Below are positions 1-64,000 of a DNA stretch of 64,000 nt, piece after piece. Source of the stretch: Helicobacter sp. 13S00401-1 (GTDB lineage: Bacteria; Campylobacterota; Campylobacteria; Campylobacterales; Helicobacteraceae); assembly GCF_002272925.1 (NCBI RefSeq), contig NZ_MLAR01000008.1:1-64000 (forward strand). The letters are read 5' to 3'. Both the position numbers and the translations under genes were made by a program. Below the pieces are notes generated by a model. It did not search any database. It saw only the letters and a list, made by a program, of their open reading frames with translations, and was not told the DNA's origin. Every line of letters begins with the position of its first letter. The first letter of the stretch is position 1.

Positions 1-513
1 TTATTAAAAAAACTTTAAAAAACTTAAAAAATTAAACTAATCAAAACAAGAAAAGTAAGCCTTAATCGCTTGAGAAATGAAACTATAGTGAAGTGAAGCT
101 TAAGGTTAGCTTAGAGGAAGGGGGGAAGTAGAAGATTTTTAAAATTTTATATCTAAAAAACCTAAAAGCCACCACAGCAACGCTACACACAAAGCAGCTC
201 ACAAATATATGACAGCCTAAATAATCCCTATAAATATAAAATACCTAGATTTTGAAAGTTTCTCTAAAAGATGTCAAAAACAACATTTATAAGCAAACCT
301 AAAAAGAATATCCAAAATTTAATACTAGGCTTTAAAGTCTAACTATATATAGAATGAAAAATAACCTTCAAAATACTCTTAAAGTTAAGATAGCATCTCT
401 AAAATATCTATTAATCTTGATAAATATTAAGTTAAATTTAAGTTTTACTCATTTAAAATTGACTATACGCGCATTAATTCATCTTAAATAAAATTTTTAA
501 AGGTCACATAAAA
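1..513. other. Intergenic, no gene seen
   Basis: AT-rich stretch of over 500 bases with stops in all frames and no tRNA-like or strong hairpin structure that I can see. It contains a G6 run near 120. The last 50 bases before comEA are the likely promoter and leader for that gene, with an AAAGG ribosome-binding site near 499. No confident -35/-10 pair could be picked by eye. Confidence 0.6.
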
Positions 514-780
514 ATGAAATTTTTAACAATAATGGCAATGTTTTTTAGTTTTCTATTCGCTGCGGTAAATATAAATACAGCCTCACAAAAAGAGTTAGAA
601 AAACTTCCAGGCATAGGACCAAAAAAAGCTATGAGCATAGTTGAATATAGAAGCAAACAACCTTTTAAGGCTATAGAAGATATCAAAAAAGTAAAAGGTG
701 TTAATCAAAAGTTATTTAACAAGATAAAAAATGACATAGAAGTCACAACAGATAAAAAAGATAGCAAGGCTGAAAAATAG
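514..780 (+). CDS. comEA: ComEA-type helix-hairpin-helix DNA-binding protein
   Basis: An 88-residue protein with an N-terminal hydrophobic signal/anchor (residues 1-17) followed by one ComEA-type double helix-hairpin-helix unit. The family hallmarks are visible: VNINTAS at the start of the domain, LPGIGPKKAMSIVEYR for the first hairpin, and IKKVKGVNQKLFNKIKNDI for the second. ComEA proteins bind incoming double-stranded DNA in the periplasm during natural transformation and pass it to the ComEC channel. The length is normal for the short single-domain form of Gram-negative bacteria. It lies just upstream of a secretin gene on the same strand, and a comEC gene is 6.5 kb away. A 12-bp-stem terminator follows at 796-826, so it is probably monocistronic. 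The charged Lys/Asp tail (residues 76-88) is unremarkable. Confidence 0.9.
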   Translation: MKFLTIMAMFFSFLFAAVNINTASQKELEKLPGIGPKKAMSIVEYRSKQPFKAIEDIKKVKGVNQKLFNKIKNDIEVTTDKKDSKAEK

Positions 781-795
781 CTCTTAAAAACTACC

Positions 796-826
796 TTATA
801 AGATTCTATGATGCAGAATCTTATAA
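796..826 (+). terminator. Hairpin terminator after comEA built from AGATTCT/AGAATCT
   Basis: A perfect 12-bp stem (TTATAAGATTCT at 796-807 with AGAATCTTATAA at 815-826) and a 7-base loop, 16 bases after the comEA stop. The stem contains an inverted pair of the window's over-represented core AGAATCT. The following A-rich/T-poor tail makes it a structure-based call. Confidence 0.65.
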
Positions 827-906
827 AACTCCTAGCTCGCAACTTAACGCATACACAACAAATCTCACAAGTTAATATATAAGATACTCTAAAAAAGAGG
901 TTCAAA

Positions 907-2655
907 ATGAGTGTTTACTTTAAAAGCCTTTTTGCAAAGCCCTTTATCTACCTTTTTATCGCTAGTTTTTTAAATCTATCTGCAAAAGAAGATATAAAAC
1001 CAAGCGCTTTAGAATCTAAAAACATCTTAGAATCCAAAATAGAGTATGAAAAAAATACTAACTCTATCAAGCAAGATAAAGCAAGCACTACAAATCTTTT
1101 AGATTCTAAAAACCTACAAGATCTAAAAGATATGACTAATGCACCTATGATTACAAGTGCTACAAATCAAACAACTACTAAAAGCCCACGCAAACTAAAG
1201 TCCTTTCCTTTGGGGCATAAGAAGATATTTGAAGATGAAGACATTGATGTAAATATACTTGCACCTTCTTGTGCTAGCACCTTACACACACTAACAAAGC
1301 CTAAAGAAGAAAAACTTTCTGAGATACTAAGTGCGCTAGCTTCAGAGTGTGGGTTCAGTATAGAGTACATAAACTGGGTTGAAAATGATACTTTAGCCTT
1401 ACATCTTGATAAAAGGCCCTTAAAAGATCTTTTAAACATAGCCTTAAAAAACTACTACTATGAAGTCTCGCCTTTTTTACTTAGAATCTATGGGCTAGCG
1501 TTTGAAACATTTGATATAAACTACATAGCAAGTGTTCGCACCACTCTTTCTAACACTTCTGTCACCCTATCCCAAGAACAAAATCAAAACGCTTATAGTA
1601 GCAACTATAACTATGGCATCTTTCAGCCAAACTTAACTAACAACCCCTACACGCTAAATAATGCCTTTGAAGGATCACTAAACAACAGACCAAGTAGTAG
1701 TGGCACTAAGATCTACTCTATGGATGAACTAAACTTTTGGGATGGCTTAGAAAAAGAGCTTAGTTTTTTACTTAAAGAGCCTACCTTTGGCCAAGATGCA
1801 TCTAAGGCGCAAGCAAATACTAATACAAGATTTAGCATAGATAAAAACGCAGGTCTTGTAAGCGTTATGGCTAATAAATCCCACATGAGACAGGTTTCTA
1901 ACCTGCTTGAAAACATGCACACAAAGATGAGGGCACAGATATTTTTAAATGTAGAGATTCTAAATATAACTCATACCAAGGCAACAAATGCAGGGATAGA
2001 TTGGAGTAATCTTGCTTCTATCTTCTCAGTCCCAGCCGCAAGTGGTAGTTTGAATCTAAGTGGAAATGCAAATACGTTTAATCTTGATTACTCGCTAAAT
2101 ATACTTAATCCAAGTGTGTCTCTAAGCAGCATACTAGGCTTTCTTGAAAGTCAAGGTAGTGTAAAATCGCTTTCTAACCCAAGAGTGAGCGCGCTTAATA
2201 ATCAACCAGCCATCATAAGTGTTGGCTCAGTGCTTAGATACTCACAAAACCTTATCTTCCAAACTAGCAACACAAACAACACTATACAAAATCAAAGCGT
2301 GCAGTACCCTAGTGTCTTTATTGGAATCTTGCTTGATATAACTCCTTCAATAAGCGAAGATGAGATAATACTACGTATAAACCCTTCAATCACAAGGGCA
2401 AAAAATGCAGTGATAGAAAACAGTGCCACTGCCCTATCTAGCCCACCAAACCTAAGTACTAATCAACTTTCTTCAATAGTTAGGCTAAAAAATGGAGAAA
2501 AAGTCATCATAGGTGGACTTATAAGTAACCACGCAGAAACTAATGAAAATGGAATCATAGGTCTAAGAAGGGTAAAAGGTATATTTTCTAATACAAAAAA
2601 GCTTAATAGAAGTGAAGAGATAGTTATCATCATCACTCCAACTGTTATAGACTAA
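907..2655 (+). CDS. Secretin of MshL/type II/competence type (outer-membrane channel)
   Basis: A 582-residue protein with an N-terminal signal peptide (about residues 1-26), a low-complexity Ser/Asn/Lys region to about 100, a periplasmic STN/N0-like region around 130-210, an N1/N2-like segment around 300-350, and a C-terminal secretin core (about 345-582). The core shows SNPRVSALNNQPAIISVG, the VFIGILLDITPSISEDEI strand and the terminal LKNGEKVIIGGLIS block. Secretins form the gated outer-membrane ring of type II secretion, type IV pilus and competence machines. With comEA next door, a role as the DNA-uptake secretin (Campylobacter CtsD-like) is the most likely reading; MSHA-like pilus secretin MshL is the sequence-family name. 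The start has AGAGG six bases upstream. No other pilus gene is in the window. Confidence 0.85.
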   Translation: MSVYFKSLFAKPFIYLFIASFLNLSAKEDIKPSALESKNILESKIEYEKNTNSIKQDKASTTNLLDSKNLQDLKDMTNAPMITSATNQTTTKSPRKLKSFPLGHKKIFEDEDIDVNILAPSCASTLHTLTKPKEEKLSEILSALASECGFSIEYINWVENDTLALHLDKRPLKDLLNIALKNYYYEVSPFLLRIYGLAFETFDINYIASVRTTLSNTSVTLSQEQNQNAYSSNYNYGIFQPNLTNNPYTLNNAFEGSLNNRPSSSGTKIYSMDELNFWDGLEKELSFLLKEPTFGQDASKAQANTNTRFSIDKNAGLVSVMANKSHMRQVSNLLENMHTKMRAQIFLNVEILNITHTKATNAGIDWSNLASIFSVPAASGSLNLSGNANTFNLDYSLNILNPSVSLSSILGFLESQGSVKSLSNPRVSALNNQPAIISVGSVLRYSQNLIFQTSNTNNTIQNQSVQYPSVFIGILLDITPSISEDEIILRINPSITRAKNAVIENSATALSSPPNLSTNQLSSIVRLKNGEKVIIGGLISNHAETNENGIIGLRRVKGIFSNTKKLNRSEEIVIIITPTVID

Positions 2656-2802
2656 GTTATATAAGTTAACTTGCAAACATTTTTGTTAAAACAATATCTT
2701 ATAAGACAACACAAGCTTTAGTTTTAAAGCCTTATGATGATATAAACTAAGCAAAAAAAGCCTTGGTTTTTAAGTAAAATAACTAGCGTGATGGAGGTTT
2801 TT

Positions 2803-3042
2803 ATGTTTGAAAAAATTGAAGAGATAATAAGAAATATTGAAAATCTAAGAGATGAGATAACCATACTTTTAAACATGGCAAAGATTGATCTAATAGACTA
2901 CATACTTATAAAAAGAGGATCTAAAGATATGCCAGAGGGTCTAAGTATGGGCATGTTAGCAGATATAGATGAAGAAGTGGACAAGTTAAAAAAGCAAATA
3001 GACCTTCTTAATAAGATAAAACGAGAGATGCTAATCTTTTAA
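2803..3042 (+). CDS. Small predicted coiled-coil protein, unknown function
   Basis: A 79-residue acidic/basic helical protein beginning MFEKIEEIIRNIENLRDEI and ending in a Lys-rich helix (EEVDKLKKQIDLLNKIKREML) with heptad-like spacing. The ATG at 2803 is chosen because a strong GGAGG lies five bases upstream (2793-2797); longer readings from GTG 2788 or ATG 2791 would overlap that site. I do not recognise the family. No signal peptide, membrane segment or cysteine pair is present. It is followed by a 12-bp hairpin shared with the convergent carB gene. Good initiation context and balanced codon use make it a likely real gene. Confidence 0.65.
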   Translation: MFEKIEEIIRNIENLRDEITILLNMAKIDLIDYILIKRGSKDMPEGLSMGMLADIDEEVDKLKKQIDLLNKIKREMLIF

Positions 3043-3048
3043 ACCCTG

Positions 3049-3075
3049 CTTTTAGATTCTAATAGAATCTAAAAG
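3049..3075. terminator. Bidirectional hairpin between convergent genes
   Basis: A perfect 12-bp stem (CTTTTAGATTCT at 3049-3060, AGAATCTAAAAG at 3064-3075) with loop AAT, between the small coiled-coil gene and convergent carB. T-rich flanks exist on both strands, so it can terminate either transcript. It again consists of an inverted AGATTCT/AGAATCT pair. Confidence 0.75.
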
Positions 3076-3083
3076 TATAAAAA

Positions 3084-6000
3084 CTAATAAGCCCTGTTTA
3101 AATACTCTTGAAGCGAGCAAGCTTTAAAGCCTTCATTACTACTAGTTTCTTTTTTGATAGCTTTAATCGCACTTAAAGCGCCTGAGACTGTAGTAAAGTA
3201 AGGTATATTCATCTTTAAAACTGTAGCCCTTATAAGCCTTGCGTCTTCTTTGGCCTTTTCATCACTAGTGTTTACAACCAAATCTATCTCATTATTAACC
3301 AGTAAGTCGTTGATATTTGGCCTACCTTCGCTAATCTTAAGCACTTGTTTTACCTCAACGCCTGCTTCTTTTAGAATCTTAAAAGTCCCAGTAGTTGCTA
3401 CTATCTTAAAGCCCATATCACTAAAGCTTTTAGCTAGCTCTAGGGCGTAAATCTTATCGCTATCTTGCAAGGAGATAAAAACTGTGCCACTTAGTGGAAG
3501 AGGGTTTTTGCAAGCAACTTGGGATTTAAAAAAGGCTATCCCTGGGCTACTAGCTATGCCCATAACCTCACCTGTACTTTTCATCTCAGGACCTAAAAGC
3601 AAATCAGCTCCTGGAAGTTTGTTAAATGGAAAAACAGATTCTTTAACACTAAAGTGTTTTAAGGGCTTATGAGTGTATAGATTATCTTCTAGTTTTTCTA
3701 AAACATTATATCTATCATAGAAACTAATCGCATCTAAAAGTGGCTCATCACACATAACGCGAGTTGCAACTTTAGCTAATGGAAGTCCTGTAGCCTTAGA
3801 GGCAAAAGGCACAGTGCGAGAGGCGCGAGGGTTAACTTCTATGATAAAAACTTCATTTTTATAAATGGCATACTGCACGTTCATTAGCCCCTTAACTTCA
3901 AGCTTTAAGGCTATCTCCTTGCTTATCTTATAAATCTTTTCTAGCAAACTTTTATCTATGCTAGTAGTTGGGAGGTAAGAAGCACTATCACCACTATGTA
4001 TTCCTGCTTCTTCAATGTGCTGCATAATAGCACCTATATAAACATCCTTGCCATCACTTATGCAATCTAAATCAAGCTCAATTGCCTTGTCTAAAAACTT
4101 ATCTATTAAGATTGGATTAGATTCACTAACGGCTATGACCTCATCCATATATTTTTTAAGCTCGAAGTCATCATAAACTATACGCATAGCGCGCCCGCCT
4201 AGCACGTAACTTGGACGAACTAGCACTGGGAATCCTATAGTCCTAGCAACTGAGTGGGCTTGCTCTTTAGTTAAGGCTATGCCATTTTCTGGTTGGTTAA
4301 ATCCAAGCTCAGTTATAAATTTTGCAAATTTTTCTCTATCTTCTGCTTTGTCTATGGCTTTTGGCTTAGTACCTATGATTTTGGCGTTAATCTTGCTTAA
4401 GAGATTAGCTAGCTTTAGTGGCGTTTGACCTCCAAAATGCACTATGATTCCATCAACTTGCTCTTCTTCTATAACGCTTCTTACGTGCTCAAAGTCTATA
4501 GGTTCAAAGTAAAGCTTATCACTTGTATCATAGTCTGTACTAACAGTTTCTGGGTTGCAGTTATACATTATGCTTTTTATGCCCATATCTTTTAAAGCAA
4601 AGCTTGCGTGCACACAGCAGTAGTCAAACTCTATACCCTGTCCTATGCGGTTTGGGCCTCCACCTATGATTAAAACTTTTTTTAGTTTTGTGGAATCTTT
4701 ACTAGGATTACAAGATTCTAAGTTTTCATCTTGATACTCATTAGGCACGCACTCATAGTCCCCAATGCTTGAGTAAAGATAGTTACTTTTACAAGCAAAC
4801 TCAGCAGCACAAGTATCTACTTCGTTATATTTATGCTTAACTCCTAAAGCAAGCCTAGCTTGATAAACTTCAGCCTCAGTTATATCTAAGCCTTCATTTT
4901 CTTTTAGCCAGTGGCTTATGTTTTTATCACTAAAACCATAGCTTTTAGCCTCTCTCATAAGCTCTTTGTTAGTTAAGATATCAGTAGTTATCTTTTGTTC
5001 ATAGTCTACTAGCTCTTTTATCTCATTTAAAAACCATCTATCTATCTTACTTAGCTCATAAACTTCATCTACGCTAAGGCCTAGTCCAAAGCCTTCAGCT
5101 ATATAAAGTATACGATTTGCATTAGGACGCCTTATCTCTTTTTTGATTAAGATAGAATCTGTACTTATGCGATTAAAGCCATAAAAGCCCTGTTCTAGTG
5201 AGCATATAGCTTTTTGAAGGCTTTCTTTAAAACTCCCGCCTATTGCCATAACTTCGCCTATACTTTTCATGGATGTTGTAAGACTTGAGTTTGCCATAGG
5301 AAACTTTTCAAAGGTAAATCTCGGAATCTTAGTAACTATATAATCTATACTTGGCTCAAAGCTAGCAGGCGTTCCAGTTATGTCATTTTTTATCTCATCT
5401 AGGCTAAATCCAACGGCTAAAAGTGTCGCAACTTTTGCTATAGGATAACCTGTAGCCTTTGAAGCTAAAGCACTACTTCTACTAACACGCGGGTTCATCT
5501 CAATTACAGTCATACGCCCCGTTTCTGGATTGATAGCAAACTGTACGTTACTTCCTCCTGTATCTACGCCTATCTCGCGGAGTATTTTAAAAGAGGCATC
5601 ACGCATACGCTGATACTCTTTGTCAGTCAAAGTTAAAGCTGGTGCTATAGTTATAGAATCTCCTGTGTGCACACCCATAGGATCTAAGTTTTCTATGCTA
5701 CAAACTATGATGCAGTTATCTTTATTATCTCTTATAACTTCCATCTCATACTCTTTCCAGCCAAGCAAAGATTCTTCTATTAGTATCTCATGGACTGGGC
5801 TTGCATCAAGACCGATTTTAGCTAGGGTTTTAAACTCATCTATGTTATAAGCTACCCCGCTACCTCCACCAGCTAGCGTAAAAGACGCCCTTATAATTAG
5901 TGGGAATCCTATCTCTTGTGCAGCTAGCAAGGCTTCATCTTCATTATAAGCATACATTGACTTTGGTATATCCATACCGATTTTAAGCATGGCCTCTTTA

Positions 6001-6386
6001 AAAGCCTGTCTATCTTCACCTTTTTTTATAGCATCTGGTCTAGCCCCAAGGAATCTAACTCCTTCTAAAAGGCCTTTTTCATACATACTCATAGCGACAT
6101 TTAGTGCAGTTTGCCCACCCATAGTAGGCAAAATAGCATCAATATTTTCTTTTTTAATGATATCTAGGATTATCTCTTCAGAAATGGGTTCTATATAAGT
6201 TTTATCCGCAAAGTCTGGATCTGTCATGATAGTCGCAGGATTAGAGTTTATTAATACCACTTTATAGCCTAGCTCCTTTAAAGTCTTGACAGCTTGAGTG
6301 CCGGAGTAGTCAAACTCGCAGGCCTGCCCTATGACTATTGGACCTGAGCCAATAAGAAGTATGTTTTTAAAACTGTTATCTTGCAT
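3084..6386 (-). CDS. carB: Carbamoyl-phosphate synthase large subunit
   Basis: An 1100-residue protein that makes carbamoyl phosphate from bicarbonate, ATP and ammonia delivered by the small subunit CarA, feeding arginine and pyrimidine synthesis in the cytoplasm. The typical duplicated architecture is clear: first pre-ATP-grasp block ([17 protein letters not shown] near residue 12), first ATP-grasp, an oligomerisation region around 430-560, second block ([15 protein letters not shown] near 570), second ATP-grasp, and a C-terminal MGS-like allosteric domain from about 960. Both halves retain the glycine-rich and EVNPRx[10 protein letters not shown] metal-site motifs. A non-conserved insert (about 535-565, Asn/Ser-rich) precedes the second half. 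carA is not in this window. It ends next to a shared hairpin terminator. Confidence 0.98.
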
Positions 6387-6477
6387 GTGTGTCCTTAAAG
6401 ATTAATGAAGTTGGAAATAATGTGCTAAATTATACCTTGTGCTTACATCTTTATAAAACCAAATATAAGGGAAAATT

Positions 6478-6993
6478 TTGACTTCATCTACTCCAAAAAG
6501 ACTTAGATATAAACTCTACATCTTCTTAGCCATTCTTATAGTCGTACTTATAATAGACCAAATCTTAAAACATGAGATCTTGCAAATCGCTTTGCAAAAA
6601 TATGGAAGTATAAATATAGATTCTATAAGCTATCTTTTTAGAAGCGAGATTATAGACATAGCCTTAGTTTTTAACAAAGGTGTTGCTTTTAGCTTTTTAA
6701 CCTTTTTAGGCGATAATCTTAAGTATATACAACTGCTTTTAATTCTAATTATTATTATATTTTTTATCCAACAAAGACGCTTCTTTGAAGACTACTTTAT
6801 AGGTTTTGGCTTTATTTTTGGTGGTGGGATAAGCAACATCATAGATAGATTCTTATATAAAGGCGTGGTTGATTACATCTACTGGCACTATCAATTTAAC
6901 TTTGCGATATTTAACCTTGCAGATATGAGTATAAATCTTGGGATAATCATAATGATAATAACCATGCTTATAAAAAGACGTAATGCCAGATAA
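6478..6993 (+). CDS. lspA: Lipoprotein signal peptidase (signal peptidase II)
   Basis: A 171-residue inner-membrane aspartyl protease that cleaves the signal peptide of prolipoproteins after the lipobox cysteine is diacylated. Four hydrophobic segments are visible. The catalytic aspartates are D123 in the GGGISNIIDRF motif and D149 in FAIFNLADMSI; the conserved NKGVAFS motif is near residue 66. The start is a TTG at 6478 with AAGGGA six bases upstream. Its 5' end is 91 bases from divergent carB. At least two lipoproteins at the right end of the window are possible substrates. Confidence 0.95.
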   Translation: MTSSTPKRLRYKLYIFLAILIVVLIIDQILKHEILQIALQKYGSINIDSISYLFRSEIIDIALVFNKGVAFSFLTFLGDNLKYIQLLLILIIIIFFIQQRRFFEDYFIGFGFIFGGGISNIIDRFLYKGVVDYIYWHYQFNFAIFNLADMSINLGIIIMIITMLIKRRNAR

Positions 6994-7019
6994 TTTTTTA
7001 TCCTATAAGTTCTAAAAGC

Positions 7020-8366
7020 TTAAACTAAGCTTTTTATATAAACCCAAAGATTAAAAGCATAAAAGCAGATTCCAAAAGCACAAAGAAGATAGTAAGCCTT
7101 TTTAGAAAAGATGCTTGCAAGACTAAAAACGATGTAGATTCCAAGTAAAAAAAGAGGTGTGTAAACCTCACTTAAATGAAACTTCATATCCAAAAATGGA
7201 AGCAATAAAAAATCTATACTCCCTCCAAACCCAAAAATATGCAAAAGTAAACTAAGTGGGAAAAAGACTACAAAGGCTAAGCCAACTGGTATAGAGACTA
7301 GCTGAAAGGGTGAAAAGTAGGGAAAAAAGTAGTGCACTATAGGCATCATTTGTAAAAATAGCAAAAGATTAAAAAGCACAACAGTCAAAAGCATGCTTTT
7401 AGTTTTAACATACTTTATAAATAAAAATATATAAAACACTCCTGCAACTGAAAGCAAAAAGCCTATGTTAAAGGCTAGGCTTAAATCCAAGCTTAAAGCA
7501 AAAAGCACGCAAAGACTTAAACTTACAAAGCTTATAAGTTTTAAGCCTGAGTAAAGTAAGAAAAAAGCTAAGGCTGCCATTAAAAAGGCTCTAAAAAATG
7601 AAGGCTGAAAGTCAAGTAAAACTAGGTAGCCTCCCATGCAAGCTAGTATCAACACTCCAATATCAAAGTAAGCATTACGATAAGGAAAGTAGTGTCTTTG
7701 GAAGATTCTATAAAGTGGCATTAAGATGATGTAAAGTAAAAGGCTAAGTATGCCTAAGTGAAAGCCACTAATTGCTATGATATGAGCAAGCCCTAGGGAG
7801 TTTGATACATGCCTTAAGTTAGGATCTAAACTAGTGCCTAAAAAAAGGGCTGAGTAGAGGTTGCTTAAAAGGGCGTTTTCATGCTGGGCTACTATTAGGT
7901 CAAGTAAAGTAGTGCTTGAAGGCAAAAGTGCCATGCCCATATTAATAAAAAAGCAAGATTTAAAAGAATCTAAAAAAGTGCATTTTTGTGCCTTGCCTAG
8001 AACTCTCACATCTTTATTTTGCAAATCTTTTAATGCGGAGTTTGGTGTGTGCTCTATAGTATAAAGATTAAAACCATCTTTAGTTTTTAGTTTAAATATA
8101 GTCTTATTATCTTTTGCATACTGCAATGCTACTTTAGCCTCTATAGACTTAGCATCTTGCAAGGCTAGAAAGTTTTTATATCTTAGTCCAAGATTTATAG
8201 CTAGCAAGCACAAAAGCATGACAACTAAGGCTATAAACTCACGCCCTTTAAATAAAGGAAGACTAAAAGAACTATCTTTAACATGTCTGCTTTCAAAAAG
8301 CCAAAAGTGCTTAAGTAGATGCTTCATAGTAGCTATAGTTTGTTTATAGCGCTTTGCTATGCCCAC
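7020..8366 (-). CDS. comEC: ComEC/Rec2-type DNA channel protein, short form
   Basis: A 448-residue polytopic membrane protein with the ComEC competence core: the signature GLAHIIAISGFHLGILS near residue 190 is followed by six or more hydrophobic segments. An N-terminal membrane segment (about 45-62) precedes a soluble OB-like region with two cysteines (C129, C137). ComEC forms the inner-membrane pore for single-stranded DNA during transformation. Full-length ComEC in many bacteria (700-800 residues) has a C-terminal metallo-beta-lactamase-like nuclease domain; it is absent here, as in other Helicobacter and Campylobacter proteins of about this size. The GTG start is the best available, with GAAG about eight bases upstream. 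Together with comEA and the secretin it supports natural competence. Confidence 0.88.
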   Translation of the reverse strand: MGIAKRYKQTIATMKHLLKHFWLFESRHVKDSSFSLPLFKGREFIALVVMLLCLLAINLGLRYKNFLALQDAKSIEAKVALQYAKDNKTIFKLKTKDGFNLYTIEHTPNSALKDLQNKDVRVLGKAQKCTFLDSFKSCFFINMGMALLPSSTTLLDLIVAQHENALLSNLYSALFLGTSLDPNLRHVSNSLGLAHIIAISGFHLGILSLLLYIILMPLYRIFQRHYFPYRNAYFDIGVLILACMGGYLVLLDFQPSFFRAFLMAALAFFLLYSGLKLISFVSLSLCVLFALSLDLSLAFNIGFLLSVAGVFYIFLFIKYVKTKSMLLTVVLFNLLLFLQMMPIVHYFFPYFSPFQLVSIPVGLAFVVFFPLSLLLHIFGFGGSIDFLLLPFLDMKFHLSEVYTPLFLLGIYIVFSLASIFSKKAYYLLCAFGICFYAFNLWVYIKSLV

Positions 8367-8413
8367 TACTCTAACTTCTCCCCTCTTAAGTTACACACTT
8401 AGAATTTTTAAGC

Positions 8414-9556
8414 CTACTTAGAATCCATATGCATATCGTGCATATTTTTCATATCCATGTTTTTCATATCGGCATTATGAGAGTTATGGTCCATATGCAT
8501 GCCTTTCATTCCATCTTTAGAATCCATCTTCATATCACCCATATTTTGCATATCCATATGAGTAGAGTTAGGGCTCATATCTTTCATGTTTTGCATGTTT
8601 TGCATATCTTTATGCATATCCATATCTTTCATGCCATCTTTAGAATCCATATGCACAGATTCCATATTACCCATGTTATGAGACTTCATATCCATGTCTT
8701 GATGAGTGCTACCCTTCATATCGTCCATGTTCATATGGCCATGATCCATTTTCATACCATCCATTTTCATATCTTGCATTTTCATGCCGTGCATCCCATG
8801 ACCCATATCCATACCACCCATGCCATGCATCCCATGCATACCCTTCATGCCCATATGCATGCCTGGTAACATATACATATGTCCAGTCATCATCCCATAA
8901 CCCATAAATATATTACCAAGTCCAAAATAAAGCATTAAAAGCATGGAGATTCTTAAAAGCCAAGTGCTAAATCTCGCTCTAAATCCTCCCCTTATAAGAC
9001 TTCCTAAACTAGTTCCTAATAAAAACAAAGGTAAAAATGTCCCTATACCAAAAGCTATCATGCCTAAAATACTCATAGGTATGGAGTTAAAGCCAGCAGC
9101 AACTAAAGCAAAGGTATACACAAAGCCACAAGGCAAAAAGCCATTTAACACTCCAAGAACGTAGTAGCTATAAAAACTTTTAGACTGCAAGGCATACTTA
9201 AAAGCTCTTTTATACCAAGATGAGTTAGCAGATGGCGTGATATAGCCTAGTGCCTTAGGGTAAAAGTTAAAAAGCAAGGCTGTGATGATGATAAGGACAC
9301 CTATAACTATAAAAACTATGCCCCTATGAAAGTTATCTATAAAGCTTTTGCCAATTAGGGCAAAAATTATCCCCACTATGATATAAGACGTAAGCCTCCC
9401 TAAAAAATATACAAAGTTTCCTAAAGCTATCCTAGTTTTAGTGTTATCTATAGACTTAGCGGTATTAAGCCCTAAAACTATACCGCCACACATACCCACA
9501 CAGTGTCCCCACGCACCCAAAAAGGCCGCTATAAATATACCTAGTATTGCTTCCAT
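8414..9556 (-). CDS. TauE/UreH-type membrane protein with a long Met/His/Asp-rich C-terminal tail
   Basis: A 380-residue protein. Residues 1-220 form a six-helix membrane domain of the sulfite exporter TauE/SafE-UreH group, with the conserved WGHCVGMCGG motif near residue 17 and LNGFLPCGFVY near 137; such Cys-containing motifs are typical of metal or reductant transport relatives of DsbD/CcdA. From about 226 to the end the sequence is almost entirely Met, His, Asp, Gly and Lys in degenerate units such as MHGM, MKMD, MDMK and MHMD, with the longer unit MDSKDGMK seen twice. Such tails bind Cu(I)/Cu(II) in other proteins, so a copper-handling role is likely but inferred. The ATG at 9556 follows AAGGAAG. 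The tail's opposite strand is also open because ATG and CAT are reverse complements. Confidence 0.8.
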   Translation of the reverse strand: MEAILGIFIAAFLGAWGHCVGMCGGIVLGLNTAKSIDNTKTRIALGNFVYFLGRLTSYIIVGIIFALIGKSFIDNFHRGIVFIVIGVLIIITALLFNFYPKALGYITPSANSSWYKRAFKYALQSKSFYSYYVLGVLNGFLPCGFVYTFALVAAGFNSIPMSILGMIAFGIGTFLPLFLLGTSLGSLIRGGFRARFSTWLLRISMLLMLYFGLGNIFMGYGMMTGHMYMLPGMHMGMKGMHGMHGMGGMDMGHGMHGMKMQDMKMDGMKMDHGHMNMDDMKGSTHQDMDMKSHNMGNMESVHMDSKDGMKDMDMHKDMQNMQNMKDMSPNSTHMDMQNMGDMKMDSKDGMKGMHMDHNSHNADMKNMDMKNMHDMHMDSK

Positions 9557-9727
9557 CAACTTCCTTTAAGTTTAAAATTCTCTTTGCTTGATAAAAATCC
9601 ACCTGCAGCTATCCTACCTTTAAGCTTACTATCTAGAATCTTTTATTAACTTTAAGTCTCATATTTATTACATAGTGGAATTGTAGTTTCGAAGCTTTTT
9701 TAAGCATAAAAGGGCTTAGAAGGTTAT

Positions 9728-10477
9728 CTACTTTGAAAGATACTTTTTTATGAATAAAACATGTCTTAGATGAAATAAAAGCTCACGTCCTTGCCTATAG
9801 AATCTAAAAACTTCTTTTACTACTTTAAAAGCCCCTATATTTTGTTTTGTACTCATAGTGATAGTGCTGCACTGATTATGTTCATTAGATAAAACTAGCT
9901 CTGGGATATAAACCATCTCAACTACCCCATTTAAAAAAGAGTTACTCATATAGTTATCAACTGGTATATATACTTTTTTAGCGTGCTTTATAAACTTTCT
10001 AGCAGCACTTGGCGTTATGTAGTAACAAACTGCACTTAGTACTAGCTTAGGCGAGTAAGCAAAGTTTCTACCAACTAGTTTCATGGTGTTAAAACTTGAA
10101 AGATGAAGCTTTACATATTCATAAGGCGAACCAAAGCACTCCCTTATCCCTTTATCAAAGTAGCAAGCAAACTTACAGTCATCTTCTAAGATGACTATGG
10201 GTTTATTTAACTCTATGCATTTTTCCCATAAAAAGTAATGAGATGCAAAGCAAGCTATTTCAGTTTCACTAGTTTCTGGCTGGCGCCAAAGCTTGTTTAA
10301 AAACTTATCATGCCTTTTTATAAAGCCATTTGCCTTTATAGATTCTGGAGTTTGTGCATCAAAGAAATGAAAAGTTATGGGCGAAGAAGGGTAAGAGGCT
10401 TTAAAATCTAATATATTAGATTCCATAGCCTCTTTTCTTTGCGTACTTCTTTTTAGATTAATGATAAAAACATCCAT
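9728..10477 (-). CDS. Glycosyltransferase family 25 (LPS/LOS glycosyltransferase)
   Basis: A 249-residue cytoplasmic/peripheral protein with the GT25 layout: N-terminal VFIINLKRSTQRKEAM (residues 3-18), FFDAQTPESI near 43, a conserved CFASHYFLWEKCIE stretch near 80, the VILEDDCKF acidic motif around residues 95-103 (DxD-like metal/nucleotide-sugar site), and a C-terminal basic tail. GT25 enzymes add galactose or glucose to lipooligosaccharide. The acceptor cannot be told from sequence. It stands alone, divergent from the outer-membrane protein gene. Along with the sialyltransferase and NeuB 14 kb away it points to a variable, host-like LOS outer core. Confidence 0.85.
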   Translation of the reverse strand: MDVFIINLKRSTQRKEAMESNILDFKASYPSSPITFHFFDAQTPESIKANGFIKRHDKFLNKLWRQPETSETEIACFASHYFLWEKCIELNKPIVILEDDCKFACYFDKGIRECFGSPYEYVKLHLSSFNTMKLVGRNFAYSPKLVLSAVCYYITPSAARKFIKHAKKVYIPVDNYMSNSFLNGVVEMVYIPELVLSNEHNQCSTITMSTKQNIGAFKVVKEVFRFYRQGRELLFHLRHVLFIKKYLSK

Positions 10478-10520
10478 TTTTTTACAAATTCTCCTATTTT
10501 TTATTTCTATATAAGCGAAA

Positions 10521-10555
10521 TGTTATCACTTTTAATATTAAAATAACAGATAACA
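10521..10555. promoter_or_regulatory. Possible operator dyad between divergent genes
   Basis: TGTTATC at 10521-10527 and its complement GATAACA at 10549-10555 flank an AT-rich core in the intergenic region between the GT25 gene and the outer-membrane protein gene. The dyad is consistent with a dimeric repressor site (Fur-like half sites), but spacing is unusual and this is only a visual call. Confidence 0.25.
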
Positions 10556-10588
10556 AACTTACAACTTATGTATGAAGAAGTCGTCGCT

Positions 10589-11170
10589 ATGAAACTAAAA
10601 TTTGTCCTTTTAACCACATTATCAGCCTTGCTTGCTTTTAGTGCACCAATTTATGCCGAAAGTGAAACATCATTAAGTGAAAGCTCACTTTTAAACTCAC
10701 TAGGTATAAGCACCCAAAACACACATATAAATCATATAGCTGAGAAAAGTGGTATTTTTGTTGGTATAGGCGCTGCAACACATGAGTTTAAGATAACTAA
10801 AGTAAGTGGTACTTTACTACTAGGTTATACGCAGTTTTTTAATAAATACCTAGGTATAAGGATGTATCTAAACTATGAAAGACTTCCAAGCGACTACTAT
10901 GGTGGGCTTAATATAGACTTAATCTATGACATATTTCAAGGAGAAAAGCTAGGTTTTGGGATAATAGCAGGTAGTAGTAATGGCTACATAGCCTTTCAAA
11001 ACAAAGAAGAAGGCTACATAAGTCAAGTTAACGCTGGAGTTAGCTTTAACTTTGATGGCGGCCATAATAGACTTGAGCTACTTGCTAGAATCCCACTTAA
11101 CAACACTACTTTTAGACCTTTGCCAAAGGCTATGCCACTTTACACTTTTAGCTACACCTATACTTTTTAA
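10589..11170 (+). CDS. Small outer-membrane beta-barrel protein
   Basis: A 193-residue protein with a clear signal peptide (MKLKFVLLTTLSALLAFSAP, cleavage after APIYA) and alternating amphipathic strands rich in Gly, Tyr and Phe, ending in YTFSYTYTF with the terminal Phe typical of barrels recognised by the BAM machinery. Size suggests an eight-stranded barrel. ATG 10589 is preferred over ATG 10568 because it gives a compact signal peptide and has GAAGAAG eight bases upstream. It resembles the small Helicobacter outer-membrane proteins in general layout, but I cannot name the family. Its function (adhesin, porin or structural) is unknown. Confidence 0.8.
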   Translation: MKLKFVLLTTLSALLAFSAPIYAESETSLSESSLLNSLGISTQNTHINHIAEKSGIFVGIGAATHEFKITKVSGTLLLGYTQFFNKYLGIRMYLNYERLPSDYYGGLNIDLIYDIFQGEKLGFGIIAGSSNGYIAFQNKEEGYISQVNAGVSFNFDGGHNRLELLARIPLNNTTFRPLPKAMPLYTFSYTYTF

Positions 11171-11216
11171 GCTAGGTCTAAGTAAATCTTAAGTTTTTAA
11201 CCCTTTATCCCTAAGC

Positions 11217-13574
11217 TTAAATATCTTCTTCATGTTTGCACTTTATGCAAACTGCTTTATTTTTACCTTTTTGGCGCATTAAGTAGCCACACTTTTCACA
11301 GTGCTTATTTATAGGCTTAGTGCTTGATATAAAGTTGCACTTTGGATAGTTAGAACAGCCATAAAACACACTCCTTGCACGCTTTGCTACTATCTCTCCA
11401 CCACACTCTGGACAAGCTACATCTAAGGCATCACTTTTTAAAGACTTGGTATTTTTGCACTTTGGATAGTTAGAGCATGCTAAAAACTCGCCATTTCTTC
11501 CTTGTTTTATCACCATAGGAGCGCCACACTTTTCGCATACTTCAGATGTAGGCGTGGCGTTAGTTTCGCTAGTATCTTTTTTATCTTTTTTTATATAGTG
11601 GCATTTTGGATAGTTAGAACAACCTACAAAATCGCCATACCTTCCACTACGTAAAACTAAAGGCTCCCCGCACTCTGGGCACATCTCACCAGTTAACTCA
11701 TGCTTTTTAAGTGAAGCTATATTTTTCTCTCCATCTTCAAGCTTAGCGCTAAACCCTTCATAAAAGTCCCAAAGCACTTCTTCCCAGTTAGTAGAATGGC
11801 TAGCTATAGAATCTAGTTTAGATTCTAAGGCTGCTGAAAAGTTAGCATCTACTATCTCATTGAAGTTATTTTCTAACATATCAGTCACAGTAAAGGCTAT
11901 CTCTTGAGTATGGATTTGCTTTTTTTCTATAGCTATATAGTTTCTATCACTTAGTAATTTTATAGTTGGCGCATAAGTGCTTGGACGACCTATGCCTAAA
12001 GATTCCATAGTTTTTATAAGGCTTGCTTCTGAGTACCTAGCTGGAGGCTCAGTAGTTTTAAGAGTTTCTTTTATAGGGTCAAAGTTTATAGCCTCACCTT
12101 CTTTATAGCTTGGTAAAAGCTTATCTTTATCTTCATTGCCCATAACTTTATAGAATCCTTCAAAGATTAAACTTCTTCCAGTAGTTTTAAAAGTAGCGCT
12201 TTCACTACTTGCTAGCACACTTAAAGTATCAAAGACTGCACTACTCATCTGCGTTGCTACAAAGCGATTAAAGATTAGTGTATAAAGCTTTAACTCCTCT
12301 TCTTTTAAGTAGTCTTTAGCTATGCCTGGCGTGAAATCTATATTAGTTGGACGTATGGCTTCGTGGGCTTCTTGGGCACCTTTTGCTTTTGAGACAAAGC
12401 TTCTTGGACTTGATACTAGATACTTATCGCCATACTTTTCTTTTATATAACCTCTCAAAGCACTCACTGCTTCTTTGGTTATATTTAAACTATCTGTTCT
12501 CATATAGGTTATAACGCCCTCTAAGCCCCTATTAGTCTGTACTCCTTCATAAAGCCTTTGGGCTATACTCATAGTCCTAGTTGGGCTAAAACCTAAAACA
12601 CTACTTGCACTTTGCTGAAGGCTAGAAGTCATAAAAGGTGGACTTGGGTTAGTAACCCTTTGCTTTTTTTCTATACTAGAGATTTTATAGCTTTCACTTC
12701 GCAGCACTGTTAATGCAGCATCTACTTTTTCTTTTTCTAAAAAGCTAAGCTTTTCTATCTTATCGCCTCTATAGTAGAGTAAGTCAAAGCTTATATCTTT
12801 ATCATAAGCATTTATTAGATAGTAGTCTATTGGCTTAAAGTCTCTTATCTCTTTTTCCCTATCAACTAATATTTTTAAAACACTACTTTGCACACGTCCT
12901 GCACTAAGCCCTCTGTTAATCTTTTTAGCCAAAAGGCCTGAAAGTTTAAAACCCACTATCCTATCAAGCAGTCTTCTTGCTTGCTGGGCATTAACTTTAT
13001 CCATATCTATATTGCGAGGGTTTTCTAGTGAGTTAGTTATAGCTTGCTTAGTTATCTCATGAAAGACTATGCGAGGGAAACCTTCTACATTTTCTTTTAA
13101 GGCCTCTATGATATGAAAGCCTATGGCCTCTCCTTCTCTATCTTCATCAGTTGCGATATAAGTAGTCTCAGCTATATCATGAAAGGCCTTTATCTTAGCA
13201 ACCACATCTTGATGATCTTTAGCTAACTCATAGGTTGGAGTAAAGCTATTAGGCTTAATTGTTATACCAAAGCGTGACTTGGGAAGATCTCTTATATGCC
13301 CTTTAGAAGCTATAACTTCATAGTCTTTACCTAGGAAATTTTTTATAGTTTTTGCCTTAGCTGGGGACTCTACGATGATAAGATTCTTTAAAGTTTTAAC
13401 CTTAGGTTTAGATGCAACACTAGATTTTGTGCTGGTTTCTTTTTTCTTAGTGCTAGTTTTAGTTGTGGTCTTAGTTACAGTTTTAGTAGTTTTGGCTTTA
13501 GTTGTAGCCTTGGTAGTTTTTGTATCTTTAGTGGTTGTAGAAGAATCTTTTGTCTTAGAGTTAGCATTTGGCAT
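11217..13574 (-). CDS. topA: DNA topoisomerase I with extra low-complexity N-terminus
   Basis: A 785-residue type IA topoisomerase that relaxes negative supercoils. The Toprim domain starts at residue 65 (LIIVESPAKAKTI) with DxDxE as ATDEDREGEAIG near 141-152; the catalytic tyrosine is Y357 in GVITYMRTDS. The C-terminus carries four Cys4 zinc-ribbon repeats (CPECGEPL, CEKCGAPM, CPECGGEI, CEKCGYLM) used for DNA binding. Residues 1-60 form an unusual Lys/Thr/Ser-rich tail of KTTK/TKTT units that I do not know from E. coli TopA and that resembles a disordered nucleic-acid-binding extension. ATG 13574 has AAGGAT close upstream. It is divergent from rodA. Confidence 0.97.
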   Translation of the reverse strand: MPNANSKTKDSSTTTKDTKTTKATTKAKTTKTVTKTTTKTSTKKKETSTKSSVASKPKVKTLKNLIIVESPAKAKTIKNFLGKDYEVIASKGHIRDLPKSRFGITIKPNSFTPTYELAKDHQDVVAKIKAFHDIAETTYIATDEDREGEAIGFHIIEALKENVEGFPRIVFHEITKQAITNSLENPRNIDMDKVNAQQARRLLDRIVGFKLSGLLAKKINRGLSAGRVQSSVLKILVDREKEIRDFKPIDYYLINAYDKDISFDLLYYRGDKIEKLSFLEKEKVDAALTVLRSESYKISSIEKKQRVTNPSPPFMTSSLQQSASSVLGFSPTRTMSIAQRLYEGVQTNRGLEGVITYMRTDSLNITKEAVSALRGYIKEKYGDKYLVSSPRSFVSKAKGAQEAHEAIRPTNIDFTPGIAKDYLKEEELKLYTLIFNRFVATQMSSAVFDTLSVLASSESATFKTTGRSLIFEGFYKVMGNEDKDKLLPSYKEGEAINFDPIKETLKTTEPPARYSEASLIKTMESLGIGRPSTYAPTIKLLSDRNYIAIEKKQIHTQEIAFTVTDMLENNFNEIVDANFSAALESKLDSIASHSTNWEEVLWDFYEGFSAKLEDGEKNIASLKKHELTGEMCPECGEPLVLRSGRYGDFVGCSNYPKCHYIKKDKKDTSETNATPTSEVCEKCGAPMVIKQGRNGEFLACSNYPKCKNTKSLKSDALDVACPECGGEIVAKRARSVFYGCSNYPKCNFISSTKPINKHCEKCGYLMRQKGKNKAVCIKCKHEEDI

Positions 13575-13679
13575 ATTTATCCTTGTGTTTGATAAAAAAG
13601 TAGTATTAAAGCTTTAATTATTCTAACTTAAGTAAATGTAATTTATAATCAAGAACTTTATTTACCGCAAGGATTGTCA

Positions 13680-14840
13680 TTGTTTATTGGACGCCGCATA
13701 TCAACCCACTTTGATTATGTTTTAATCCTACTCATAATTCCTCTTATATTTGTAAGCACATTTTTACTAAGCGAAACCTCGACTGCCCTTATGTATAGAC
13801 AGTTAAGCTATGCATTTTTAGGAATCTTTGTTTTTGTCTTTGTTTTTTTTATACCGTTTAGATACCTCTATAAAAGCGTTATAGCCTTTTATGTTATCTG
13901 CATACTACTTTTAATAGCAGTAGATCTAATAGGTACAACTAAGCTAGGTGCCCAACGCTGGATAAGCATAGGAGGCTTTTCTTTACAGCCTAGCGAGCCA
14001 GTTAAAATCGCCATTATCTTGCTTTTAGCCCACTACATCCACCATAACCCTCCCCCAAAAGAAGGCTATGGAATCTTAGAGTTTTGCAAGATAAGCTTTT
14101 TTATACTTTTGCCTTTTTTACTCATACTAAAAGAACCTGATCTTGGAACTGCCCTAGTAGTTTTGATCATGGGCTATGGCATGCTTTTTATCATAGGGGT
14201 TAATAAAAAAATATGGATAAGCATCATCTTAGCCATAGCTATCTTTGTGCCTATAGCTTATAAATTTGAGATAGTTTTAAAAAAATATCAAATAGATAGA
14301 ATCCAAACTCTAATAAGTGGTAAGCCAAAGGCTCAAGTCTATCAAAGCCTAATTGCTGTAGGAAGTGGTGGGTTAACTGGCAAGAGTAAAGAAGATTCAA
14401 CCCAGTCTAATCTTAAGTTTTTACCAATTGCTACAAGTGACTTTATATTTGCCCACTTTGCAGAACGCTTTGGTTTTATAGGCTCTCTTATCCTTATAAT
14501 CCTTTATATGTCTATAGTGGTGCACATCTTTTCTTTTTGTTTTATAGAGAAAAAAGACTACTTTATGCGGGTGATTGCAAGTTGTGTGGCGTTACTATTT
14601 TTTATCTATGTGATAGTTAATATAGGTATGACTATAGAACTAGCACCCGTAGTTGGTATCCCCTTGCCTCTTTTTAGCTATGGAGGATCTAGTTTTATAA
14701 CCTTTATAGTGCTTTTAGCCATGCTTGAAAATGCGAAGGTGTTTCGCTTTGAGCTTTCTTATAATCCAGACAGTAACAACAATAATCTTTTTGGAAAGAT
14801 AGGATCTATAATCAAAAGAAAAAATAACCTTTTTAGGTAG
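13680..14840 (+). CDS. rodA: Rod-shape SEDS peptidoglycan polymerase RodA
   Basis: A 386-residue SEDS-family inner-membrane glycosyltransferase that polymerises lipid II during side-wall growth with a class B PBP. About ten membrane segments are visible, with family motifs GAQRWISIGGFSLQPSEPVK near residue 86 and the C-terminal GIPLPLFSYGGSSF signature near 330. LGAQRW with QPSEP favours RodA over FtsW when combined with the short N-terminus. AAGGA at 13669-13673 is six bases from TTG 13680; an in-frame TTG at 13674 abuts that site, so 13680 is the better start. The region after about 360 is Asn/Lys-rich and cytoplasmic. It is followed closely by the catalase-like gene. Confidence 0.93.
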   Translation: MFIGRRISTHFDYVLILLIIPLIFVSTFLLSETSTALMYRQLSYAFLGIFVFVFVFFIPFRYLYKSVIAFYVICILLLIAVDLIGTTKLGAQRWISIGGFSLQPSEPVKIAIILLLAHYIHHNPPPKEGYGILEFCKISFFILLPFLLILKEPDLGTALVVLIMGYGMLFIIGVNKKIWISIILAIAIFVPIAYKFEIVLKKYQIDRIQTLISGKPKAQVYQSLIAVGSGGLTGKSKEDSTQSNLKFLPIATSDFIFAHFAERFGFIGSLILIILYMSIVVHIFSFCFIEKKDYFMRVIASCVALLFFIYVIVNIGMTIELAPVVGIPLPLFSYGGSSFITFIVLLAMLENAKVFRFELSYNPDSNNNNLFGKIGSIIKRKNNLFR

Positions 14841-14876
14841 AATAAAATGACACTCAAAATCAAAAAGGATATTTTA

Positions 14877-15878
14877 ATGAAAAACATTTCTAAAGTTTGT
14901 ATACTAAGTGCCTTGCTTTTAGGCTTTAGCCCCTTTGTAAATGCAGCAGAGCCTGGCGCGTCAGCTCCTTCTAAGGCAGATCCAAGTGCACAAGACTTTG
15001 CTAATGCATTCCACATAGTAGCAGGTAAGTTTGATGGAAAACATAAGATTAATCACACTAAGGGCTTTTCTGCCATAGGTACTTTTAAGAGCGCTAAAAA
15101 CTTAAAAGACTTTTATGATATACCTATGCTAACAGGCAAAGGAAAGATAGATGCAGAGGTTAGATACTCAGTAGGAGGCCCTAACCCTCACGGAAGTGAT
15201 AAAACTCCAGGACTTGGCCTAGGCATAAAACTAAAAGGCAATGGAAGTGAGTGGGATATGGCCCTAGCTAGCGCACCTATAAACTTTGCTAAGACTAAAG
15301 AGCAGTTTCTAGGCTTTTTACAGTCAAGATTCCCAGATAAAGATGGAAAAGTAGATCCTAAAAAGTTTGAAGAGTTTGTTAAAACTTCAAAACCAGCTCA
15401 AAGATTTTTAGCCTACAACAAGATAAGAGGCATATCAAGATCTGTATCAAATGTCGCTTATTACAGTCTTCATGCATATATGTTTAAAACCGCTGATGGC
15501 AAGATGCAACCTGCTAGATTTGTCTTTGTCCCAGCACGCGGAGAAAGGACTTTAAGCAAAGAAGAGCTAGCTAAAACTAAAGATAACTACCTTGAAGATA
15601 CCTTTAAAAAAGACCTAAAAGCTGGCAGCATTAAGTACTACATGTATATTATCCCAGCAAGAGCTGATGATGTTATAGATGATACATCTATGCCTTGGGA
15701 TGACTTGCACGCTAAGATCTATGTAGGAACTTTAAATGTTACAAAATATGAAGGCCATAAATTTGCTCAAGATGTATTTATCCCAGGTGTTATGCCTAAA
15801 GGTGTAGGTGCTCCAAAAGACGCACTTTTTGAACTTAGAAACCATGTTTATGGGATAACTTTCAGTGAGAGACAATAA
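14877..15878 (+). CDS. Exported catalase-family (catalase-like) heme protein
   Basis: A 333-residue protein with a Sec signal peptide (residues 1-23, ending VNAAEP) and the fold motifs of the small catalase-related peroxidases. The distal histidine block is present as KINHTKGFSAIGTF, VRYSVGGPNPHGSDKTPGLGLGIK matches the following strands, and the proximal heme-tyrosine motif is R-x-x-x-Y in LRNHVYGITFSERQ at the C-terminus. The distal asparagine region (GNNTPVFF in true catalases) reads ALASAPINF, so the Asn is missing and peroxidase or other heme chemistry is more likely than catalase activity. H. pylori has a comparable catalase-like protein (HP0485, from memory). ATG 14877 has AAGGAT upstream; an earlier ATG at 14847 would put ten residues before the signal peptide. 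Confidence 0.88.
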   Translation: MKNISKVCILSALLLGFSPFVNAAEPGASAPSKADPSAQDFANAFHIVAGKFDGKHKINHTKGFSAIGTFKSAKNLKDFYDIPMLTGKGKIDAEVRYSVGGPNPHGSDKTPGLGLGIKLKGNGSEWDMALASAPINFAKTKEQFLGFLQSRFPDKDGKVDPKKFEEFVKTSKPAQRFLAYNKIRGISRSVSNVAYYSLHAYMFKTADGKMQPARFVFVPARGERTLSKEELAKTKDNYLEDTFKKDLKAGSIKYYMYIIPARADDVIDDTSMPWDDLHAKIYVGTLNVTKYEGHKFAQDVFIPGVMPKGVGAPKDALFELRNHVYGITFSERQ

Positions 15879-15882
15879 GCCT

Positions 15883-15934
15883 TTTTTATAGAATCTAGAT
15901 TCTATAAAAACTAGTCATGCCCTAAAGCATGACT
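15883..15934 (+). terminator. Tandem hairpins after the catalase-like gene
   Basis: A perfect 28-base palindrome at 15883-15910 centred on AGAATCT/AGATTCT, followed at 15913-15934 by a second hairpin (AGTCATGC / GCATGACT, loop CCTAAA) and a pyrimidine-rich tail. Located five bases after the stop codon. This is a strong structure-based terminator and an example of the paired-octamer pattern. Confidence 0.75.
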
Positions 15935-16066
15935 GCAATCTTTCCTCTTTTTAACACTTAAAATCAAAATATCATCAAATAATCCTCCACTATATATACT
16001 AATAATAAGTCTCATAGTAGAATCTAAAAGAGATTTCACTCTTACAAACAAAAAAAAGGAAAAACC

Positions 16067-16978
16067 ATGCATAGAAGAAAGTTTATACTAAGTACCGTGG
16101 CTATGGCTGGTGGGTTAAGCCTTATGGGGACAACTGCCTTTGGCACTAAAGCGGCTAAACTAGCCTTTAAAGATGATAAGACTAAGGTGCCAAATATAAG
16201 GCTAAATAATGGCGTAGAGATGCCTATCCTTGGATATGGTACCTATCAGATAAGCCCAAAGATAGCTACAAGATGCACGCTTGAAGCCTTAGAAGTTGGT
16301 TATAGACTACTAGATACAGCCGAGCTTTATAAAAATGAAAGTGAGATAGGAGTGGGACTAACACAAAGTGGTGTACCTAGAAAAGAGCTTTTTGTCACTA
16401 CCAAGCTATCTCATGATATGAGTTATAAAGAAACTTTTAAGGCAGTTAATCTTGCACTTAAAAATCTTCAAGTTGACTACCTAGACTTACTTTTAATCCA
16501 TATGGCATATCCAAACTCAGTACATATGTACAAGGCTATGGAAGAACTTTATGCTAAAGGAGTTTTAAAGGCTATAGGTATCTCAAACTTTAAAGCACAA
16601 AAATACACAAGCTTTATAAAGCAAGTTAAAGTTATCCCTATGGTAAATCAGATGGAAGCTCATGTATTTTACATGCAACAAGAACTTAGAAAAGTTATGA
16701 AAGATACTGTTTTAGAAGGTTGGAGTCCCTTTGCACAAGGGAAAAATGGATTTTTTGCTAAGCCAGTTTTAGAGAGCATAGCAAAAAAGCATCATAAAAC
16801 TATCGCGCAAGTTGGCCTAAGATTCCTAATACAAAACAACATAGTAGCCATACCAAAAACTACTCATAAAAAAAGGATGATAGAAAACATAGATATTTTT
16901 GACTTTAAACTTGATAGTGAAGATATGGCAAGCATAGCTAAACTTGAAACAAATAAATCTCTTTTTGGCTGGTATTAA
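16067..16978 (+). CDS. Aldo/keto reductase with twin-arginine signal
   Basis: A 303-residue aldo/keto reductase (AKR) barrel. The N-terminus MHRRKFILSTVAMAGGLSLM is a Tat signal (RRKFI, hydrophobic stretch, then TTAFG), implying export of the folded NADPH-dependent enzyme to the periplasm. The catalytic tetrad is visible: D and Y in YRLLDTAELYKNE, K in VTTKLSHD and H in LLLIHMAYP. The C-terminal phosphate-binding motif AIPKTTHKKRM is near 270. Substrate unknown; AKRs reduce aldehydes and dicarbonyls. It follows the catalase-like exported protein and may share an oxidative-stress role, which is inference from position. The ribosome-binding site AAAAAGGAAAA is strong. Confidence 0.92.
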   Translation: MHRRKFILSTVAMAGGLSLMGTTAFGTKAAKLAFKDDKTKVPNIRLNNGVEMPILGYGTYQISPKIATRCTLEALEVGYRLLDTAELYKNESEIGVGLTQSGVPRKELFVTTKLSHDMSYKETFKAVNLALKNLQVDYLDLLLIHMAYPNSVHMYKAMEELYAKGVLKAIGISNFKAQKYTSFIKQVKVIPMVNQMEAHVFYMQQELRKVMKDTVLEGWSPFAQGKNGFFAKPVLESIAKKHHKTIAQVGLRFLIQNNIVAIPKTTHKKRMIENIDIFDFKLDSEDMASIAKLETNKSLFGWY

Positions 16979-17365
16979 AGTCTTAAGTTGCTAACAAGTA
17001 AAGAGAAAACTTTTAGCCTTTAATGCTACTAGCCTATATTTTTTAAACACTAGCCCTTCAAGTATAAGAATATGGAATCTTAGATTCCATGCCATCTTTT
17101 AACCCCTCCCTTTATTAAGTAAGGCCTTTAAAAATTAATATCTAATCTACAAACATATCTCCTAGTTTTATAAAAAATCGCACTTAAACCTACACTTTTA
17201 TGCGCTAGCACTTGTTTTTTTTTTTTTGATTCTATACTTACCAAGCACTTAGTAAATAAGAAAAAATAGATTCAAATGCGGTGTTGATGAATGTAGAAAG
17301 CAAGCTTCCTAACAATCAGATAGCACTTAGTTTGATTCACACTATTAGCAAAAAAAGGAGTTAAT
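16979..17365. other. Intergenic with T13 tract, no gene
   Basis: No coding potential seen. It holds a 9-bp inverted repeat (ATGGAATCT at 17074-17082 and AGATTCCAT at 17084-17092), a probable terminator for the aldo/keto reductase, and a run of 13 T at 17215-17227, about 140 bases before the TM2 gene. The last 20 bases carry a perfect AAGGAG for that gene. Confidence 0.6.
17215..17227. repeat. Homopolymeric T13 tract
   Basis: Thirteen consecutive T between G17214 and G17228, in the promoter region of the TM2-domain gene. Tracts of this length slip readily in Helicobacter and Campylobacter and could alter promoter spacing or upstream structure. Confidence 0.85.
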
Positions 17366-17713
17366 ATGGGTCAGCAAGCTATGACATTACTGGCAACTTG
17401 GAATGATAGGATACCAGCTGATAGCTACGTGTTACTAACTGAAAGATTAAAAAAGATGCAAGATGATAAGATGAGTGCGCTTTTATCTTTAAATCTAAAA
17501 AGTCCTATAGTAGGCCTAGTGCTAGGCCTCTTTTTTGGATTATTTGGTGTGGATAGATTCTATAAAGGAGACATAGTACTAGGCGTAGTAAAGCTTTTTA
17601 TAGGTTGGCTCACACTTGGCATATGGCCAATAGTTGACTTGTTTTTAGTGTATAAAGGCATCAAGAAAGATAATCTTGAAAAGATAAGCAATGTCCTCTT
17701 GCTCACATCATAG
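17366..17713 (+). CDS. TM2-domain membrane protein
   Basis: A 115-residue protein with a cytoplasmic N-terminal helix (residues 1-45) and a TM2 domain: two membrane segments (about 48-68 and 75-97) joined by a short loop carrying the hallmark GLFGVDRFYKGD and followed by GIWPIVDLFLVYKGIKKDN. TM2 proteins are widespread; a molecular function is not established. AAGGAG lies eight bases before ATG 17366, so the start is secure. The upstream T13 tract suggests its expression may vary. It converges on uvrC. Confidence 0.85.
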   Translation: MGQQAMTLLATWNDRIPADSYVLLTERLKKMQDDKMSALLSLNLKSPIVGLVLGLFFGLFGVDRFYKGDIVLGVVKLFIGWLTLGIWPIVDLFLVYKGIKKDNLEKISNVLLLTS

Positions 17714-17861
17714 CCACTTTTTTGGTGAATAAAGAGTTATTTAGCAAAATCTCAAGGTATATAAAATCTATCACAAAAAAAGTAAAATGGATAGCTTTAT
17801 CTTTGCTAGTTTTGAGGCAAGACACTTTAGCAAACAAAACTACTAAAACCATAACTCAAAA

Positions 17862-17888
17862 GGCACTAAAGAAATCTCCCTTAGTGCC
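17862..17888 (-). terminator. Terminator of uvrC
   Basis: An 8-bp stem (GGCACTAA at 17862-17869, TTAGTGCC at 17881-17888) with an 11-base loop, 12 bases past the uvrC stop; read on the minus strand it is followed by TTTTGAG. Plausible intrinsic terminator. Confidence 0.6.
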
Positions 17889-17899
17889 AAACCAAACCC

Positions 17900-19570
17900 T
17901 TACTCGCCCCTTACGCCTTTAGCGCCTGTAAGGCCTTTAACCTTCCTTTCTCTGTGAAAAGTTATGGCAAATCTATGGGCTTCATCACGGAGTTTTTGCA
18001 AAAACTGAAGCATGGGATTTTTCATATCTAGTCTTAACTCTAGCACATGATCACTATCCTTAGCAAAGTAACGCAAGATATCTTTTGCCCCTCCTTTAGC
18101 ACGGTAAGCCTTAGCATCCCTTTTTTCTTTAGAGATACTTAAGAGGGCAACATTAGCCCCTACACAATCTAGTGCCTTTTTAGCAATCTTAAGTTGCACA
18201 GCCCCACCATCAAGCACCCACAAATCAGGCGGAAAGTCACTTACAAAACTTTTAGCCCTCCTAGTTAACATCTCAGTAGTTTGACTTATCTCATCTTTAC
18301 CTTCTAGTTTATAGCGCCTATAGCTAGAGCTATCAAACCCTTCGCCTAAAAAGGCTACTTTTGCGCCTACACAGTAAGTTCCAGCGTGATGGCTAGTATC
18401 AAAAACTTCTATCTTTTCTATCCTTTTAGAATCTAAAAGTGTGGCTAGCTCACTTAAAACTTGCGCAGTTTTTGAAGTCTTATTAAGCAAGGTATTTTTT
18501 GCATTTGCACAAGCTAACTCACAAAGGGCTTTTTTGAAGCCTTTTTTAGGATTACTCAAAGTTAGATTAAGCGTGCTTAAGTCTTCACTTAAACTCTCAA
18601 AGTCTTTATCACTAAGACTAGCTAAAACTATCTCATAGTCTAGATTATCAACATGTTTTAGATTTAAGATAGCTTGCTTATAAACTGCTAGCTTATCTTC
18701 ACTTTTAGCCTTAAAAACTAGCTTATCACTGCTTATAACGCGCCCTTCTCTCATAAAAAGTTTAAATAAGATTCCATTTGTCTCATCACTTTCAAACCCT
18801 AAAATATCAAGATTTTGCTTGCTTTTAGAATCTAGTTTTGAATAAAGCCTTACATCATCAAGCACTTCATAGGCCTGCTTACAAGCAAGGGCTTCTTCAT
18901 ATAAAAGTTTTTGAGAACAAACTAGCATGTAAGACTTTAAAGCCTGTTTTAGCTTGTGAGGATTTTGCAGATACATTAAAGCTTCACTAGCTATCTTTTT
19001 ATACTCTTCTTCCCTTTCAAACTCACACACTCCAAGACACTTACCTAATTGATAATAAAGACAAACTTGCTTCCCTTTAGCACAACTCGCACTTTGAACT
19101 AATGGCAAAAGCGTATAAAGTGCGCTTAAAACTAAGCTTGCCCCTCTAGTAAAAGGGCCAAAGTAAAAGATATTTTTTTTCTTGCTCATTTTTCTTGTGA
19201 TAACTGGGCGCGGATAGCGGACGCTCATATCTAGCATGATATAGGGGTAGGTTTTATCATCTCTAAGCAGTATGTTGTACTTTGGATTTTGAGACTTTAT
19301 GAAGCTGTTTTCTAAGATTAAGGCTTCTTGCTCGCTATCTACTATGGTGTATCTTAGAGTGCGTGCTTCTTTTATCATCTTTTGGATTCTAAGAGAGTTA
19401 GCAGGGTTTGGTAAAAGGGCGCTTTTATCACTACTAAAGTTAAAATAGCTTTTTACGCGTGCTTTTAGGTTTTTAGCCTTTCCTACGTAAAGTAGCTCAT
19501 TAAACTCATTAAAGTACTGGTAGATTCCTGGTAAAGTTGGCAAGTCTTTTACATCTTCTAGTAAACCCAA
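17900..19570 (-). CDS. uvrC: Excinuclease ABC subunit C, lacking the C-terminal HhH domain
   Basis: A 556-residue nucleotide-excision-repair nuclease that makes both incisions at lesions marked by UvrAB. The GIY-YIG domain is at residues 12-92 (LPGIYQYF, LLYVGKAKNLKARVKSYF); a Cys cluster (CAKGKQVCLYYQLGKCLGVCE) follows near 165-185 and a UVR-like helix near 190-230. The C-terminal RNase-H-like endonuclease domain is present (VFDTSHHAGTYCVGA, LWVLDGGAVQLKIA). The protein stops soon after AHRFAITFHRER, where UvrC usually continues with a tandem helix-hairpin-helix DNA-binding domain of 50-60 residues; none is seen here or in the other frames downstream. The TTG start at 19570 has AAGGAGG nine bases upstream. 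Confidence 0.95.
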   Translation of the reverse strand: MGLLEDVKDLPTLPGIYQYFNEFNELLYVGKAKNLKARVKSYFNFSSDKSALLPNPANSLRIQKMIKEARTLRYTIVDSEQEALILENSFIKSQNPKYNILLRDDKTYPYIMLDMSVRYPRPVITRKMSKKKNIFYFGPFTRGASLVLSALYTLLPLVQSASCAKGKQVCLYYQLGKCLGVCEFEREEEYKKIASEALMYLQNPHKLKQALKSYMLVCSQKLLYEEALACKQAYEVLDDVRLYSKLDSKSKQNLDILGFESDETNGILFKLFMREGRVISSDKLVFKAKSEDKLAVYKQAILNLKHVDNLDYEIVLASLSDKDFESLSEDLSTLNLTLSNPKKGFKKALCELACANAKNTLLNKTSKTAQVLSELATLLDSKRIEKIEVFDTSHHAGTYCVGAKVAFLGEGFDSSSYRRYKLEGKDEISQTTEMLTRRAKSFVSDFPPDLWVLDGGAVQLKIAKKALDCVGANVALLSISKEKRDAKAYRAKGGAKDILRYFAKDSDHVLELRLDMKNPMLQFLQKLRDEAHRFAITFHRERKVKGLTGAKGVRGE

Positions 19571-19699
19571 AACTTAAACCCTCCTTTTAATGGCTAGTAT
19601 TAACACTAAAAGTCTAGCCAACTTTAAGTCTTGCTATGTTGACAAAAACTACCTTTTAAAGTAGAATCTGGTCTTTTTAAATCATATATCACTCTTCTT

Positions 19700-19776
19700 G
19701 TCAGGGTAGCTCAGCTGGTTAGAGCGCTGGTCTCATAAGCCGGAGGTCGGGAGTTCAAGTCTCCCCCTTGACACCA
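19700..19776 (+). tRNA. tRNA-Met (anticodon CAT)
   Basis: A 77-base cloverleaf: acceptor GTCAGGG/CCTTGAC, D arm GCTCAGCTGGTTAGAGC, anticodon loop CTCATAA (CAT), T loop TTCAAGT on a GGGAG/CTCCC stem, discriminator A and encoded CCA. The paired G1-C72 argues against initiator tRNA. CAT could also be read as tRNA-Ile2 (lysidine-modified), but elongator methionine is favoured. Confidence 0.93.
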
Positions 19777-19938
19777 AAACTAAAACTCACATCCCTTCCA
19801 TTTTTTAACTTCATCTAAAAGCTTACAAGCACTGCTTTAATTATGATGTAAGGCTATAATAAGCACTTTTATAACCTTGAAATAGCAAATTTAACTAACC
19901 TTAAATAGCGTCTTAATCACTTAAAGAAGGGTTTAACT

Positions 19939-20133
19939 ATGAGCATAGCTTCAGTTGTACATTTTGTCTTTGGTCTCTTACTTTTATATTGTGCTTTATT
20001 TGCAACCTACTGGATATTTAGCACTATATCAAGAGATGTACACAAAAAGCACCCCCCAAGAAGCAAGTGCTTTAAGATACTAAGGATAGTCTTTTTTGTA
20101 TTTATAGTGCTTTGTGTTATCTATCTAGCATAA
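19939..20133 (+). CDS. Small two-segment membrane protein, paralogue of the one at 46046
   Basis: A 64-residue protein with two hydrophobic segments (about 6-28 and 47-63) separated by a short basic loop containing PPRSK. No known family recognised. It aligns without gaps over 39 residues with the protein encoded at 46046-46249: YW, the PRSK loop, FFVF and a terminal IY are shared, about 16 identities by hand count. Both genes lie on the plus strand a short distance downstream of a tRNA gene. A purine-rich AAGAAGG precedes the ATG. Function unknown; the pattern suggests a small lineage-specific family. Confidence 0.65.
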   Translation: MSIASVVHFVFGLLLLYCALFATYWIFSTISRDVHKKHPPRSKCFKILRIVFFVFIVLCVIYLA

Positions 20134-20136
20134 TTA

Positions 20137-21666
20137 CTAAAAAGCATCTTTAAAAAGCTCTTTTGTATACTCACTCTTTGGACTATCAAGCACATCTTTT
20201 AACCGTCCTTGCTCTATGCATCTTCCCTTATAAACAACTGCCACATAATCACACATATGTGCTAAGACCTGCAAATCATGAGTTATTAAAATATAACTTA
20301 GACTTAGTTTTTCTTGTAAAGAGTTAAGTAGATTTAAGGTAGTTTTTTGCACTACCTTATCAAGGGCAGAAGTAGGCTCATCAAGCACTAAGATCTTAGC
20401 ACCCACTGCTAATGCACGCGCTATGCTAACCCTTTGTCTTTCTCCCCCACTTAACTCGCTAGGGAAGCGATTTAAAAGGTTAGAATCTAGTTCTAAAAGA
20501 CTTAAAGTGCGCACTACAGTTTGAAGCTTTTCATCCTTAGTAAGCTTAGAGTTAAAAAGCCCTTCACTTACTATATCTTTTACTCTAAGGCGTGGATTTA
20601 GAGAGCTAAAAGGGTCTTGAAAGATTATCTGCATCTTTTTTCTTATCTCTTTTAGATAAAGCTTATCTACCTTGCCATCTTGCACCAAAGTTTTATCAAA
20701 AACTTTTAAAGTACCAAGAGAGTTCATAAGTATATTAAGCCCTAAAGCAAGAGTGCTTTTCCCGCTCCCACTTTGGCCAACTACGCCTAAAGTGCTTCCT
20801 TCATCTAGGCTCATATCTATATCACTTATGATGCTTTTAAAACGTTTTTGAAAAAAGAAGTGATTTATAACTCCTACGCTAAAGTCTTTAGCCTCTAAGA
20901 CTATCTTTTTATCTTGCATAGTTCTTTCTTTACGCAAGGAAAGATTAGAAGCCTCATATAAAAGCCTTCCATACTCTGTCTTTAAACTATCTATAGAATC
21001 TACTTTTTCTACTATCTCTCCATCTTTCATTATGCATACTTTTGAAGTGAAGTGAGAAAGCAGCTTTAAGTCATGGGTTATAAAAAGTGTGGCTATCTCT
21101 CTTTCTTCACATATCTCTTTTAAAAGTTTGATGATTTCTAGGCTTAAGCTTGCATCAAGGGCAGTTGTAGGCTCATCACAGATAATTAACTTTGGAAAGT
21201 TTATAAGACCAATAGCTAGCAAGACTCTTTGTCTTTGCCCACCACTTAACTCATGTGGATATCTATTAAGCAGGCTTTTATCTAGATCTAGCCTTTTTAG
21301 TAAGGAATCTAAATCGTTATTTTTAGTATGATGTATCTTTAAGGGCTCTAGAATCTGCTTTTTTATCTTATGGAGTGGATTAAGGGCAGAAAGTGGCTCT
21401 TGAGGTATATAGACTAAATCTTTACCAAGAAGACTACGCACGCTTTTTAACTTTAAGAGGTTAGTGCCTAAAAAATCTATCTCACCACTTTGTATAGTAA
21501 AGTTAGATTCTAACCTTGTTATAAGCCTTGAAAGCAGGCTTTTCCCACTTCCACTTTTACCTACTAGCCCTAGCCTTTCACCCTTTTTAAGACTTAAGTT
21601 TATATCTTTTAAAGCAAAGCCATTGCTTGCATTTAAGTTCTTTACTTCTAAGATGACATCTTGCAA
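20137..21666 (-). CDS. Double ABC ATPase of peptide/nickel uptake type (DppD-DppF or YejF-like)
   Basis: A 509-residue protein with two complete ABC ATPase domains. Domain 1 (residues 1-240) has Walker A GKSGSGKS, signature LSGGQRQRV and Walker B LIICDEPTTALD; domain 2 (about 255-509) has GQSGSGKST, LSGGERQRVS and ILVLDEPTSALD. The oligopeptide/dipeptide/nickel transporter class is indicated by KIKKQILEPL and LIFQDPFSSLNPRLRVKDI. No permease or binding-protein gene is adjacent, so it must pair with components elsewhere. It is the last gene of the cst-neuB-hisS run, 20 bases after hisS. Substrate (peptide, nickel or other) cannot be read from the ATPase alone. Confidence 0.92.
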   Translation of the reverse strand: MQDVILEVKNLNASNGFALKDINLSLKKGERLGLVGKSGSGKSLLSRLITRLESNFTIQSGEIDFLGTNLLKLKSVRSLLGKDLVYIPQEPLSALNPLHKIKKQILEPLKIHHTKNNDLDSLLKRLDLDKSLLNRYPHELSGGQRQRVLLAIGLINFPKLIICDEPTTALDASLSLEIIKLLKEICEEREIATLFITHDLKLLSHFTSKVCIMKDGEIVEKVDSIDSLKTEYGRLLYEASNLSLRKERTMQDKKIVLEAKDFSVGVINHFFFQKRFKSIISDIDMSLDEGSTLGVVGQSGSGKSTLALGLNILMNSLGTLKVFDKTLVQDGKVDKLYLKEIRKKMQIIFQDPFSSLNPRLRVKDIVSEGLFNSKLTKDEKLQTVVRTLSLLELDSNLLNRFPSELSGGERQRVSIARALAVGAKILVLDEPTSALDKVVQKTTLNLLNSLQEKLSLSYILITHDLQVLAHMCDYVAVVYKGRCIEQGRLKDVLDSPKSEYTKELFKDAF

Positions 21667-21686
21667 CTTTTATGATCCTACAAGCC

Positions 21687-23006
21687 TTAGCTTTCTTTAA
21701 CTATAGAAAGGGCTGTTAAAAAACTTATATTTTCTATCTGATGACCTGAGGTCATATTTTTTAAAGTTAAAGACTTAGAGCTAAACTCACTCTCGCCTAT
21801 TATAGCTGCAAACTCATGGCCTTTATGATTAGCATAAGATAAAGACTTCTGAATCTTAGCTGCATTTGGAAAGACTTCAACTGGAATCTCGCTTAGCCTA
21901 AAAGCACGTGCTAGTTTATGTGCAAAGCCTAGATAAGCTTCATTAGTAACACAGATTAGTATACGTGCAAAAGTGCCTTGCATCTGCAGTGTATCTAGTT
22001 CTAAAAGTGCGGCTATTAACCTATCTATACCTATGCTTGCACCTACTCCACTTAGCCTTTCTTTACTGAAGCGATTAGTAAGATTATCATACCGTCCACC
22101 TGAACAAACACTTCCTATACTTTTTATCCTATCTAAAGTAGTTTCATAAACTATACCTGTATAGTAGCCTAAGCCTCTAGCTATAGAAAAGTTTATACGA
22201 CATAAAGAGATCTCTATATCAAGATGAGAAAGTAAGAAAAAGACCTTTTCTAAAGTTTCTATACCATGGCAAAGCTTTTTGTTATAGCCCTTTAAATGCT
22301 CTATCTGCTTAAAAAACTCTTCATATCCACTAATTTGTTTTATATTAACTAACTCTAAAAGCCTTTCAACCTTAGCATCATTTATATTAAGCTCTTTACC
22401 AAGCTCAGCCTTTACGCCTTCAAGCCCTATCTTATCAAGTTTGTCTATGATTCTAAGGGCGGTGTTTACTTCAGCTATATCTAGATACTCAAAGATACCA
22501 TTTAGTATCTCTCTATGATTTATCCATATAGTAAACTCTTCTAAGTTTAATGCGTGCATGGTAGAAAAGATTATCTCTATTATCTCAGCATCACTTGAAA
22601 AGCTTTCACTTCCTACTATGTCAAAGTCACACTGCGTAAACTCTCTATAACGCCCTTTTTGCGCGCGCTCACCCCTAAAAACATTGCCTATAGCAAAGCG
22701 CTTAAAGGGTAGTTGAAGCTCATTTCTATGCTGGGTTATAAACCTAGCTAGTGGCACAGTTTGATCAAAACGTAGTGCTACATCACGCCCTCCATGATCT
22801 TTAAATCTATAAAGCTCTTTTTCTATCTCTTCACTACTAAGCCCTAATAAAACTTCAGAGTACTCAAGATGTGGCGTTTCTATAGGCATAAGCCCATAGC
22901 TTAGAAAAACTGAGCTTAAGCGCTCAAGAAGTTGCATTTTGATAAGTGCTTCATTTGGCAGTCTATCTTTAAAGCCACTTAAGATTCTAGGTGTTACTAA
23001 CATCAC
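21687..23006 (-). CDS. hisS: Histidyl-tRNA synthetase
   Basis: A 439-residue class II aminoacyl-tRNA synthetase. Motif 1 is in [16 protein letters not shown], motif 2 in [33 protein letters not shown], the histidine-binding [12 protein letters not shown] block is near 285 and motif 3 is [17 protein letters not shown]. The C-terminal anticodon-binding domain covers about 345-439. Two adjacent in-frame ATG codons (23006 and 23003) both lie within range of AAGGAG. It sits between neuB and the ABC ATPase gene in one apparent minus-strand transcription unit. Confidence 0.97.
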
Positions 23007-23052
23007 ACTCCTTTTAAGTATCGCGATATTTTAATAAAACTAGATTCTATCT

Positions 23053-24099
23053 TTATAAAACTAAATCTTTCGATATATGTGTATCTTTTGTGATATCAAC
23101 TTTAGCCTTTTTGCCTAGCAAGCCTTCAAACTCACTAGCACTTAGTGCGCCTTTTACGCGTGGTCGCTTAACCCAAATATTATCCATACTAAAAACTTCA
23201 CCTTTTTTTATATCTTTGATGCACACACAAGTTGCAAAAGCAAAGTCTATAGTTACTTGCTCTTCTAAAGTAGCAACCTTACTTCCACCTCTCATAGCAA
23301 ACACTTCTTTACTAGCTTCTATCAAAGCCCTAGCACTTTTTTCATCCATAGAACAAACTATATCAGGCCCTACTCTATCCATGATATCTGTAAAGTGTCT
23401 TTCAACTAAACTAGCCCCTAAGGCAAAGGCTGCTATACAGGCGTTATTATTAAGTGTGTGATCACTTAGACCTATAGGCAAGTTAGGAAAGGCTTTCATC
23501 ATCTCTTGCATGGCACCAAGACGCACAAGGTTAGGAGGGGTTGGGTAAAGATTAGTAGTGTGCATCAAAGCTAGGGGTACCTTTTTAGATTCTATGATAT
23601 CAACACACTTAGCTATGGAATCTAAGTCATTCATCCCAGTAGAAACTATCATAGGTTTAGAAAAACTAGCGATGTGTTTTATAAGTGGGTAGTTATTCAT
23701 CTCGCCACTTCCTATCTTATAGGCACAAACTCCCATATCTTCTAGTCTATTAGCAGCAGCGCGACTAAAAGGAGTTGAGATAAAGATCATACCCTTAGAT
23801 TCTACATACTCCTTTAAAGTCCTCTCATCATTAAAACTTAAAGCGCAAGATTTCATTATCTCATATATGCTTTTATCACTATTACCTGGAACTACTTTAG
23901 TGGCTTCTTTGCTCATCTCATCATCTATAACATGAGTTTGATGTTTAAGTACTTCTATGCCTGCTCGCTTAGCGCTATCAACCATAAGTTTTGCTAGCTC
24001 TAAGCTTCCATTATGATTAATACCTAGTTCTGCTATAACTAAGGGCACTACATCCTTGCTTATCTCTCTAGTTTTGTATGGGGTTTTTAGGGTTAGCAT
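23053..24099 (-). CDS. neuB: N-acetylneuraminate (sialic acid) synthase
   Basis: A 348-residue enzyme that condenses ManNAc with phosphoenolpyruvate to form N-acetylneuraminic acid. The NeuB barrel motifs are plain: [82 protein letters not shown] and [20 protein letters not shown]. The C-terminal antifreeze-like/SAF domain begins near residue 290 ([15 protein letters not shown]). The pattern matches Campylobacter jejuni NeuB1 (sialic acid) from memory rather than PseI or LegI. It lies 25 bases after the sialyltransferase gene, so both steps, sugar synthesis and transfer, are co-transcribed. neuC and neuA are not in the window. AAAGGAT precedes the ATG. Confidence 0.92.
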
Positions 24100-24124
24100 G
24101 CATATCCTTTTTTTAGTTGCTTTT

Positions 24125-25162
24125 TTAACTTTTAAACTTTTTGGCCATAAACTTTGCTAGTTTCTTAAAAGGGCTTTTATCGCTATATCGAAGTTTAAGA
24201 AAAAGACCTAGCACTCTTTTTGTAAAGCTACCATAAAGCCCACTTTTAATCTTATAGAATACCTTTTTAAAATGACTATCAATATAACTAGGCCTAGGAA
24301 CATCTCTTATCCTATTTAAGGGCTTTTTGTAATTTAGACTATCCTTATAATCTTTAAAAGGTTTTATCCTTAAGCTATCTGGCGGAAGTGGTAAGTAGGC
24401 ATGAAGACTTGAAGTTGGACATATACTATATATCCCACCTCCTTTTAAGTGGTTTGGAATCTCTTTTAGATACTTTGCCTTATAGTCTTTGTTAAACTCT
24501 AAAAACTTAGTCTTTTGCTCACACTCTGGCAAGTTAAAATCTTGATTAAAGTAGTCACAACATAACTTTAAGCCTTCTAAATCTAAATAGCTTGTATGCA
24601 TAGTTGAAGCATTATTTGAGATCTCTGGGAGATGGAGGAGAAGATTTTCTGTAGGGGCAAAAGAGTATAACTCTTTACCTTGATATAAGTCTATACCGCC
24701 TACATATATATGCTTATAGCCATAGTATATAGCTGTATTTATCATGCAAATCCCACTAGTAACTCTCTTATTATAAGTAGTGATGTTGTGCTTAGCGTGC
24801 TCTAATAAATAAGGCATTTGCTTTATTAAGTCATAAAAAAGTAAGTAGTCTTTGTTATCTTTTTCAGCCATATAATGTTCTAAGTAGGTATCTTCATAAG
24901 GCATACACTTCATAAAGCCTTCTATAATGTACTCACGTCTTTTGTTTAGTCTTTCATATATCTCAAGTAATATAGGAGATAGATGCGTAGCTGCAAAAAA
25001 TACTAAGTCTATCTTTTTACCAAGGCAGTAACGTGCTTCTAAGAAGAACTGATTAACGCGAAAAACATCATAGTCTTTTGGTAGTAAACTATAATCTATT
25101 TGCCTTGTGCTAGCCCCATTACCTAAGATAACAACACTATCACTTTTTCTTTTGTACTCCAA
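24125..25162 (-). CDS. cst: CstI/CstII-type sialyltransferase (GT42)
   Basis: A 345-residue protein matching the GT42 family of Campylobacter LOS sialyltransferases. Seen motifs: [22 protein letters not shown] (CMP-sugar-binding GNG at 14-16), [26 protein letters not shown] near 133, [10 protein letters not shown] near 153, and [16 protein letters not shown] near 244. H189 in TMHTSYLD lines up with the proposed general base His188 of CstII. These enzymes move sialic acid from CMP-Neu5Ac to terminal galactose (alpha-2,3) or sialic acid (alpha-2,8). The C-terminal 70 residues are basic and probably membrane-associated. The start is TTG with AAGG six bases upstream. A 14-base A/T homopolymer lies 158 bases upstream. 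Linkage specificity cannot be told from sequence. Confidence 0.9.
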
Positions 25163-25319
25163 GTGCAGCCTTTACCTTTAAATCCTTCTCTTTAAATAAT
25201 GCTAGTTTTTATCCTAATATGCTTTTTTAAACATTTTTAGTTTGCTTCTTTTTAAAAGCGTTTAAAACCTTGTCACTTTATAAAGATTAAGATTTGTTGA
25301 TTTTTTAGATTATATTCTG

Positions 25320-25333
25320 TTTTTTTTTTTTTT
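25320..25333. repeat. Homopolymeric T14 (A14 on the minus strand) upstream of cst-neuB
   Basis: Fourteen consecutive T between G25319 and G25334, in the intergenic region upstream of the minus-strand cst-neuB genes. Such long tracts are slippage-prone; at this position it could tune promoter strength rather than switch a reading frame. Confidence 0.85.
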
Positions 25334-25400
25334 GAATTTATGGCTTATTTTTTATATTAATTAAGAATAGAAAAGCTAAAAGTTTGTATGGAGTTAAAGG

Positions 25401-25453
25401 CAGTAAGCACTACTTAAAGCCGTGCTTACTGTTAGAATCTAGCTTAGATTCTA
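25401..25453 (-). terminator. Tandem hairpins after D-lactate dehydrogenase
   Basis: Next to the stop codon lies TAGAATCT (25433-25440) paired with AGATTCTA (25446-25453), loop AGCTT. Just beyond is a perfect 10-bp stem, CAGTAAGCAC (25401-25410) with GTGCTTACTG (25422-25431). Together they should end the minus-strand dld transcript before the cst promoter region. Confidence 0.7.
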
Positions 25454-25454
25454 G

Positions 25455-28286
25455 TTAAGATTTAAGATGGGTTACTTCATCTACAAGATAGGCTATGCTT
25501 TGCCAGCTTACCTCACTAGCTGCACTTAGTCCTATCTCGCAAGTTGAAGATGAACCAAAGCCTCTTTTAATCCTTCCTTCATAGAACTTTTTAAATCCAG
25601 TTAGCGAAGATTTATTTAACTCTGGAGTGTTAAAACCCTTGTCTCCAGCAAAGCCACAGCAGCCAAGATCAGGCTTAACTATAATCTTACCAGTTGTGCA
25701 AAGTTTAGCAAGCTCAACCATCTTGTTTTGTGCTTTATTTTTCTTCAAAGAACACATGGAATAAACTCCTATATCTTCAGTAGTTGGCCTAAACTCTAAC
25801 TTAGGACTTAACTCTTGATATATGAAAAATGGTAGGTCATAGATTTTAAGTTTAGTGTGTTTTACTTCTGATAGTAAGTGAGCAGAGCAAGCACTGTGAT
25901 CTAGTACTACTGGAATCTTTCCGTTATCACTTAGTTTTAAAAGCATCTCTGTAAGACGTTTAGTGTTTTTAGCATGTAGTTCTGGATAACTTACAAAAGG
26001 CTTACCACAACACATATTTTCTAACTCTGGTGGGTAAACTATTTCAACTCCTGCTTTATTGCATAGTGAGATAAAGACTTCTTGTATGCTTCTTTTATCA
26101 TGCTGTAAGTTTGAAGGCTTAAAGCCACGATTGATACAAGTAGTAAAGTAGATGACTTTAGAATCTGAAACCACGCTATGAGCATTTTCTGGATCAAAGT
26201 TATTAGCTAGAGGCATATAATTTGGTATATAAGGCATCATAGAGAAAGTACCTTTTACCTTCAAGCTAGTTTCTGACATAAACTTTTGACTAAAAACAGC
26301 CGTTAGTGCCCTTGTAGCTTTTAAACCAAAACGCATAAACTTGATAGTTGTATCCATGTTGCGCAGTACCGCTGCGGCAATTTTGGCATTCTTTTTATCT
26401 TTTTCTTGACGTAAATGCAAGGCTATTTGTGCTGTATCTATCTCTAGTGGACATAAAGACTCACATTGAGAACAAGCTGCACAAGTTATCTCACCTAGGT
26501 ACTCATAGTCTTTTTTTAGTTGACGGGCTAACTCTAGGCTCTCAGCATCACTTTTAGATTCTAGTCTTGCTATCTCTCTAGTTACAGTTATGCGCTCTCT
26601 TGGAGTTAGGGTTAAATCTCTACTTGGACAGATTTTTTCACAAACCCCACACTCCATGCACTTATCAACATACTCTTGTATGCTATACATCTCTTTAAGA
26701 TTTTTCATATAGATATTTGGATCATCACAGATCATAACATCTGGATTTAGTAAAGTCTTAGGATCAAAGATAGCTTTTATAAGTTTGTTTATCTCATAAG
26801 CATCTTTACCCCACTCTAACTCAACAAAAGGTGCGACCATCCTACCTGTACCATGTTCTGCTTTTATACTTCCATGCAGCTTAACTACTCCATGGGCCAT
26901 CTCATCTATCAAGGCCCCATAAGCAGTTTTTTGCTTTTCATCAGTTAGATTTGGAGTGATAACAAAGTGGATATTTCCAGCTAGAACATGACCAAAGATA
27001 ATACCTATAAAACCATATTTGACAAATAGGCTTTGTATGAAGGCTACTCCTTCACCAAAAGTATCTATTTCAAAGCAAACATCTTCTATAACCACTGTAG
27101 TATTAGGCGCCCTTGTTGCACCAGCAAATGGTAAAAGTCCTTTTCTTACCTTCCACCACTGGTCATACACTTTAGGATCAGTACTATACTGTGCTTCTAA
27201 ATCCTCAGACATTTTTGTAGAGCTTAACTCTGCTTTTATCTTTGCAAGGTTTTTATCTAGTGTTTCTTTATCTCTAGCATCAAGTTGGATTAATATACAA
27301 GCAGTATCTTGCTTTACATCTTTTATGAAACTTGGCATACCGTCTATGTTTTCTACAGACTTAAGTGAGTAGTAGTCCATAATCTCAGCACTATTTATAA
27401 TATCATCATGACTTGCTAGAATCTTAACTGCTTTTGAAGCCTCAGCTATGTTTGGATAAAACAAAAGCCCACATACTTTATGTTCAAAGTCATCTACTAT
27501 CTCTAATTTAACCGAGCTTAAAAAGCCTAGTGTTCCTTCATTACCAACTATTAGATGGTTAAATATATCTCTAATATCACTAAAATCAACTAGTGCATTA
27601 ATAGCATAACCTGTAGTATTTTTAATCTTGTATTTTCTTTTTATAAGCTCTACTAACTCAGGGTTAGCCATAACTTTTTTGCGCAGATCTAAGATAGCAT
27701 CTACCATATCTTTATGGGAGTATAAAAAGCTTTTAAAGCTTGCCTCATCTCCAGTATCCACTAAGGTGCCATCTTGCAAGATAACCCTTACTGACTTTAC
27801 AGTGTGATAGCTATTTTGCTTAACACCACAGCACATTCCACTAGAGTTGTTGTTTACTATCCCACCAATTCTTGCTGTTGCAATGGTTGCTGGATCTGGA
27901 CCAATTTTTTTTCTCAAATGTTTTAATGCATCATTTGCATCACTTCCTATAACGCCACAAGCTAGATGTATGTGATCATCTTTTATATCTATACCCTGCC
28001 AGTTGTGAGCGTGAGAAACTAGTACTAGTATCTTATCTGTACAAGTTTGCCCACTTAGTGAACTTCCTGATGCTTTGAAAGTTACACCTAGTCCATATTT
28101 CGTACTTAAAGCAAAAATCTTTTTAATCTCATCTTCACTAATGGCTTTTATAACTAACTCTGGTACATATCTATAACCAGATGCATCAGTGCCATAAGCA
28201 AAACGACGTAAATAATCATTATAGATTCTGTCGTCTAAAAAAGTTTTAGCTTCTTCGTAAAACAATTCGTACTTATTTTGTGACAT
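25455..28286 (-). CDS. dld: Quinone-dependent D-lactate dehydrogenase (FAD plus Fe-S, two-domain)
   Basis: A 943-residue respiratory flavoprotein. The N-terminal half is a GlcD-like FAD-linked oxidase (FAD-binding KASGSSLSGQTCTD near 73, NNNSSGMCCGVKQNSYHTV near 146, EHGTGRMVAPFVE near 468). The C-terminal half is GlpC/LldE-like with two 4Fe-4S ferredoxin motifs (CMECGVCEKICP near 533, CAACSQCESLCP near 590) and two CCG-type cysteine domains (MCCGKPF, GCCGFAGDKG). This fusion oxidises D-lactate to pyruvate and passes electrons to menaquinone; H. pylori HP1222 has the same layout as I recall it. Lactate is a major host-derived substrate. It is a single-gene unit with its own tandem terminator hairpins. 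Confidence 0.92.
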   Translation of the reverse strand: MSQNKYELFYEEAKTFLDDRIYNDYLRRFAYGTDASGYRYVPELVIKAISEDEIKKIFALSTKYGLGVTFKASGSSLSGQTCTDKILVLVSHAHNWQGIDIKDDHIHLACGVIGSDANDALKHLRKKIGPDPATIATARIGGIVNNNSSGMCCGVKQNSYHTVKSVRVILQDGTLVDTGDEASFKSFLYSHKDMVDAILDLRKKVMANPELVELIKRKYKIKNTTGYAINALVDFSDIRDIFNHLIVGNEGTLGFLSSVKLEIVDDFEHKVCGLLFYPNIAEASKAVKILASHDDIINSAEIMDYYSLKSVENIDGMPSFIKDVKQDTACILIQLDARDKETLDKNLAKIKAELSSTKMSEDLEAQYSTDPKVYDQWWKVRKGLLPFAGATRAPNTTVVIEDVCFEIDTFGEGVAFIQSLFVKYGFIGIIFGHVLAGNIHFVITPNLTDEKQKTAYGALIDEMAHGVVKLHGSIKAEHGTGRMVAPFVELEWGKDAYEINKLIKAIFDPKTLLNPDVMICDDPNIYMKNLKEMYSIQEYVDKCMECGVCEKICPSRDLTLTPRERITVTREIARLESKSDAESLELARQLKKDYEYLGEITCAACSQCESLCPLEIDTAQIALHLRQEKDKKNAKIAAAVLRNMDTTIKFMRFGLKATRALTAVFSQKFMSETSLKVKGTFSMMPYIPNYMPLANNFDPENAHSVVSDSKVIYFTTCINRGFKPSNLQHDKRSIQEVFISLCNKAGVEIVYPPELENMCCGKPFVSYPELHAKNTKRLTEMLLKLSDNGKIPVVLDHSACSAHLLSEVKHTKLKIYDLPFFIYQELSPKLEFRPTTEDIGVYSMCSLKKNKAQNKMVELAKLCTTGKIIVKPDLGCCGFAGDKGFNTPELNKSSLTGFKKFYEGRIKRGFGSSSTCEIGLSAASEVSWQSIAYLVDEVTHLKS

Positions 28287-28365
28287 ATATCTTCCTTTCT
28301 CCTACTTATACACACGACAAATAGCTGCTAAATATAAGGCCGCATCCATGATACCATTAATTGAT

Positions 28366-30810
28366 TTAAACGACAAAATTTACAATCTTATCTTGTACAA
28401 AAATCTCCTTTTTGATCTCATTAGTTAACCATTTTGCAACGACTTCTTTAGCATCTTTTAAAACTTCATCTTTTGGGCTTCCTTTGGGTTTATCTAAAGT
28501 TCCTCTCTGTTTACCATTAATGCTAATGGCATAAGTTATGGAATCTTTTTCTAAAGCCTCTTTGCAAACTTCTAACTTAGAAAGGTTTTTTAAGTCAAAA
28601 AGCCTTTGACTAAGCTCCCAAGCTATATGAGGCACAAACGGCTCTAATATATTTAAAAGCACATAGTAGCCCTCACTATAAACTTCATCATTTTCTTGTG
28701 CATTTAAAGCGTTATGGGCTTCCATGCAAGCTGCGATTACTACGTTAAATGGATAGCCAGCTATCTCTTTATTAAAGATTCCAAGTTGCTTTGATAAGGC
28801 TTCATAAACTTTTAAACGTGCTAGCTTTGCTTCCTTGCTTAAGCTTTTTTGATCTATCTTTGGCAAAGTTTTATGTTTTACTCTTACGCTTTTATCCCAA
28901 AGTCTATTTAAAAACTTAAAGCTTCCATTTACCCCATCATCATTCCACTCTAAGGCATAAGTTGGAGGCGCTGCAAAGAGGGTAAAAAGTCTAGCCGTAT
29001 CAGCTGAGTACTGCTCTATTAGCAAGTTTGGCTCAACTATGTTGCCCTTAGACTTGCTCATCTTAGCGCCTTCTTTTAAGACCATGCCTTGAGTTAGTAG
29101 ATGAGAAAAAGGCTCGCTACTTTCAACATAGCCTAAGTCTCTTAAAACCTTAGTAAAGAATCTTGCATAAAGTAAGTGGAGTATGGCGTGTTCTATCCCA
29201 CCGATGTACTCATCAACATCCATCCAGTACTTAAGGCTTTCTTCATCAAAAGCTGCCTTAGCTCTTTTTTCAGGTGGAGTTGTATATCTTAAAAAATACC
29301 AACTAGATTCTACAAATGTATCCATAGTGTCAGTTTCTCTAACTGCTTTACCACCGCACTTTGGACAGGTTGTAAACTTCCAAGTTGGATGTTTATCTAA
29401 AGGATTGCCTTCACCATCAATGACTACATCATCAGGCAAAGTGACAGGCAGTCTAGTTTCACTTACTACCCCACATTTTTCACAGTGCACTAGTGGTATA
29501 GGTGCCCCCCAGTAGCGCTGCCTTGAGATCCCCCAGTCTTTAAGTCTATAGTTTGTGACACCTTTACCAAGATTTTCTTTTTCAAAGTAGCTTATAATCT
29601 TAGCCCTAGCAGTAGCACTATCTAATCCACTAAAGCTTTTACTATCAGTTAAGATTCCATCTTCTGTAAAAACTCCACTAGCGTAATCTTTAGTTTTAGG
29701 ATCTAAAATCACTTTTTTTATAGGCAGATTATATTTTAAAGCAAACTCATAATCGCGCTCATCATGGGCTGGAACACTCATAACAGCTCCACTACCATAA
29801 TCCATTAAAACAAAGTTTGCAACCCAGATAGGAAGCTTTTCCCCCGTTAAAGGATGCAAGGCAAAAAGAGGCAAGGCACAGCCTAACTTTTCTTCTTTTT
29901 GAGAATCTTTTGCTGAAAGATTTTGCATATCAGTTATGAAGTCTTTAGTTTTAGCATCTAAAGCGTTTACTTCTAAAAGTTTTTTGACTATAGGGTGAGT
30001 GCTAGCTAGTGCGCAGTAGCTTACTCCAAAAATCGTATCTGGGCGAGTGGTATAAACACTAAAAGATTCTATATTATCGCCCAAAAGACTTTTAGAATCT
30101 TCATCTAACTTAAAGTTAAACTCTAGTCCTTTAGACTTTCCTATCCAGTTTTTTTGCATCAAAATCACTTGATTAGGCCACTTGCCTTCTAAAGTATCAA
30201 GATCAGCTAAAAGCTCTTCTGCATAGTCAGTTATCTTTAAGTAGTACTGATACATCTCTTTTTGCACAACTTCTGTATCACAACGCCAGCATTTTTTTTC
30301 TATCACCTGCTCATTAGCAAGCACAGTTTGGTCATTAGGACACCAGTTAAGATAGGCTTTTTTTCTATAAACTAAGCCCTTCTCCCACATCTTTATAAAA
30401 AACTCTTGTTCAAACTTTGTATACTCTGGATCACAAGTAGCTAAAGCTCTAGTTTTAGAAAAGCTAAGCCCTAAAACATCAAGCTCTTTACTCATAACAT
30501 CCATGTTTTCATAAGTCCACTTTTTAGGATGAACCTTATGTTTTATAGCGGCATTTTCTGCAGGCATACCAAAGGCATCATAACCTATAGGGTGAAGTAC
30601 ATTAAACCCTTGCATCCTATAAAAGCGTGCCATAGCATCGCTTATGCAGTAATTACGCACATGTCCCATATGAAGCGCCCCACTAGGGTAAGGAAACATC
30701 GAAAGGATGTACTTTTTAGGAAGACTTAAATCACTCTTTGGTTCATAGTAGCCTTCCTTAGCCCAAATCTTTTGCCACTTTTGTTCAATACTAGGGTTAT
30801 ATCTTTCCAT
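28366..30810 (-). CDS. leuS: Leucyl-tRNA synthetase
   Basis: An 814-residue class I aminoacyl-tRNA synthetase. The HIGH motif is HMGH in [14 protein letters not shown] near residue 47; the zinc-binding Cys cluster is [21 protein letters not shown] near 165; the editing CP1 domain (TTRPDTIFG near 254) is intact; and KMSKS is exact in [12 protein letters not shown] near 585. A C-terminal leucine-specific domain ends the protein. It begins four bases after the glcD stop, so the two are translationally close within the csd3-NUDIX-PgbA-glcD-leuS run. Confidence 0.97.
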
Positions 30811-30813
30811 TCT

Positions 30814-32205
30814 TCACTTCACCTTTAAGCCCATCTTGCCGGGATTTAAAATATTATTTGGATCAAAAGCTTTTTTTAAAGAGGCAAAAAGCTCCATTTC
30901 AGCTTCACTAAAAGCTAGCCTCATAAAAGGTGCCTTTGAAAGACCGATCCCATGTTCTCCACTAAGTGTGCCTTCTAGTTTAACTGTAAGTTTAAATATC
31001 TCAGCTATAGCGTCATGGCCAGCTTTTAGCTCTTCTTCATTTTCTGGGTTTTTAATCATAACATTAGTGTGTACATTTCCATCACCAGTGTGACCAAAAC
31101 AAGGCGTTGTAACTTTGTACTTTTCACTTATCTCTCTTATGCCTTCTAATAGTTCAGGGAGGCGAGATCTTGGGACTGTTATATCTTCGTTTAGCTTTTT
31201 TTTGCCATAAACTGTGATGCTTTGAGAAGCATTACGTCTTGCAAACCAAAGGGCAGCTTCTTCATCTGCATTTTGTGCTATCTTAAACTCAGTTGCACCA
31301 TTTTCTAAAAACTTATCTTTAAGTGCTTCTAGTTGATAGTTTAGTTCAGATTCTAAGTTGCCATCAACTTGGGTTATTAAGATAGCCCCAGCATCAACTG
31401 GTAAGCCTTTATGGAATCTTTCTTCAACTGCTTTTATAGTTAGGTTATCTAAAAACTCCATAGCAACTGGGGTTATGCCACTGGCCATACTTTTATAAAC
31501 TGCATTCATCGCTTGTTCTATACTTGGAAAAACTCCCATGGCTGACTTTGCAAACTTAGGCTTTGCTATAAGTCTTAAAGTTATCTCAGTTATAACTGCT
31601 AGGGTTCCTTCACTAGCTATCAAAGTGCCTACTATGTTGTAGCCTGCCACATCTTTTATAGTCTTTTTACCTGCCCTTATAATCTCTCCATTAGGAAGCA
31701 CAGCGCGCAGTGCCATAACATAGTCTTTTGTGATTCCATATTTTGCGGCCCTCATGCCACCTGCATTTTCACTGACATTACCCCCTAAAGTGCTTTGGTC
31801 TTGACTGGCTGGGTCTGGTGGATAAAAAAGACCTAGCTTTTCTACTTCTTCTTGAAAGTGCTTATTAATAACGCCAGGCTGTACTCTGGCTACAAGATTT
31901 TTAGTATCTATCTCTAAAATCTTATCCATGTACTTATCAAGTGCTAAAACTATGCCGCCATCTACTGGCAGGCTACCTCCAGTAAAACCACTACCTGCCC
32001 CACGTGGCAAGATGTTAATCTTTTTAGCATTACAGTACTTTAAGATATTAGACACATCTGTTTCATCTCTAGGAAATAAAACTAAATCTGGCTTATATTT
32101 TTCCCTTGTAGCATCATAGCTATAGGCCATTTTGTGCATTTCATCACTATGGGTGTTTTCTTTTCCTAATAATCCTTCAAAATATTTGACATGAACATCT
32201 TCCAT
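30814..32205 (-). CDS. glcD: FAD-linked oxidase, glycolate oxidase subunit GlcD type
   Basis: A 463-residue flavoprotein of the VAO/PCMH family. The FAD-binding block is LPRGAGSGFTGGSLPVDGGIVLALD near 55, PPDPASQDQSTLGGNVSENAGG near 130 and GTLAVITEITLRL near 196; the C-terminal substrate cap ends with GEHGIGLSKAPFM and NPNNILNPGK-like DPNNILNPGKMGLK. GlcD family members oxidise 2-hydroxy acids such as glycolate or lactate and deliver electrons to the quinone pool, usually with GlcE/GlcF partners that are not adjacent here. It lies four bases after the PgbA-like gene and three before leuS, so they form an operon. Confidence 0.9.
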   Translation of the reverse strand: MEDVHVKYFEGLLGKENTHSDEMHKMAYSYDATREKYKPDLVLFPRDETDVSNILKYCNAKKINILPRGAGSGFTGGSLPVDGGIVLALDKYMDKILEIDTKNLVARVQPGVINKHFQEEVEKLGLFYPPDPASQDQSTLGGNVSENAGGMRAAKYGITKDYVMALRAVLPNGEIIRAGKKTIKDVAGYNIVGTLIASEGTLAVITEITLRLIAKPKFAKSAMGVFPSIEQAMNAVYKSMASGITPVAMEFLDNLTIKAVEERFHKGLPVDAGAILITQVDGNLESELNYQLEALKDKFLENGATEFKIAQNADEEAALWFARRNASQSITVYGKKKLNEDITVPRSRLPELLEGIREISEKYKVTTPCFGHTGDGNVHTNVMIKNPENEEELKAGHDAIAEIFKLTVKLEGTLSGEHGIGLSKAPFMRLAFSEAEMELFASLKKAFDPNNILNPGKMGLKVK

Positions 32206-32209
32206 ACTC

Positions 32210-33007
32210 TCACTCTCCTATTTTTTTACTTAACAGTGCATCATAGTACTTAAAGTAGTCACCCTTACTTTTTTTGCTTGCAAAAAGACTAAAAAGTGAG
32301 CCGCTGCTTGGAAAAGAAACACGAGTAAAAAATGGAGTTAGGGGCTTATTTGTATTAGTATTAAAAGCTTCTTTATATAACAAGGTGTGAGTTTGACACT
32401 CTAAAACACCATACTCTTTACTGCCTATCACAAAAACTAGTCCTACGCCATAAACATCACAAGCCTCTTTTAGAGCCTTTGGAGTTGGGTCATACTTGCC
32501 ATCTTGAGCTATATATCCCATCAATAAGTCAGGGCTTAAAAACTCCACATCTTTAACTTTTGTTTTTAAGGCATCAAAACTTTCTTGATTAGGTGCTATT
32601 AAAAAGGCTTTTTGATTTAGAAGGTGAAAGGATATGGTGTCATTAGTCTTAGGGCTTAGTTGAGGATTAGGAAGGTAGACTTGATTCATCTCGTCAAACT
32701 TTTTAACCTTAGCTTTATAAAAAAAGTTTGTGTCATCTGTGCTTGGGATACCTTTTAAGCTATCTTTACTAACTGGAGATTCTATAATGGCCATATCAAC
32801 TATGGCCGTATAACTATCAAGCCCTCTTTGTATAAGTCCATCTTCTCCTTTTAAAAGCTCTTTAGGCGAGCTTAAGATAATGGTGGAATCTTTCTTATCA
32901 TAGCTTACCACCTTAGCAACTATTGGAGTAGTCAGGCTGGCTAGATCAAAAGCAAAAGCCCCTTGCGATAAAAATAGCAAAATGCAAATCATCTTAATAG
33001 TCTTCAT
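32210..33007 (-). CDS. Short PgbA-type (plasminogen-binding protein) N-terminal-domain protein, exported
   Basis: A 265-residue protein with a Sec signal peptide (residues 1-19, ending GAFA). Sequence and position match the N-terminal domain of H. pylori PgbA/PgbB: it sits next to glcD on one side and NUDIX plus an M23 peptidase on the other, the order HP0509 to HP0506 as I recall it. PgbA of H. pylori is much longer (about 450 residues), with a Lys-rich coiled-coil C-terminus thought to bind plasminogen; that part is missing here and the protein ends in DALLSKKIGE. A plasminogen-binding function should therefore not be assumed. The conserved domain likely has a general envelope role. Confidence 0.75.
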   Translation of the reverse strand: MKTIKMICILLFLSQGAFAFDLASLTTPIVAKVVSYDKKDSTIILSSPKELLKGEDGLIQRGLDSYTAIVDMAIIESPVSKDSLKGIPSTDDTNFFYKAKVKKFDEMNQVYLPNPQLSPKTNDTISFHLLNQKAFLIAPNQESFDALKTKVKDVEFLSPDLLMGYIAQDGKYDPTPKALKEACDVYGVGLVFVIGSKEYGVLECQTHTLLYKEAFNTNTNKPLTPFFTRVSFPSSGSLFSLFASKKSKGDYFKYYDALLSKKIGE

Positions 33008-33035
33008 AAACGAAATCCTTTTTTTTATATATAGC

Positions 33036-33656
33036 TTAATGGTGTTTTGTATTAACTTGAGTTAAAAACCAAGTAGTCCCAAAAGCAAGTGAGATGCTTT
33101 TAGAGCATCTAGTGTCATTTAAAAACTCATAAACTAACTTTCTTGGGACAAATATAACATCTATATTTTCTAACTCACTAGCATTCCCACCGCCTTCAGT
33201 CTTTTTCATACTTTCAGTAACTTCTGTGTAAAAAAGATGCTGATAAGCCCCACTTGTGCCAACCCCAGAAAAAAAGTTAAACAAAGGATACATATCTTTA
33301 GATTCTACAAAGTAACCACACTCTTCTTGAATCTCTTCTATAGCAGTTTGTTTGGGAGATTTGTTTTTATCTAAAAGCCCTGCACAAAGTTCATACATAA
33401 AACCATCTTGATTTTTTAAAAATACCGGTAGCCTAAACTGTCTAACGTAGATAAAACCATCTTTTTCTTTATGATATATAACTATGCCAACGCTATCCAT
33501 GCTTTTTACGATATCCCAAGTTTTTATTAAACCCTTTTCTTCATAGCTAACTCTTTCAATCTGTAGATACTTAGAGCTACTTACTGGCTCACTCCCTAGC
33601 ACTTTTGGCATTTTTGGCTTATGTAAGGTGGCAGTTTTACCTTCATAATAAATCAT
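33036..33656 (-). CDS. NUDIX hydrolase (ADP-/UDP-sugar diphosphatase type)
   Basis: A 206-residue NUDIX-fold protein. The NUDIX helix is seen as GLLDKNKSPKQTAIEEIQEECGY near residues 95-118: the metal-binding EExxEExG core is intact, but the first Glu of the consensus is Lys and the Arg before the core is Glu. The surrounding layout (N-terminal beta strands, YVRQFRLPVFLKNQDG before the box) resembles nucleoside-diphosphate-sugar hydrolases of the AdpP/YffH group. The substrate is not predictable from this. It is co-transcribed between csd3 (20 bases upstream) and the PgbA-like gene. Confidence 0.85.
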   Translation of the reverse strand: MIYYEGKTATLHKPKMPKVLGSEPVSSSKYLQIERVSYEEKGLIKTWDIVKSMDSVGIVIYHKEKDGFIYVRQFRLPVFLKNQDGFMYELCAGLLDKNKSPKQTAIEEIQEECGYFVESKDMYPLFNFFSGVGTSGAYQHLFYTEVTESMKKTEGGGNASELENIDVIFVPRKLVYEFLNDTRCSKSISLAFGTTWFLTQVNTKHH

Positions 33657-33676
33657 ATTTAGCCTTTTAATCCGTT

Positions 33677-34951
33677 TTACATATTTTGAACTATCTTTTT
33701 CATGAAAAGATTACTACTATCTATCTTTAATACCTCAGAATCTAACTCTGCTTTTAATTTCTTAGCTAGCTTGTTAAACTCAGCTTTTTGCTTTTTATTA
33801 AGCTCAACTCTAGCTGTTTTAATACGGCCTAGTGGGTCTACTGGAACGCCATTTTTATAAACTCCAAAATGTAGATGAGGCCCAGTGCTAAGACCAGTAG
33901 AACCAACTGTGCCAATTATAGTGCCTTGTTTTACATAGCGCCCAGCTCTAGTTAGAATCTTATGCATATGAGCATATAAAGTCTTTATACCATCATTATG
34001 GGCTATTTCTACAACATTCCCATATCCGCCTTTAACCCCAGCAAAAATCACACGCCCATCAGCTGCAGCGTGGATTGGCGTACCAACATTTGCCGCAAAA
34101 TCAACTCCATAATGAGGCCTTATAATCCCTAAGATTGGATGTCTTCTGCCATAAGAAAACTTTGAGCTTATACGTCTATACTTAACTGGTGTGATAAGCA
34201 AGAAGTTAGTCATCTCCTTGCCTTGCAAGTTGTAGTACTTATCATGAAAGTTTATTAAGTAGTTTGGCTGCTTGTTTGTTTCCATCATGGCTATTTTGAT
34301 ATTAGGCTGGCCAAACTGCCTTCCTAGTCTATATTTTCTTTCATATATAACTGCTAGTACATCATCTTTGGCTATGTACTTTTTAAAATTAACGTTGTTT
34401 TTATAAGCACTTATAAACTCTCCAGCTAAGGCTTTATCGCCTGTTGCGTCTAATAAGTCTTGATAAGGTGTGTGCTGTACTTTTAGGGCTATAACTTCAT
34501 CTTTTACTATGTAGTTTATAGGGATAATAGAAAGTTTATAAGAGCCATCGCTATAGTTTATGTAGATTTGTGCGTTTTCGCTTATAGGTATAAAGGCTTG
34601 GATAAGCTTTCCACTACTATCTTTTAGCATATAGTAGTTAGCCCCTGCATAAATCTCAGCTACAAGCTCTTTATCTTCAACTGGTAGGTTGTAGTAGAGA
34701 GACTGTGGAATCTGATATCTATCAAGAAAGTTAAGTAAGCTTATACCATCATCCCATTTAGCACGAGTGCCAACTGTGGATATAAACTTATATTTGCCAT
34801 TGCTATCTATATCTAAAGAGGCCTTGTTAAAAAAGTCTGTCTTATCTGTATCTACGCTGGTACTTTTTTGGCTAGTCTTGGGGCTAGTAACACTAGCTTG
34901 TAGGCCTAAAGCACAGGTTAAAAACAGTATAAACAACATTTTTTTAAACAT
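33677..34951 (-). CDS. csd3: M23 zinc metallopeptidase, Csd3/HdpA-type cell-shape protein
   Basis: A 424-residue periplasmic peptidoglycan hydrolase. Signal/anchor at 1-19; N-terminal domains to about 270; then a LytM/M23 domain with the zinc and catalytic motifs HYGVDFAANVGTP (H-x3-D near 280), LYAHMHKI near 330 and GPHLHFGVYKNG near 359. H. pylori Csd3/HdpA (HP0506) has endopeptidase and D,D-carboxypeptidase activity and is required for helical shape; family and gene order agree. It heads the five-gene minus-strand run through leuS. The C-terminal 60 residues are basic/helical. Confidence 0.92.
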   Translation of the reverse strand: MFKKMLFILFLTCALGLQASVTSPKTSQKSTSVDTDKTDFFNKASLDIDSNGKYKFISTVGTRAKWDDGISLLNFLDRYQIPQSLYYNLPVEDKELVAEIYAGANYYMLKDSSGKLIQAFIPISENAQIYINYSDGSYKLSIIPINYIVKDEVIALKVQHTPYQDLLDATGDKALAGEFISAYKNNVNFKKYIAKDDVLAVIYERKYRLGRQFGQPNIKIAMMETNKQPNYLINFHDKYYNLQGKEMTNFLLITPVKYRRISSKFSYGRRHPILGIIRPHYGVDFAANVGTPIHAAADGRVIFAGVKGGYGNVVEIAHNDGIKTLYAHMHKILTRAGRYVKQGTIIGTVGSTGLSTGPHLHFGVYKNGVPVDPLGRIKTARVELNKKQKAEFNKLAKKLKAELDSEVLKIDSSNLFMKKIVQNM

Positions 34952-35112
34952 ATAATCATCCTTAACCTGTTAAATAGACGCACGATTAACATTAATTTCA
35001 TATACAATTAATGTTAAATTACAGGTCTTAAGTATTGCACATTTTTGTGGATTTAGGATTATACTTTAATAATGCTTACATCCTTACAACTTAAAAAGGA
35101 GTATAAACTCAT

Positions 35113-35292
35113 ATGAAAGACTTTATATACCCAACTATCATATTTATAATATTCTTATACGTCTTAGCCTTCATGCTAATTTACACCTATAAAACCGCTC
35201 CAACCCCACCAACTTTTATTAACAACAGCACTGGCACGGTAAATGTAAAAGATTTACAAAATGAGTTAATAAAACAACTTAAGATAAATTAG
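35113..35292 (+). CDS. 59-residue single-span membrane protein upstream of flgM
   Basis: A small open frame with ATG 35113 and TAG 35290-35292. The product begins MKDFIYPTIIFIIFLYVLAF, one membrane segment of about 20 residues, followed by a Pro/Thr stretch (KTAPTPPTF) and a short amphipathic tail ending LIKQLKIN. AAGGAG at 35096-35101 is 11 bases upstream. It lies between divergent csd3 and flgM and reads toward flgM, ending 44 bases before it. I know no family. The good hydrophobic profile, start signal and location argue for a real gene. Confidence 0.55.
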   Translation: MKDFIYPTIIFIIFLYVLAFMLIYTYKTAPTPPTFINNSTGTVNVKDLQNELIKQLKIN

Positions 35293-35305
35293 AATATGCC
35301 GATAT
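35279..35305 (+). promoter_or_regulatory. Candidate sigma-28 (FliA) promoter of flgM
   Basis: GCCGATAT at 35298-35305 is one base from the consensus -10 GCCGATAA, with TTAA at 35279-35282 at the correct 15-base spacing as a weak -35. It lies 31 bases before the flgM ATG and overlaps the end of the 59-residue gene. flgM is FliA-controlled in related bacteria. Confidence 0.6.
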
Positions 35306-35336
35306 ATGTACAGTTTATAGAATCTAAGGATGAACA

Positions 35337-35564
35337 ATGAGAGTAGGACACAGCGCAAATGGCGTATTTAACGAAGGCTTAACAAAACCACAAGATAAAA
35401 AAGTAGAAAACACTAAAGTTGATGAACATATCGCTGCAAAAAAAGCTAGTGATGAAGTTGCAAGCAACAAAGTAAGTGATATAAAAGAAGCTATAAAAAA
35501 TGGTACCTATAAAGTTGATATGGATGCCACAGCTGATAAGATGGCACAAAGTTTGCTTTCTTAA
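35337..35564 (+). CDS. flgM: Anti-sigma-28 factor FlgM
   Basis: A 75-residue protein with the FlgM C-terminal sigma-binding helices: KVSDIKEAIKNGTYKVDMDATADKMAQSLL (residues 46-74, longer than quoted pieces in other genes but diagnostic). FlgM holds FliA inactive until the hook-basal body is complete; in Helicobacter it is thought to act without efficient export. The N-terminal half is charged and disordered. It is followed 23 bases later by the FlgN-like gene and preceded by a sigma-28-like promoter, giving the expected feedback loop. Confidence 0.92.
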   Translation: MRVGHSANGVFNEGLTKPQDKKVENTKVDEHIAAKKASDEVASNKVSDIKEAIKNGTYKVDMDATADKMAQSLLS

Positions 35565-35587
35565 GTTATCAAACTTAAGGAAAACTT

Positions 35588-36013
35588 ATGCTAAAAAACT
35601 ATCTTGAAGGCGCGATTAAAGACTTGCAAAATCTTATAAGCTACACTTATGAAGATATAGAAGACATAAAAGTTGCAAACAACCATAGTATATTTGAACG
35701 CAACATTATAAAATCCTCTCTCATAAAAGAGTTCGAAACTAAAAAAAGTCTTATAGATGACCAGATGGTGCTACTCATGCAGACTAATCCAGACAAACCA
35801 CTAAGTGAGTTAATAACCCCAGAGATAAGCACTCTTTTAGTCTCTATGAGGCAAAACCTTGAAGCCCTAAAAGACATCAACACAAGATATGCCAGGATGG
35901 TCTTTGCAGTAAGTGAGTTTTATACATCTTTAGTAGAACAACTTTTCCCAAAAGAAAAAGCAGACTATAAAGGCAGTATGGTACAAAGTAGTCTTTTAAG
36001 CCTTCAAGCCTAA
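35588..36013 (+). CDS. flgN: FlgN-like flagellar export chaperone
   Basis: A 141-residue all-helical protein, with an N-terminal amphipathic helix (LEGAIKDLQNLISYTYEDIEDIK) and a C-terminal helix (INTRYARMVFAVSEFYTSLVEQLF) resembling FlgN, which binds hook-filament junction proteins FlgK and FlgL. The identification rests on helix pattern, length and position directly after flgM; sequence conservation in this family is low. flgK is not downstream, unlike in many relatives. A GGAATCT/AGATTCC hairpin follows. Confidence 0.7.
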   Translation: MLKNYLEGAIKDLQNLISYTYEDIEDIKVANNHSIFERNIIKSSLIKEFETKKSLIDDQMVLLMQTNPDKPLSELITPEISTLLVSMRQNLEALKDINTRYARMVFAVSEFYTSLVEQLFPKEKADYKGSMVQSSLLSLQA

Positions 36014-36045
36014 GTTTATAGATCACTTTTTAATATTACAAAAAC

Positions 36046-36067
36046 TTGGAATCTTTTTAGATTCCAA
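36046..36067 (+). terminator. Terminator of flgM-flgN
   Basis: A 9-bp stem TTGGAATCT / AGATTCCAA with loop TTTT, followed by CTCTTTTT; 33 bases after the flgN stop. A good intrinsic terminator. Confidence 0.75.
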
Positions 36068-36237
36068 CTCTTTTTAAACATTTATAAAAATCCTTTATCT
36101 AAAACTTTATTCTCTTATTTCATAAAAGTACGCATACTAATAGACTATACAAAAGCTTTAAAAAATATACAGAAAAATAAAAAGTAGATAATAAAAAATG
36201 AAGTAAAGAAAGCTTAAAAAAGATAGTCAGAAAAGCT

Positions 36238-36254
36238 AGCTAGTTAAACTAGCT
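36238..36254 (-). terminator. Possible terminator of rpmB
   Basis: AGCTAGTT / AACTAGCT with a one-base centre, 32 bases beyond the rpmB stop; on the minus strand it is followed by a T-rich run. Weak loop, so moderate confidence. Confidence 0.4.
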
Positions 36255-36285
36255 ATACTTAAAACTTACCTAACTTACAAAAAGA

Positions 36286-36483
36286 TTATTTGCTGCCTAT
36301 CTTTCTTTTGTAAGTTCTTAAAGTTGAAGCTGCAACTTTTATCTTAATTCTTGTGCCATCATCTGTCATGATACGTACTGTCCTAAGATTAGGAAGGCTT
36401 CTTTTCTTGGTCTTGTTATTGGCGTGGCTTACGTTGTTTCCACTTAAAACACCCTTGCCACTTAAATCACATCTTCTTGCCAT
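36286..36483 (-). CDS. rpmB: 50S ribosomal protein L28
   Basis: A 65-residue L28 protein: [28 protein letters not shown] at the N-terminus and a basic C-terminus ([25 protein letters not shown]). The zinc-type CxxC form is not present; only C5 is seen. Ends at IGSK, a normal length. Monocistronic, 51 bases after def. Confidence 0.97.
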
Positions 36484-36534
36484 TGTGCGTCCTTTGCTGT
36501 TTGTTTAACTCTAAAAGCTTCTATTATATCAAAA

Positions 36535-37065
36535 CTATGCCTTACTTTGCAGTCTCTTTAACTCTTTTTCAAACTTTTTCCGCTTTATGATAGAAAGCTT
36601 ATCTACAAAGAGTATACCTTCTAAGTGGTCGTTTTCATGCTGCAAGGCTACTGCTAAAAAATCTTTAGCTTCCATCCTCTTTCGCTCACCAAATCTATCG
36701 CTATATTCTAAAACTACACTTTCATATCTTTTTATCTCTTCATAAAAACCAGGCACTGATAGGCAACCTTCATTCCACATGATCTCACCTTGCTTATCTA
36801 TAAAGACTGGATTTATAAACTCTAGCAAGTCTTCTTTATATTGTATGTCGTCTTCATCTTCATTCTCACTAGGTCTTGGTAGATTAACTATAAAGATTTT
36901 TAGAGGCTTTGCTACTTGTATAGCCGCAAGCCCCACACCTTTTTTAGCTATCATAGTCTCATACATAGAATCTAAAAATTCATGTAATTCACTATCAAAC
37001 TTCTCAACCTCTTTTGACTTCTGTCTTAATCTAGTATCTGGATATTTGACTATATCTAGTATCAT
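36535..37065 (-). CDS. def: Peptide deformylase
   Basis: A 176-residue metalloenzyme that removes the formyl group from nascent proteins. All three family motifs are exact: GVGLAAIQ (residues 43-50), EGCLSVPG with metal ligand C101, and QHENDHLEG with H143, E144 and H147. An acidic insert ([14 protein letters not shown], residues 66-79) lies before motif 2. A dyad resembling a Fur site lies 90 bases upstream. Confidence 0.97.
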
Positions 37066-37154
37066 TTTTAAACCTTCACCTTTAACTTAAAGCTTTTTAA
37101 CTTCGTATTTTAAGGTATATTATAAAACTAATACAAGACTTTAAGCTAAGTTAG

Positions 37155-37169
37155 TGATAAAAATTATCA
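37155..37169. promoter_or_regulatory. Fur-like operator dyad upstream of def
   Basis: TGATAA-AAA-TTATCA, a perfect 6-3-6 dyad in the space between the amidase stop and the def start. The surrounding ATAAAAATTATCATTTA also occurs near 62941. Similarity to Fur boxes is visual; a general AT-rich palindrome is the alternative. Confidence 0.35.
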
Positions 37170-37250
37170 TTTATGTATCTATTAAGGCTTAATTATGCAA
37201 ACTCTTAAGGCTATAAAGCCTTACTTATAAGACTTTATAGCTAGCAATAC

Positions 37251-38834
37251 TTAACTAAACACAAAAGGCATTTTTGCATTACGCTCTATAACTTCACCTA
37301 CTTCAAAACATATATCCTCTCTAAACTCATCTGCAACTATCTGCACACCTTCAGGGATATTACCTAGACTACCTTTGCGCAGGCCTGTAGGCACACTCAT
37401 TATAGGAAGACCTAGTGTAGTTGTTGCCATTAGTGGGGACTGTATCTCCATAATGTGTTTCATAACACTAGGACCTTTTGTATCTTCTCCCCAAAGCATA
37501 GGATCTTCTAAAGAGACAGGCAGCATCAAAGCGTGATACTTTTCAAAAAGCACACGCATATTTCTACGTAAAGTCTCTCTGTTTGCTATAGCCATCATGT
37601 ACTGACCCATATCTGTTTTTGGAGTGTTAGCTATCATAGATTTAACAGCACTTAACACTTCTTTAGAGCCCACTTTTTTAACTTCAGGAAGCATAAAAAG
37701 ACTAACTTCATTCATAACTACCCTAGCCCATATATCCATAGCTTCTGTTAAAAATGGTAAGGAGATAGGCTCTATGATGTAGCCTTCTTTACTAAGCCAA
37801 GTGGCAGTTTTTTTAAGGTTATCTTTAATAGCAGAATCCATTTTTAAACCCGGATAATCCATAAGCACACCTATTATCTTAGTGTCAACCTTAAAGTCTT
37901 TTTCCTTAAAAGCAACATCTACACTATTAGGATCAAACACACTTGCTTTTGCTAATCCTCTAAATCCCATCTCACAGTCCCTCACACTTCTAGCTAGTGG
38001 GCCATCTACAGTAAAAAACTGTGCTGAGAAAGTCTTTTGATCTGGACTTGAAGGGTTAAATCTAGGCACGCGACCTGGCGTTGTACGCAAACCCACACAA
38101 CCACAAGCATAAGCTGGATAGCGTATAGAGCCTGCTATGTCATTACCATGAGCGATAAAGCCCATGCCACTTGTTGTAGCTGAAGCTGCCCCACCACTTG
38201 AGCCCCCACAAGTTATAGCTTTATTCCAAGGGTTGAGTGTCTTGCCAAAGAGGGGATTTTCTGTAAACCAGCGGAAAGTAAACTCAGGAACATTAGATAC
38301 TCCAACTATTATCGCACCATCTCTTACTACGTTTTCCACTAGGGCTGCATTATGTTTTGAGATGTTATTTTTAAAAGCCACTATGCCATCTGTGTTAGCA
38401 ACTCCTTTTACATCAGTGTTATTTTTAATGCTAATAGGCACGCCATGAAGTGGAGAAAGATAGATTCCTTTTGCTAATAACTCATCTGCATAACGCGCAT
38501 TAGCAAGGGCTTCTTTTTCTAAAACAAAGGCTAAAGAGTTATACTTTTTATTAGCCACCTTTATGCGTTCAATCACGCTTTTTGTCACTTCAACGCTTGA
38601 TACCTTCTTATTTCTAATAGCATAGGCTACTTGGTAAGCATCCCACTGCCACATAGGAGTACTAGGCAGTTCTAGCTTAGCTTCTCCCATAGACCTAGTA
38701 GAATCTTTGCTAGTCATGCTTGACATTTTAGTGGCACTTGATGAAGAGTTTAAATCCTTAGCAAAAGCGGTACTTGCAAGCAATGAAGCACCTACTCCAA
38801 GTGATCCTAGTTTTATAAATCCACGTCTATCCAT
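37251..38834 (-). CDS. Amidase-signature hydrolase with Tat signal
   Basis: A 527-residue amidase. The N-terminus MDRRGFIKLGSLGVGASLLAS is a Tat signal, then a Ser/Thr-rich linker to about 55. The amidase-signature triad is visible: Lys in VPISIKNNTDVKG, cis-Ser in CGGSSGGAASA and nucleophile Ser in GNDIAGSIRYPAYACGCVGLR. Amidases of this class hydrolyse diverse amides; GatA is the cytoplasmic relative, but the export signal argues for a periplasmic, non-GatA enzyme. The ATG at 38834 (the second in-frame ATG) starts directly with the RR motif; an ATG at 38840 is also possible. A solitary gene. Confidence 0.88.
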   Translation of the reverse strand: MDRRGFIKLGSLGVGASLLASTAFAKDLNSSSSATKMSSMTSKDSTRSMGEAKLELPSTPMWQWDAYQVAYAIRNKKVSSVEVTKSVIERIKVANKKYNSLAFVLEKEALANARYADELLAKGIYLSPLHGVPISIKNNTDVKGVANTDGIVAFKNNISKHNAALVENVVRDGAIIVGVSNVPEFTFRWFTENPLFGKTLNPWNKAITCGGSSGGAASATTSGMGFIAHGNDIAGSIRYPAYACGCVGLRTTPGRVPRFNPSSPDQKTFSAQFFTVDGPLARSVRDCEMGFRGLAKASVFDPNSVDVAFKEKDFKVDTKIIGVLMDYPGLKMDSAIKDNLKKTATWLSKEGYIIEPISLPFLTEAMDIWARVVMNEVSLFMLPEVKKVGSKEVLSAVKSMIANTPKTDMGQYMMAIANRETLRRNMRVLFEKYHALMLPVSLEDPMLWGEDTKGPSVMKHIMEIQSPLMATTTLGLPIMSVPTGLRKGSLGNIPEGVQIVADEFREDICFEVGEVIERNAKMPFVFS

Positions 38835-39422
38835 AATCATCCTTTTACCATCACCCTTTTGGGCAAGATGTATGTACTAGTGTAATCTTTTAGTGTTTAG
38901 ATTCTGTGGAGTTTATATAAAAAGTTCTTAAGCTTTTAGATTTTTAAAAAGACTGTCTAGAAAAGATTATATTTTCAAGAAAGCTAAGGTTTTGGCTTGA
39001 TACTAGATGCGTAGTGCCTTGTAGTTTTTCACCAGTTAATATACACAAACCAAACAATAACACGCAGTGCTGTCATGGCAAAAGGTAAAGTCTTGTGGCA
39101 ATGACAGATTGCAAAGATTACAAGAAAAAGTAATACTGCCTATGCTATACAATCATTTCCAATAGGCAGTTCCAATTTCTTTATACTATTAGCTAGCTTT
39201 TATCCCAACGCTTTCTTTTTCGCACTGTTTATTATTTGTGTGCTTTTTAAGCAAAGTGCAAGCTTCCTTGAAGAGGGAGGGGGGATTATCCCCTCCTCAC
39301 TCCCGCAAAGCCTGCGAAAGTATAAGCTTCCTTGAAAACGAAGTTTCCTTGAAAAATCACGCGCTCGCACTACTGCTTCTTTTTTTTCATGATTTTTATC
39401 ACCACGAAACAAAGCGAGAATA

Positions 39423-39453
39423 CCTTTGGCTTAAAAAATTATAATTATTGAAG
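39423..39453 (+). repeat. 31-base repeat, copy 1
   Basis: The segment beginning CCTTTGGCTTAAAAAATT and ending TTATTGAAG is an exact reverse complement of 46345-46375. Weaker similarity extends further into the G-rich flank (GGGATAA motif). The two copies bracket the rplT-to-tRNA-Asn gene block in inverted orientation. Confidence 0.85.
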
Positions 39454-39620
39454 GTTTAATTGTATATAGATAGCTATCAAAAACGATCCTATAAGAAATC
39501 AATCTTATTAGTTTAAAAACTGCTATCAAAATAAGTAATGTGATGTGAAAAAAGTAAAAGTAGAATGTTTAAAAAATGGGGCGGAGGGGCTAATCTTAAG
39601 CCGTTTAAAAAGCTTTTGTA

Positions 39621-39649
39621 AAAAGACTACGCTTTGAACGCAGTCTTTT
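39621..39649 (-). terminator. Terminator of rplT
   Basis: AAAAGACTACG (39621-39631) pairs with CGCAGTCTTTT (39639-39649) with one A-C mismatch and a 7-base loop, 27 bases after the rplT stop; on the minus strand it ends in CTTTT and further T-rich sequence. Confidence 0.75.
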
Positions 39650-39675
39650 CATCTTATAGTGTTATAAAAAACGCT

Positions 39676-40029
39676 TTATTTTATAGCAGCCTTAGCCTTT
39701 GCTACGATGCTTGCAAAAAGTGCTGGGTCATTCATAGCCATATCAGCTAATACTTTCCTGTCTAACTCGATATTTGCTAGCTTTAAGGCGTGCATAAATC
39801 TTGAGTAGTTTATGTCATTCATCTTGCAAGCTGCATTAATCCTTGTAATCCAAAGAGATCTAAAGTTTCTTTTCTTTTGTTTTCTATCACGGAAGGCATA
39901 GTACATACTTCTTTCAAGCTGTTCTTTTGCCTTTCTAAAGTGCTTTCTTCTTCCGCTAAAAAAACCTCTAGCAAGCTTTAAGATCTTCTTATGTCGTCTT
40001 CTTCTGACAACGCCTGTCTTTACTCTCAT
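39676..40029 (-). CDS. rplT: 50S ribosomal protein L20
   Basis: A 117-residue protein with the L20 pattern: [50 protein letters not shown] and the C-terminal [25 protein letters not shown]20 is essential for early 50S assembly and in many bacteria represses its own infC-rpmI-rplT operon. Here it is the last gene of thrS-infC-rpmI-rplT, 110 bases after rpmI, with its own terminator. Confidence 0.98.
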
Positions 40030-40139
40030 TTCGTTTCCTTTCTTTACCTTATAGTGATACTAGGTGAAGTGCTTATAAAAGCACAAACTTTCCTTTATTA
40101 AAAAGGGTAGGTGGCCTTACACTAGTTTAAGTGTTTAAT

Positions 40140-40334
40140 CTATCTCATACAGAGTAGATTTTTTACAGAATCTAGATTTGTCTTATCTACGTAATGCGGT
40201 GCATTTAAGTTAGCTTTACGCTTATGACTTTTTTTAGTCAAGATATGACTTTTGAAAGCACTACCACGCTTAATAAGATTTTTTTTGACCTTAAAGCGTT
40301 TCGCAGCGCCTCTGTTAGTTTTCATCTTTGGCAT
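40140..40334 (-). CDS. rpmI: 50S ribosomal protein L35
   Basis: A 64-residue very basic protein, [19 protein letters not shown] at the start and [17 protein letters not shown] near the end, typical L35. Its start lies inside the last codons of infC (20-base overlap in another frame), which implies translational coupling. The length is normal. Confidence 0.97.
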
Positions 40335-40920
40335 TGTCTTCTCCTTTCGTAAGTTGGATGCTATTAAAAGCTTCTTCGCTCTTTTTTTCTTCTTTTTTAG
40401 ATTCTTTTTGCTCTTTATTTGGAAGCATTAAGACATTAACATAGCGCCCTTCAACTTTGGGCTCTTTGTCCATGTGAGAGATATCTTCTACTAGGGCTAT
40501 AACTTTTCTTATCACAGCAAAGCCAGCACTTGGATCACCCATCTCCCGTCCACGCAAAAAGACTTTAAACTTAACATGCTTTCCATCATTTAAAAACTCT
40601 ATGGCATGTTTAACTTTGTAGTTAATATCATTTTGTGCTATATGGGTTGAAAGTTTAATCTCTTTTACTTCAATTTGCTTTTGTTTTTTCCTGGCTTCTT
40701 TTTGCTTTTTTTCTGCTTGATACTTAAATTTACCATAGTTCATGATCTTGCATACTGGTGGTTTAGCATTAGCAGATATACAAACCAAGTCAAGTCCTGC
40801 TTCCCTTGCAAGCTTTAAAGCCTCATAAGAGCTTATAAGACCTTTTGGTGTGCCATTTTCGTCTATGCATCTAACTTGCTCGAATCTTATATCTTCATTT
40901 ATTAATGCTTCTTCTTTCAA
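40315..40920 (-). CDS. infC: Translation initiation factor IF-3
   Basis: A 201-residue IF-3. N-domain [22 protein letters not shown], linker [27 protein letters not shown], and C-domain with [12 protein letters not shown]. An acidic/Lys-rich tail of about 30 residues extends past the usual end. The start is TTG at 40920, overlapping the thrS stop (TTGA), with GAGG about eight bases upstream. In E. coli the infC start is AUU and IF-3 represses its own non-AUG start; a TTG start here may allow the same feedback, which is inference. Confidence 0.95.
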
Positions 40921-42767
40921 AAAGTAACCTCGCTATTTAATTTTACTATTTTTTCTAAAAAGTCTTTTTTGCTTAGTGTGTACTGCAGACTTTCTCCTTT
41001 TTCATTTTTTTCTGTCCTATCTCTAATAGATAGCAAATCCTCTGTTACCTCTTTCTCACCTAAGATAACAAGTAGTGGGATTTTTTGCTTTTCAGCAGTT
41101 CTTATTTTCTTGTTTAAACTTTCATCCTTAGTTGTTACATAAGCATAGATTCCAAGCTTTTTAAGTTCAGATTCTAACTTCTGTGCATAGTCTAACTGCT
41201 CACTCCCTATAGGGATAATTTGCACTTGTGTTGGTGCTATAAAGAAAGGAAACTCTCCGCCAAAGTGTTCAGTTAAGATGCCGATAAAGCGCTCAAAACT
41301 TCCAAGCAAGGCCCTATGTATCATGACGGGTTGTTCTTCTTTATTATCACTACTTACATAGCTTAGATTAAACCGCTCTGGCAAGTTCATATCTATCTGT
41401 ATAGTACCACACTGCCACTTTCTTTTTATAGAATCTGTTATCTTTATGTCAATTTTTGGCCCATAAAATGCCCCACCGCCCTCATCTATCTCATAAGGTA
41501 TACCATTTTTTTCTAGTGCTATCCTTAAGGCTTCAGTGGCTTTTTCCCAAACACTATCTTCACCTATAGCCTTTTCTGGTTTAGTAGCAAGCTGCATCTC
41601 ATAGCTAAAACCAAAAGATTCCATGATATTTTTAGCTAGCTCTAAAATATTAGTTACTTCAGATTCTATTTGATCTGGTGTGCAAAAGATATGTGCATCA
41701 TCTTGAGTGAACTCTCTAACCCTTAAAAGTCCATGTAAAACACCACTTTTTTCATGCCTATGTACTACACCATACTCGTAAAATCTTAAAGGCAACTCTT
41801 TATAACTTCTAATGCTTGATTGATAAACTTTTATGTGCCCTACACAGTTCATAGGCTTAATGCCATACTCCACTTCATCAATCTGAGTAAAGTACATATT
41901 TTCACCATAGTTTTGATAGTGCCCACTTATAGTCCAAGCTTCACTTTTTAAAATCTCAGGTCCACGAACTGGCTCATAACCATTTAGCAGCAAAGATTTA
42001 GTTAGTAAGTCTTCAAGGCGTTTTCTTAGGCGAGAGCCATTAGGCAGCCATATAGGAAGGCCAGCACCTATATCATCATCAAAGGTAAAAAGTTTTAGTT
42101 CAACTCCTAGCTTTCTATGGTCTCTTTTTTTAGCCTCTTCTAACATATGAAGATGCTCTTTTAAACTTTCTTTATCCGCAAAAGCTATGCCATAAATACG
42201 AGTTAGCATCTCTTCTTTTTCATCCCCATTTAAGTAGGCACCAGAAAGTTTTATAAGTTTAAAGGCTTGAAGTAGTTTTAAGTTAGGCAAGTGAGGACCA
42301 CGGCATAAGTCTTCAAACTCACCTTCAGCACTCTCTTGGACATAGATACTTAACTCATCACCCTTAATATTTTTCATAACAGCTTGCTTTAAGGAATCTC
42401 CCTTAAATCTTTCTTCAGCCTGGGTGCGAGTTAGCTCTTTTTTGATTATAGGACCGCCTTTTTTGGCTATGTCTTTCATTTTAGATTCTATTTTTGCTAA
42501 GTCTGCTTCAGTTATCTTTTCTTTAGTTTTAAAGTCATAATAAAACCCTTCATCCACATTAGGCCCTACGAAAAATTCAGCATCTGGATAAAGAGCTTTT
42601 ATAGCTTGTGCCATTAAATGTGCGCAGGTATGCCTTATAATATTTAAAGAATGTATTGAATTATCAAAATATAAAGTTTTTAAGTCATTTTGTGCAGTTG
42701 GGTTATAACTTTGTGTATCTATAATTTCATTGTTTTTATTAATATAGCCTATAACTTCTTTTTGCAA
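40917..42767 (-). CDS. thrS: Threonyl-tRNA synthetase
   Basis: A 616-residue class II synthetase. An editing domain ([24 protein letters not shown] near 50), catalytic domain with motif 2 ([34 protein letters not shown]) and zinc site MNCVGH, and C-terminal anticodon domain. TTG 42767 ([17 protein letters not shown]) is chosen because GAGGAAG lies six bases upstream; a TTG five codons earlier overlaps that site. The N-terminal TGS domain appears shortened. It overlaps infC by four bases. Confidence 0.96.
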
Positions 42768-42791
42768 TGAATTCTTCCTCAATTAATTAAG

Positions 42792-42866
42792 TGGTGATCA
42801 CGACTAGGATTGAACTAGCGACCCCTACCATGTCAAGGTAGTGCTCTACCACTGAGCTACGCGATC
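42792..42866 (-). tRNA. tRNA-Val (anticodon GAC)
   Basis: A 75-base cloverleaf read on the minus strand: acceptor GATCGCG/CGTGATC, D arm GCTCAGTGGTAGAGC, anticodon stem CTACC/GGTAG around loop TTGACAT (GAC), T loop TTCAATC, discriminator A and encoded CCA. It lies between rluB and thrS on the same strand. Confidence 0.95.
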
Positions 42867-42920
42867 ACTTTAGAAAAAGTCACATTATAACCAAAATATA
42901 TATTAGCAATTAGATTTTTG

Positions 42921-43736
42921 CTAATCATCTTCGTTAAATTCCCTTCTCCTAAAACCCTTACTTTTAGCTAGATCCTTCCCATCTCCCAAAAACTCATGCA
43001 AATCTTTATACTCTTCCTTAGTTAAAAAGCGAGTTTTTCCAACTGGCAAATTATTAAGGCTAATAAAGCCATAGCTTACGCGTTTTAAATCTAAAACATT
43101 AGCCTTAAAGTAGGCAAAAAAGCGTCTTAACTCTCTATTTTTACCTTCACTTAAACTTACTTTTAGTCTTGAAAAATTATCACTACTTTTAGTTATCTCA
43201 TAACCATCAAACTTAAAATGCATAGAAGTTATAAGGCTTTTTTCATGCCCACCAGCACGTGCATCTTCTATATCTAAGCCATCACTTACTGCGATATTTA
43301 GCCCTTCAATGATCTCTTTACTTATCTTAGAATCTATTTTTATAATGTACTTTCTAATAAGACTAGATTCCATTAACTTGCTAGCTACTCGCTTAGAATC
43401 ACTTAGCAGTAAAAGCCCCTCACTTGCATAATCAAGCCTTCCAACTGGTGTAAAAAACTTATATCTTGAACTAAGAGAATGAAAGATAGTCTTTCTACCT
43501 TGTGGGTCAGTTTTGCTTACTATCTCCCCTTTTGGCTTGTTATAGACTATGACCGTGTAGTTTGTGATATCAAATATAGGCTTATTATTAATCGTTAGCT
43601 TAAACTTGCCAGTTGGCAAGGGAGTAGTTGGAGTAACTACTATCCCATTAATCTTAACCCTGCCTTCACTTAAAAGTAAGTCTGCAGTCTTTCTAGAGTA
43701 GTTAGAATTATTGGCTATGTACTTATTTAGTCGCAT
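42921..43736 (-). CDS. rluB: RsuA/RluB-family pseudouridine synthase
   Basis: A 271-residue RNA-modifying enzyme. The S4 RNA-binding domain is at residues 1-50 (MRLNKYIANNSNYSRKTADLLLSEGRVKING), followed by VIVYNKPKG and the catalytic motif PVGRLDYASEGLLLL with nucleophile D102. ELRRFFAYFKANVLDLKRVSYGFI matches the C-terminal family block. It modifies a uridine in 23S rRNA helix 89 if RluB, or 16S if RsuA; RluB is more usual for this size and N-terminal S4. It starts 15 bases after deaD. Confidence 0.92.
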   Translation of the reverse strand: MRLNKYIANNSNYSRKTADLLLSEGRVKINGIVVTPTTPLPTGKFKLTINNKPIFDITNYTVIVYNKPKGEIVSKTDPQGRKTIFHSLSSRYKFFTPVGRLDYASEGLLLLSDSKRVASKLMESSLIRKYIIKIDSKISKEIIEGLNIAVSDGLDIEDARAGGHEKSLITSMHFKFDGYEITKSSDNFSRLKVSLSEGKNRELRRFFAYFKANVLDLKRVSYGFISLNNLPVGKTRFLTKEEYKDLHEFLGDGKDLAKSKGFRRREFNEDD

Positions 43737-43751
43737 ATTTTAGAGATAAAA

Positions 43752-45338
43752 CTAGTACTTTTTAGATCTTGAAGCTCCCCTACTAAAGCTTTCGCCTTTT
43801 TGGAACTCCTTCCTACCGCTACTTTTTTTAAAGTCTCTATCCCCACTTCGTTCACTTCTTTCGCCACCTCTATCACTTCTCCTATCACTTCTACCTCCAC
43901 TGCTTCCGCCTCCACTTCCAAAGCGTCTGCCACTGCCTCCACTGCCTCTTCTATCATGAGACTTAAAGTCGCCTCTTTTTTTAAGGTCTTTTACGAAGCT
44001 TGCTTCAAAGTCTTTTTTACTCATGCCAATTTTTGCGCTATTAGAAAAGTTAAGGCTTAAAAGTCTAAGTATAAGCTGGGCGTTATCTATCTTATCTTTT
44101 ATGCTTTCATAACAAAGGATGGCATCATCAGTTACTTTAGCAGATAGAATCTTATTTATAAGCTCATCATTACTAACTGCTGGGATTTCATAAAGCTCTA
44201 AAGTAGAACTAATCTCAGCTTGGATTCTTTTTAACTCTTTATACTCTAAAGGTGTGGCAAGAGTTATAGCAACGCCTTTTTTACCTGCCCTTCCAGTACG
44301 ACCTATCCTATGCACATAAGATTCTATGTTTAGTGGCATATGGTAGTTAAAAACATGGCTTATATCGCTTATATCAAGCCCACGTGCTGCAACATCTGTA
44401 GCCACTAAGATATCACTATCATTTCTTTTAAAAGATTCTATAGCAGATCTCCTAGCACGCTGATCCATATCACCATGAAGCGCTACAGACTTATAACCTT
44501 TGTTTTGCAAATAGCCATTTACCTCATCTGCTTCTCTTTTAGTTCTTATAAACACTAAGCTCTTGCCTGGGGCTTCAGTGTCTATAAGTCTAGTTAAAGC
44601 GTCATTTCTCTCATTATCATTTATGATGTAGTAGCGTTGGGATATATCAGTATTAGTAACATTAGTTGAAGTTATCTTAACTAACACAGGCTCACATAAA
44701 ATCTTATCTGCAAGCTGCTTTATACGACTTGGCATAGTCGCACTAAAAAGTAAAGTTTGTATGCTATTAGGTATATAACTAAATATCTCTTCTATATCAT
44801 CTATAAATCCCATATCTAACATCTCATCACTTTCATCTAAGACGATGATTTTAGGATTAAAGTTCTTGATATGGCCATGTTTTAAGTGATCTAGTAGCCT
44901 ACCTGGTGTTGCTATCATAACTTGTGGATTTTTTTCTATAAGCTCAACTTGTCTTCTTATACTTTGTCCACCATAAACACAAACTGTTTTAGTTCTTAAA
45001 AACTTTCCAAGCTTGAAAACTTCATCGCTTATTTGCATGGCAAGCTCTCTAGTTGGAGTGATAACTAAAGCTTCTATGCCGCAGTTTCCTTCTAGCATAT
45101 TTAATATAGGAAGGGCAAAGGCTGCGGTTTTACCAGTACCTGTTTGAGCTTGAGCTATAACATCTTTTCCTTCTAATATAGGTGGTATGGCTTTTTCTTG
45201 GACGGGAGAAGGTGTGCTAAACCCTGCTTCTTTCACACCATTTATAACTTGCTCTTTTAAACCTAATGCTTTAAATGCTTCTAGATTGCTCTCACTTGAG
45301 CCTATCGTACTACTCTCTAGTAGATCTTGATTTGACAT
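43752..45338 (-). CDS. deaD: DEAD-box RNA helicase with Arg/Gly/Ser-rich tail
   Basis: A 528-residue ATP-dependent RNA helicase. Motifs in order: Q motif (FKALGLKEQVINGVKEAGFSTPSPVQ), I AQTGTGKT, Ia PTRELA, Ib TPGR, II DESD (a DEAD variant), III SAT, IV-V VATDVAARGLDI and VI HRIGRTGRAGK. The C-terminal 75 residues are Arg/Gly/Ser/Asp-rich (RRGSGGSGRRFGSG, RSDRRSDRGGERS) and likely bind RNA. H. pylori RhpA (HP0247) is the likely orthologue, implicated in RNA decay and cold response, and there too flgI is nearby as I recall. The opposite strand of the tail is open but is not a gene. Confidence 0.95.
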   Translation of the reverse strand: MSNQDLLESSTIGSSESNLEAFKALGLKEQVINGVKEAGFSTPSPVQEKAIPPILEGKDVIAQAQTGTGKTAAFALPILNMLEGNCGIEALVITPTRELAMQISDEVFKLGKFLRTKTVCVYGGQSIRRQVELIEKNPQVMIATPGRLLDHLKHGHIKNFNPKIIVLDESDEMLDMGFIDDIEEIFSYIPNSIQTLLFSATMPSRIKQLADKILCEPVLVKITSTNVTNTDISQRYYIINDNERNDALTRLIDTEAPGKSLVFIRTKREADEVNGYLQNKGYKSVALHGDMDQRARRSAIESFKRNDSDILVATDVAARGLDISDISHVFNYHMPLNIESYVHRIGRTGRAGKKGVAITLATPLEYKELKRIQAEISSTLELYEIPAVSNDELINKILSAKVTDDAILCYESIKDKIDNAQLILRLLSLNFSNSAKIGMSKKDFEASFVKDLKKRGDFKSHDRRGSGGSGRRFGSGGGSSGGRSDRRSDRGGERSERSGDRDFKKSSGRKEFQKGESFSRGASRSKKY

Positions 45339-45496
45339 ATATTCTCTCTTGTAATTTCTGGATTTGCATAAGATTATAACCTAGATTGACATAAATCATA
45401 TAAACTTTATGAAGTTATGAGATAAAAATGCATTTTTCTATTGACATGGGTGGATTTTTTTTATACAATCTCCACTTTTAATCAACAAAAATTCAT

Positions 45497-45571
45497 TCTG
45501 GATTAGCTCAGCGGTAGAGTAGGTGGCTGTTAACCACTTGGTCGTAGGTTCGAATCCTACATCCAGAGCCA
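45497..45571 (+). tRNA. tRNA-Asn (anticodon GTT)
   Basis: A 75-base cloverleaf: acceptor TCTGGAT/ATCCAGA, D arm GCTCAGCGGTAGAGT, anticodon loop CTGTTAA (GTT), T loop TTCGAAT on GTAGG/CCTAC, discriminator G and encoded CCA. It is divergent from deaD. An antisense open frame over it is spurious. Confidence 0.95.
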
Positions 45572-46045
45572 GTATAAAATCCCCTTTAAACTTAAATTTC
45601 TCCCAAACAATCATTTTACGAACCATCCCTAGTTATAACAAAAGTTACAACAAATCATTTTTTGGTATAGTGCAATAGGTACTAAAGCTTAGATTCTAGC
45701 TCTAATCTCTATTTAAGCAAAAATACAAGAAAAAACAAAAACAAACTACCATTTTAAAGAGGATTGCAATGGTGCCTTTTGTATTTTATAAATACAGAAA
45801 AGAGCTTTTTGGCAAACAAGATTCTAAACAAACATAAAAAGTTTATCTTACATCTAAGCCCTTAGAATTTAGATGTATCTTAACACTCCTAAGAGGCAAA
45901 ATATCTTATAATCTCACTTTTAATTTTTACACACTTATCACGTCACAACCTCTAAATGCACGCCTTGGCAAGCACATGCATCAACATAGCCTTAAGCTAG
46001 CAAGGACTCTAGGTTAATGCTTGATAGGCTATATGAAGGATGAAA
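45572..46045. other. Intergenic region after tRNA-Asn
   Basis: No accepted gene. A 20-codon frame starting at the ATG near 45770 has AAAGAGGA upstream and is followed by an 8-bp hairpin (45850-45876), so a tiny peptide or small RNA is conceivable but unsupported. Two AGATTCTA copies occur. The last bases carry the GAAGGA site for the gene at 46046. Confidence 0.4.
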
Positions 46046-46249
46046 ATGGAACTTTGGACTATAGTAGCAGTGCTTGTAGTTGTATGCTTAGTGCTCTTTT
46101 TTATATACTGGGTTGCAACTGCGATAATTAGAAAAAAGCAAAATATTACAACGCCTAGAAGCAAGCAATTTATGAGAGCCAAGAATCTTTTCTTTGTGTT
46201 TTTAATACTTTCTATAATCTACTGGATAGGCGTATCAAGTAACTCATAA
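46046..46249 (+). CDS. Small two-segment membrane protein, paralogue of the one at 19939
   Basis: A 67-residue protein with two hydrophobic segments (about 3-25 and 45-61) and the intervening loop RKKQNITTPRSKQF. It aligns without gaps with the 19939-20133 product across YW ... PRSK ... FFVF ... IY. ATG 46046 is chosen because GAAGGA (46035-46040) is five bases upstream; an ATG at 46040 overlaps it. No family recognised. Located about 475 bases downstream of tRNA-Asn, on the same strand, and followed by an 11-bp terminator hairpin. Confidence 0.65.
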   Translation: MELWTIVAVLVVVCLVLFFIYWVATAIIRKKQNITTPRSKQFMRAKNLFFVFLILSIIYWIGVSSNS

Positions 46250-46257
46250 AAGCCCAC

Positions 46258-46283
46258 ATATAGAATCTAAAAAGATTCTATAT
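46258..46283 (+). terminator. Hairpin terminator of the small membrane protein gene
   Basis: A perfect 11-bp stem ATATAGAATCT / AGATTCTATAT with loop AAAA, nine bases after the stop. An inverted pair of the over-represented octamer. Confidence 0.75.
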
Positions 46284-46344
46284 TTAAGTAGCTTTATAAA
46301 AACTAGTCGTTTTTAGCAAGCAGCCATCTCTATAACAATAAAAT

Positions 46345-46375
46345 CTTCAATAATTATAATTTTTTAAGCCAAAGG
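46345..46375 (-). repeat. 31-base repeat, copy 2 (inverted)
   Basis: Exact reverse complement of 39423-39453, followed by a degraded match to the G-rich flank of copy 1 (GGGAAGAGGGATAA near 46438). It lies in the 46284-46679 intergenic region, which also holds, at 46510-46612, a block related to 39066-39170: TTATCA ... TGATAA inverted arms, then ACAAAGATTATAAAAAAAAG and TTGCCTATA. No gene is seen in that interval. Confidence 0.8.
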
Positions 46376-46679
46376 CACTCTCACCTTTGGATTTTTACAT
46401 TAACAAAAAAACAAGCATGTAAAAGACTATGGGCGTTAGGGAAGAGGGATAAAGATTTTTAAAAAGTAGATTTTGGGCTAAAGGGCTTAAGTGCTTGTAA
46501 CACACTAGACTTATCACAATGGTGCTAGCGCCCTTCACAATGATAAATTTACAAAGATTATAAAAAAAAGATAATGTTGCCTATAATATATGATCCTTTT
46601 ATGTACCTGTATATTTTAGCTATAGCCTTATAAACTATGATGCATATAAAGATAAGTATTAAACTAAGCCCAAAAAGCT

Positions 46680-47430
46680 CTAATAAGTAGCTAAAGAATC
46701 TATCTCCCTTTCATGCAAGCTAGCCCCAACAAGCACCATGCAAAGCCCTACTACAAAAGTAAGAAAATACCCATAAAAACTGTGATGCTTCCTTCCAAAC
46801 CTACTTTGCTTACAGCATATACCTATAGGCACATCACAAACCAACCTAAAACATACAACCATCAAACTAGATATAGATAGCACACTACCTACTATGCCAA
46901 CTACAAGACCATAGGTAGGATGCCCCATCTTTGATATAACTACTCCTATCACAAAAGCAAAGAGGCCAACTACAAAAGTATATATGTATGCGCGCAACTC
47001 TGAGTGCTTTTTGCCAGGTGTTTTATCAAATAGTCTGTAAAAATAAGCTAATTTTTCTTCTACACTCTTTTTCTACACGCGCGTAGTTGCATTCTTTTTT
47101 TCACATAAGTTTCATACCTATCTTCATCTAAAAAGCAAACTAACCTACTAAATAAAAACTTAAACAAGCTAATAAGTAAAGACATAAAAGCTGGATACAA
47201 ACTTGCAAATACTGCAAGGATACTACTAGTATAATCACTACAACACACACTAAAAGCATAGCTATAAAGTGAGTAAATATAGCTTTAAACAAGGGGCTAA
47301 AGCTTTTATCAAAAAGACTAACGATAAATATGATAGATAAAAACAAAATACAAGCTAGTATAAAAAGTCCAAAGATTTTCGCACAAGATTCCCACGCGTG
47401 CTTAGTGCTAGTTTTTCTAAACTTAAACAT
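46680..47430 (-). pseudogene. Polytopic membrane protein gene broken by two frameshifts
   Basis: Three overlapping minus-strand frames add up to one protein. The first (47430 to 47140) has a strong AGGAGG before its ATG and encodes MFKFRKTSTKHAWESC plus two membrane segments. The second (reading to 47060) continues with SSILAVFASLYPAFMSLLIS and FSRLVCFLDEDRYETYVKKR. The third (ending 46680) continues KSVEEKLAYFYRLFDKTPG and then four membrane segments, two of which are alike (YTFVVGLFAFVIGVV and LTFVVGLCMVLVGAS). Switch points are near 47205-47230 and at the T5 run 47068-47072. None of the later frames has its own start signal. No family recognised. Either a decayed gene or assembly indels. 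Confidence 0.6.
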
Positions 47431-47494
47431 ACAAGCCTCCTATCTCTTCTACTATATCATGAAACGCACTTCTAACACAAACATCCTAGCACTC

Positions 47495-47511
47495 TGGAAT
47501 GCCTTTTGCTT
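47495..47511 (+). promoter_or_regulatory. Candidate sigma-54 promoter of flgI
   Basis: TGGAATGCCTTTTGCTT carries the -24 GG and -12 GC exactly ten bases apart with TTGC intact, 57 bases before the flgI ATG. Sigma-54 (RpoN) with FlgSR drives rod/hook-class genes in Campylobacterota, and flgS is in this operon. Confidence 0.6.
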
Positions 47512-47568
47512 CATAGCTACTTAAAGCACTTGGTTGGATTAGTTGTGAGATTTAAAAGGATTTAAGTC

Positions 47569-48588
47569 ATGAAAATATTCAAAGTTTTATTTGCCATCTT
47601 GGTGGCTTTAAGCTTCTTAAAAGCTGATAAGATAGGCGATATAGCCAATATAGTAGGCGTTAGAGGTAACCAGCTTATAGGCTATGGACTAGTTATAGGG
47701 CTAAATGGCACAGGTGATAAAAGTGGTTCAAAGTTCACTATGCAGTCTATTTCTAACATGTTAGAAAATATGAGCGTTAAGGTTAATCCTAATGATATCA
47801 AGTCTAAAAACGTAGCTGCTGTTATGCTAACTGCTAATCTTAATAGCTTTGCAAGAGAAGGCGATAAGATAGATGTTAAAGTCTCTAGCATAGGTGATGC
47901 TAAGTCTTTAAGTGGAGGAACACTTATAATGACCCCACTTAGTGCTGTAGATGGCCAGATCTATGCCCTAGCCCAAGGAAGTGTAACTGTAGGTGAAGGC
48001 GATAACTCTTTAAGTGGAACTATAGTAGGTGGAGCCACAGTTGAAAGAGAAGTGCCTTATAGCTTGAGTAATAAAACTGAAGCTACTTTAAGTTTAAATG
48101 CAGCTAACTTTCAAAACGCTATCAGAATCCAAGACATAATCAATAAGACATTTAGTCCTAATACTGCAACTGCCTTAGATTCTAGAACTATCAAACTTAT
48201 AAAACCTAAAAACCTAAGTATGGTTGAGTTTTTAGCCCTAGTACAAGAGATAAACATAGACTATACAACACGTGAAAAAATCGTAGTTGATGAAAAATCA
48301 GGCACCATAATCGCAGGGCTTGATATCTATGTCCAACCTATAGTTTTAACCCATGGTAATCTCACTTTAAAGATAACAAAAGACTTTGCAAAAAGTGGTG
48401 GTGAGCCAGTAGATTCTACAAATCTAAACACTGAGACAAAAACCCTTAGTGGTAATGGTCTTAATCCAACCGTATCAAGTGTAGTTAGGGCCTTACAAAA
48501 GATGGGTGCAACTCCGGCTAATATTATAAGCATACTAGAAACTATGAAAAAAAGTGGCGCCATAGCAGCCAACATAGAAGTACTTTAA
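47569..48588 (+). CDS. flgI: Flagellar P-ring protein FlgI
   Basis: A 339-residue periplasmic protein that forms the ring around the flagellar rod in the peptidoglycan layer. Sec signal peptide at 1-19; then DIANIVGVRGNQLIGYGLVIGLNGTGDK, VMLTANLNSFAREGDKIDV and GGTLIMTPLSAVDGQIYALAQG, all diagnostic. The C-terminus ALQKMGATPANIISILETMKKSGAI is typical. Full length. First gene of a tight operon with the FlgJ-like and flgS genes. Confidence 0.98.
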   Translation: MKIFKVLFAILVALSFLKADKIGDIANIVGVRGNQLIGYGLVIGLNGTGDKSGSKFTMQSISNMLENMSVKVNPNDIKSKNVAAVMLTANLNSFAREGDKIDVKVSSIGDAKSLSGGTLIMTPLSAVDGQIYALAQGSVTVGEGDNSLSGTIVGGATVEREVPYSLSNKTEATLSLNAANFQNAIRIQDIINKTFSPNTATALDSRTIKLIKPKNLSMVEFLALVQEINIDYTTREKIVVDEKSGTIIAGLDIYVQPIVLTHGNLTLKITKDFAKSGGEPVDSTNLNTETKTLSGNGLNPTVSSVVRALQKMGATPANIISILETMKKSGAIAANIEVL

Positions 48589-48599
48589 AAGGATAAAAT

Positions 48600-48917
48600 A
48601 TGATGATAGATAAAACAAACGCACTAAACTCACTAGCATCTGCAAAAAGCAAAGAGCTACTTGATAACCTAAAGTCAAAAAAACTAAGCGAAAATGATAA
48701 AGCGCTAAGAGCCCAAACTGATAAGTTTGAAGCCCTTTTTATAAAAAACCTACTTGATATATCTTTAAAACTAGATAATCCCCTCTATCCAAAACAACCT
48801 GGTAATGAGATCTATGAATCTATGTTTAAAGACCAGCTAGCAGGTGAACTAAGCGGGCACTTTGGCTATAGCGAGCTACTTTTTAACTTCTTAAAAGCTA
48901 AAGAAAAACTTAGCTAA
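48600..48917 (+). CDS. flgJ: FlgJ-type rod-binding protein (short form)
   Basis: A 105-residue protein equal to the N-terminal rod-binding domain of Flg[25 protein letters not shown] and [25 protein letters not shown]. It lacks the C-terminal muramidase of enterobacterial FlgJ, as expected in this phylum, where a separate enzyme opens the wall. It caps or helps assemble the rod. AAGGA overlaps the end of flgI, and its stop shares a base with the flgS start (TAATG). Confidence 0.88.
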
Positions 48918-49993
48918 TGCCAGATAAAAAGCAAGACTTAACTTCTAATCCAAAAGAAGACACTACAAACTCTCCTCTCTCAGATCTTGCAAAACTAGAT
49001 CTTGGAGACACCCAGTCTCTTTTGAAACTTTTAAATGAGTTTATACTTCAAAGCTATAAAGTAGAAAAGGAGTTTAAGGACTTTAAAGCCTTAATAGAGC
49101 TAGTACTAGAGATGATCCCTCAAGCTGTGCTAGTGTTTAATGAAGATGATGGAAGCTTGTTTTATCAAAACAAAAAAGCAGCTAGCTTGCCACAACTTTT
49201 AGATGTGAACTTTAATCTAGAATCTGAAAGTGAGATAAGACTAGAAACTAACATCTACCTTTTACAAAGTTCACACGTTTCTAATAAAACTATAATCACC
49301 GCCACTAATATCACAGAACAAAAACGCCAAGAAAGACTAGCTAGCATGGGGCAAGTAAGTGCCCACCTTGCTCATGAGATAAGAAATCCTATAGGTTCTA
49401 TCTCTCTTTTAGCAAGCGTACTAGAAAAAAGGGTAGATAGCAATAGCGCTAAGATAGTAGAAGAGATGAAAAAGTCTATATGGAGGGTTGAGCGCATCAT
49501 AAAAAGTACGCTACTTTTTTCAAAAGGTGTGCAAGCAAACATTAAACTTTGTGCCATCAAAGACTTACAAGCTCAGATGCAAACTATCATTAATGAGTAT
49601 GCTTATGGTAAAGATATAGACTTTAGTTTTAATCTAAACAGTATAGATTCTATCTATGTTGATATCTCACTTTTTGAGATAGCCTTGCAGAATCTAATCT
49701 GTAACGCGATAGATGCCATAGAAGAGTGTGAAGACTTAGAAAAAGGCAAGGTTAAAATAGAGCTTTTTGAAGAAGAAGGTTTTTATGTATTTAGAATCTA
49801 TGATAACGGAAAAGACATAGAAGATATATCCTCCCTCTTTGAAGCCTTTAAAACTACTAAGCTAAAGGGTCATGGGCTAGGGCTTGCTTTAAGTGAGCAG
49901 ATACTTAAAGCACATAATGGCTTTTTAAATGCTAACAATATAGAATCTAAGTACTTCGAGTTAAAAGTCCCAACCAAACCACTACCACACTAG
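48917..49993 (+). CDS. flgS: Flagellar sensor histidine kinase FlgS
   Basis: A 358-residue cytoplasmic histidine kinase with no membrane segment. A PAS-like domain covers about 55-130, the HisKA dimerisation domain has SMGQVSAHLAHEIRNPIGS with phospho-acceptor H143, and the ATPase domain shows N box LQNLICNAIDAIE, G1 IYDNGKDIED (variant) and G2 KGHGLGLALSEQIL. FlgS phosphorylates the NtrC-like FlgR, which activates RpoN for rod-hook genes. The location directly after flgI and the rod protein matches the H. pylori order HP0246-HP0244 from memory. flgR is not in the window. Confidence 0.93.
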   Translation: MPDKKQDLTSNPKEDTTNSPLSDLAKLDLGDTQSLLKLLNEFILQSYKVEKEFKDFKALIELVLEMIPQAVLVFNEDDGSLFYQNKKAASLPQLLDVNFNLESESEIRLETNIYLLQSSHVSNKTIITATNITEQKRQERLASMGQVSAHLAHEIRNPIGSISLLASVLEKRVDSNSAKIVEEMKKSIWRVERIIKSTLLFSKGVQANIKLCAIKDLQAQMQTIINEYAYGKDIDFSFNLNSIDSIYVDISLFEIALQNLICNAIDAIEECEDLEKGKVKIELFEEEGFYVFRIYDNGKDIEDISSLFEAFKTTKLKGHGLGLALSEQILKAHNGFLNANNIESKYFELKVPTKPLPH

Positions 49994-50056
49994 AGCAAAT
50001 ACTACTTTTTAGATATCCTAGCCTTATAAAGTTTTACACACAAAGGAAGTGCAGGG

Positions 50057-50584
50057 ATGTTTGATCATATTAATAACTTCAAAGCCCAAGTCCACTACAG
50101 CGTGCCAAACACACTAGACATAAATAAAGCCTTACAAGATAAACTTGATAAATGCAAAACCTCCAAAAACTGTAAGCAGCCTTTAGTTTTAACAAAAGGC
50201 TGCTTACTTAAAACTAAGTCTATGAAACAACAAGGCAAACCAAAACTCTACAAACCAACCACTTATGAAGAATTAAAAAAGTTAGTAAATAACCCAAATA
50301 TAAATCTTGGCGAGATAGACACTAGCTTAATAACTAATATGGCCCATCTCTTTGAAGGCAGCAAAAGAGTAGATTTTAGTGGCATAGAAACATGGGATGT
50401 AAGTAAAGTCATAAACATGGCTAATATGTTTAATAATGCAGTAAAGTTTAATCAGCCTTTAGATTCTTGGAATCTAAAAAATCTAAAATACTATAAATCC
50501 ATGTTTTACAAAGCCAGTGCCTTTAAGCAAAACCTAGATATCTGGCATCTTAAAGATAAAAACTTACTTTTTACTAGGCCTTAA
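50057..50584 (+). CDS. DUF285/BspA-like repeat protein
   Basis: A 175-residue protein. The C-terminal half carries DUF285-type 25-residue repeats: FSGIETWDVSKVINMANMF, NNAVKFNQPLDSWNLKNLKY and YKSMFYKASAFKQNLDIWHL, the NM.xMF...xFNQ.LxxW pattern of BspA-like leucine-rich repeats. The N-terminal half is Lys/Asn-rich and contains CKTSKNCKQPL and KGCLLKTKS; no signal peptide is seen. DUF285 proteins of gut and vector-borne bacteria are often variable surface proteins in multigene families; without an export signal the location is uncertain. AAGGA precedes the ATG. It marks the start of a small accessory region. Confidence 0.75.
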   Translation: MFDHINNFKAQVHYSVPNTLDINKALQDKLDKCKTSKNCKQPLVLTKGCLLKTKSMKQQGKPKLYKPTTYEELKKLVNNPNINLGEIDTSLITNMAHLFEGSKRVDFSGIETWDVSKVINMANMFNNAVKFNQPLDSWNLKNLKYYKSMFYKASAFKQNLDIWHLKDKNLLFTRP

Positions 50585-50649
50585 TCTTAAAAAATGGTGC
50601 TAATAAATATACTTAAAGTCTTTATCTTATTAAATACTATTTAACCACT

Positions 50650-51161
50650 AAATAAGTACTTTTTTTAAAGGTTTCTTTAAAGGTTTTAGTGAAGCTGCAA
50701 GACCTCTTATGCCACTACTAAAAGGTATATGGGATATGGTAAAGATAGTCTTTGCTCCTATAGCTTTAATCTTTAATGCCCTCTTTGGTAACTTACAAAA
50801 ATCAACTGGAGCCTTAGAAGACTTTAGTAGTACAGGTGAAAGAGTAGGTAAGTTTGTAGGTGAAGTGTTTTCTAATCTTTTTGATTTTATAAGTGGCATC
50901 ATAGGAAAGATAAGTGGCTTTTTTACTGATACAAGAAACTTTATAGCTAGTATAGGAGATAAACTAGGACTTAATACTACAGTAGAGTTAAGTAAAACTA
51001 AGGCCCCACCAAAGGCAGCTGAACTACAAAACCTAGCAGTTAGTAAACCTACTGCAACTACTTCTACTAACTCTAGTGTTACTAATGCTAATACTATAAC
51101 TATAGTTACAGGAGCTGATCCTAAAGAAGTAGTAAGGGCTGTAGCTACTTATAGTGATTAA
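50650..51161 (+). pseudogene. Phage tail tape-measure protein, 3' remnant
   Basis: An open frame starting right after an in-frame TAA near 50646 with no start signal; the first ATG is at 50709. The encoded segment reads FFKGFFKGFSEAARPLMPLL, then GALEDFSSTGERVGKFVGEV, NLFDFISGIIGKISGFF and, at the end, NTITIVTGADPKEVVRAV. This is the C-terminal part of a phage tape-measure protein, which normally exceeds 500 residues and sets tail length. The 5' part and all other tail genes are missing, so it is a relic of a Mu-like or P2-like prophage. It converges on, and overlaps by four bases, the next small gene. Confidence 0.8.
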
Positions 51162-51484
51162 TCAAGATATCCAAGAGACCATCTTAAAAAAGCTACAGTT
51201 AGAGGCAGTGTTATAATAAACACAAATATACAAGGCAATACTTTCATTGCTAGTCTTCCTGTCCTTGTACCAACATCATTAAAGTCTTTCCATTGTAAAG
51301 GAGCGTTTTTATCTATAGGCATTTTTCTTTTTAGTTTTTGTTTTTTAGCGTAGTCATCTAAGCTTTTTTCAAAGGAGTTAAAACCATTAGCTATTTTTTC
51401 ACCACCACCATTTACAAAAAAATTAAGTATTTTAAAAATGCCACTAATCATGAATATGCCTACAAGAAACGCTATAGCAATCAT
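51158..51484 (-). CDS. Small membrane protein near the phage relic
   Basis: A 108-residue protein with two hydrophobic segments (residues 1-24 and 83-104) separated by a basic cytoplasmic or periplasmic loop (DDYAKKQKLKRKMPIDKNAP). Family not recognised. AAGGAG is eight bases before the ATG, so it is likely expressed. It shares four bases with the 3' end of the tape-measure relic on the other strand, which suggests it was part of, or arrived with, the mobile element. Confidence 0.6.
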   Translation of the reverse strand: MIAIAFLVGIFMISGIFKILNFFVNGGGEKIANGFNSFEKSLDDYAKKQKLKRKMPIDKNAPLQWKDFNDVGTRTGRLAMKVLPCIFVFIITLPLTVAFLRWSLGYLD

Positions 51485-51668
51485 AAATCTGCTCCTTTGC
51501 TTAGAATTTTAGTTTAACTCACTACATTAAAACAAAATACACATAAATTGTCAATATATGTTTATAAAAACAAATCACTTACACCATCTTTACACGTAAG
51601 ATCATTGTAAGACCACATATAGTCATTTATTGGCATAATATAAACAAAAGTTATAAAGAAGTACAAGC

Positions 51669-51963
51669 ATGACACTTATCATAACAAGCCTAAGTGAAAA
51701 AACCTTAAAGCTATAAAAGACTTGATATTAAAACTAGATTCTGAAACAACCTTTAAAAGCGCAGACAGATTTAATAACGAGTTGTTTGCGAAAATACAAA
51801 GCATACCCTACATGCCTTATCGCTTTAAAAAATCAGATACTTAATAGAAATAATGTAAGAGACCTAATCTATAAAGGCTATGTTGTTATCTTTGAGATTA
51901 ATGATGAGAGTATAGTCATCTTATCGATATAGACACAACCTTCCTAGTTTGTTAGATGACTAG
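51669..51963 (+). pseudogene. RelE/ParE-type toxin gene, frameshifted
   Basis: Reading across three frames gives a toxin-like chain: MTLIITSLSEKTLK, then AIKDLILKLDSETTFKSADRF NNELFAKIQSIPYMPYRFKKS in the next frame, then NRNNVRDLIYKGYVVIFEIN and DESIVILSI, and in the last frame YRHNLPSLLDD before a stop. PYMPYRFKKS plus VRDLIYKGYVVIFEI is the core of ParE/RelE toxins. One break is at the A6 run 51827-51832, others near 51700 and 51925. AAGAAG precedes the ATG. No antitoxin gene is seen beside it. It is a decayed toxin-antitoxin locus. Confidence 0.72.
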
Positions 51964-52347
51964 CCTAAGTTTTAATAAATCTTTTTTTTAAAACACCTGC
52001 CTACTAACTCACACCCACTTTTTTCTCTAGCCTTTAGACTACCTAGTGAGTGAGTTTAGTGCAAAAGTCTGGGTAATAACCATCATTTTATATATGTTCT
52101 AAAATAGATTCTAAGTAAGCCTATGTGCATAGCCACTTAGCCTACCTACATAGGCTATAAGCGAATCAAGTTTTTTTTAAACGCAAAAATTTAAAAACGC
52201 TATAACTCTTTATAGTCTCTATTTTAGTAACAAAAAAGATAGTTATAAGCTACATAAGATAAATTGAAGTAGGTGTGGGGAAGAGATAAGACTAAGTAAA
52301 GTTTGAGGCCAAAAAGCCTCTTTACTAAAAGCTTGTTAAGTAAAAAG
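51964..52347. other. Intergenic, no gene seen
   Basis: AT-rich, with a 7-bp hairpin (TAGCCTA at 52138-52144, TAGGCTA at 52151-52157) and near 52305-52320 a GAGGC/GCCTC hairpin that may terminate the minus-strand gene next door. One AGATTCTA copy near 52105. Probably decayed accessory sequence. Confidence 0.5.
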
Positions 52348-53199
52348 TTAGGCCTTTAGTATTTTTTGTCTAACTATGGATGCATCAGGCAAGTCAAAGT
52401 TTTTATCTTTGATCTTAGACTTTATATCTTCAAAAGTATTTTTAGTGTGATCATAAGTGATTATAACTATCTCATCACCATCTTTTAAAAATCTTGTTTC
52501 ACCTAGATGAGTGTAGCGTGTAGCACCTATTGCTATAAGTATGTGTCCTGGGCAAGAGGCATTATTTATGATCTCATTTAAGTTTTCTAGTACTGAAAAG
52601 TCTTGTTGAGTGTTTAGTTTTTTAACTATCCACTCTATTAACTTCTCATAAAAGTAACTATAGCTTGCTATCTCAGAGTTTTCTCCATACTCATACACCT
52701 CTCCATCACTTAGCAAAAATGCAGTTATAGAGTACTTATCACAAATCCCACCCTTACTAAACTTATCTATCTTTATCTTTTTGTTGCCCATACCCTTTGA
52801 AGCTATAGAAAAATTCTTCTTTTGGGAGATCTTTGTGGCACTTTTATCATTCCTAACTGAAGTATCATCAAAGGCCATGAAGTACTTAGGCAGTAATGTT
52901 TCTATCTTGCCATCTTTATAAACTACTTCACACTCTAAGGCTATCTCTGGTTCAGCTTGTACTTCAGCTTTTGGGTCTTGTGGTAGTACGACTTTAGAGT
53001 TATCTATGCAGTATCTTCCTAGAAAATCTTTTGAGCCAGGTATATAAAAAGGAAAGATCCCCTTAGGCGCACCCTCTTCATCTGCTTTGACGTTATGAAA
53101 GTCACTTGCTTCCCCAGCTTGTTCTAAATGGCCAGCAAAGTTTCCTGCTACGCCAAAACACATACATTGTTTTATGTCACAACTATTTTCTTCAATCAT
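52348..53199 (-). CDS. FAH-like protein of unknown function (DUF5718-type)
   Basis: A 283-residue protein whose layout resembles fumarylacetoacetate hydrolase-fold proteins: GVAGNFAGHLEQAGEASDF near 16, GIFPFYIPG near 47, EPEIALECEVVYKDG near 84, FMAFDDTSVRND near 108 and KISQKKNFSIASKGMG near 124. I recall this pattern as DUF5718, common in Helicobacter and Campylobacter, with no proven activity. Cytoplasmic, no signal peptide. GGAG lies six bases before the ATG. The Cys-rich start (NSCDIKQCMC) is notable. Solitary gene. Confidence 0.65.
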   Translation of the reverse strand: MIEENSCDIKQCMCFGVAGNFAGHLEQAGEASDFHNVKADEEGAPKGIFPFYIPGSKDFLGRYCIDNSKVVLPQDPKAEVQAEPEIALECEVVYKDGKIETLLPKYFMAFDDTSVRNDKSATKISQKKNFSIASKGMGNKKIKIDKFSKGGICDKYSITAFLLSDGEVYEYGENSEIASYSYFYEKLIEWIVKKLNTQQDFSVLENLNEIINNASCPGHILIAIGATRYTHLGETRFLKDGDEIVIITYDHTKNTFEDIKSKIKDKNFDLPDASIVRQKILKA

Positions 53200-53697
53200 A
53201 ATAAACTCCTACGTTTGATGGCAAAACTAAAAATGATATATTTATCAAAATTTTTTAATATGCGTATAAAAAACACAAATAAAAAATATTTATTTTATTT
53301 CTAGTAGAAAAAAGTTACATTTTATATTTTTAAGCCTCTTAAAAAAAATAAAAATAAAAACTAATGCGTATAGAATCCATACATTTTAAATAGTATAAAG
53401 TAACTTAAAGTAACTAAAATAAGGCTATAAAAATAGACAATGCTAAAACTGTAAAGATATTACAACAATGCAATGCAAAAAGAATCTAAAAAATGGGAAA
53501 AAAGTGCTTATAGCCATATAAACAAAGTAAAAAGAATGCAGATTCTAAAAATAAGAGTCTTTAAAAGATATTACAGTAAGAAAAATCTTTAAAAGGCAAG
53601 AAAAACTTTAAGTACTTTAAGGTATAGATTCTATCTTAATGTTAAAGGCCCTTGCAAGCAGCCCTTAAAACTTGCTTGCAAAGAAAACCTAGCTTTT
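53200..53697. other. Intergenic, no gene seen
   Basis: About 500 bases of A/T-rich sequence with stops in all frames. It contains two or three AGATTCTA-type copies (near 53490-53500 and 53625) and, at the end, the hefC terminator. Nothing else is evident. Confidence 0.6.
53652..53681 (-). terminator. Terminator of the hefABC operon
   Basis: TTGCAAGCA (53652-53660) pairs with TGCTTGCAA (53673-53681), a 9-bp stem with a 12-base loop, 16 bases past the hefC stop. Confidence 0.65.
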
Positions 53698-56600
53698 TTA
53701 AAACTTATCTTCTTTTTTAGGTTTATATAAATTTTTAAGCTTATCATCAAGTGGTGCTACAACCCTATAAAATACAGGTATAACAAGCAAACTTAAAAGC
53801 ATACTTAAGATTAACCCACCTATCATAGATATACCTATAGGTTGCTTCATAGAACTTCCATCCCCTCCAGCTATAGCAAGAGGCAGCATACCTACCACCA
53901 TGGCAATAGTAGTCATAAGTATAGGCCGCAAACGCTCACTCCCTGCAAAGATTATAGCCTCCCTACTATCCATACCCTCCTTCCGCTTTTCATTAGCAAT
54001 ATCTACTAGTAAGGTTGCGTTCTTTCCAACCATACCTATGAGGAGGATTAGCCCCATGGTAGAAAACATACTCATAGCAGTTCCTGAAAGCTTGATAGCA
54101 AAGAAGGCTCCTGCAAAACTTAAAGGCATAGTTATCATAATAACTAGTGGCAGTAAGAAGCTTTCATAAAGGGCAGCTAAGATTAGATAGATAAGTATAA
54201 ATGCCATAGTTATAGCTGTACCAAAGGCTTGTGAAGCTTCTGACTGATTATCAGCTTGTCCTAAGAAAGCATAGCCTGCAGTTGGTTCTAGCCACTTATC
54301 TTTGTTTTTATTAACTATATCTATCACTTGCCCTAAACTCATGCCATGTGCTGGAGTTGCAGCTACAGTTATACTTCTTTGTCTAGCATACCTATTAATA
54401 GTACTAGGTGAAGTTTGCTCAGTTATGGTTACTAGCCCATCTAAGAATATTAAATTACCATCACTGCTTCTAACTTGAAGACGTTTAATATCTTCAGGAG
54501 TGTAGCGTTTATCATCAGGCACTCTCATAGTGATGTCATACTCTTTTCCATCTTCTTTAAAGTAGGCAATACGTGTTTCACCAGAAAAAGCTGCTCCTAT
54601 AGCTTGTCCTATATCTTGAGCTGTGATTCCATACTTTGCAGCGATTGATTTAATAACATGGATTCTATATTCAGGTTGATAGTCTGAAGTAGAAAGGTGG
54701 AAGTTTTCTAACTTACCTTTAAGTTCAGGATCAGTCTTTAAAAACTCACTTAACTTTTTAACGCTTTTTTGCATGACAGCTTCAACAGGTGCATAAACTA
54801 CTACTTGGAAAGGCGAGTTATCACTTCCTCCACCAACTAAAGGCACCTCAGCTGGGGCTATAAGCATATTTTTTGCATCAGGTTGGGCCCTTATCTCTTT
54901 TGCAACTTGATCCATAATCTCAAACTCACCAGCACCTTTTATATGCTTTCTTTCTTCATAAGGCTTTAAAGCCACATACAAGGTAGCAACAAACACGCTT
55001 TGTATAGTTCCAGGTCCTACTTCAACTGTGACGTATTTAACATAAGGATTTTTCTTAATTAAGCTTTCAAAAAGCATGGCCTTTCTTTTCATATCAGTTA
55101 TTGATATGCCTGGAGTATTTCTCATATAGATCATAAACTGGCTTCTATCTTCTTTTAGCATAAACTCATTACCCAAAGTGCTAGCTACATATAAAGAAGC
55201 CCCAAAGATTCCAAAGATAACCACTACCACTAAAGTCATGCTTTTTTTAGTAGCAACTATCCAAGTAACTATAGCTTTATAACCCGCATCCATCTTATCA
55301 AAGAAGGGCTTACTCCAATGATAAAACTTAGAGGGCTTAGGGGTAACTATGATAGAAGAAAACATAGGTATAACAGTTGTAGCTACAACATAACTTACAG
55401 CAACTGCTAAGGCTACAGTTACTCCAAAGCTTTGGAAAAAGCGCCCTACTATCCCAGACATAGTTCCAACTGGGATAAACACAGATAAAAGCATGGCAGA
55501 GATGGCAATGATAGCAAAGCCTATCTCTCTAACCCCCTCATATGCAGCTTCCCTTTTCCGCAGTCCGCTTTCTAGCTTTTTGTGTATGTTTTCTATAACA
55601 ACTATAGCGTCATCTATAATGATACCAATACTAAGCGTTATGGCAATAAGCGTCATCATATTAAGGCTATAGCCTACCATACGTAAAAGCATAAAGACTG
55701 CTAAGACAGAAACTGGTATAGATATAGCTGAAACTATAGTTATACCAAAGTCACGTAGGAAGAAAAACACAACTATAACAGCTAGCAATCCACCAAGTGC
55801 TAAGTCAAACTCAACATCTTTTATAGAGCTTCTAGTAAAAGTTGTAGTATCTCTAAATATAGATATATCATAGCCTGGGCTTACTTCTCTCATAGCTGGA
55901 AGCTCTTTATAAACTGCATCAGCTATAGCTATCTCATTAGCCCCAGTTATCTTTTGTACTTCAAAGATAACGCCTTGTTTTCTATCAAAAGATGCATAGG
56001 TCTTTTCTTCTTGTAAGTCATCTTTAACTTGTGCTATATCTTTAAGCCTTAGGCCATCTTTAACACGTATATTTTCTATATCTTTTACTGTGTAACCATT
56101 AGCATCTGTGATAACAGAGAACTCTTTTTTAGATGTAACTAGTCTTCCACCATCTATCTCCAAGTTTTGATTACCTATGATAGTTGCAAGTTGAGGATAG
56201 GTGATTCCATACTTATTCATCAAAGTTGGATCTGGATAGATTTTAATCTGTCTAGCCCTATAACCTGCCATCTGCACGTTACCAACCCCGCTAATGCGCT
56301 GAAGCATAGGGCCTATAACGTTATTAGCATGTTTCATCATCTCAGTTACTGGGATGGTATCACTTCTCATAAAAACTGAAACTATAGGTGTACTTCCAGT
56401 ATCAACTTTTCTAATAGTTGGAGAATTTACATCACTATCAAGTTGAACAGTTGAAACTTTATCTCTAACGTCATTAACTGCTTCATCTATTGGCTTATCT
56501 AGCTGAAACTGTATGGTTACTATACTAGTGTTTCTTGCTGAGTTAGAAGTAACACTTTTTAAGCCATCTATACCCATAACAGCTTGTTCTATCCTATCTG

Positions 56601-56784
56601 TAACCTTAGTTTCTACAGTCTCTGGACTAGCGCCTGGATAAGTAGTTATAACAACAACTACAGGTATATCTATATCTGGGAATAGTGCTTTTGGAATCTT
56701 TTCTAAAGACTGGATTCCAAAAAACACTAAGGCAATGGCAAACATTAAAGTGGTAACTGGGCGAGTTATGGCTAGTTTATACAT
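53698..56784 (-). CDS. hefC: RND-family drug efflux inner-membrane pump (HefC-type)
   Basis: A 1028-residue proton-driven RND pump. Twelve membrane segments with two large periplasmic loops; RND signatures include VFFGIQSLEKIPKALFPDID, YPGASPETVETKVTDRIEQA, IIIDDAIVVIENIHK in TM4 with its paired aspartates, and GMVGKNATLLVDIANEKR in TM10. It exports bile salts, dyes and antibiotics in a tripartite complex with HefB and HefA. The order hefA-hefB-hefC agrees with H. pylori HP0605-0607 as I remember it. Last gene of the operon. Confidence 0.95.
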   Translation of the reverse strand: MYKLAITRPVTTLMFAIALVFFGIQSLEKIPKALFPDIDIPVVVVITTYPGASPETVETKVTDRIEQAVMGIDGLKSVTSNSARNTSIVTIQFQLDKPIDEAVNDVRDKVSTVQLDSDVNSPTIRKVDTGSTPIVSVFMRSDTIPVTEMMKHANNVIGPMLQRISGVGNVQMAGYRARQIKIYPDPTLMNKYGITYPQLATIIGNQNLEIDGGRLVTSKKEFSVITDANGYTVKDIENIRVKDGLRLKDIAQVKDDLQEEKTYASFDRKQGVIFEVQKITGANEIAIADAVYKELPAMREVSPGYDISIFRDTTTFTRSSIKDVEFDLALGGLLAVIVVFFFLRDFGITIVSAISIPVSVLAVFMLLRMVGYSLNMMTLIAITLSIGIIIDDAIVVIENIHKKLESGLRKREAAYEGVREIGFAIIAISAMLLSVFIPVGTMSGIVGRFFQSFGVTVALAVAVSYVVATTVIPMFSSIIVTPKPSKFYHWSKPFFDKMDAGYKAIVTWIVATKKSMTLVVVVIFGIFGASLYVASTLGNEFMLKEDRSQFMIYMRNTPGISITDMKRKAMLFESLIKKNPYVKYVTVEVGPGTIQSVFVATLYVALKPYEERKHIKGAGEFEIMDQVAKEIRAQPDAKNMLIAPAEVPLVGGGSDNSPFQVVVYAPVEAVMQKSVKKLSEFLKTDPELKGKLENFHLSTSDYQPEYRIHVIKSIAAKYGITAQDIGQAIGAAFSGETRIAYFKEDGKEYDITMRVPDDKRYTPEDIKRLQVRSSDGNLIFLDGLVTITEQTSPSTINRYARQRSITVAATPAHGMSLGQVIDIVNKNKDKWLEPTAGYAFLGQADNQSEASQAFGTAITMAFILIYLILAALYESFLLPLVIMITMPLSFAGAFFAIKLSGTAMSMFSTMGLILLIGMVGKNATLLVDIANEKRKEGMDSREAIIFAGSERLRPILMTTIAMVVGMLPLAIAGGDGSSMKQPIGISMIGGLILSMLLSLLVIPVFYRVVAPLDDKLKNLYKPKKEDKF

Positions 56785-56796
56785 AGTTTAGGTACT

Positions 56797-57534
56797 CTAC
56801 TTTTTAGTTGTTGTAGTTGTAGCTACTGGTGGTTTAGTGTCTTTAGTGAGTATATAGCCATCTCCAAAAAGTCCAGGTTGGGCATCATCACTAATACTTG
56901 CTTCAGCAGTAACTTTTCTAGTGTTTACATCTATAGTTGGGTAGATCTTATAAATCTTTGCTTCTTGATACTTACCATCACCATCTACTGAGTACTTATA
57001 GATATCTCCAACTTTTACATCATTTATATACTTAGAATCAAATTGTATAACCATCTTTTTCTTATCACTTACTAGTCTAAAAAGAGTAGTTGAAACACCT
57101 TGTACACCATTGCCAAGTTCTGTATTTTTAGAAGCTATTACTCCATCAAATGGTGCTTTTAATATAGTGTCATTATAAAGTGCCATGTTGTAGTTATAAG
57201 CACTTTCAAGATTCTTATAGTTTGAGTAGTTTTGCTCTAAAGTATTTTTATCAACAGCACTACCACTTCTTTGATATCTTTCATATTGGGCTTTTGCAAA
57301 GTCATACTGACTTTTAGCACCATTTACATTAGCAAGCTTATCTTGGTTTGCAAGGCTTAATAAAACTTCACCTTTTTTAACTTTAGAGCCTACATCTACA
57401 TCTATCTTATCTACTATGCCTGCGCTATTTAAAGCAAGGTTAGAATCCCTAAGGGCTGCTACATTAAAGATAGCATAAACCTCATCAGCCATAGCCAAAC
57501 TTGCACACATTAAAGTTATTAGTAAAATTCGCAT
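56797..57534 (-). CDS. hefB: RND efflux periplasmic adaptor (HefB-type)
   Basis: A 245-residue membrane fusion protein with signal peptide (1-16). The lipoyl/barrel-sandwich half-motifs are VDKIDVDVGSKVKKGEVLLSL and LKAPFDGVIASKNTELGNGV, flanking a short alpha-hairpin (LANVNGAKSQYDFAKAQYER). The beta-barrel follows to about 220 and a Thr/Lys tail ends the protein. It is shorter than AcrA-type adaptors (about 390), as is usual for HefB. It links the inner pump to the outer-membrane channel. Confidence 0.92.
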   Translation of the reverse strand: MRILLITLMCASLAMADEVYAIFNVAALRDSNLALNSAGIVDKIDVDVGSKVKKGEVLLSLANQDKLANVNGAKSQYDFAKAQYERYQRSGSAVDKNTLEQNYSNYKNLESAYNYNMALYNDTILKAPFDGVIASKNTELGNGVQGVSTTLFRLVSDKKKMVIQFDSKYINDVKVGDIYKYSVDGDGKYQEAKIYKIYPTIDVNTRKVTAEASISDDAQPGLFGDGYILTKDTKPPVATTTTTKK

Positions 57535-57544
57535 TGGGATTCCT

Positions 57545-59044
57545 TTATTTTATGTAATCTTCTAGATCTTGTCCGCTATAGAATATGTAGTTAGCCTTTT
57601 GTAGCTCGTAGTTATTAAGACTTTGTACATAAGTAGCCTCTGCACTGTACTTAGTTGAAAGAGCTTGTAAATAATCAGCAAAAGTGATTAAGTTAGAATC
57701 ATATTTCTTCTTAATATTTTCAAAAGATATATTTGCACTCTCTAACCCTGCCCTTGAGCTAATGATCTGATTTCTGGCTACCTCTATACTTTTTCTATAA
57801 AACTCTACATCTTTGTTTTGTTCTAGCTTTTTGTAATCTATCTGCTTTTGAGTAGCTAGGTAGGAATACATTAAAGACTGTTTTTGTATGCCTAGCCCTA
57901 TCTTATCAAAAAGCTTATAGGTTAAAGTAAGCGTTAGAGTATTTAAGTTAGTAGCAAAGTTTGCCCCAAAGATAGGGTTTGCAAGCTGTTCTGGTGTGAT
58001 GTAGTTAGGAACTTGTATGTTAAAAGTATAAGTGTTTGATAAATCTAGTGTTGGATAAAAGTTTAACTGCTTGTTAGTAAAGCTAAGGTTTTGGTTTTGA
58101 TACATAAGAGACTGGATGTCTGCTCTTTGTTCTACTTTGTAGATTGGATCTTTTATAGCCTCTACATAAACACCTTTCATATCTTTGTTAGTAAGATACT
58201 TAATAGTTAGTCTTGATTGCTCAACTGAAAGAGCAGCATTTTGTATGTCATACTCAGTTAAACTAGCTTGGGCCTTTAAAGATTCTAAGTCATCAATGGT
58301 ACTTAACCCTTGGCCATAAAGCTTAGAAACTCTATCTATATCTTCATTAATCTGTTTTAGCTTTTGCTGTAAGGATGTCTCATTAGCGAGATTAGTAAAG
58401 TAGGCATAGTATTGTTGTATAACTTGAAGATAAAGGCTTTCTTTTAGATACTTTCTATCTTCTACTGACTTTTGTAAAAGTGCCTCCTTACCTCTAACAT
58501 TATTGATATCAGCAAAACCATTGAAGATATTAACCGAAGCAGTTACTTGAGCAGCTTGAGTTTGATAGCTTAGTGAGCCTTTATTTTGCTGATCAAAGGA
58601 GTAGCCAACATCAACACGTGGGATAAAGCTTAACTGGGCTACTGTCTTATCCTTGCTAGCTTGTCTTACTAAAAGATCATCTGCTTGTAAGGATAAGTTA
58701 TTATCAACACCTTTTAAAAGGTCTCTTAAAGACATAGCATTTGGACTATCTTTTTGACTCTTAAAAGTCTCAAGTATAGAGTTCTCATCTATATTATCTG
58801 CTTGCACGGCCTCTTGAAGATCTGTATCTCTATCTGATAAAGAACTCGGCGATAAAGCATTTGGTGATTGCATACTTTGTGCCAAGATACTTTGAACTGA
58901 GTTAGCCGGAGTAATCTCACTTTGCTTTAGCTTATCTACTGTGTTTTTTTGTGTAGCCTTGCTTTTTGTGCTATCTGCCATGGTCTTTGCATTTAGGCCA
59001 AGACAAACCGTGGCAACCATTAAAAGTATCTTAATAGGGTTCAT
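57545..59044 (-). CDS. hefA: TolC-like outer-membrane efflux channel (HefA-type)
   Basis: A 499-residue outer-membrane factor. Signal peptide (1-21), an Asn/Ser-rich linker to about 110, then two TolC-type repeats with alpha-helical coiled coil (LLVRQASKDKTVAQLSFIPR, YLQVIQQYYAYFTNLANE; YRKSIEVARNQIISSRAGLE, YVQSLNNYELQKANYIFYSG). TolC proteins form trimeric channels for RND pumps. It is the first efflux gene, 42 bases after hisH. Confidence 0.93.
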   Translation of the reverse strand: MNPIKILLMVATVCLGLNAKTMADSTKSKATQKNTVDKLKQSEITPANSVQSILAQSMQSPNALSPSSLSDRDTDLQEAVQADNIDENSILETFKSQKDSPNAMSLRDLLKGVDNNLSLQADDLLVRQASKDKTVAQLSFIPRVDVGYSFDQQNKGSLSYQTQAAQVTASVNIFNGFADINNVRGKEALLQKSVEDRKYLKESLYLQVIQQYYAYFTNLANETSLQQKLKQINEDIDRVSKLYGQGLSTIDDLESLKAQASLTEYDIQNAALSVEQSRLTIKYLTNKDMKGVYVEAIKDPIYKVEQRADIQSLMYQNQNLSFTNKQLNFYPTLDLSNTYTFNIQVPNYITPEQLANPIFGANFATNLNTLTLTLTYKLFDKIGLGIQKQSLMYSYLATQKQIDYKKLEQNKDVEFYRKSIEVARNQIISSRAGLESANISFENIKKKYDSNLITFADYLQALSTKYSAEATYVQSLNNYELQKANYIFYSGQDLEDYIK

Positions 59045-59086
59045 AAACTTTCCTTATATTAAAGCTCTCATTTGGTTTTGGGCTTT

Positions 59087-59713
59087 TTACTTTAGTGCTA
59101 AAAAATTTTCTAGAATCTTCATGCCAGAGTTATGAGACTTTTCTGGGTGAGGTTGGATTCCAAAGATGTTATCCTTCCCAACTATAGAAGCAAAAGTTAC
59201 GCCATACTCACATCTCGCCAAAAGTGCGTCTTTTTCACACTCCATATAAAAGCCATGATCAAAGTAGAGATAAAACTCATCTTCTAATCCATCAAGCAAA
59301 GGAGAGGCACTAGTTTTATAGTTTTTATTCCATCCGATGTGAGGAACTTTTATCTTACCTTCTTCAAAAGCTTTTAAGGATTTAAAACCTTTTACCTCAC
59401 CTTTTAAAAGTCCTAAGCCTTCATGACTTCCAAACTCATAGCCTCTTTCAAAAAGGATCTGCGCACCAAGGCAGATACCAAGCATATATCTTCCACTTTT
59501 AGCAAACTCTAAAACAGATTCTAAGCTATTAGTCTCTGCAAGATTGCTCATAGCCTTTTGAAAAGAACCAACTCCTGGGAGGATTAACTTATCAAAACTT
59601 TTTAGATTATTAGCATTTGCTAAGGCAACATTACTTTTAGAATCTATGAAGTTAAGGCAACGCAAGACATTTGCAACATTGCCAACTTTATAGTCTAATA
59701 CGCCTATATTCAA
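59087..59713 (-). CDS. hisH: HisH-type glutamine amidotransferase, orphan context
   Basis: A 208-residue class I glutaminase of the HisH type. Catalytic nucleophile in YMLGICLGAQILFERGYEFG, His/Glu in IFGIQPHPEKSHNSG, plus KLILPGVGSFQKAM and KVPHIGWNKN. In histidine synthesis HisH feeds ammonia to HisF; no hisF or other his gene is here. In Campylobacterota, HisH/HisF paralogues also occur in nonulosonic-acid (pseudaminic/legionaminic) glycan loci, so a glycan role is an alternative. It starts one base after the Dsb gene and precedes hefA. Confidence 0.88.
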   Translation of the reverse strand: MNIGVLDYKVGNVANVLRCLNFIDSKSNVALANANNLKSFDKLILPGVGSFQKAMSNLAETNSLESVLEFAKSGRYMLGICLGAQILFERGYEFGSHEGLGLLKGEVKGFKSLKAFEEGKIKVPHIGWNKNYKTSASPLLDGLEDEFYLYFDHGFYMECEKDALLARCEYGVTFASIVGKDNIFGIQPHPEKSHNSGMKILENFLALK

Positions 59714-59714
59714 A

Positions 59715-60449
59715 CTAATTATCCTCTTTTATTATGTAAGGCACGCCTTGAACCTTATTAGGCCCTGTTAGATTCTTAGTCATATCAGCTATAAAGCCAA
59801 CATCACTTTGCTTAGCTTTATAGGCTGGATTATAGACCTTATCTAAAAGAGCGATTTTCTCCTTTTCAGTTTTTAGTGAGTTTATAGAATCATAAATTTC
59901 TTTAGCTTTATAGGCTGATTGATCACTTAGCCAACCTATCAAGATCATATGTACATTGCCTTCTTTTAGCCTGTTATTTATATCTTTTAGTTCAGCTTGA
60001 CAGTGAGGACACATAGGATCTGAAACTATATAAATATCAGTATGACTAGCTGCTTTGTTAGTGGTTGGTAAAGTTATAATGTACTTTTTAGGCAAAGATG
60101 CTATAACATTTCTAACGCCAGCTTGTGCCATCACATTAGTATTATAAGCTTTTAAGGCTCCAAGACTACTTAATATAAGGTTGCTATCATCTTTATCAAC
60201 GCTAAAAACAACATCATTCACACCAAATAGTAAGTTACCCTCTTTATTAGTTATAGCTAGAGTTTTAGTTCCAGACTTCTCATCTTTTAAAGTTATAAGA
60301 CTTAAGTCTTTATCGCTTTTTAAAGGCTTAGAATCTAAAACTTTCACATTAAGTCCGGTTTGTTTTTTTACTAAATCCACTACTGGTGAAGCAAACAGGG
60401 TAACACTAAGTGCGCTAGAGATAAAAAGAAGGCTGAAAAGTCGCTTCAT
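59715..60449 (-). CDS. Periplasmic thiol:disulfide oxidoreductase, DsbC/DsbG/DsbK-like
   Basis: A 244-residue exported thioredoxin-fold protein. Signal peptide 1-20 (LFASP), an N-terminal dimerisation-type domain to about 120, then the redox active site CPHC in YIVSDPMCPHCQAELKDI and the cis-proline loop QGVPYIIK. CPHC is the DsbA-like pair also found in H. pylori HP0231 (DsbK) as I recall. It likely oxidises or isomerises disulfides in exported proteins. First gene of the dsb-hisH-hefABC run. Confidence 0.87.
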   Translation of the reverse strand: MKRLFSLLFISSALSVTLFASPVVDLVKKQTGLNVKVLDSKPLKSDKDLSLITLKDEKSGTKTLAITNKEGNLLFGVNDVVFSVDKDDSNLILSSLGALKAYNTNVMAQAGVRNVIASLPKKYIITLPTTNKAASHTDIYIVSDPMCPHCQAELKDINNRLKEGNVHMILIGWLSDQSAYKAKEIYDSINSLKTEKEKIALLDKVYNPAYKAKQSDVGFIADMTKNLTGPNKVQGVPYIIKEDN

Positions 60450-60629
60450 ATATGATCCTTTTAGTGAGATATATTGTAGTTTTGTGAATAACTAATTATA
60501 TAGACTTAATTTCAACATACTCCCTTACTTGAGAATTTAAGCCCGCACTCCTTAAACTATATTTTGATCCATTAAGGCAGGGCTAGTCTTGTCTTAGTGC
60601 AGGTTATTTAGGTAGTTTTGAGTGCTTTT

Positions 60630-61358
60630 TTAGCCATTTAATTCATGATAGTTTTTTTGGTACTCCCTAGTCATATCTTTTTCTAACTTTTCATACCAGT
60701 CACTCCCAGCTGTAGGGGTAAAAGAAGGCATTATCACCATCCTTACAGTATCTGTTTGACTTGAAAAAGTCTTAGGGTTATAAAGCTTTTTTGTGTTTAC
60801 TAAGATTATAGGTTGAACTTTTAGGTTTAATTTTTCAGCTAGCATCTTCGCACCTGGTTTAAAAGGCAAAAGGTTAGCTTCTCCTTTACTTCTAGTGCCT
60901 TCAGGAAAGATAACTAGTGGTCTTCCTTCTGCGACTTTCTCCTTAGCAACCTTTAAAAGTGTAAGTAAACCTTTCTTATCTTCTCTATCTATAAGTATCA
61001 TCTCAGGTGCTTTTAAAGCATGTCCATATAAAAAGATATCTCCTAACTCTTTTTTAGCCACCCAACATATATTCCTAGGATGATCTCCTTCAAGGCAGAT
61101 AATATCTACTAGGCTTTGGTGATTAACTACTATCAAGTTTGCCTCTAAGTCATACTCTCCTCTTTTATCTAACTTAAAACCACATATTGGAAAAAACAAA
61201 GAGCAATACCGCCTAGCCTTTCTTCCATTGTTTTTTTGAAACTTAATAAAGCAAATTATTGTAGGTAAGCCTATAGCTATGCTTAAAGATGCAAGCAGGG
61301 CTTTAAAACGACGCTTTTTAGGCTTAGAAGTTAAGTTTTTGGTGCTATTTAGTTTCAT
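60630..61358 (-). CDS. plsC: 1-acyl-sn-glycerol-3-phosphate acyltransferase
   Basis: A 242-residue membrane-associated acyltransferase making phosphatidic acid from lysophosphatidic acid. The HX4D catalytic motif is NHQSLVDI near residue 78, the substrate-binding FPEGTRSKGE near 150, and a hydrophobic N-terminal segment is at 21-38. A basic leader (MKLNSTKNLTSKPKKRRF) precedes it. It overlaps the end of the SH3-domain gene upstream by 14 bases, so the two are co-translated. Confidence 0.94.
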   Translation of the reverse strand: MKLNSTKNLTSKPKKRRFKALLASLSIAIGLPTIICFIKFQKNNGRKARRYCSLFFPICGFKLDKRGEYDLEANLIVVNHQSLVDIICLEGDHPRNICWVAKKELGDIFLYGHALKAPEMILIDREDKKGLLTLLKVAKEKVAEGRPLVIFPEGTRSKGEANLLPFKPGAKMLAEKLNLKVQPIILVNTKKLYNPKTFSSQTDTVRMVIMPSFTPTAGSDWYEKLEKDMTREYQKNYHELNG

Positions 61359-62874
61359 CTTTTCTAATCCATCCTACTTTAGAATCTAAGTTAACTTTAT
61401 AGTAATTTTTAGTCTGTCCTAGCACTTCAAGCTTTTTAGGCTTAGTTATTACACTCATAACCGTTGAAGATGAAGTTGGCAAGATTAAGACCTTTGCATC
61501 TGGGAGATTAGTAACGCTAGTTACGTTAAATACTATCTTATAGATTATATAAGCTATTAGCAAGATAGCTATTATTAAAGATATAACAGACTTTCTCCAA
61601 AAAGCTAAAATCAAAAAGATAACTATTAAAACTGCGACTATGATATAAACTAAAAACAAGCTGTTGTTAACTGGGTTAAGATTCTCATTATCAGCTTGCA
61701 AGGTTTGTATGCTAGTGCTTAGATTTATAGTTTCAAAGCTGTTTGTATCAGTGTTAAAGTACTCAAAACTTATATGATCTAAGCTCTTTGGAAACTTAAG
61801 CAATACTATGCCATCTGAGTTAAGATAACTAAAAGTAGAGTTTTGAGAAAACTCTTGGGTTTGTATGCCGGGTATTTTTAGATCTTCTAAGTTAGACTTA
61901 GTGCTTTCTAACTCTAAAACTCCCATATTATAAGTATCATCATAGCTTTCTACTTGAAAGTTACTTACCTTTAAAGAGCTTGCTATAACGCCACTAAACT
62001 TTTTGTTCTCACTTAGATCTTTTGCTTGAAGGCTTAGTCCATCAGACTGCATACTATCTTGCAAGATCGCATTTTGCACGACGACATTTAAAGGCGGTAT
62101 ATAAACTTTTAAAGCCTTAATCTTAAAAACATAAGTTATTAGATAGCTTCCATCACTTTGTCTTATAAAAGGAGTAACGCTTGATACTTCAAGCTTGCTG
62201 CTATCAAGGGCTGGATTAAACTCAACGTGAACTATCCTAGCATCATTAAAAAGTAGCACTCTATAGCTTATGCTTACATGGCCTCCTACATATAAATTAT
62301 CTGGATTTATAGAATCTGGTTTAGTATCTAGACTTACATGCACTATCTTAGATTCTATGGTGTGAGTTCCATCTTTTGTATTAGGCAGTAGGTTTGTATT
62401 AGATGGAAGGTTTTCTTCTATGGCTGTGTTTGGATCATCTAGTACTTCAGTTGCATTAGTAGGTAAAGGCTCATTCCCTTCTAATATATTTATACCATTT
62501 GAAACATTAGATGTAGTAGATGAGTTTGTGGTAGCTGGCAACACGTTTGCATTAGCAGGTGGTGGAATCGTAACACTTTGTGCATTGGTAGGATTTGATG
62601 CATTTTTAGTATTAGCTGTGCTTATATTTGGAGTGCTAGATTGCATGGGTTTATTAGCACCTTGAATAGTGCCTAAGATACTAGGCTCATTGCTATTAGT
62701 TATGGTTATAGGAGCTGCTTGAGATGGGCTAGTTTGGGCTATCTTTGGCACATTTAAGCTTGTGTTAGTGTTAGTGGTTTTACTACCAAAATTTATATTA
62801 GCTTCCGTACTAGCAAGCACATAAACCATACTAAAGATACAGCACAAAAATATACATTTTTTAAAAAAGCCCAT
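61345..62874 (-). CDS. Membrane protein with C-terminal SH3b domain, unknown function
   Basis: A 509-residue envelope protein. Signal peptide (1-21), a long Asn/Thr/Ser/Pro-rich linker to about 165, a beta-rich periplasmic region (about 175-380) with resemblance to BatD-like or immunoglobulin-like domains, two membrane segments (about 410-450), and a C-terminal bacterial SH3 domain (KVLILPTSSSTVMSVI ... YYKVNLDSKVGWIRKDE) on the far side. SH3b domains bind peptidoglycan or proteins. I do not recognise a named family. It is translationally coupled to plsC. Confidence 0.7.
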   Translation of the reverse strand: MGFFKKCIFLCCIFSMVYVLASTEANINFGSKTTNTNTSLNVPKIAQTSPSQAAPITITNSNEPSILGTIQGANKPMQSSTPNISTANTKNASNPTNAQSVTIPPPANANVLPATTNSSTTSNVSNGINILEGNEPLPTNATEVLDDPNTAIEENLPSNTNLLPNTKDGTHTIESKIVHVSLDTKPDSINPDNLYVGGHVSISYRVLLFNDARIVHVEFNPALDSSKLEVSSVTPFIRQSDGSYLITYVFKIKALKVYIPPLNVVVQNAILQDSMQSDGLSLQAKDLSENKKFSGVIASSLKVSNFQVESYDDTYNMGVLELESTKSNLEDLKIPGIQTQEFSQNSTFSYLNSDGIVLLKFPKSLDHISFEYFNTDTNSFETINLSTSIQTLQADNENLNPVNNSLFLVYIIVAVLIVIFLILAFWRKSVISLIIAILLIAYIIYKIVFNVTSVTNLPDAKVLILPTSSSTVMSVITKPKKLEVLGQTKNYYKVNLDSKVGWIRKDETK

Positions 62875-62938
62875 TATGCAAGATCCTTGAGAATGTTTAT
62901 AAAAACGTGTTGGGCGATTATATCACACTGAGATATTG

Positions 62939-62996
62939 GATAAAAATTATCATTTATTAGTATATGATTCTCTTTTTTGTTATAAAATGATAATCA
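62939..62996. promoter_or_regulatory. Two Fur-like dyads between divergent genes
   Basis: GATAA-AAA-TTATC at 62939-62951 and TGATAATCA at 62988-62996 lie in the 151-base divergent intergenic region. The first shares ATAAAAATTATCATTTA with 37157-37173. They are consistent with Fur or a similar dimeric repressor controlling the lipoprotein gene; a visual call only. Confidence 0.4.
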
Positions 62997-63025
62997 GAAG
63001 ACCAAATATGGCAAGGAGATAAGTC

Positions 63026-63736
63026 ATGAAGCTAGTAATTATGATAATAGGTTGCATAGTTTTTCTAACAGGCTGTGTTAGTTTATCTTTGCAACCAGCA
63101 AAGATTAGCAGTTATGATAGTGGCATAAAGATCTATCAAGATTCCAAGCCTACTTCTAAGATACAAATAGAACTCGCCCAAGAAAAAGTTGGCGGTTTTA
63201 ACACCACCCCTTTAGTTTTATACATAACAGCAGAAAGCAAAGATACACAAAATACCTTTGATATGTCTAATATAAGCTTTTATATGAATGACAAAGAAGT
63301 CTTTCCTCTAACTTATAGCGAGCTAAAAAAAGAAAGCCTAGATCTAAGTGATGTAGCCTATGATTATGGAATCTATATAAAACCACAAAGTGCAAATAAG
63401 ATAATGATAGCAAATGAGCTTCACTCAGGTGAGCCAACTTATGTCCCACTTAGACCTCATGGTATACATGCCTTTAGCATTAAGTACGCGCCAAATAGCT
63501 ATGTCGCTTCAAAGCAAGACTTACAAGCTAGGCTTAACCAAAATGCAAGAGCTAAGACTAATGCTTTGATATATAAGAGCTATCTTAAAAAAGACACTCC
63601 ATATAAAGGTAGCATACAAGGAGGCTTTGTGCTTATACCTTATAAAGAGCTAAAACCTGGAATCTTAAGAGTGATAGTTAAAGTAGGAGATGATGCTTAT
63701 AGCACGCAAATCAAGCTTTTAAACGCTTCAAGGTAG
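63026..63736 (+). CDS. Lipoprotein, first of a tandem pair
   Basis: A 236-residue lipoprotein: signal MKLVIMIIGCIVFLTGCVSL with lipobox LTGC, so the mature protein is lipidated at C17 after LspA cleavage. Mature part is mixed alpha/beta with no cysteine pairs; motifs such as KISSYDSGIKIYQDSKPTSK recur in the next gene. No known family. AAGGAG is eight bases before the ATG. Fur-like dyads upstream suggest iron or metal control. Confidence 0.8.
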   Translation: MKLVIMIIGCIVFLTGCVSLSLQPAKISSYDSGIKIYQDSKPTSKIQIELAQEKVGGFNTTPLVLYITAESKDTQNTFDMSNISFYMNDKEVFPLTYSELKKESLDLSDVAYDYGIYIKPQSANKIMIANELHSGEPTYVPLRPHGIHAFSIKYAPNSYVASKQDLQARLNQNARAKTNALIYKSYLKKDTPYKGSIQGGFVLIPYKELKPGILRVIVKVGDDAYSTQIKLLNASR

Positions 63737-63822
63737 AAGCTAGGTTAGTAAAAACTGATGTATGATTTTCCTAAGAATCTAAAAAAGCTATATCTTAAAC
63801 ATAACTCATAAGGAGCACTAAA

Positions 63823-64000
63823 ATGAAACTGTATCTAACCATCCTTACTTGCGTAGTCTTTCTTACAGGCTGTACTAGCCTAGTCTTACAGCCAAGCCAA
63901 GTTAGTAGCTATGATAATGGCATAAAGATCTATCAAGATTCTAAGCCTAACTCTAAGATTCAACTAGAAGTTGGCCAAGAAAAAGTTGGTGGTTTTGATA
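63823..64000 (+). CDS. Second tandem lipoprotein, cut by the window end
   Basis: The first 59 residues of a paralogue of the preceding lipoprotein. MKLYLTILTCVVFLTGCTSL has the same lipobox, followed by VSSYDNGIKIYQDSKPNSKI and GQEKVGGFD, nearly identical to the first copy over the mature N-terminus. AAGGAG lies seven bases before ATG 63823. The gene continues beyond 64000. A recent tandem duplication is likely. Confidence 0.85.
   Translation, partial: MKLYLTILTCVVFLTGCTSLVLQPSQVSSYDNGIKIYQDSKPNSKIQLEVGQEKVGGFD

Follow-up and report, generated by a model that had tools for sequence, protein, structure and literature searches.

The extracellular part of the eukaryotic protein Ctr1 consists of disordered MxM/MxxM and His clusters beside a copper-moving core. 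The SilE/PcoE sponges, which are likewise disordered, His/Met-rich and periplasmic, bind several ions (PMC5008109), and the PCuAC protein AccA carries a C-terminal, disordered, copper-binding His/Met extension tied to copper-enzyme assembly (PMC13006917). Among six-helix membrane proteins, the transmembrane domain of the CcdA/DsbD type (e.g., HP0265) has cysteines in helices 1 and 4. Helicobacter pylori also encodes HP0861, which has been described as homologous to DsbD, with unusually arranged cysteines and no assigned role (PMC4491210), and which has been noted for its likeness to a Shewanella copper-tolerance annotation and for having diverged between strains from East Asia and those from elsewhere (PMC3561388). 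We recognize HP0861 as a DsbD_2 protein by gene order, as an H. pylori-like locus (L090) contains a DsbD_2 gene followed by gmhB-rfaD-hldE-gmhA, matching HP0861-HP0857 (order from PMC5531669), and the protein encoded at this locus carries a short His/Met tail. A study of cbb3 oxidase assembly in C. jejuni tested CcoG, CcoI, CcoS, PCuAC and Sco and mentions no DsbD or TauE protein (PMC8267372), and our literature search, outside which most subscription papers lay, found no experimental study of the DsbD_2 family in copper delivery.

Here we describe a gene of Helicobacter sp. 13S00401-1 located in the window, by which we mean the whole 64,000-nucleotide stretch of contig NZ_MLAR01000008.1 that was analyzed; the host genome is 1.84 Mb in size. 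The gene (8414..9556, minus strand) encodes a 380-residue protein in which, by ORF reading, Pfam and AlphaFold2, a six-helix DsbD_2 domain is followed by a Met/His/Asp tail. The family is already known, and in H. pylori has been described only as an uncharacterised DsbD homologue. Relative to the HP0861-type member, the tail is 154 residues long instead of about 29 and is dominated by Met and not by His. SilE/PcoE are separate soluble proteins, whereas this tail is fused to a membrane core and has no family match; the carrier of the AccA tail is a soluble cupredoxin-like chaperone and that tail spans about 16 residues, whereas the carrier here is a membrane protein. The core fold of Ctr1 is unrelated and its motifs are N-terminal.

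Two start codons are available to the open reading frame, and ATG 9556, which lies behind a Shine-Dalgarno-like AAAGGAAG (9560..9567, minus strand, read directly from the sequence), fits better than the alternative TTG 9559; the same codon is used in the sister species, Helicobacter sp. 11S02629-2. The neighbors of the gene in the window encode a ComEC-like protein, a glycosyltransferase-25 and a Helicobacter outer-membrane protein, with copper genes not among them, and in most helicobacters examined the DsbD_2 gene similarly sits beside ComEC-like and LPS genes and not beside copper genes.

The membrane core (residues 1–226) is modeled by AlphaFold2 as a six-helix domain with good confidence. 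Its DsbD_2 domain (PF13386; 8917..9538, minus strand) contains six predicted membrane helices with a pLDDT of about 80–95 and matches the Pfam profile at 129.8 bits against a cut-off of 24.9, covering positions 2–198 of 199. The earlier note had labeled the protein TauE/UreH-type, and public annotation applies the name sulfite exporter TauE/SafE to such proteins; the TauE profile is not among the Pfam matches at E up to 0.01, and we have replaced this label with DsbD_2. The six helices and the two cysteine motifs, WGHCVGMCGG and LPCGF, that the same note had read are both present. The first of these (GHCVGMCGG, 9482..9508, minus strand) lies in helix 1 and supplies H18, C19, M22 and C23 in ATG numbering, and the second (LPCGF, 9122..9136, minus strand) lies in helix 4 and supplies P142 and C143. 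In an alignment of 54 sequences, no variation is seen at the H, C, M or C of the HCxGMC motif or at the helix-4 PC. A Foldseek structure search against the PDB returned nothing significant.

The six helices and the cysteines in helices 1 and 4 are common to this protein and the CcdA/DsbD transmembrane domain, to which the sequence is distantly related, and the match to DsbD_TM (PF02683, CcdA) reaches 25.3 bits, just below the cut-off of 27.1. Membership of the same fold family and the paired cysteines together speak for a reading in which the core, in the manner of CcdA/DsbD, carries electrons that reduce copper or its chaperones in the periplasm for the assembly of the oxidase, while the tail keeps Cu(II)/Cu(I) close to the source of those electrons. 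Reduction of copper sites by TlpA-type proteins offers a known precedent (review, PMC7558416). On the other side, the HCxGMC and PC motifs bring additional His, Met and Cys and are unlike the CcdA pattern, and the host genome has a true CcdA in another gene (58.9 bits against the PF02683 cut-off of 27.1). The presence of that second gene also rules out that the window gene is the genome's CcdA, from which it differs further in its ligand tail and in the family's genomic link to cbb3 and copper.

The loops between the helices differ in charge, with a mean of 2.5, 5.4 and 2.5 Lys and Arg residues in loops 1, 3 and 5 as compared to 1.1 and 0.2 in loops 2 and 4. Positive charge is thus concentrated in loops 1, 3 and 5, which assigns them to the cytoplasm and gives a predicted topology of N-out and C-out, with both ends in the periplasm; by the positive-inside rule, the tail is thus placed on the periplasmic side. 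In one relative (L064, G027), very roughly 100 residues rich in Asp, Ser, Lys and Asn are inserted into the core's first cytoplasmic loop, and the protein ends in a short His tail.

The tail spans residues 227–380 (8417..8878, minus strand) and is in frame with the membrane domain, where the earlier note had placed it at about 150 residues. It is composed chiefly of Met (46 residues, 30%), Asp (23, 15%), Gly (18, 12%), His (17, 11%) and Lys (16, 10%), with zero Cys, Arg, Ile, Phe or Trp in its 154 residues; with an assumed background of 2.5%, the probability of 46 Met in 154 is about 6e-36. Met and His together make up 41%, slightly under the every second residue first claimed. The short units read in the first inspection recur as described, with MHGM and MKMD found three times each, and MDMK and MDSKDGMK twice each, the latter at residues 303–310 (8627..8650, minus strand) and 344–351 (8504..8527, minus strand). 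The spacing of the Met residues departs from that of shuffled tails: adjacent Met-Met pairs are absent (0 observed, 13.5 expected from shuffles), a spacing of 4 is depleted, and there are 15 MxM and 19 MxxM pairs, the latter exceeding shuffles (p 0.02). AlphaFold2 predicts the tail to be disordered, with a mean pLDDT per 10 residues of mostly 40–55, and no match in Pfam or NCBIfam covers it. On the opposite strand, an open frame of 146 codons (8429–8869, plus strand) is likewise His/Met-rich, since ATG has CAT as its reverse complement; it is a by-product and not evidence of a gene.

A comparison with relatives shows how the tail has changed. The sister species, which is the one other species of the window genus and was the sole match in the first contig search for relatives, has a 122-residue tail in which Met makes up 28%, Asp 15% and His 11.5%. 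In this species the tail is therefore neither absent nor unconserved, the outcome that the earlier note, together with a lack of metal binding, had named as refuting its proposal. The two cores are 88% identical in amino acids and differ at 56% of fourfold sites; therefore the common composition of the tails has been kept over a long divergence while their length and order changed. Individual Met positions appeared conserved in the tail alignment (0.81), but alignment-optimised shuffles come close (mean 0.65, maximum 0.84), and we have dropped this claim. Among 44 sampled relatives whose tails reach 5 residues or more, His, Met or Cys is present in the tail of 42, and these residues make up 26% of the pooled tails as compared to 7.7% of the cores. 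The tails typically end in sequences such as LLHCH, HHMAH or NMHHHHHH, and in this sample, outside the window genus, the median length is 13.5 and the longest tail has 46 residues. Only one Campylobacteraceae tail was read in all. The genus with the nearest cores has His-dominated tails of 11 to 82 residues. The window genus is set apart by tail length and by the preference for Met over His (Met is 0.71 of Met+His), and since short His/Met/Cys tails occur across the order, its tail is a family trait expanded to an extreme. The tail search also surfaced tandem-repeat proteins with SWDVSKVxNM-type units (L086, G441), which are unrelated to the tail.

Expansion itself is borne out by the lengths of 154 and 122 residues in the two species and the shorter tails elsewhere. 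The slippage first proposed to drive it is unsupported as a current process because the DNA units are divergent: 54-nt copies are 80% alike, and TRF reports only 2–3 copies of 9- and 15-nt units, a pattern that fits old or repeated duplication and not fresh slippage. A tail that is low in complexity, internally repeated and different in length between two species could be a by-product of DNA repeat expansion with no selected function. We consider this very unlikely, as the Met share stays at 28–30% despite the 56% fourfold divergence of the cores, and ligand tails are present family-wide.

The genomic distribution of the family relates it to the cbb3 oxidase. The core was found in 359 of 399 genomes of the order Campylobacterales and in 112 of 112 good-quality Helicobacteraceae genomes. 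Of the 399 genomes, 338 have both DsbD_2 and FixO/CcoO, 30 have neither and 31 are discordant (21 and 10 with a single gene), counts that are uncorrected for phylogeny and of a kind that any oxidase-linked gene would give. While the window gene itself is not beside cco genes, such an arrangement is seen in relatives. In two genomes of one family (G238 and G083), the gene order is OprC-like receptor, DsbD_2, ccoNOQP, and the TonB receptor of G238 matches OprC (PDB 6fok) with an E of 3e-32, its CPNRM stretch aligning with OprC's own. In a third lineage (G114), DsbD_2 lies 3.6 kb before ccoO with ccoNOQP nearby; a Phyllobacterium plasmid carries cbb3 subunits, DsbD_2 and a P-type ATPase in that order, and a Hymenobacter plasmid carries ccoN...ccoG-ccoH-DsbD_2. 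The host genome has genes for a cbb3 oxidase and for an HMA protein the size of CopZ, along with three large ORFs that contain HMA.

Several side observations accompany these loci. An OprC-like TonB receptor gene directly precedes DsbD_2 at three loci of one family of the order (L088, L089 and L102), with CPNRM read in L088 and L089 and the PDB comparison made for L088. A NosL-like protein is encoded directly before DsbD_2 in another genome (G041, L098:3367-3858), a weak match of 16.5 bits against a cut-off of 24 and a possible copper link, and an unannotated plasmid match came from Sinorhizobium fredii.

One paralogue (G048, L099:2782-4095) is a natural fusion in which an HMA domain and an extra helix precede the DsbD_2 core and a CupA-like domain follows it at the C-terminus; this last domain matches the pneumococcal copper chaperone CupA (4f2e/2mry) with an E of 4e-7 and occupies the place of the tail in the window protein. 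Genes for an FtrD-like protein and an HMA P-type ATPase lie downstream. As judged from gene content and order, the family context points to copper and, mostly, to the cbb3 oxidase. An OprC-like receptor upstream and a P-type ATPase alongside lend support to copper import, and an HMA domain at the cytoplasmic end with a CupA-like domain at the periplasmic end lends support to export. The FtrD-like redox protein adjoining this paralogue is a further point for electron transfer by the core; the HMA and CupA-like fusions suggest metal transfer instead. Electron transfer is a serious rival to metal movement, and the core could move electrons only, in the fashion of CcdA, but we judge the electron-carrier reading as a whole to be rather unlikely.

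Two further readings concern the metal held by the tail. Its composition is like that of SilE/PcoE-type sponges, which are disordered and bind via His and Met (PMC5008109), and it could be a sponge that detoxifies surplus copper or silver and has no part in supplying the oxidase. We find this improbable, as the presence of the family tracks the cbb3 oxidase, it neighbors genes for the oxidase and for import in several lineages, and tails of a few residues could hardly serve as a sink. The earlier note had proposed copper or nickel. Helicobacters use His-rich nickel proteins, and in several relatives His dominates the tail; that the present tail is a nickel sink resembling the His-rich proteins of the gastric species is nonetheless extremely improbable, given its 46 Met as compared to 17 His, the context of copper and cbb3 and a host genome that returned no urease match. 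A nickel/urease link was accordingly rejected. The proposal of a soft-metal tail stands well supported by inference from the periplasmic C-terminus, the tails of the family, the composition in the sister species and the context, with copper favored over nickel because of the lack of a urease match and the family context of cbb3, OprC-like receptors, HMA-type ATPases and a CupA-like domain.

We hypothesize that the protein is an inner-membrane copper-handling DsbD_2 protein, distinct from CcdA, that helps supply copper to cbb3 and whose periplasmic tail captures and buffers copper, and we think it probable that this is correct. The invariant Cys, His and Met of the core would probably bind Cu(I) and pass it through the membrane, or pass electrons that keep copper reduced. 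In the window genus, a short His/Met tail at the C-terminus would have lengthened to 154 residues, giving a disordered chain in which MxM and MxxM pairs are numerous and which may capture and buffer copper, mainly Cu(I), at the periplasmic mouth of the core in a manner similar to the outer part of Ctr1 or a SilE/PcoE sponge. This model rests on the sequence, the topology signal, the conservation of the tail in the sister species, the family-wide ligand tails and the genomic association with cbb3 and copper; copper as the metal, its binding by the tail, the direction of movement and the buffering role are what we infer. The gonococcal AccA His/Met tail binds copper tightly in vitro and yet is dispensable in cells (PMC13006917), and therefore the window tail may be a minor aid. 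If the model is true, it would provide a clear example of the graded evolution of a disordered metal-capture tail, and the tail offers a simple handle for testing the role of DsbD_2.

The distribution of known copper chaperones bears on this role. Neither PCuAC nor Sco was matched in the host genome, the sister genome or most of the Helicobacteraceae genomes searched, while in the order-wide search all Helicobacteraceae genomes carry a cbb3 oxidase gene, which makes the DsbD_2 family a concrete candidate for copper supply in this family. Tails with at least two ligand residues (His/Met/Cys) occur in 124 of 155 genomes without PCuAC as compared to 9 of 29 with it (Fisher p 4e-7), and within the Helicobacteraceae in 67 of 94 as compared to 0 of 11 (Fisher p 5e-6), with both traits held in common by related genomes. 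In one genus of 19, the sole PCuAC-bearing species has the fewest tail ligands. Outside the Helicobacteraceae, ligand tails are kept in 9 of 18 PCuAC-bearing genomes, and of 13 phylogenetically independent pairs six follow the trend, one runs against it and six are ties, which is not significant (p 0.125). For these two reasons, mutual exclusion of tail and PCuAC was downgraded from a firm rule, and the apparent trend is a lead and not a result. It is possible, though we put it forward only tentatively, that in bacteria without PCuAC and Sco the DsbD_2 protein replaces them in cbb3 copper supply via its periplasmic ligand tail, and that tail and chaperone swap over evolution.

Elsewhere in the window, a topoisomerase-like protein (11217-13574, minus strand) has a long, low-complexity N-terminus rich in Lys and Thr (TKTTKATTKAKTTKTV...).
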